Positions 1 through 25,003 of a stretch of DNA of 25,003 nt are shown here, one piece after another. Source of the stretch: a virus; IMG/VR virus record IMGVR_UViG_3300035633_000069, positions 1 through 25,003 of that record, one strand, 5' to 3'. Both the position numbers and the translations under genes were made by a program. The stretch's first letter is position 1. The number at the start of each line of letters is the position of its first letter. The notes under the pieces are model-generated. The model saw nothing but the letters and a program-made list of their open reading frames with translations. It did no database searches and was not told where the DNA came from.

Positions 1-191
1 ATATATGTTTCTTCTATGAACTCAACATCAGCGCCACGTCTTCTATCTATGGTTGTTGTTTCTTCGCCAGTATCAGGATCAACTTCTATACGTTGAATAT
101 CTTGGTGCCAATTAAGACTTAAAACTGATCCGATATGGTGATAGTCAGCAACAACATCACTTGGTAATGTTGTCTGTTCGATCAATGCCAT
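1..191 (-). CDS. Unknown protein downstream of the tail fiber, partial (N-terminus only)
   Basis: Only the first 63 codons are present; the gene runs off the left edge. The start ATG is read from 191 on the minus strand and is preceded by a good AGGAG ribosome binding site (complement of 198-202), 17 bases after the fiber stop. The visible protein begins MALIEQTTLPSDVVADYHHI. It is acidic, has a WHQDIQRIEVDPDTGEE stretch and shows no signal peptide or membrane segment. I do not recognise a family. It is the last gene seen in the gp25-to-fiber transcription unit, so a virion or fiber-associated role is likely, but this rests on position only. Confidence 0.65.
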   Translation of the reverse strand, partial: MALIEQTTLPSDVVADYHHIGSVLSLNWHQDIQRIEVDPDTGEETTTIDRRRGADVEFIEETY

Positions 192-208
192 TTTTTTCTC
201 CTAATATT

Positions 209-1984
209 TTAAAGTGCATAAGCTGTAATGTTAAAACTCAAACTTGAATTATCAAGTGAGCTGCTTACATTAGTTCCTGAAGTTCCAAATGGTTCACCAG
301 TTAATACAATGTTATTCCCGGACCCGCGTACAGAACGAAATAGATGCGGATAATTATTGCCGCCACTTGATCGAAAACCTACAAACAACATTGATGTGTT
401 TTCTGGTTGCCCAACATCATTTATTACAAAATCCCACACATCACCCTCGTCCGTCAAATTCGAACTTTCCGGTCCTAATAAGGTATAAGCAGATAATAAT
501 CCATTATTAATTGATACGCCATCATCATCTACAAATATTTTTTCACTATTATTTACTACAACTCTCCATTGATCGTTTGAAGGAAACTCTATGTAAGTGT
601 TTGAATCACCATTATGAGCTATTCTTTGATTAATATTGATAGTACCAGTTACCGTGCCACCACCTAGAGACAAATACCGACCATCAAGATCAACTGTCAG
701 ATTGCCCAAACCACTTCGAGTTGCAGTTAAGATACCATTTCCCGTATTAAAACTCAAACCGGTAACATAGTTGTTTGTCGCTGATGTGAGATAACGACCA
801 TCAAGATCAACTGTCAGATTGCCCAAACCACTTCGAGTTGCAGTTAAGACACCATTTCCCGTATTAAAATTTAATCCACTTAAACCATTGTCTGCTGTAT
901 CTGCTGTTGTCGCATTACCAGATAATGCACCCTGTACAGTTCCTACAGTCAATATGTTTGTTGATGGATTGTACAACAATCCAGTGTCTCGATACACCGG
1001 TTGATCGCCATCCGCATTAGGAGCAAACAAAACTGCTCTATTGGTATTTGTGGAGTTAGAAGTAACATCAATATTATTGGAATTTTGTGATCGAGTAACA
1101 GTTGTAGATAAAACGTTTGTATTTGGATTGTATGTGATCCCCGCATCACTCAAAACATTAACATCACCAGTATTGCTCTGCAAAAATGGAACGCGATAAT
1201 TCGCATTTACGTTATTTTCGGTGACTGTAACAGTTGTACCAACAGTAGCACTACTTGCGTTACCGGTAAGTGGACCAACAAAAGATGTGGCATTAATCTG
1301 ATTAGCAGAGAAATTACCACTACCATCACGTTTGACAATTGTATTTACTGCATTTGAACTTGTAGCACTTGTAACTTCAAGACCAACTTCCGCCAACGCA
1401 GTTTCGACCTCTGTACCAGTATAATAACCAGCTACATCAGCAATTGATATCGCGCTCGCGTCGTGTGCATCGGTTGCATCTGTAACGTGATCTTCAAGCG
1501 CCTGATCAACATCATCAAGTGCTGTTTGAACTTCTGTTGCTGATGTGTACGCCAAGTTAGTAGGTACGAAACTGATAGCACTGGCATCATGAGCGTCTAC
1601 GGTGTCATTAATATGTGCACCAACATCGCCATTATTGATAATAAGTGCCTGATCGACTTCTTCAAGCGCATCCTGAACGTTTACGGTTGTAATGTAGGTC
1701 AGACCGGTTTCGTCGAAACTGATAGCACTGGCATCATGAGCATCAGTAGTATCTGTAACGTGATCTTCAAGCGCCTGATCAAGATCAGTAATTGCACCCT
1801 GTACAGTACCAGATGTTACATATTGAAAACCTGATACAGATACACCAATGGAATCTGCTTCGTGTGCTTCAGAAATGTCCGCAATGTGGTGCAACAACAG
1901 TTCTGTTGATGCGTTTGTTTCAGTCAACCACTCAAAAAACGTATCTGTTGTTTGGATGATAACCGGGTCTCTTGGAGTTGGCAT
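209..1984 (-). CDS. Repeat-rich tail fiber-like protein (591 aa)
   Basis: Probable receptor-contacting or accessory fiber at the baseplate. Three zones are visible. Residues 1-200 contain four degenerate repeats built around DAHDASAISF followed by VQ-x-AL-x-x-VDQAL. The middle zone (about 200-430) is Asn/Thr/Ser/Gly-rich beta sequence, including a VGPLTGNASSA-type fiber motif and two copies of a 39-residue unit, GLSFNTGNG-x-LTATRSGLGN followed by LTVDLDGRYL. The C-terminal zone (about 440-591) contains NTYIEFPSNDQWRVVVNN, a pattern common in phage fibers near their tips. The composition and repeat build are those of a trimeric fibrous protein. The start overlaps the upstream stop by one base (TAATG), so translation is probably coupled. 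I see no chaperone or peptidase domain at the C-terminus. A fiber role is well supported; the exact T4 counterpart is not identifiable. Confidence 0.8.
   Translation of the reverse strand: MPTPRDPVIIQTTDTFFEWLTETNASTELLLHHIADISEAHEADSIGVSVSGFQYVTSGTVQGAITDLDQALEDHVTDTTDAHDASAISFDETGLTYITTVNVQDALEEVDQALIINNGDVGAHINDTVDAHDASAISFVPTNLAYTSATEVQTALDDVDQALEDHVTDATDAHDASAISIADVAGYYTGTEVETALAEVGLEVTSATSSNAVNTIVKRDGSGNFSANQINATSFVGPLTGNASSATVGTTVTVTENNVNANYRVPFLQSNTGDVNVLSDAGITYNPNTNVLSTTVTRSQNSNNIDVTSNSTNTNRAVLFAPNADGDQPVYRDTGLLYNPSTNILTVGTVQGALSGNATTADTADNGLSGLNFNTGNGVLTATRSGLGNLTVDLDGRYLTSATNNYVTGLSFNTGNGILTATRSGLGNLTVDLDGRYLSLGGGTVTGTININQRIAHNGDSNTYIEFPSNDQWRVVVNNSEKIFVDDDGVSINNGLLSAYTLLGPESSNLTDEGDVWDFVINDVGQPENTSMLFVGFRSSGGNNYPHLFRSVRGSGNNIVLTGEPFGTSGTNVSSSLDNSSLSFNITAYAL
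678..869 (-). repeat. Near-identical 75-bp direct repeat inside the fiber gene
   Basis: Bases 678-752 and 795-869 match over 75 positions with one difference that I can see (gatacc against gacacc). They are offset by 117 bases, exactly 39 codons. Each copy encodes the SFNTGNG...LTATRSGLGN...DLDGRYL unit. Identity at the DNA level, not only the protein level, points to recent duplication or ongoing homogenisation. Confidence 0.9.
1440..1870 (-). repeat. Degenerate tandem repeats in the fiber N-terminal region
   Basis: Four protein repeats of about 43-49 residues (DAHDASAIS ... VQ-x-AL ... VDQAL(E)DHVTD) are encoded here. Some segments are identical at the DNA level. One is a 32-base stretch at 1478-1509 and 1751-1782. 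Another is a 28-base stretch at 1567-1594 and 1714-1741, offset by 147 bases (49 codons). The copies are in frame, so copy-number change would lengthen or shorten the fiber without breaking it. Confidence 0.85.
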
Positions 1985-2253
1985 TATTGTGTGTTCTCCT
2001 GATTGTTCGTCGTTGTTTTCTCAATCACCTGTAGTATGACGTTCATACGATCAATCAGTTTTAGTTCTCTTTCTTCCATTTGGGAAACAAGATCATCGAC
2101 CTTTTCTTCAAGTCTATTTATACGGTCGATTTTTGATCGTTCGACTGCCACACTTTTCTCATATTCTCTAAGGGCACTTCGGTCATGTGCGACCATGATA
2201 CCCTTTGAAACTTGTGTATATCTTCGATCATCTTCTACTATCTTTTCACTCAT
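1984..2253 (-). CDS. Small coiled-coil protein before the tail fiber (89 aa)
   Basis: A short, highly charged, helical protein. Residues about 25-75 (EYEKSVAVERSKIDRINRLE onward, then VSQMEERELKLIDRMNVILQ) have heptad-like spacing of Ile/Leu/Val, as in a coiled coil. It has no Cys, no signal peptide and no membrane segment. The start is supported by an AAGGATG ribosome binding site (sense ...CATAAGGATGATACATG), and it lies 9 bases after the stop of the 2188-residue gene. Its stop overlaps the fiber start (TAATG). Coupling to the fiber suggests a small structural linker or assembly helper. That is inference; I do not recognise a family. Confidence 0.7.
   Translation of the reverse strand: MSEKIVEDDRRYTQVSKGIMVAHDRSALREYEKSVAVERSKIDRINRLEEKVDDLVSQMEERELKLIDRMNVILQVIEKTTTNNQENTQ
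2115..2122 (-). promoter_or_regulatory. Possible internal late promoter box ahead of the tail fiber
   Basis: The complement reads TATAAATA, a perfect T4-type late -10 box, inside the small coiled-coil gene about 130 bases upstream of the fiber start. It could add extra late transcription of the fiber. The same bases encode the Ile-Asn of RINRLEE, and a few such 8-mers are expected by chance in 25 kb of AT-rich DNA, so this is only a candidate. Confidence 0.3.
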
Positions 2254-2262
2254 GTATCATCC

Positions 2263-5200
2263 TTATGGTTGAATAGCGTTGATCAATGCTAATGCACCAA
2301 GATTCTTGACTTTCGGTGTTCTTAACGGTGTCTCAGATGCAAGAACCACCTTGATTGCATATACGTTAAACTGATCATACACGATGTTGTTTGATGTGTA
2401 TCGTGCACCACCGTTTGTGCCGGGTCGAATCGTATTATCTGACAATCTGTCAAATGTCACGAATTCGAGTGGTAGATAGTCACTTGAACCAATCGACACT
2501 TCATCGGGGTTAGTTGATTCATACATCAGATTCCATGGTTTGGTTTCGAATAAATCCGGGTCTTCTGATGCTTTAACCTTGTAGTACACATATACTTGTG
2601 TTCCTTGTGGTCTTAACACGTCCATCTTCACTTTAAGATCGCGTGACTCAAATCCTGCATTCAACTGAACACGTCTTGATACATACTTCGAAGATGCAAT
2701 ACCGCCAGATGAGTCTTCTTCTGATCGAATTGTAACCACCAAACCTGAACCAGTAACAACATCAGGCACCAAGTTCGGTTTACGTACAACACGAATCGCT
2801 TCTTCACCTGTATCAAGTGTCAAACCTTCAACTACATTCGAAGTTGTTGGCACCAATGTCCCATAACTTTCACCTGTAACCGGGTCTTGTAACAAGAATG
2901 TGTCCGCAACTGAGTAACCAGAACCGCCCGCTTCGATAGTGATATCGTTTTCGGGATTCAGTGCCAGATTGTCAATGATGTTCTGAACAAAAATGACATT
3001 CATCTGTTCTGCATCGATCATTGGTGATATCATGTCTGTGTTTGTACCAAATGACACACGAACTCGGAAATCTGCGGCAGATGGCAACAAACCTCCACGA
3101 ATCTTCAACAGACTTGGCGCTTGTACGTTCTGATTGACAAGCAACGGTTGATATGTCGAATCCTGATTGACAGTAACACCATCAGGAGCAACCACACCAC
3201 GAATAACTGAATATTCCGGCTCGATATCATCCGTGAAATCACGTATCTGTGGAACATTCACTTTGTACAGATTATATGTGAAGTAACTGTTTGTTAGTGC
3301 TGCATCATAGTTGAAATACAATGAGTCTTCTTCTGTCTTAAACGATACAAGTCTTTCCAACTGTGTGTTATCAAAGTCTGCATAGAAATCGCCAGTGTAT
3401 GTTCCTGTTTCAAACCGAACACGATTCAATCTGAACATCATGTCTTCTTCCTGATATGCTGTCCATGTTGATGAGTTTTGTGACTTGAACATCACACCCG
3501 CGTACGGTTGTTTTGACTGAATACGTGAAGTTTGCAAACCAGTATTCGGGTCAATGACTCTTTCGCCGATTCTTGAAGTATAGACCTCATAATTTGTTGT
3601 GTTGGTCAACACAACAAACGAATATTCACCCGGAGTCAGATAGATCGGTGTTGAGAACTTAAATCGAGTGTAGTTCTCAATTGCTGGTGCATCATTTGCA
3701 ACTACTTCTTCGGGATATAGTTCAACTTCACCAAAAGGCATCACTTCTGTACTTGAAGGATAACCATTTCTTACTGGACGAATCTGTAATGTAACGGGCA
3801 CTGTAGTATCGCGTGATGTGAACCACAAGTCTACTGAATGCAAATACAATCCAGATGGGTAGTTTCCTTCATCGATCAGAAAGGTTTGTGCCAATGGGTC
3901 TTTCCATCTAACTCTGCCTCTCCGTGCACCACTTAAAGTTCTGTCTCTTGATGAACCGGAAACAGCTGTTGGTACCGGTGAAACACCAAGTGATGATACA
4001 CCCGTTTGTGGTAATGAAGATGTGTCAAGAGTTTGTTGTGTAAATTGATTAATCAATGATTTTGGTGCATCAAAAATGAAAGCACCACCTAATGTTGATA
4101 GTTCAGCATTTGCAATCTTTCTCTCACCATAAACGATTCGGGATTCCTGAACTTCGGTATTCTTGACTACCGGAACTCTCGTTGTTATGATTTGTTCCTG
4201 TAATGTTTTCTGAATACCTTCCGAAACGAAATCAGCAGAAGCGGTTGACTTTGATTGAATATCGATATTGCTTGCTTGGTCTGTCAGTTTGAAACGTCGT
4301 TTTCCTGTCTTAAACTGTGTACCATTATCGGGAATGGTGAACACACCACATACAGCACCCGTTTCATCTGATTTCAGTCGGTATGTACCATCAGCAGGAA
4401 TATACTGTTGCGTAAGAACACCACTGATACTACCAACAAGATTCGGTAGAGCTGTCAGACTGTACGTTGTTCCATTTGCCAAACCTTCAACACCTGTTTT
4501 TGATACACTATCAAATGACACTCTAAAGTTGTTTTGTGTAAACTTCGGTACCAAATGGAAGTTCACATGATTCAGTGTTCTTGTCACTTTGAGTATCTTT
4601 ACATCAAAACCGTTCAGAACAGGAGTTGCTTCAAGTGCTTCTTGACGATCAAAGTATGAACTATTTGTACTGAATAGAGTTCTTAGTTCTGCGGTCAAAG
4701 GTACTCGAAGTATTACTGCTGATACGATATTGCTTGAAACGTTTTCATCATCAAAGAATGGATAGAAAATCGTGTTTGGTTTGATACTTCGAGCACGGAA
4801 TGCTATTGACAATCCGGGTCTCATGAACGGAATAACACTGGTATCGATAACTCTCTCGCCCAAACTCTGTGATTTACTTTCAAATGAGAATGATTGTGTG
4901 TTACCTGTTCGTCTTTGAGACTGCTGTGACTGAACAACTTCAGCAGTAAGTTCTCTGTCAAATGAGGCAGTACCAATATTGATTGGTGGTAGTTGGAATG
5001 ATACTGTGTCAGATGCCGTTGAAGTCCATTCTGTTTCCCAGTTGTTCCATTTTGTTCGTGATGGAGCAACATTGATTTGGTCCTGTAGAAGACGATATGC
5101 TTCGTTTGTACCAGAAATGTTGGATACAACGTCCGGGGCACGAATGATATCTTTCCAGAAGTCTTTTGATGGATCAAGTGTAATAACACCATTCCAACTG

Positions 5201-8200
5201 ATAACTGCAAACGGGTTAACATTTTCAGTCCGTGTTGCAACAGTCTGAGTCACAAATGGGAATGGATTATCATCGTCATAGTTCGATAATAGAATGCCAT
5301 CTTCTGTGATGAATGCAGTTGAGTTGACACTTGTTTCATCATATTCCATGCTAAAGGCATATTGATCAAACTGTGCCCGCATTTCACCTCTCTGAAAGTC
5401 TATAGCTGCTTTGTAATCTGGACTGATTACGTTTGACACGTCTTGATTTTTGAATGTATCAACCAACACACCCGTCTTGAACAATGACACATTGTCTTTG
5501 TCCGTCACTTCGGTTTGTAGAATAGCATTTTCTATTTTGTCCAATCGAACAGTATCTTCAAGAATCTTTAATCTTTCATCGATTTCAGATATGTCTTTCA
5601 TGGTGTATCGGTTGTGACGATACGGTATCTTTTCCACGTCACTTGCAGTTGTTGAATATGGTGAATATGTCACGTCATACAACACAAGTGATCTATCTTC
5701 GAGTTGTGGATATTCGGGAGTCAATGACGGTATACCCTGTAACACTCTAAACTGTAGATCGTTTGTGATGACTACCTTATCACGTCTTGCAACATAGTAG
5801 GATACATCACACTCGAATGTGGAGTTGTTAAGAGCATGTGGTACGTACACCTTTGAATCAAACTCGATATCCTCTGTAAAAGATGTTGTCGATGTGTAGT
5901 TGATTGCTCGTGGTCGGAAGTCAACCGTTTTTCGAAGATCATATGATCTATTAGATGAAGTCTTGATCAACGGTAGAAAATCGTACAACAGTTCGTTATA
6001 TGAGTCAATTGAGTAAAATGTACGTTCAAGTTCTGTTGGTGATGATGTGTTTATTCTGTCAAATACCACTATAATGTCATCACCTGATGTTGGTCTTGCA
6101 ACACCCGGTTTCAATGCAATACGAGTGTGGTCTACAAAGTCTTCTCTTTGACCAAAGTCAATGAAGAATCGATTCGTGATATCAGTGTAGTTTGACAAGT
6201 CGTTTTCTGGAAGTACCGCTGCACCGCCCTGTGTTGGATCATAGAACACTTTCACACGAACTGCAAATGACACACCGATAGAAATGTATTGACCAGCAGC
6301 GGGTATGCTATCAACCGGAATACGTGCTTGGTTATCTGTAACTGTATCAAGAGAAATAGTTTGATTTACCAAATTAGAGTTAATGGTTTGTCTGTTACCA
6401 TATGCTACAGTTGTATTGATTGGTTGTGCCAACGTACGTCTGACCGGATATGTGATAACCAAGTCATTTGTATCATACGTATTATCAACAAGTCGAATTT
6501 CACCATTTGCAACATCTACTAATGATATGCCTGAAGCGGGAATATCCAAACTTTCGGTTTGATTGTAAATGAGTACTTCAAATTTGTTGTTCAGTAGAGT
6601 TTCATCAGCACGCAAAGTTGGAGTGATGACTTCACCATCAGGTTGCAACGCTTCCCGTTTCATATATGTGTATTCTATGTTTGTCAAGTCTTTTGCAACA
6701 GTGTCAGAAATGTTGAAAATCAATGGTTTCTTATTGGTTTCCTGAACAATAGTTTCAGTGTATCCATCACCATCTTGATCGATCTGAATGGAATCGACAA
6801 CATCATAGAATATTCCACCATCATCAAACTCAACCGCTTTGATATTCAGAGAATTGTATGTAAGAGTCAATGTAGTTGAAGGTAGAATATCTGATGTAAG
6901 TGGTGTATCAAGTGTAGCTTCGCCAGCACCGGTATTAACTGCAATAATCCGATAACGTGTTCCATTAAATGTGAATGTTGCACCAAGATGTTCTACAGCG
7001 ATGTTGGTTGACAGAAGAGTTGTTGTACCTACTGTACTTGTGTTCGTTGTAGTAGCCAAAGTAGTTGTATTGAATGATGCATTGAAGAAATACAGTTCAT
7101 ATTTGTCGTTTGTAGACTTCTTCAACTGACGTGTGTATGCTTGACCGATTTGAAGGTTGTCGTTTACATCTGAGTAAAAGTTGACTATTGAACCAAGTGT
7201 CACGTCCGTTAGTGTTAAGTCACCAACTGTAGCAGTTGATGGATCAAGTACAAGATAGTTACCAAATGAAACGTTGATCAGTTTGTCTTCTTCCGATTCC
7301 AAGTGTCGGTCTGTACGAGTTTTTTCTAATGCAAGTCGCGTTGTTCCAGTTGTTGAAAGTTGTCGTCCTGCAATGTACGCTTTACCCGGTGTCAGTTCTG
7401 CAAGATACAGATTATTGTCGAAAATCTCGATTGTGCCTGATAGAGTCAAGAATGAAGGCATCGAGTTGACTGTAATGGTGAACAGATTGAGATTCAAACC
7501 GTCCTGTACTGCATTAGTGATACGAAATGGAATATCATCAAAAGTAAATGTTTTGTCTATTAAGTCTGATATCTGAAATGTTGTCAGTGTCAAGTCAACA
7601 TCAACACTTGTTGATCCTTGTGTGTGTGACACAACTGCCATGTTAAACACCTTGAATCTCTCAAGTGTCATCTTGAAGTCATTGATTACAAAGTCACCAT
7701 TGATATCATATGTTCGATTTGCGATTTCGTTTCCGAGAACACTGAATTCCGGTCTCTCGCGACGATCTACAATATCGCCTTCGATAACACGACCGATTTC
7801 ATAGAAGTCTTCTGATGTGGTGTTATCAAACTCAGTTGCACCAAGTATCATATCCTTTGCATCAAGAATCAAATCGATCTTGAATCGGTGTGCACCCGGA
7901 GCGTTTTCGTTTGGAGAACCAGCAGCGTTGTCAAGTAGTGAGTTGTCGTCACTCTCTACAACAATCGATTCAACAATGTTGAATCCGACACGTGCAGAAC
8001 GGGTGGTTGTGTACTTCGAATACGGTATTGTCTGTGGTGATACAAGAACAAAGAACCCATTTGTGTAGAAGATACCATTGCTGACTGATGCTAACTGACA
8101 ATCGCCTGAGAAGTTCGCACTCAATGTTCCATATGATTGACTGTAAGTTTCTGTTAGATCGTCAAACAGAAACAACTCATCACCAGCAGCAAACTCGGTA

Positions 8201-8829
8201 CCTGTTAGATATTGACCAAACAGTGTTGGCGGGTCTGAACCGGTAATAGTAGTGAAACCCTGTACGAGAAATACGGGTCTTTCTTCACGATCATCTGTCG
8301 GATCAGCATTCAGTGAGATTTTCGCGTTGATTTCAAACACCGCGCCTGTAGCACCAACTGTTGCATTGAAGTTAGTTGTTAAGATTTCTCCAAAAAATCC
8401 AGATGGTATATTACTGTTGATTAGTGAAAGACCAAATGTGTTATTCGCACCAAAAGTCGCAATGATGTTATCTGTTCCGTTTGTCAGCAACAACTGATCG
8501 TTGATCTGGTAGTTCTCGCCCTCATTCTTCAATGAAATGAGAGTAGATAGTGTATCCCAATCAATGGGTGCAGAAAGAGAACCATCATCCAACTTGATGT
8601 AAGTCGCATCTGTGAGAGAAAGATTTGAACCAACGACTACGGTACCATCCTCATAAATCGAAGAACCAAATCGTTCGACCTGATTTTGTAGAATGGTTTG
8701 TAGTTGTGTCAGTTCTCTTGCTTGAACCGGAAAACCGGGTCGAAACAGAATTCGAAGAAATTTCTTGTTTTCATCATAATCGTCAAAATATGGTGAAACA
8801 TTGAAATTTGTAGTCAAATTGCGAGCCAT
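2263..8829 (-). CDS. Giant virion structural protein resembling DUF4815 (2188 aa)
   Basis: The longest gene of the window. The N-terminus (FRPGFPVQARELTQLQTIL, residues about 29-47) is the hallmark of the protein family I know as DUF4815, found in marine T4-like and other large myophages. The later family pattern is also present. Residues about 1070-1130 have YTMKDISEIDERLKILED followed by TGVLVDTFKNQDVSNVISPDY. Residues about 1640-1670 have DPLAQTFLIDEG...GLYLHSVDLWF, with LQIRPVRNGYPS after it. A GGSGYSVADTFLL segment lies near residue 1963. The body is beta-rich with no transmembrane helix. A TTGGAG ribosome binding site precedes the ATG. By position it follows gp8, where T4 has gp9/gp10/gp11, so a peripheral baseplate or fiber-platform role is likely. 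Family resemblance is strong; precise function is inferred. Confidence 0.85.
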   Translation of the reverse strand: MARNLTTNFNVSPYFDDYDENKKFLRILFRPGFPVQARELTQLQTILQNQVERFGSSIYEDGTVVVGSNLSLTDATYIKLDDGSLSAPIDWDTLSTLISLKNEGENYQINDQLLLTNGTDNIIATFGANNTFGLSLINSNIPSGFFGEILTTNFNATVGATGAVFEINAKISLNADPTDDREERPVFLVQGFTTITGSDPPTLFGQYLTGTEFAAGDELFLFDDLTETYSQSYGTLSANFSGDCQLASVSNGIFYTNGFFVLVSPQTIPYSKYTTTRSARVGFNIVESIVVESDDNSLLDNAAGSPNENAPGAHRFKIDLILDAKDMILGATEFDNTTSEDFYEIGRVIEGDIVDRRERPEFSVLGNEIANRTYDINGDFVINDFKMTLERFKVFNMAVVSHTQGSTSVDVDLTLTTFQISDLIDKTFTFDDIPFRITNAVQDGLNLNLFTITVNSMPSFLTLSGTIEIFDNNLYLAELTPGKAYIAGRQLSTTGTTRLALEKTRTDRHLESEEDKLINVSFGNYLVLDPSTATVGDLTLTDVTLGSIVNFYSDVNDNLQIGQAYTRQLKKSTNDKYELYFFNASFNTTTLATTTNTSTVGTTTLLSTNIAVEHLGATFTFNGTRYRIIAVNTGAGEATLDTPLTSDILPSTTLTLTYNSLNIKAVEFDDGGIFYDVVDSIQIDQDGDGYTETIVQETNKKPLIFNISDTVAKDLTNIEYTYMKREALQPDGEVITPTLRADETLLNNKFEVLIYNQTESLDIPASGISLVDVANGEIRLVDNTYDTNDLVITYPVRRTLAQPINTTVAYGNRQTINSNLVNQTISLDTVTDNQARIPVDSIPAAGQYISIGVSFAVRVKVFYDPTQGGAAVLPENDLSNYTDITNRFFIDFGQREDFVDHTRIALKPGVARPTSGDDIIVVFDRINTSSPTELERTFYSIDSYNELLYDFLPLIKTSSNRSYDLRKTVDFRPRAINYTSTTSFTEDIEFDSKVYVPHALNNSTFECDVSYYVARRDKVVITNDLQFRVLQGIPSLTPEYPQLEDRSLVLYDVTYSPYSTTASDVEKIPYRHNRYTMKDISEIDERLKILEDTVRLDKIENAILQTEVTDKDNVSLFKTGVLVDTFKNQDVSNVISPDYKAAIDFQRGEMRAQFDQYAFSMEYDETSVNSTAFITEDGILLSNYDDDNPFPFVTQTVATRTENVNPFAVISWNGVITLDPSKDFWKDIIRAPDVVSNISGTNEAYRLLQDQINVAPSRTKWNNWETEWTSTASDTVSFQLPPINIGTASFDRELTAEVVQSQQSQRRTGNTQSFSFESKSQSLGERVIDTSVIPFMRPGLSIAFRARSIKPNTIFYPFFDDENVSSNIVSAVILRVPLTAELRTLFSTNSSYFDRQEALEATPVLNGFDVKILKVTRTLNHVNFHLVPKFTQNNFRVSFDSVSKTGVEGLANGTTYSLTALPNLVGSISGVLTQQYIPADGTYRLKSDETGAVCGVFTIPDNGTQFKTGKRRFKLTDQASNIDIQSKSTASADFVSEGIQKTLQEQIITTRVPVVKNTEVQESRIVYGERKIANAELSTLGGAFIFDAPKSLINQFTQQTLDTSSLPQTGVSSLGVSPVPTAVSGSSRDRTLSGARRGRVRWKDPLAQTFLIDEGNYPSGLYLHSVDLWFTSRDTTVPVTLQIRPVRNGYPSSTEVMPFGEVELYPEEVVANDAPAIENYTRFKFSTPIYLTPGEYSFVVLTNTTNYEVYTSRIGERVIDPNTGLQTSRIQSKQPYAGVMFKSQNSSTWTAYQEEDMMFRLNRVRFETGTYTGDFYADFDNTQLERLVSFKTEEDSLYFNYDAALTNSYFTYNLYKVNVPQIRDFTDDIEPEYSVIRGVVAPDGVTVNQDSTYQPLLVNQNVQAPSLLKIRGGLLPSAADFRVRVSFGTNTDMISPMIDAEQMNVIFVQNIIDNLALNPENDITIEAGGSGYSVADTFLLQDPVTGESYGTLVPTTSNVVEGLTLDTGEEAIRVVRKPNLVPDVVTGSGLVVTIRSEEDSSGGIASSKYVSRRVQLNAGFESRDLKVKMDVLRPQGTQVYVYYKVKASEDPDLFETKPWNLMYESTNPDEVSIGSSDYLPLEFVTFDRLSDNTIRPGTNGGARYTSNNIVYDQFNVYAIKVVLASETPLRTPKVKNLGALALINAIQP

Positions 8830-8844
8830 GTGCTATATCTCCAA

Positions 8845-10857
8845 TTAGTATTCAATAATCAATTTGATGTTTTCTGCCTGATCTGTGGCACGAATGACCG
8901 GTTGACGGTTTTCCAGATAGAACATATCACCTGATAGAAATTCAAGTCCGGGGTTTCCTGTACCAGAACCCAAACCTTTCTGAAACTCTCCGTCAGAACC
9001 ACCAACGATTGTTCGTGCAGAAAGTGTCAACGCAGTGAATGGTGAAGTTCCTGAACTCACGTCAAGAGTCAAGTACAGTCTGTGGTTGCCAGTCGGATCA
9101 AGATCATAGATTTCTTGTGCAGTTTTGTCAAAGAAACCAACAGCAGATGATAGAAACACTTTCGTGTAAGTTGTACCATCGTATTCCAGTTCGACAACAC
9201 GACCGTAGACTGTCTTTCTTTCGATTGGTGTTGCATTGTTACCAATCTCATCGTCTACATCGATGACACCTGTTAAGTCACCATTGAACTCAAGTCGAAT
9301 AGTTTGTCGGTAAATACTTGCATCTGCAATAGTACCGCCCTGTTCAAGAGGATTCTGAACAAGTGCTATCTTTCGGAAATCGTTCTGTACAGTAACGTTA
9401 CCAGATTCATCACCATCAAATGTCTGGTTGATCATGATGGTAAATCCATATAGTTCGCTGATGTTGTCATATGAATGACCACCATATGGAGTGACCGATG
9501 CTATCTGTAGATAATCTTCTATGTCTCTATCTTCCACGAATGTGTCATCACCAACATTCACTGAGCTACCGATCAATGATTCTCCCTGTCGAATAAAAAC
9601 CACACTGTTCAAAGAACCATCGGTGTCATTTCGCCCAAAGATGTTTCGGTATCCAGTACCATTGGTGTTCATGATAACATCAAACAATGCACCCGTTACC
9701 GGAGTAACACTATTCGGAAATAACTTTCTCAAATCAGTGTCGAAACCAGTTTCACCATTGATGTAGATCAATGCAGAAGCGTTTTCACCCTCACCAACAA
9801 TTTCGATGTAGGGGGCAATAAACCAAGTTTCGATTGTACCAACAGCAAAATCAGTATCAAATGCTGTGTCAACACGATCATAATCAAGTGTAAGTGTGCT
9901 TCCTGAAATAGATGAAGCGGTAATCTTACCGATTTCAAGAGTCTTGTTACCCGAACCATCGTCGATAACATGTTCGATTTGATAACCAACCATGTCATCT
10001 TGGTCTTGTGAAGCGACGCTTGTTCGGTTTGCACCTGTCAAATCGAATTCGATATTTCGAGTACTTTTTGTTACACCTGTTACCGGAACACGTGCAAAGT
10101 TACCACCTGATGGCAACAATACAGTATCGCCAGAAGTAGTCTTAGATGAAACCAAAATGCGATATATTGCACCGTCAGCAGTCGAGTTGTCGGTACTTGA
10201 ACCATTGTCGTTCAACGTGTCTTTTCGAACAGGCATGTAGTTATCAGTGAGAAACTTCTGTGCCTCTGATGGATCAATGGTGTACATGTACTTCCAAACG
10301 TAACCATCATTGGTTTCAAATGGTTCCCTCTGAATTCTTCTCGAATCACCACCAATACCACCAACAAGAGTTGGTGCTTGTGTGCTTACCGAACCATAAT
10401 AGTTGAACAAACACTTGTAAACACGAAACTCATTCTCATCCAGAACAAAGAAATTCGGTTGCGCATTGTTTCCAAATGTGGCTGTATTACTTGCATCTGA
10501 TCTAAAGTATGGATACAGAGTGGCATTTGTCCAATTTGTTCTTGGAACTACGTGTTTCACATCTGTCAACTGAATCTTTTTAGCAGCAAGAGCGTTATCC
10601 CACACTTCGGATTCATCTCGAAAATCTTTTGAAACATCTGGTACCGGAGTCTCATCGCCATCTTCGTACCACGAAGTGATCTTACCAATGAACATGTACA
10701 TGTTGTCCAATTGGTTGTTCAATGATGAACTCTTAACTCTTTCGTATTCTGATTGTGTCGTTGAGAAGTCTGCCGGATATGAACGTGCACGAAAAGATTG
10801 TACAAACTTTTTTGCGTTTTCTATACGGAATTTGTCAGTTATAATGGCAGTTGCCAT
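8845..10857 (-). CDS. 8: Baseplate wedge protein gp8-like (670 aa)
   Basis: Wedge subunit of the contractile-tail baseplate. Family features visible are the N-terminal ATAIITDKFRIENAKKFVQS, YMFIGK (about 54-59), EFRVYKCLFN (about 143-152) and DGYVWKYMYTID (about 184-195), the last two being the most typical gp8 signatures. The protein is about twice the 334 residues of T4 gp8; the extra length is beta-rich sequence after residue 250. The start is supported by AAGGAG about 10 bases upstream. It lies 27 bases downstream of the gp7-position gene and 15 bases upstream of the giant protein, in the T4 order 25-6-7-8. I am confident of the assignment; the role of the C-terminal expansion is unknown. 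Confidence 0.85.
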   Translation of the reverse strand: MATAIITDKFRIENAKKFVQSFRARSYPADFSTTQSEYERVKSSSLNNQLDNMYMFIGKITSWYEDGDETPVPDVSKDFRDESEVWDNALAAKKIQLTDVKHVVPRTNWTNATLYPYFRSDASNTATFGNNAQPNFFVLDENEFRVYKCLFNYYGSVSTQAPTLVGGIGGDSRRIQREPFETNDGYVWKYMYTIDPSEAQKFLTDNYMPVRKDTLNDNGSSTDNSTADGAIYRILVSSKTTSGDTVLLPSGGNFARVPVTGVTKSTRNIEFDLTGANRTSVASQDQDDMVGYQIEHVIDDGSGNKTLEIGKITASSISGSTLTLDYDRVDTAFDTDFAVGTIETWFIAPYIEIVGEGENASALIYINGETGFDTDLRKLFPNSVTPVTGALFDVIMNTNGTGYRNIFGRNDTDGSLNSVVFIRQGESLIGSSVNVGDDTFVEDRDIEDYLQIASVTPYGGHSYDNISELYGFTIMINQTFDGDESGNVTVQNDFRKIALVQNPLEQGGTIADASIYRQTIRLEFNGDLTGVIDVDDEIGNNATPIERKTVYGRVVELEYDGTTYTKVFLSSAVGFFDKTAQEIYDLDPTGNHRLYLTLDVSSGTSPFTALTLSARTIVGGSDGEFQKGLGSGTGNPGLEFLSGDMFYLENRQPVIRATDQAENIKLIIEY

Positions 10858-10884
10858 GTGTTCATTCTCCTTATTTGCATTTAT

Positions 10885-13488
10885 TTATGTTATGGTGAAA
10901 ATAGTTGTGAAGTTATGATATGTGTCTTCACTATCTCTATTCAATTCAAAACTAACATCTATAACATCGCCCCCAACATCATCTATGGTTAACGGATTAC
11001 CACTTGAAAATGGATCGAACAAACTAACGAATTCATCGATTGAATTGAATAGAGGGTAGAACAATCCTTTTAGTTTGAACTCTTTATCTGTCAGAATGTA
11101 TGTTCGAATGAAGTCAATGATTTCAGATTCGTCCATGATCTGAGTAACGTTTTCTATATTTAGACCAAACATGTTGACAAGTGGAACTTCAATCAACAAT
11201 GTTTTCTGCGAGTTAACGGTATCAACACCGCCGTTGATCGCAAAATTGAAGAAGTTGATCAATACGAATCGGTTGAAGAACACCAAACCAGCAGGATGTG
11301 CCAATTCTGTGAACAGTTCACCAAACTCAGAAATGTTCAAGTCAGATTCAATCACATATGAGTAATCTTGATAGAAAAATGAGTCATGTATATACTGGTT
11401 ATCTGATATGAACCCAAAGTTGTTCGTGAAAAAGTTACCAAATGTCGTGAACGGACCAAAGTTCAATCGAACCTCAGCATTTTTGGTAGTGTCAACGTTT
11501 TGGGGTATGTTCACCACAGTGTCGTTTTGCAATCCAATAACATCATTCAGTACTGTAACGCCCGCAAGACCACCAAGATTGACACCACTGGCAACTATTT
11601 CTGCACCTGATCCAGTCTCAGATTGAACAGTAATATCAGAAGGTGTGAGATTGCGTATATAACCACGACCACGGAAAACAAGTGAGATATCTTCGATAGC
11701 ACCTGTAACATCATTGACTTGTGATACGAAACCACGCGCTGGTGACTTGGTTACACTGCTTGAAGGATGAAATGCATTCACATCAACGTATGGGTCTATG
11801 ACATTTGTTGAATCAAATGTGAGTGGTTTTCTTTGACCAGCAACAAATACAGCAGGAACACCGTTATTCACAAACTGTAGTTCCTTGGTTGCTGGAGTGT
11901 ATGCAGCAACAGTGTATTGAACAGTGTCGAACACAGTTGTTGCACCAATGTATGATGGACTGTAGTCATCGATGAACGGGTCAAAATCAACATAGGTTGT
12001 GAATCCTGTATAGATTGAATCGCCAGCAGGATTCTCATCGATTGTATAGAAGAAGTTTGTTCTCTCCTGTAGTTGTGGAAAAATAACCTCATCGCCAACA
12101 CTGTAACCGCTACCTGATGCTACGATTTCCAAATCATCGATTGGTCCACCGATAATGTCATCCACTCGAAGCAACAAGTCGAACTCACCCTGTGCAGTGA
12201 AGAATGTGGTTGCAATCTCATCAGCAATGGTATACTCTTGTCCCGGTTCAACTATTTGTGTCCCGCGAACCGTACCAACTACAGTTGCATCTTGGTCAAA
12301 TAGAACCGCACTGTCTTCATCATCAACAACTAAAAGTTTCTCACCTATTAACAAAGTACCAGTTGACTTTCTCTCATCAAAGAACAACTTATATACACCA
12401 CGTGCATTGTTGACCGCAAACGCTTCAATGATGAATGTTGCACCTGATACTTTGCCCACTACCAGTCTGTTTCTTTCGAACTCAATGCCTTTTGCTTGAG
12501 TGGTCTGAACTTCTACAAATACGATGTTTCGTTGAAACCAAGTTGCATCTGATGCTCGAATGACCTCTAATGCTGGATTGGTAATAGATACATTACGACC
12601 AAAGAAGTTTCGAAAGAAGAACTTGATTGAGTCTTCGGTGCCTTTTCGAGTGAGGAATCGATTGAAGTCCTGAACACCAGCACGATTTACGAAGTTGTTT
12701 TCGAACAATCTCTCGAAACCAAAGTTCTCAAGAAATCTGTTGTATACACGATTTGGTGATCGAACGGATAGAATGTTGTCGAAGTTCTCTACTACATACT
12801 CAGTATGCAAAAGTACATTCTCAATGTAACCAAACCCAAGAATAGATATATCATCAAATTGATCAAAAGTGAATATCTGATTACCAATATCAGGAATATC
12901 TCTAATCTTTATGATACCAGTCTGAGAACCCGCACTTGAAGCATAAAAGATCGGATCAGGAATGTTGTTCAATATCGTGAAGTCAATGACACCGTTTGTA
13001 GTACCGTTATTCGTAACGGATATGAGATTTGTACCGCCACCACTCTGTACTGTTTTCAGATAGAAAGGTGTGTTTGTATTGACGTTCAAACGATAAGTCT
13101 GACCACGGTAAAAGGTAAAGTCAGATGGTGCTTCGATACCATTGAATAGAAAAACACCATCGTCTCTTTGTGTCACATCAATACCAACACTCTTTTCCAC
13201 ATAGAATGTCAGAATTTCACTTGGTATGTATGTGTTGGTTGTGTCAGTCTCAAATTCGAGAAGATATCGTTTCTGTGATTCAACTATTAGTTCAATATCA
13301 CGCACAAGAAACGTTTCAAATGACACTGATTTATCAGCAGTGTCCAGATTACCAAACACAGTTGACAAAGTTACGGTCGCCTTTCTTTCCCATTCGTAAT
13401 ATGCTTCAAGAAAGTGTTGCAATCCGGGGTTAGAGTCAAATATGTTTCTCGGTACTATCTCCGAAATGGTATTCGCTTTGAAGTTCAT
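10885..13488 (-). CDS. Baseplate wedge protein at the gp7 position (867 aa)
   Basis: Large structural protein between gp6 and gp8, the place of gp7 in T4 (1032 aa there). The start region has NPGLQHFLEAYYEWERK (about 20-36). Residues 270-300 carry DFNRFLTRKGTEDSIKFFFR, followed by a WFQR segment near residue 318. This 'R-x-KGTE-x-S-x-x-FFFR' pattern recurs in virion structural proteins of marine T4-like phages. Glycine-rich turns (ASGSGYSVGDEVIFP, FRGRGYI) recur in the middle. The start overlaps the gp6 stop by one base (TAATG), so expression is coupled to gp6. Assignment to gp7 rests on synteny and general resemblance, not on a clear match to T4 gp7. Confidence 0.7.
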   Translation of the reverse strand: MNFKANTISEIVPRNIFDSNPGLQHFLEAYYEWERKATVTLSTVFGNLDTADKSVSFETFLVRDIELIVESQKRYLLEFETDTTNTYIPSEILTFYVEKSVGIDVTQRDDGVFLFNGIEAPSDFTFYRGQTYRLNVNTNTPFYLKTVQSGGGTNLISVTNNGTTNGVIDFTILNNIPDPIFYASSAGSQTGIIKIRDIPDIGNQIFTFDQFDDISILGFGYIENVLLHTEYVVENFDNILSVRSPNRVYNRFLENFGFERLFENNFVNRAGVQDFNRFLTRKGTEDSIKFFFRNFFGRNVSITNPALEVIRASDATWFQRNIVFVEVQTTQAKGIEFERNRLVVGKVSGATFIIEAFAVNNARGVYKLFFDERKSTGTLLIGEKLLVVDDEDSAVLFDQDATVVGTVRGTQIVEPGQEYTIADEIATTFFTAQGEFDLLLRVDDIIGGPIDDLEIVASGSGYSVGDEVIFPQLQERTNFFYTIDENPAGDSIYTGFTTYVDFDPFIDDYSPSYIGATTVFDTVQYTVAAYTPATKELQFVNNGVPAVFVAGQRKPLTFDSTNVIDPYVDVNAFHPSSSVTKSPARGFVSQVNDVTGAIEDISLVFRGRGYIRNLTPSDITVQSETGSGAEIVASGVNLGGLAGVTVLNDVIGLQNDTVVNIPQNVDTTKNAEVRLNFGPFTTFGNFFTNNFGFISDNQYIHDSFFYQDYSYVIESDLNISEFGELFTELAHPAGLVFFNRFVLINFFNFAINGGVDTVNSQKTLLIEVPLVNMFGLNIENVTQIMDESEIIDFIRTYILTDKEFKLKGLFYPLFNSIDEFVSLFDPFSSGNPLTIDDVGGDVIDVSFELNRDSEDTYHNFTTIFTIT

Positions 13489-15386
13489 TAGATTACCGTG
13501 TTAGATGTACTTATTGTTGTCGGATTCTGTGTTGTATTGACCTGTGATTGTGTCAAACTGCCAAAAGATGACACATCATTGATTGTAACATTGATGTTAC
13601 TGTCTTCAAGTAGTAGTATAAACTCTCGAAATGAACCGATATCCGGTATTTTTGGCACAACGTTTATTTGTAGAATGCCATTTGTGACCTCAGTCGGGGT
13701 GAAGTTGTTGATTACTACAACACCATTGTCATAGTCCACTTGACCGATATTGTCTACAATGGTAGTCTTGGTTGAACCGATAAATGTTGATGCTCGAAGT
13801 GTGCCTGTCTCCGTTTGTTCCAGAAACGAATCGACGAAACCATTCAACGTAAATGTTGAACTGAATATCGAGTTTTGATATCCGACACGTGGATAGAAAA
13901 TTGAATTCTGAAAGTTGAGGGTATATGATCGTGTTATGTTCAATTCTGGTATGAATCGTTTTTGTAGGCGAATACTTGACACATTAGACTCAATGGACAA
14001 TTCTGATCTATCAATCAAATTGACCAATGGTGATAATCTGAACGTCTTGCCAAATTTGTTAATATTATCACGACCATAGTTACGAATAGTCTGTACAATC
14101 AATTCCTGAACCTGTTGTTGTGTAAGAATGGTCTTTTTCGAATCATAGTTGACAATAGAATCCAGAATAATGTAAGTGTATTTGGCATCCACAAACTCAG
14201 TTCGTAGACCAACGATTTTCTTCTCATCGATGAAGTTCTTGATCACAGTCTTTTCAAGTTCTGTCAAAAACAGGTTGTTAAAGGGTTTTGCGGAAATGAA
14301 CACTACGCCGTATTTAGCAGGAATGTTGTCTTGACCACCCCAAACGATAAGTGATTCTACGAAACCGAATCGACCTTTGATCAGATTGAAATAGTCACTC
14401 ACCACAACAGCACGTTCTTGTGCTTGGTAAGATCGTGGTGCATTGAACTTGATCGAATCAATAGACTCTCTCTCCGCACCACCGCTTGATCTTTCAGAAG
14501 TTTGGACTGTGACAACTGCGTTGTTGAACAGATTTCCGTTTAGTGTAACAGTTGTCGATGTTTCAAAAACACCAGCACGATTAGCATTCTGACCATCTGT
14601 GATGATGAATTCAAGAAACACTTCTTCGTTGATTACCGGTTTTCGACCATAGATACCATCACCAAATGATACTTCGTAAAATCCACGAGCATTTTCATGA
14701 AGAAAGTAGATTGGTGTTGTACTGTTCACATCGGACAAGTTTACATCTTTGAAGAAACTGAAATTGATGGCATCAGTCTCATTTGGGTCTTCCGAATATA
14801 CAGTTAATGTTTCTATATCAACATTTTCATTCGGTATCTCAAATTTCTGTGTTTCTGCACCATTAACAACATATCGAAATGTGTTCGGTATACCTTGAAC
14901 CAACTGAACGTTTGAAGCGGTGAATGTCGTTGCGTTCACGTTTGTAAGTGTAACAGCTTCGGGGTTAACAAACTGGTATGTTACATTGTCAATCGAAGTT
15001 GTGAAACGGTTGAACTTCTGTAACTGAACCAAACCGTAACCACCTGTACCAAATACAGATTCAAGGGATTCTTGAGGAATAACGATTGTGAGATTGACGT
15101 TGACTTTTGATGCTGTTCTACTTCGAGGCACATAACTCAGTGTACGAGCGCGTTTCGCAACCGATGATCTTTTGACCGCTGTACCAAGAAATGATTCGTT
15201 CAATGCATTGTTGATATAGAATGCGTTGTAGTGGGTGTTGTACGCCAGAATGTCAAGTAGAACGTCCATACCTGAACCTTCGAAATCATACTCAGTGAAG
15301 AAGTCCTGATTTCTAAGGTACGTTTTGATATTGCTCTTGATTTGTTCGAAGTCTAATTCTGTGATTCTCAGTTCATTGCTTGCCAT
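13488..15386 (-). CDS. 6: Baseplate wedge protein gp6 (632 aa)
   Basis: Core wedge protein that forms the continuous gp6 ring of the baseplate inner region. The N-terminal 90 residues are typical: LDFEQIKSNIKTYL, YDFEGSGMDVLLDILAYNTH, NESFLGTAVKRSSVAKRAR and LSYVPRSRTA. The middle and C-terminal parts match the baseplate J-like layout, including SYQAQERAVVVSDYFNLIKG (about 310-335), where gp6/J proteins carry an AVT-x-x-DY-like motif. The length is close to T4 gp6 (660 aa). A GGAG ribosome binding site lies before the ATG; the gene starts 3 bases after gp25 and overlaps the next gene by one base. Assignment is firm. Confidence 0.92.
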   Translation of the reverse strand: MASNELRITELDFEQIKSNIKTYLRNQDFFTEYDFEGSGMDVLLDILAYNTHYNAFYINNALNESFLGTAVKRSSVAKRARTLSYVPRSRTASKVNVNLTIVIPQESLESVFGTGGYGLVQLQKFNRFTTSIDNVTYQFVNPEAVTLTNVNATTFTASNVQLVQGIPNTFRYVVNGAETQKFEIPNENVDIETLTVYSEDPNETDAINFSFFKDVNLSDVNSTTPIYFLHENARGFYEVSFGDGIYGRKPVINEEVFLEFIITDGQNANRAGVFETSTTVTLNGNLFNNAVVTVQTSERSSGGAERESIDSIKFNAPRSYQAQERAVVVSDYFNLIKGRFGFVESLIVWGGQDNIPAKYGVVFISAKPFNNLFLTELEKTVIKNFIDEKKIVGLRTEFVDAKYTYIILDSIVNYDSKKTILTQQQVQELIVQTIRNYGRDNINKFGKTFRLSPLVNLIDRSELSIESNVSSIRLQKRFIPELNITRSYTLNFQNSIFYPRVGYQNSIFSSTFTLNGFVDSFLEQTETGTLRASTFIGSTKTTIVDNIGQVDYDNGVVVINNFTPTEVTNGILQINVVPKIPDIGSFREFILLLEDSNINVTINDVSSFGSLTQSQVNTTQNPTTISTSNTVI

Positions 15387-15389
15387 TCG

Positions 15390-15770
15390 TTACTCCGATG
15401 CATTGATAACAGTCGTATATTGATCTTGTTCAGCAGTTTTCTTGATGGTATAATCAACCGTTATCTCAACACGATTATCTCTTTGAAATAACACAACATC
15501 AACATTATTCAGAATGACTCGCGGTTCATTTCTTTCGATCAATGAACGAATGCGAGTACGAATAGTAGATATGTATGATGGTGATATTGTGTCAAATAAT
15601 GACAATGGTATGTTTGATCCAATATCTTCTCGAAACGGTTTATCCAAAAACTGCGTTTGTAGTAATGTGCTAAGTGATTTTCGGATTGCGTTAAAATCGG
15701 TTACTGACGAAACATCACCGGTTACGGGATTGTTGTCAAATGATAAATCTAAATCACGAATTCTTGCCAT
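15390..15770 (-). CDS. 25: Baseplate wedge protein gp25 (126 aa, start at 15770 preferred)
   Basis: Small GPW/gp25-family wedge protein that joins gp6 and the sheath-initiating core of the baseplate. Visible family features are RDLDLSF at the N-terminus, GDVSSVTDFNAIRKSLSTLL, KPFREDIGSNIPLSLFD and IERNEPRVILNNVDV. Starting at the ATG read from 15770 gives 126 residues, close to T4 gp25 (132) and beginning where family members begin (MARIRDLDL). The reading frame is open upstream to an ATG at 15857, which overlaps the previous stop. That would add 29 residues encoded by the stem-loop and late promoter, so I reject it as the main start. No clear Shine-Dalgarno precedes 15770, and a late promoter box ends 5 bases before it. 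Confidence 0.9.
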   Translation of the reverse strand: MARIRDLDLSFDNNPVTGDVSSVTDFNAIRKSLSTLLQTQFLDKPFREDIGSNIPLSLFDTISPSYISTIRTRIRSLIERNEPRVILNNVDVVLFQRDNRVEITVDYTIKKTAEQDQYTTVINASE

Positions 15771-15775
15771 AAATG

Positions 15776-15783
15776 TATTTATA
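15776..15783 (-). promoter_or_regulatory. T4-type late promoter box for gp25 and downstream genes
   Basis: The complement reads TATAAATA, the consensus recognised by T4-type late sigma factor (gp55-like). It lies directly after a terminator and before gp25, so it starts a new unit. By T4 spacing the transcript would begin at or next to the A of the gp25 ATG, giving a leaderless or nearly leaderless message. Confidence 0.7.
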
Positions 15784-15796
15784 CTTATATAGCGAG

Positions 15797-15846
15797 AAAA
15801 CCCCAAGGTCTTTAGCTTCGGGGGACCCCCGAAGCGCTTCGGGGGT
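15797..15846 (-). terminator. Stem-loop terminator between the 546-aa gene and gp25
   Basis: A GC-rich island in AT-rich DNA. GCTTCGGGGG at 15815-15824 is followed by its complement at 15826-15835 and by a second copy at 15836-15845, and 15825-15846 is a perfect 22-base palindrome. Read on the minus strand, the last arm can instead pair with the following CTTGGGG and is then followed by TTTTC, as in an intrinsic terminator. Two mutually exclusive folds are therefore possible. It lies 3 bases after the stop of the upstream gene. Confidence 0.75.
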
Positions 15847-15849
15847 AGT

Positions 15850-17490
15850 TCACTCATCCCTTATTCTGCCTACACACAACAATAGACGCATATTGGTTTC
15901 AAATAACTCAATAGTGTTATCGTCGATATTGTATGTGTTATCTCCATTATTTGTAAGTACTCTAATAACCTTATTGTTTGCAAGTAGATAGAATGTTGAC
16001 GGTGATAAGTCTGTATCTGTTGTTAGTACTCCATTGACAATGGAATCCACATGGATTAACTCTGATGATGGTGGAATAATATCCGATTGCAACGATGATG
16101 AGTTGATACTTCCCGTCCGATCAAATATGCTATCGTCACCTTCTCTTGTATCAAACGTCTGTATTCGATACAGATAGTTTTTACCATGTTCAACCGTTGA
16201 GTCTGTAAAAGAGAACTCCACAAATGTTTGTTCTTCGTTTGGTGTGACATGCCATGCAATGGGATTGGTTGAGTCGCCCAGAACAATAGTGTTTTTCAGA
16301 GTCGGTGTGACTTCATTTCGATAGACGCGATACTTGTTTGCAAAAAGCGTACCAAGAAACGATAATACCAATGAAGTGTTATCATCACTTGAAACAACTG
16401 ATAAAATTTCAGGAGTTGTGATCCATTCATCTGATTCTATCAAAAAGATATCAAATGCACCGTTAGCGATTTCTTCTTGTTCGGTAGAGTCTTCAATCGA
16501 TGATAGAAAACTGTTTAATGCAAACTGTGGACCAAGCGGTTTACCAATGTTTTGATCTAACCAGAAATATCGATACTTGGTAAAATCGTTCTCAATGTCT
16601 GAACCTATGATATTCAATGCATCATCTTTTCGTGTCTCAAAGAATGGTTTTTCGGCATTCAAATCGCTGATGAGTGTAAGAAGATCGGTCGTTCTATCCT
16701 GTTCAGTTGTGAATCCTGTTTCAAAATAGTCTCTACGTTCTTTGAGAAAATCACGAAATGCAACTATGGTTGTGAACACAGTTCGAATACCAACCTTTTC
16801 GTCAGCGATCTTTGCGAAAAACGGTCTGTCATTTCGAATGTTCAAGTCTGTAATCAACGTGTTGGTATTGTTCAATATACCATCAATGTATCTCTCTATG
16901 TCACGCGTGTTGTTGATCAAATCAACCGCAACTGCGATTGTGTTATTGAATGCAGTCTCTAAAGTACTATTCCAAAATGTGGGGTTGTCCGGTCCAGCTG
17001 GTGCACTCAAATCTTCCGTACGTGCATCGTAAAGTGCTTGTGCTGCACTTGTGATCGTGTCTATGAGATTGTAAATGCCATCCGTGAACATGGTCAGTGG
17101 TCGATTTGTGGTCAACACTATCGCGTTCGTGTTCAGTTCAAGAGCAGCAAAACCATTACTGTCAATCGGAAAGATTGCCTCAGAGTTGACACCACCATAT
17201 GTCGATATCACGTCAGAGGAATCACCATCACGGGTTGACGCAATCTCTTGTCTGTTCACCCAAAAGTCATTATTCGGGTCTCGTATGGATGGTTCAGTTG
17301 TATCATACCCAAATGCGAGATATGCGTGTTCTGCCCACAATGATATCGCTCTGTTGATTTCAAACAGATACGTGTTGTTCAAATCGATTTCTCCCTGAAA
17401 CTCATCACGCGAATCTAAAGCGTTTTTCTTGGTAATGAGTGACAGGTTTCTTTTCTCTTTCAGTTGTGCAATCTTGATTTCAATCGCCAT
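15850..17490 (-). CDS. Unknown structural-region protein between gp5 and gp25 (546 aa)
   Basis: I do not recognise this protein. The N-terminal 300 residues look largely helical: the start MAIEIKIAQLKEKRNLSLIT is charged, and a later stretch reads ERYIDGILNNTNTLITDLNI. The C-terminal 180 residues look like beta sandwich, with NKYRVYRNEV and NYLYRIQTFDTREGDD reminiscent of fibronectin-type-III strands. It has no signal peptide or transmembrane helix. It starts 3 bases after the gp5 stop and ends at a terminator, so it is the last gene of the gp48-53-hub-gp5 unit. Co-transcription with hub genes suggests a baseplate or spike-associated component; this is inference only. Confidence 0.75.
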   Translation of the reverse strand: MAIEIKIAQLKEKRNLSLITKKNALDSRDEFQGEIDLNNTYLFEINRAISLWAEHAYLAFGYDTTEPSIRDPNNDFWVNRQEIASTRDGDSSDVISTYGGVNSEAIFPIDSNGFAALELNTNAIVLTTNRPLTMFTDGIYNLIDTITSAAQALYDARTEDLSAPAGPDNPTFWNSTLETAFNNTIAVAVDLINNTRDIERYIDGILNNTNTLITDLNIRNDRPFFAKIADEKVGIRTVFTTIVAFRDFLKERRDYFETGFTTEQDRTTDLLTLISDLNAEKPFFETRKDDALNIIGSDIENDFTKYRYFWLDQNIGKPLGPQFALNSFLSSIEDSTEQEEIANGAFDIFLIESDEWITTPEILSVVSSDDNTSLVLSFLGTLFANKYRVYRNEVTPTLKNTIVLGDSTNPIAWHVTPNEEQTFVEFSFTDSTVEHGKNYLYRIQTFDTREGDDSIFDRTGSINSSSLQSDIIPPSSELIHVDSIVNGVLTTDTDLSPSTFYLLANNKVIRVLTNNGDNTYNIDDNTIELFETNMRLLLCVGRIRDE

Positions 17491-17493
17491 AGT

Positions 17494-18504
17494 TTAACCC
17501 AAAAATGATTGTATCTGTGCAACGTGTTTCAGTATCTTTTGTAGATCAGCAGCTGCTGGCGCGTACACAACAGGCGAACCCAGATTCCCGATGAAGTTAC
17601 CCGGAGTTGTTAGGTTTTGCAAAACCGATAATATGTCAGATAGAATAGTCTTCAAATCGGTTGTGTTGTTCGCTAACGTGATTCTACCATTTTGAAGTGC
17701 AATAGTCGCTGTTGCACCACGACCAACTTCAAGTGTGTAGTCAGCATATTCTTGTTTGCGTGATTCACCACTTGTCGAATACGTACCAGATATGGTTTCT
17801 TCTATCGTTCCATCAACCGTCTTAGTTTCGTTCGAATACACATGGAGTTGAAGGTTTCCGTTTATCTCTCGAAGTTCATCTGTTTGTACCAGTACTCGAC
17901 GACTACCAATATTGATTACAAATGAGTCAGCAACAACCTTTTCTACTTTTTGCCCAGTTGAATCAATCTCTTCAAAAGTACCACTCTTATGATAAACGTG
18001 AATACGTTCATTACCTTCTGTATCATCGATTTCAATGATGTGTCCTGATGACGTTTCGATGACTTTGTTGAATGGATGAACGGCACCATATGGATTTTCC
18101 GGTTGTTCGATATCACCAAGGGTAGTTAGATCATTCTTGATTTCGGTGTAAAGCAAGTCTTCTAACAGTTCATTACGATAGACTCTACTTGTTGTCGGTT
18201 CCTGTTCATCTTCTGCATTTGCAGTAATACCCGGAATAACGCCTATGATCAATGGTTTCTGACATTCATCACCATCAAGAAAGAAACCAGTGACCCATTC
18301 ACCAATCTCGATTGGTGTTGCACTCTTGGAGTTGGTCTGTGTTACAAATGCCCATGGTAAGTCTTCTGATGGTATTGCAGTCACGTTATCCGTATGATAC
18401 CCGTGCAAGCGCGCCTGCACGCGCCCGAGTTTAAGAGGATCAACGTTGTTTTCGACAACACCCGTGAACACTCTAAAGTTCGCTGATGGTAAATACTGTA
18501 TCAT
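17494..18504 (-). CDS. 5: Baseplate hub spike protein gp5-like, without lysozyme domain (336 aa)
   Basis: Central membrane-puncturing spike of the tail. Residues 10-95 are an OB-fold: FTGVVENNVDPLKLGRVQAR, DLPWAFV and GEWVTGFFLDGD. Residues 139-180 are the gp5/VgrG transition, YGAVHPFNKVIETSSGHIIE, then DDTEGNERIHVYHKSGT. Residues 185-280 are needle-like beta repeats, and the tail has two short helices (about 283-297 and 319-335). T4 gp5 is 575 aa and carries a lysozyme domain between OB-fold and needle; here the linker is only about 40 residues, so no muramidase is present. The start overlaps the hub gene stop by four bases (ATGA), fitting coupled translation of interacting partners. Assignment is firm. 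Confidence 0.9.
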   Translation of the reverse strand: MIQYLPSANFRVFTGVVENNVDPLKLGRVQARLHGYHTDNVTAIPSEDLPWAFVTQTNSKSATPIEIGEWVTGFFLDGDECQKPLIIGVIPGITANAEDEQEPTTSRVYRNELLEDLLYTEIKNDLTTLGDIEQPENPYGAVHPFNKVIETSSGHIIEIDDTEGNERIHVYHKSGTFEEIDSTGQKVEKVVADSFVINIGSRRVLVQTDELREINGNLQLHVYSNETKTVDGTIEETISGTYSTSGESRKQEYADYTLEVGRGATATIALQNGRITLANNTTDLKTILSDILSVLQNLTTPGNFIGNLGSPVVYAPAAADLQKILKHVAQIQSFLG

Positions 18505-19775
18505 AGTTCGGTACCCAACTCACGTAGAAGACTGTCTTTGACTGTCTCTATTGTCATTTGATATCTTCTGGAACGATCCATTCTGTGTGATATTGCAACA
18601 ACCATGTTTCGTCCAGAAAATGTATTACTTGGATTCGCTTCTTCTTCATTCAATTGTGATATGAATTCCAGATTGATGATCGTACCTACGGGCATTAATG
18701 GGTTTCCATCAACTCTAAGTCGCATTACGTAATTCGCAAATTCTTGTTTTTGGTATATCTGCAATGCCCGTGACTCAGCATATGAATCTGGTATGATATC
18801 ACCCTGATTCTCAGTGATGTATGTATTATCCAATACTGTTGGCGATGTGAACGAAAAGTATTGACTGCCTTCTGCACTGAATTGGTCTGATGGCGTGTAT
18901 ATCGGTGCCGAATTCATTCTCGGTCTATTTTCAAAATTATCAAAATAGTCATAATCAAACATGTTGACTTTTCTTTGTAGTATGTCTATTGTATACAGTT
19001 GAGAAGCGATCATGCCATTTGAAAGATTCGCCAGAAAGTCTGATTGGTTGACAACCTGAAAATCGTATACAGTGAAATAGTCTGAAAAGATAGATGGTGT
19101 ATCTGGATTCTCCGTACCAATATAGTCCCTGAACTTGTATGTGAACTTTGGGGTTTGGTTAGCAAATGAAGAAAGTGAGACAAAGAAATACCCACGTCGA
19201 TCATTGAAGAATACATAATTGGTTGCACGGTTGTTCACAGAAAAAGTTCTTCGTGTCAATTCTCTGATAATGGTAAATGGTTTCTTGTTGGTTGCAATGT
19301 AATCCAGTCGATTTTCGGCATTTTCAACTCTCAAACCACGATATGTTACATTCATTTCATTCAGTAACAAATCTTCAACGATTGCCTGTGGTGTGAATGT
19401 CTTGTATGACTTCGATATGCGACGGTTTTCATTTATGAGTACATCATATGTGGTAAAATACAATGTGTATGTTTTACGTCTATTTGTCAACTTTCTCAAA
19501 TTACCGATTTTGTATATGAAAAACTTCAATGTAAATGGTTCATCAAAAACAACCAATTTGATGATTAACACCTCTTGACCAACAATAGGCAATGCTTCAA
19601 ACAGATTGTTGTCATCTTCAACTTCAATGAAACCGTTCATCGCTGGTGAAGACAATGATTCATTGAGAACTATATTGGTAAATATGAGTGAGAAATCAGT
19701 CGAATTGCCTGTTGATGAGACAACAGTAACAGTATCTATTTGTATGTTAGTGGTTGATTGAGTAGTAGCAGGCAT
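18501..19775 (-). CDS. Baseplate hub protein gp27-like (424 aa)
   Basis: Probable trimeric hub torus that carries the gp5 spike. Its length is near that of T4 gp27 (391 aa). The N-terminal half contains strand-rich sequence (GFIEVEDDNNLFEALPIVGQ, then LKFFIYKIGNLRKL) followed by a helix pattern typical of hub proteins (TFTPQAIVEDLLLNEMN), and KPFTIIRELTRR near residue 165. The C-terminal part has AESRALQIYQKQEFANYVMR and ISHRMDRSRRYQMTIETV, as in hub proteins where the second tube-like domain closes. A GAAGGA ribosome binding site precedes the ATG. It is directly followed, with ATGA overlap, by gp5, its expected partner. In T4 gene 27 lies away from gene 5. Hub identity is well supported by context, moderately by sequence. 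Confidence 0.75.
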   Translation of the reverse strand: MPATTQSTTNIQIDTVTVVSSTGNSTDFSLIFTNIVLNESLSSPAMNGFIEVEDDNNLFEALPIVGQEVLIIKLVVFDEPFTLKFFIYKIGNLRKLTNRRKTYTLYFTTYDVLINENRRISKSYKTFTPQAIVEDLLLNEMNVTYRGLRVENAENRLDYIATNKKPFTIIRELTRRTFSVNNRATNYVFFNDRRGYFFVSLSSFANQTPKFTYKFRDYIGTENPDTPSIFSDYFTVYDFQVVNQSDFLANLSNGMIASQLYTIDILQRKVNMFDYDYFDNFENRPRMNSAPIYTPSDQFSAEGSQYFSFTSPTVLDNTYITENQGDIIPDSYAESRALQIYQKQEFANYVMRLRVDGNPLMPVGTIINLEFISQLNEEEANPSNTFSGRNMVVAISHRMDRSRRYQMTIETVKDSLLRELGTEL

Positions 19776-19777
19776 TC

Positions 19778-20302
19778 TTATCCTTCAAATATTGTGTTAA
19801 TCTCATTTTTCATGGTTTGAAGATACTGTTGTCGAACCAGTTTTATACGTCTTTTGGATTCATTCAGTTCATCTTCAAACTGATAAACACTTATCTGTTC
19901 ATGAATAGATGGATTTTGCGCGAATACATCACTTGATACCAATATGCCATTTTGTTTGTTTCGATACGCAGCGACCTGAACTTGAGCTACACTAATAGAA
20001 CCGTATTTGTCTATTATGTAGTTTTTAAACTGTTGCGTACTAAGTGGCCATTCTTCATAAATGTTATGAATTCGATTAACAACCAAAACAATCCAATAAT
20101 ATGCAGTATCTCCATATTGTTCAAAAGCAACATGATCGGGTCTTTGACCATCTGATACCGTGTAATCATAGAACAGAACAACTTTTTCTAACGATTTCAG
20201 ATTCGGTATGACTGCACGTGCGATATCGGTGATTGTTCTCTTAATACCATCGATTTCGACAACATTTGTTGGAAAGTAATCAAAGTATTTTGGATTAGGC
20301 AT
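19778..20302 (-). CDS. 53: Baseplate wedge protein gp53 (174 aa)
   Basis: Wedge component that connects neighbouring wedges to complete the baseplate ring. The family signature is clear: FYDYTVSDGQRPDHVAFEQY, GDTAYYWIVLVVNRIHNIYE, then EWPLSTQQFKNYIIDKYGS (residues about 44-100). The length is close to T4 gp53 (196 aa). The start overlaps the gp48-like stop by one base (TAATG), and it is followed 2 bases later by the hub gene. Assignment is firm. Confidence 0.9.
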   Translation of the reverse strand: MPNPKYFDYFPTNVVEIDGIKRTITDIARAVIPNLKSLEKVVLFYDYTVSDGQRPDHVAFEQYGDTAYYWIVLVVNRIHNIYEEWPLSTQQFKNYIIDKYGSISVAQVQVAAYRNKQNGILVSSDVFAQNPSIHEQISVYQFEDELNESKRRIKLVRQQYLQTMKNEINTIFEG

Positions 20303-21213
20303 TAGAACTCACCTCTATCGAAATCCTTTTGCAGAAAGAACTCGATTTCTGTTAGACTCAGAGATAACTTCATGATACCCGGCAATGTCACACTCGGTCC
20401 AACGAACATGTTAAAACGATCATCACCATATTCAACTTCAAAATCATCGATAACACAAGCTTTTGATGCAAAGACTTCTCTTGTTGTTACCCTTGGAACT
20501 TTATCAATTCCATCTTCGTCCGAGAGAAACACCCTTTCTTCAACACTGAATTTCAGAATATTTGGGTACAGATAAAATGATCGATCAGCTGATAGATTTG
20601 GATGCATGTGAAATTGAAACAATCTCTTGATTCTATTCATAGCTTTTGCATCATTTTCATTTCGTGCAACCAGTGTCCACTCAAATGAATATGAACGTCT
20701 TTTTGGTCCCTCAAAAACAACTTCAAGAAATTGGTTTCTCGCACTTCCAGTAAGACGTTCACTAATTGTGACCAAATCACCTATTAGACCACCTTTACCA
20801 GAAAGCTCGCCCATTGTATTTGACAATACTGAACCCAACACATCACCCAACACACCATCTCCACCACCTGTTATCTGTGCTGCAATATTTGATAATTGGT
20901 TTGCACCCTTCATTCCAGTTTCGTTATAGTTAACTTCACTCTTTTCTTTAATAGATGATTGAACTGGTAATACTATGATATCCACCACATTTGCTGTCGA
21001 TGAATCGGTATTGTAACGAAATGCATTATCAAGATTGGTTCCTGATTCTGATGCTATATCTACGAACGCTCCACCCGGATCAGTGATTAGATTCGATAAA
21101 TTAATTTCGACAAAAGGCGGTTGAATTATTTCGAACTTGTAGAAATAGTGTTCTGTGTCTGAACTTTCACTTGTAGGGAATATTACCGGGTCTTGTGGTG
21201 TTAATTGTGGCAT
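20302..21213 (-). CDS. 48: Baseplate tail-tube cap protein gp48-like (303 aa)
   Basis: Likely the cap on the hub from which the tail tube polymerises. Diagnostic sequence lies at about residues 165-205, FEGPKRRSYSFEWTLVARNE then NDAKAMNRIKRLFQFHMHP, a tube/cap pattern shared by gp48-type proteins. It is followed by SFYLYPNILKFSVEERV and a C-terminal CVIDDFEVEYGDDRFNMF. The segment at about 120-150 is Gly-rich (LGDVLGSVLSNTMGELSGKG). A GGAG ribosome binding site and a perfect late promoter box 24 bases upstream of the ATG mark it as the first gene of the hub unit. It is shorter than T4 gp48 (364 aa). gp54 is the main alternative name; a tail-tube cap or initiator role is likely either way. Confidence 0.75.
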   Translation of the reverse strand: MPQLTPQDPVIFPTSESSDTEHYFYKFEIIQPPFVEINLSNLITDPGGAFVDIASESGTNLDNAFRYNTDSSTANVVDIIVLPVQSSIKEKSEVNYNETGMKGANQLSNIAAQITGGGDGVLGDVLGSVLSNTMGELSGKGGLIGDLVTISERLTGSARNQFLEVVFEGPKRRSYSFEWTLVARNENDAKAMNRIKRLFQFHMHPNLSADRSFYLYPNILKFSVEERVFLSDEDGIDKVPRVTTREVFASKACVIDDFEVEYGDDRFNMFVGPSVTLPGIMKLSLSLTEIEFFLQKDFDRGEF

Positions 21214-21237
21214 AGATACATTATCTCCATTACTAAG

Positions 21238-21245
21238 TATTTATA
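21238..21245 (-). promoter_or_regulatory. T4-type late promoter for the gp48-gp53-hub-gp5 unit
   Basis: The complement reads TATAAATA. By T4 spacing the start would be near 21232, leaving a short leader that contains a GGAG ribosome binding site and ends at the ATG read from 21213. It sits in the 35-base gap between divergent genes and immediately abuts the plus-strand gp4 start at 21249. Confidence 0.75.
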
Positions 21246-21248
21246 AGT

Positions 21249-21719
21249 ATGAAACGGAAACTGCCCGCTGATCCAAATCGCAAACCATACAAAGGAGTAT
21301 ACACAGTCAAAAAACCGGAGAAATATCGCAACAATCGCAAACCGGTATACCGTAGTACATGGGAACTCCAATTCATGAAATGGTTGGACTCAAATTCTAA
21401 CGTGGTATGGTGGAGTAGTGAAATGACTGTCGTTCCTTATATCTCCAAGTTTGATGGTCAATGGCACAGATACTTCGTAGATTTCACTGTTCGATTCAAT
21501 GACGGTAAAACATACCTTTTCGAAATCAAACCTGAAAAACAAACTAAACCACCATCTGATCGAAAACGCAAAACAAAACAACATCTGATAGAAGTTAAGT
21601 CATATGCTATTAACATATCAAAATGGGAATATGCACAAAAGTATGCAGAAAAAAGAAATTGGATATTTCAGATTCTAACTGAAAAAGAACTCAAAAAAAT
21701 AGGAATCAAGATTCTGTAG
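21249..21719 (+). CDS. 4: Head completion protein gp4 (156 aa)
   Basis: Acts at the portal end of the filled head before tail joining (T4 genes 4/50). The protein closely follows the T4 gp4 pattern and length (150 aa): KGVYTVKKPEKYRNN, VYRSTWELQFMKWLD, PYISKFDGQWHRYFVDFTVR and LFEIKPEKQ. It shows a TnsA/Mrr-like PD-(D/E)XK arrangement with E39, D78, E92 and K94, so it may be a nuclease that trims DNA. It is the only plus-strand gene inside the minus block. No Shine-Dalgarno is visible before the ATG, and no other start codon fits. Its 3' end overlaps the opposing tail-tube-like gene by 14 bases. Identity is firm; catalytic activity is inferred from residues. Confidence 0.9.
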   Translation: MKRKLPADPNRKPYKGVYTVKKPEKYRNNRKPVYRSTWELQFMKWLDSNSNVVWWSSEMTVVPYISKFDGQWHRYFVDFTVRFNDGKTYLFEIKPEKQTKPPSDRKRKTKQHLIEVKSYAINISKWEYAQKYAEKRNWIFQILTEKELKKIGIKIL

Positions 21720-22386
21720 ATGATGGGTCGATATTTTCGTAATCTCGCCAATTGAATGTAATCGCGCATGTGCCATATGTATCAGTTTCGCCATAACTCA
21801 TTTCCACATCACCAACAGTTATTGGATACACTTCTTTGAAGATATACGTACGTAGAATTGTTGTCTCTGTATTATCACGTGCACGTGGTATGAAGCCGCC
21901 GAAACCGGTTCTTTCTTCTACTGACGTTATTATATCAATCGTTATGGTGCCCACATAATCATCATAAAATCTTGGTTTGTAATTCCGATCATTCTTACCA
22001 GTCATTTGATTGATCCAATATTCGAAGTAAGATCGTTCTCTTAGATCACGACTCAGAATGAAGTTAATAGCAAGTGGTTCAGGGTTTGCGCGACCTTTCA
22101 CAATTGGTATCGATTCAGCACTGTCAATCGGATAATCGACTGTTGATGCTGTGATTGGCGGCAATGTGGCCCTTTCTGCTCTTAATGACAGATTTTGTAT
22201 TTCAGATGCAAGTTCATCTCGACCGAAAACGCCTATATTAGTTCGAACAATGCCAAAACCTGTCGGAGAAACAGTTGATTCAGCGCCAAACAATCTGTCT
22301 GGAAACTGAATTCTCACTATGTAACTGTGTGGTTTGAAAATGCCTGTTGTACTTAATGTCTGTACCATGTCTGAAATACTAAGCAT
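21706..22386 (-). CDS. Tail-tube-fold protein, gp54/gp19-like (226 aa)
   Basis: Likely a tube initiator or tube-type protein joining baseplate and tail tube. The N-terminus has KPHSYIVRIQFPDRLFG. The middle has LSLRAERATLPPITASTVDY, as in tube proteins where this strand leads to the inter-subunit loop. Next come SYFEYWINQMTG and YDDYVGTITIDII, and it ends with IFKEVYPITVGDVEMSYGET followed by CAITFNWRDYEN. That closing pattern (aYP-x-x-(V/I)-x-x-(V/D)-x-x-SY...F-x-(W/Y)-R-x-Y) is characteristic of the gp19/gp54/gp48 tube fold. It is longer than gp19 (163 aa) and shorter than gp54 (320 aa). An upstream CGGAGTG ribosome binding site supports the start. Fold assignment is good; the exact name is open. 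Confidence 0.7.
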   Translation of the reverse strand: MLSISDMVQTLSTTGIFKPHSYIVRIQFPDRLFGAESTVSPTGFGIVRTNIGVFGRDELASEIQNLSLRAERATLPPITASTVDYPIDSAESIPIVKGRANPEPLAINFILSRDLRERSYFEYWINQMTGKNDRNYKPRFYDDYVGTITIDIITSVEERTGFGGFIPRARDNTETTILRTYIFKEVYPITVGDVEMSYGETDTYGTCAITFNWRDYENIDPSSTES

Positions 22387-22397
22387 GTATCACTCCG

Positions 22398-23006
22398 TTA
22401 CTTTTTGGCCAATCTTTGTGATTCTGACCAAACCCTCTTAGCAGTCTGTTTTTGGAATTTCTCAGTTGGAAGAAATAACGCAACCTGCCATTCCTGTGGA
22501 TCAATCTGTATGAACCGACTCTGAACTTTTGAGAACAGATATCGTTTCAGAGTAGGTTTGAACAGTCGATACTTTTTGGCACCTGACAACAACTGATACG
22601 ATATTCTCAGTTTGGCACGTTCATTCAATCTCTTATCTGAAAGGGTTGATGACAAACGGTCCATCAATCGTGCACGAAGTCTTGGTGATAGATAATGCAA
22701 GTTGATACCAAGAAAACCATCTGAATACATCTCAACAGGGAACACAAGTGGAAATCGATCCCAATATGGTAGTTGATCTTTCAACTTTGCATCATATATG
22801 AAATGGTACATTCGACCAATAAAGACTCGTGCTTTTGCTCTTTCACGGTCTGCGATAAAAGACCGTGTGGATACACTCTTACCACGAACCGTTCTTTGAA
22901 CTCGTATACGAAACCATCGAAGTGATCTACCAGTCAATTTGTTCAGTTGGTTTGCGTTTTCTGCTTGGTTCAATATGTCTGTGAAGATTGATGTACCTAT
23001 CGCCAT
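22398..23006 (-). CDS. Conserved T4-type phage protein, candidate DNA end protector gp2 (202 aa)
   Basis: A basic, Arg/Lys-rich protein. Distinctive segments are ARVFIGRMYHFIYDAKLKDQ, LPYWDRFPLVFPVEMYSDGF, LGINLHYLSPRLRARLMDRL and a C-terminal VALFLPTEKFQKQTAKRVW. I recall this pattern from marine T4-like phages, where I believe it is annotated as gp2, the protein that protects the packaged DNA end from host RecBCD. The proximity to gp4 agrees with the T4 order 3-2-4-53. No transmembrane segment is present. The ATG has TAGGAT 4 bases upstream. The high positive charge fits a DNA-contacting or head-plug protein, but the gp2 name is from memory and tentative. Confidence 0.6.
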   Translation of the reverse strand: MAIGTSIFTDILNQAENANQLNKLTGRSLRWFRIRVQRTVRGKSVSTRSFIADRERAKARVFIGRMYHFIYDAKLKDQLPYWDRFPLVFPVEMYSDGFLGINLHYLSPRLRARLMDRLSSTLSDKRLNERAKLRISYQLLSGAKKYRLFKPTLKRYLFSKVQSRFIQIDPQEWQVALFLPTEKFQKQTAKRVWSESQRLAKK

Positions 23007-23011
23007 AATCC

Positions 23012-23019
23012 TATTTATT
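23012..23019 (-). promoter_or_regulatory. Possible late promoter (AATAAATA) for the gp2-candidate unit
   Basis: The complement reads AATAAATA, one base off the late box, ending 5 bases before the ATG at 23006. This is the same spacing as the perfect box before gp25. The overlapping TAGGAT would be the ribosome binding site if transcription begins further upstream, so either this is not the promoter or the message is leaderless. Confidence 0.4.
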
Positions 23020-23022
23020 CAA

Positions 23023-23030
23023 TATAAATA
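23023..23030 (+). promoter_or_regulatory. T4-type late promoter for the gp26 unit
   Basis: A perfect TATAAATA on the plus strand, 34 bases before the gp26 ATG. A start near 23036 would leave a leader of about 29 bases containing a GGAG ribosome binding site (in aatggagaat). It lies back-to-back with the minus-strand AATAAATA box in the 58-base divergent gap. Confidence 0.75.
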
Positions 23031-23064
23031 GAACTGAAACCTTACATACAATGGAGAATATAGT

Positions 23065-23787
23065 ATGTCATTACCAAAAATGAAAGTTCCAACATTTTCA
23101 CTCAACCTTCCAAGTTCGGGTGAAGAAGTGATCTATCGTCCGTTTACTGTGAAAGAAGAAAAGGTTCTTCTAATAGCAAGAGAAACATCAGAAGAAAAAT
23201 CCCAAATTCGAGCAATGAAACAAATCATAAACAACTGTGTGATTAAACCAGAAGATTTTGATGTTGATCATTCACCATCATACGATCTTGAATACATCTT
23301 CTTAAAGTTACGCGCAAAGTCAGTTGGTGAGAAAGTCAAGATTCTGTTGTACCCGCAAAAAAGGAAAAATCTACCATCAATGGAAACCGAAATCAACATT
23401 GATGAAATTGAACCAAATATCGATCCTAATCATACGAACATCATTGAGTTGGGCGATAACATGAAACTCAAGATGAAAGAACCCACATTTGAAGTGATTG
23501 CAGGATTGTCTAATACTGCATTATCGATATTAGATTTGTTCGGAATGTGCATTGAATCGCTTTATGATGGTTCAACAAAACACGAATTTCAACTGTACAG
23601 TAAAGAAGAAATCGACGAATGGATCGAAAGTCTGAATGGTGAGAGTCTACAGAAGATACAGAACTTCTTCACCACTCTACCGAAATTGAAAAAGGAAATC
23701 GAATACAAATGGGTCAATCCAGATGATCCAACTGATACACACACTGAAACGATTGTGTTAGAAGGATTGTTAAGTTTTTTATCATAG
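23065..23787 (+). CDS. 26: Baseplate hub assembly protein gp26; N-terminal part of a predicted -1 frameshift pair (240 aa)
   Basis: T4_baseplate-family (gp26) protein needed for hub assembly. Family features are LPKMKVPTFSLNLPSSGEEV, YRPFTVKEEKVLLIARE, MKQIINNCVI, DLEYIFLKLRAKSVGE and the C-terminal LEGLLSFLS, which matches the common 'GL-x-x-FF' ending. T4 gp26 is 208 aa. A late promoter and a GGAG ribosome binding site support the start. The codons AGT TTT TTA before TCA TAG make the slippery heptamer T TTT TTA in phase. A -1 shift there would give a 302-residue product, 239 residues of gp26 plus 63 residues from the next ORF. It precedes a tape-measure-like gene, as G/GT chaperones do in lambda-type phages. 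Confidence 0.9.
   Translation: MSLPKMKVPTFSLNLPSSGEEVIYRPFTVKEEKVLLIARETSEEKSQIRAMKQIINNCVIKPEDFDVDHSPSYDLEYIFLKLRAKSVGEKVKILLYPQKRKNLPSMETEINIDEIEPNIDPNHTNIIELGDNMKLKMKEPTFEVIAGLSNTALSILDLFGMCIESLYDGSTKHEFQLYSKEEIDEWIESLNGESLQKIQNFFTTLPKLKKEIEYKWVNPDDPTDTHTETIVLEGLLSFLS
23775..23781 (+). other. Predicted -1 programmed frameshift site T TTT TTA
   Basis: The heptamer fits the X XXY YYZ rule in the gp26 frame and is the same as the HIV-1 gag-pol slip site. It lies two codons before the gp26 stop. The -1 frame continues ATC ATA GGT CTC without a stop into the small ORF. An AAGGA element (23762-23766) ends 8 bases upstream, similar to the internal Shine-Dalgarno that stimulates dnaX frameshifting. 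I see only a weak downstream stem (AAATG/CATTT around 23815). Confidence 0.7.
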
Positions 23788-23813
23788 GTCTCTCACACAT
23801 CAATTTGAAGGAA

Positions 23814-23972
23814 ATGTACCATTTGAATTTTGCGTTGATGCAACATCACAAGTATTCATTAGAAGAAATCGAAAATATGATACCCTTTGAACGGGAAATA
23901 TACACCGTATTTCTGAAAAACCATATGGATAAGGTGAAGACTGAAAGAGAAAAACACAACAAAAAGAAGTAA
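23814..23972 (+). CDS. Small ORF after gp26, likely expressed as the -1 frameshift extension (52 aa from its own ATG; 63 aa as extension)
   Basis: A short charged helical protein, MYHLNFALMQHHKYSLEEIE then NMIPFEREIYTVFLKNHMDK, ending in a Lys/Asn-rich tail. The 'hydrophobic-HKYS-x-x-E(I)-x-x-MIP-x-E-R-x-I-Y' layout resembles small ORFs placed after gp26 in marine T4-like phages, and the T segment of lambda-type tail-assembly chaperones. It occupies the position where one would look for a gp51 equivalent, but T4 gp51 is much longer (249 aa). Its frame is -1 relative to gp26 and open back through the slip site. The nearest AAGGA ends only 1 base before the ATG, poor spacing for independent initiation. 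This favours synthesis as a gp26 fusion. The stop is 3 bases before the next gene. Confidence 0.75.
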   Translation: MYHLNFALMQHHKYSLEEIENMIPFEREIYTVFLKNHMDKVKTEREKHNKKK

Positions 23973-23975
23973 ACC

Positions 23976-25003
23976 ATGGCAGATGCACAAGCTTTATTTG
24001 ATATGATGAAAGAAAACCTCGAATCTCTTAAAAACAGTATGTTGATCAACAATGAAGCACAACGACAAACTGCTATAAGAGTCAATACTGGTACTATTCA
24101 AACGAACTCAACATTGATGGAAATCAACAACACTCTTAAAGCGCAACTCGATTTCACAAGGAAACTCGAAAAAGAACAGGAGTTTGAAAGTGATACGGCG
24201 TCACAAAAAATGGATGTTGACAATCTCAATATTGACGCACAAAATGTGACTCCACCCGAATCGAAAAGTGAGAAAAAAGGTGGTGGTGGTCTTCTCAAAG
24301 CACTAGGTGGTTTGTTAGGAGGCGCTGGTGGTTTCTTAGGCGGTATTGGTGGAGCAGCTGCTGGTATCGCATTGCCTCTTGTGGCTGGTTTGGCAATGCT
24401 GTTGTTTGGTGGCGGTTTTCTCATTGATAAAATTGCCAACATGGATGCACAAGCAATCAAAGATAATGTTTTGGTGCTATTGTCTATTGGTGATGAATTT
24501 GCTGGCGGTTCATTAGAATTTCTCGCTGAAGGCGGAGCGTTCTTTGTCGCCATGTTAGGTATTGGTATTGGATTGGCTGCCTTTGCATTAGGTTCAGGTG
24601 TTGCAGCTGCCGTTGATTATTTCACTTCGGGTCGAGATTGGGCACAAAGCATTGTTGACAATGTTGTTACGTTGTTGTCAATTTCAGATCATCTTGGTGG
24701 TGTAGCCAGATTGATAGGTAGAAGTGCTGGATTTTTGGTTGCTATGATAGCAATTGGAGCTGGTCTTCTCGCATTTGCGATTGGTCAAGGTGTCGCTGCA
24801 ACTACCACTCAAGTATCATCTGCGATTGATACCTTTACTGATGGTACAAGATGGAGCGAAAGAATTGTAGACAATGTTGTTACGTTGTTGTCGATTTCTG
24901 ACGAACTTGGTGGTGTTGGAAGATTATTAGCCAGAAGTGCTGGATTTGCTGTTGCTATGGGAGCAATTGCACTTGGTCTTGTTGCGTTTGCGATTGGAGA
25001 AGG
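23976..25003 (+). CDS. Tape-measure-like tail protein, partial (first 342 codons)
   Basis: The gene starts at ATG 23976, 3 bases after the small ORF, and runs off the right edge. Residues 1-85 are polar and coiled-coil-like (ALFDMMKENLESLKNSM, STLMEINNTLKAQLDFTRKL). After a Gly/Ala linker (GGGGLLKALGGLLGGAGGFL) come hydrophobic, membrane-like segments in repeats of 65-71 residues, with DNVVTLLSIS, LGG and RSAGF-x-VAM-x-AI in each. Position directly after a G/GT-like chaperone pair, long open frame and alternating coiled-coil and hydrophobic segments suggest the tail tape measure (gp29 role), which spans the tail tube and can insert in the host membrane. I see no match to T4 gp29 itself, so another internal virion protein is possible. 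Confidence 0.7.
   Translation, partial: MADAQALFDMMKENLESLKNSMLINNEAQRQTAIRVNTGTIQTNSTLMEINNTLKAQLDFTRKLEKEQEFESDTASQKMDVDNLNIDAQNVTPPESKSEKKGGGGLLKALGGLLGGAGGFLGGIGGAAAGIALPLVAGLAMLLFGGGFLIDKIANMDAQAIKDNVLVLLSIGDEFAGGSLEFLAEGGAFFVAMLGIGIGLAAFALGSGVAAAVDYFTSGRDWAQSIVDNVVTLLSISDHLGGVARLIGRSAGFLVAMIAIGAGLLAFAIGQGVAATTTQVSSAIDTFTDGTRWSERIVDNVVTLLSISDELGGVGRLLARSAGFAVAMGAIALGLVAFAIGE
24444..25003 (+). repeat. Tandem 65-71-residue hydrophobic repeats in the tape-measure candidate
   Basis: Units begin near 24444, 24639 and 24852 (offsets 195 and 213 bases, both whole codons). Units two and three share long near-identical DNA, such as GACAATGTTGTTACGTTGTT in each copy. The first unit is diverged (IKDNVLVLLSIGDEFAGG). 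The third is cut by the window end, so more copies may follow. Confidence 0.85.

Follow-up and report, generated by a model that had tools for sequence, protein, structure and literature searches.

gp26 and the Overlapping Reading Frame

The window, that is, the whole stretch of 25,003 nucleotides that was analyzed from virus record IMGVR_UViG_3300035633_000069, carried near its 3' end a gp26 gene (23065 to 23787, plus strand) of 240 aa. The product matched PF12322 (E 2.3e-48) and phrog_150 (E 1.9e-53), and these matches and its AlphaFold2 model point to the short form of a tail assembly chaperone. The 3' end of gp26 read GAA GGA TTG TTA AGT TTT TTA TCA TAG. In it a slippery heptamer of the X XXY YYZ type, T TTT TTA (23775 to 23781, plus strand), lay in the phase of gp26 as a candidate -1 frameshift site, and the TAG stop of the short form (23785 to 23787, plus strand) was found 3 nt past the heptamer. 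The -1 frame was open throughout from ATC at 23781 to TAA at 23970 to 23972, so that the heptamer, its phase and the open frame agreed with what the first-pass annotation had described. This extension (23781 to 23972, plus strand; 63 aa plus stop) would be the C-terminal domain of a long form of 302 aa, composed of 239 gp26 residues and 63 new ones, in agreement with the forms of 240 and 302 residues proposed earlier. The expected frequency of such a heptamer at a Phe-Phe pair, estimated from the usage of Phe codons and the base in front of them, was about 0.2; a single heptamer could thus be fortuitous, and the evidence lies in its conservation.

Within the -1 frame, a small ORF with its own ATG (23814 to 23972, plus strand) would be annotated, and has been annotated as its own gene in many records. 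An AAGGA ended one base upstream of that ATG, a distance too short for a good Shine-Dalgarno, and this bears out the poor spacing remarked on in the first-pass annotation. The extension matched phrog_634 (E 2.4e-20) and the end of phrog_150. In 566 phage records, tblastn homology to the extension started from residue 1 or 2, upstream of any ATG, and homology in the -1 frame therefore began at the slip site, where gp26 ends. Just after the slip site, the most variable codon position between relatives was the third one of the -1 frame. The first ATG ranged among relatives from residue 5 to residue 58. It was at residue 13 or later, inside the conserved domain, in 78/193 clusters (at residue 22, within the motif FALMQHHKYSL, in 45 of the 78), and 51 of the 78 were also without GTG or TTG before residue 13; 4/193 clusters had no ATG at all in the domain.

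A separate gene, using its own start or stop-restart coupling to make a free "gp51" hub catalyst, with the heptamer being incidental, would be compatible with the ATG and nearby AAGGA, with the separate annotation, and with the TAATG or TGATG overlap present in some relatives (e.g., KVP40 and PhiW-14). Nevertheless, the one-base spacing, the beginning of conservation at the slip site, and the position of the first ATG within or beyond conserved parts of the domain in the 78 clusters all argue against it, as a gene beginning at the annotated ATG would miss part of what is conserved. We regard a separate gene as improbable, and the small ORF is probably not one.

Conservation of the Heptamer Among Relatives

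Relatives were obtained from four sources: with the gp26 of the window, with the C-terminal domain (using retrieval patterns that did not touch the slip site), with a gp26 profile run against viral and genome collections, and from annotated phages. Because the retrieval sets partly overlapped, counts are given as clusters and not as raw loci; they refer to assessable loci, with two genome-collection loci excluded due to masking or truncation.

In all assessable loci but two, T TTT TTC, T TTT TTT or T TTT TTA coincided with the opening two codons of the -1 domain. The heptamer was present at the same place in 193/195 gp26 clusters at 90% protein identity, in 90/92 at 70%, and in 58/60 at 60%. 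Elsewhere in these genes T-TTT-TTN was used at only 4/59 Phe-Phe pairs, and only 9 in-phase T TTT TTN were found in about 14,200 other codons. The conservation of the heptamer is not due to chance. The comparison of related junctions suggested in the first-pass annotation returned a conserved heptamer followed by a conserved C-terminal extension in the open -1 frame across the stop, and the proposal that the pair is general in marine T4-like phages was supported, with the heptamer present in 58 of the 60 lineages. The test suggested there against the pair, on relatives having no slip site but a well-spaced start of the small ORF, did not refute it in any relatives but two.

Both heptamer-less relatives were Ackermannviridae-like. 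The Vibrio phages BX-1 (Ackermannviridae) and D506 were without T TTT TTN and had a -1 frame ORF with TAATG overlap, preceded by GTT TTT or CTT TTC (L033:3200-3420, L035:3110-3335). The domain profile matched the ORF of BX-1 (E 1.2e-5), and weakly that of D506 (E 0.08). Given that GTTTTT is the signal proposed in Vandenendeviridae, BX-1 and D506 may use a different slip site or stop-restart.

Four relatives, the phage Mosig and three contigs, had the stop of the zero frame about 30 nt past the heptamer, vs. the usual 10 (L025:1490-1525, and L096, L107 and L118, each 1301-1334), with the heptamer still at the domain junction.

Two-Gene Arrangement of T4-Type Phages

The first-pass annotation had remarked that T4 genes 26 and 51 are usually annotated separately. 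They are indeed two genes, but their products are paralogs, both belonging to PF12322 and phrog_150, and gp51 is a complete in-frame long form: it consists of a gp26 domain and the same C-terminal domain in one frame, with T4 gp26 as the short form. A profile of the -1 domain, built without any T4-type sequence, matched the C-terminus of 10/10 gp51 tested (T4, E 2.8e-8), and in 9/10 the match started at the second position of the profile, which corresponds to the junction. It follows that the small ORF is not equivalent to the whole of "gp51" and represents only its C-terminal domain. T4 gp51 is a fusion with no free small protein, which is a further argument against the small ORF being a separate gene. 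A separate gene would also give no reason for an invariant heptamer, and the heptamer is missing where it is not needed, in T4-type phages: T TTT TTN was found in gp26 of 0/11 T4-type two-gene phages.

The same phages bear on whether the Phe-Phe pair is kept for the protein, with the heptamer resulting from AT-rich codon use. Phe-Phe was retained in the gp26 of several of them with no need of frameshifting, yet it was encoded by TTC TTT or was without a preceding T. The frameshift-type lineages that have the heptamer had T-TTT-TTN at this place in 58/58, against the 4/59 Phe-Phe pairs elsewhere in the same genes, and the window has Phe-Leu (TTT TTA), so that it kept the heptamer and not Phe-Phe. 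Retention for the protein is accordingly extremely unlikely.

In a gp26 and gp51 tree rooted by midpoint only, all gp51 N-domains fell into one clade (100/99), and a single supported branch (99/97) lay between the two-gene and the frameshift-type phages, with KVP40 and CC2 (Straboviridae) on the frameshift side. Slippage being general elsewhere suggests that it is older than the two-gene state. The 25-kb record, a genome fragment, had one match to gp26 and no second one, and an in-frame fusion was not seen in any frameshift-type relative fetched.

The genes of RB43 (L039:4001-5294) and RCIP0002 (L252:1501-2795) were ordered gp51 (long) and then gp26 (short), on the same strand and with a small overlap, which differs from the divergent T4 arrangement.

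RNA Signals Flanking the Slip Site

Relatives had a Shine-Dalgarno-like GAG GGN about 9 nt upstream of the slip site. At this position GAG was preferred to GAA (43/58 vs. 600/2057 elsewhere; p = 4e-12) and purine-ending Gly codons were commoner at GGN (p = 7e-6), both p-values assuming independence of the clusters at 70% identity, a rough approximation. The window had the weaker GAA variant, GAAGGA (23761 to 23766, plus strand), 8 nt ahead of the heptamer and at the position enriched in relatives, as a possible 5' stimulator. As GGA also codes for a conserved Gly, the Shine-Dalgarno-like element is in part driven by the protein.

Over the 50 nt past the heptamer, folding in relatives was stronger than in shuffles (mean z -1.53 vs. 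about -0.25 elsewhere), and a clear excess of folding was found only there. Codon resampling that kept the -1 frame protein gave z -2.01 vs. -0.33 (p = 5e-13, with the same roughly independent clusters). Consensus folding of 102 loci from the largest lineage, with 93 distinct sequences among them, did not yield one conserved downstream hairpin; stems were present in smaller lineages but at different positions, with no stem common to all, and the proposed downstream RNA element is consequently based on codon-resampled folding. The Rfam search gave no match. The window had no downstream RNA structure by codon resampling (z +0.24) or by shuffling (z +2.02). U UUU UUA is an efficient slip site. 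With its weaker GAAGGA and no structure, the window may rely on the heptamer alone.

We lean slightly toward a three-part signal in which the Shine-Dalgarno-like GAG-GGN about 9 nt upstream and T TTT TTN would be followed by a downstream hairpin, with the hairpin selected as RNA, varying in register by lineage and lost in some, including this phage. Under this model the slip site would be older and more constrained than the stimulators.

The T run could also act at transcription, with the RNA polymerase and not the ribosome slipping to yield both forms. Six consecutive T are about the minimum for polymerase slippage, which would be possible in principle in phage-infected hosts and AT-rich genomes. 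However, the phase of the run is that of an X XXY YYZ heptamer, a C usually ends it after six T (69/80), and the Shine-Dalgarno-like element and downstream RNA structure of relatives fit ribosomal slippage. Transcriptional slippage is thus very unlikely, and slippage of the ribosome is the preferred explanation.

Predicted Fold of gp26 and Downstream Gene

The AlphaFold2 model of the window gp26 had a pLDDT of 93.7. Foldseek ranked 2ob9, the tail assembly chaperone of HK97, first among solved structures, at a probability of 0.63 and an E-value of 0.79, which is weak. A structural aligner gave 3fgx (Z 8.7), 2ob9 (Z 7.8) and 3klu (Z 7.0), with the next structure at 4.3. The match was moderate and limited to gp26 residues 1 to 96, with the similarity to 2ob9 spanning residues 1 to 87. 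Both 3fgx and 3klu are Bacillus-group proteins, presumably of a prophage chaperone type; the sole named function in the top three structural matches, that of 2ob9, was the expected one, tail assembly chaperone. A sequence search of solved structures returned nothing credible, and the HK97 protein, although similar in fold, had no detectable sequence similarity to gp26 and is much shorter.

Downstream of the extension, an ORF of 342 aa running to the window end (23976 to 25003, plus strand), which cuts it, is probably the tape-measure gene. It had no strong family match. In HTVC008M and phiM12 the gene at the corresponding position is annotated as tape measure, and the order is chaperone, extension, tape measure. 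In T4, according to PMC3004832, gp51 is required for assembly without being part of the particle, and it is classed with gp26 as a hub assembly chaperone. The HK97 chaperone-like model and the gene order in HTVC008M and phiM12 favor the role that the first-pass annotation had assigned to gp26, which is probably a chaperone of the tape measure.

Frameshifting in T4-Like Phages

Frameshifting is reportedly conserved in several T4-like groups, with T4 using genes 26 and 51. Vladimirov, Gautam and Davidson (2022, Virology 566:9-15) identified which genes of T4-like phages encode the tail assembly chaperones; as cited by PMC10885494 and PMC12846349, these are the same genes as here, with short and long forms, separate genes in some phages and a poly-T -1 signal in others. 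PMC12846349 credits the 2022 paper with poly-T -1 signals in the TAC-N genes of T4-like phages, and PRFect (PMC10885494) cites it for some T4-like phages having one short and one long gene and no frameshift. In a 2016 review of recoding (PMC5009743), G-T frameshifting had been described as a conserved trait of long-tailed phages, "except T4". The statement of the first-pass annotation that no demonstrated frameshift was known in the T4 group needs to be divided accordingly: frameshifting had been predicted in the 2022 Virology paper, and no experimental demonstration for a T4-like chaperone was found in the literature. The frameshift proposal is correct, its principle was already published in 2022, and this phage is a new example, a further and uncultivated member of the group. 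No statement on how widely the site is conserved, on the fold match or on the RNA signals was found in the literature, although the 2022 Virology paper may contain some of this.

The conservation of the heptamer, the homology across the junction, the T4 control and the fold match lead us to conclude that gp26 and its extension are very probably a chaperone pair of the lambda G/GT type, general in marine T4-like phages, as the first-pass annotation had proposed for this phage. From sequence comparison, it is highly likely that one gp26 gene gives a short and a long chaperone by a programmed -1 slip. We infer that the majority of ribosomes would halt at the TAG at 23785, giving the 240-aa short form, and that a minority would slip one base back on T TTT TTA (23775 to 23781), giving the 302-aa long form. 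On the model of lambda gpG/gpGT, the tape-measure protein made from the gene that follows would be bound by many copies of the short form, and the small number of long forms would, through the C-terminal domain, recruit a tail-tube or baseplate-hub protein to the tape measure.

The pair differs from lambda gpG/gpGT in belonging to a different sequence family and in its heptamer, T TTT TTN, whereas lambda uses another slippery heptamer. It resembles it in the arrangement of a short form and a -1 long form, the latter predicted here, directly before the tape-measure gene, a probable one here (Xu, Hendrix and Duda; PMC5009743). T4 has homologs of the short form (gp26) and of the long form (gp51), but as two divergent genes with no frameshift site. 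In Vandenendeviridae and Andersonviridae (phage Adele; PMC12846349), a conserved open -1 frame is also present at the chaperone end with a poly-T signal, and the downstream ORF is usually annotated separately, as here; their proposed signal is GTTTTT, vs. T TTT TTN here.

A wide misannotation is thereby corrected: records of marine T4-like phages list gp26 either with a small "gp51" as a second gene or without it, whereas both chaperones are very probably products of a single gene. The two forms would be reached by two interchangeable routes, ribosome slippage or, as in T4, two genes, and the T4 proteins that have long gone by the names of hub subunit (gp26) and hub catalyst (gp51) would be tied to chaperoning of the tape measure.

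Other Genes in the Window

Genes for a tail-tube-like protein and a DNA end protector (gp2) were on the minus strand (21706 to 23006), opposite to gp26; the corresponding genes of phiM12 have the same direction as gp26. In the baseplate cluster, an ORF of 2188 aa (2263 to 8829, minus strand) matched phrog_358 (E 0) and phrog_877, which are large structural families of unknown function. An ORF of 546 aa (15850 to 17490, minus strand), without a PHROG match, lay between the gp25-like and gp5-like genes.
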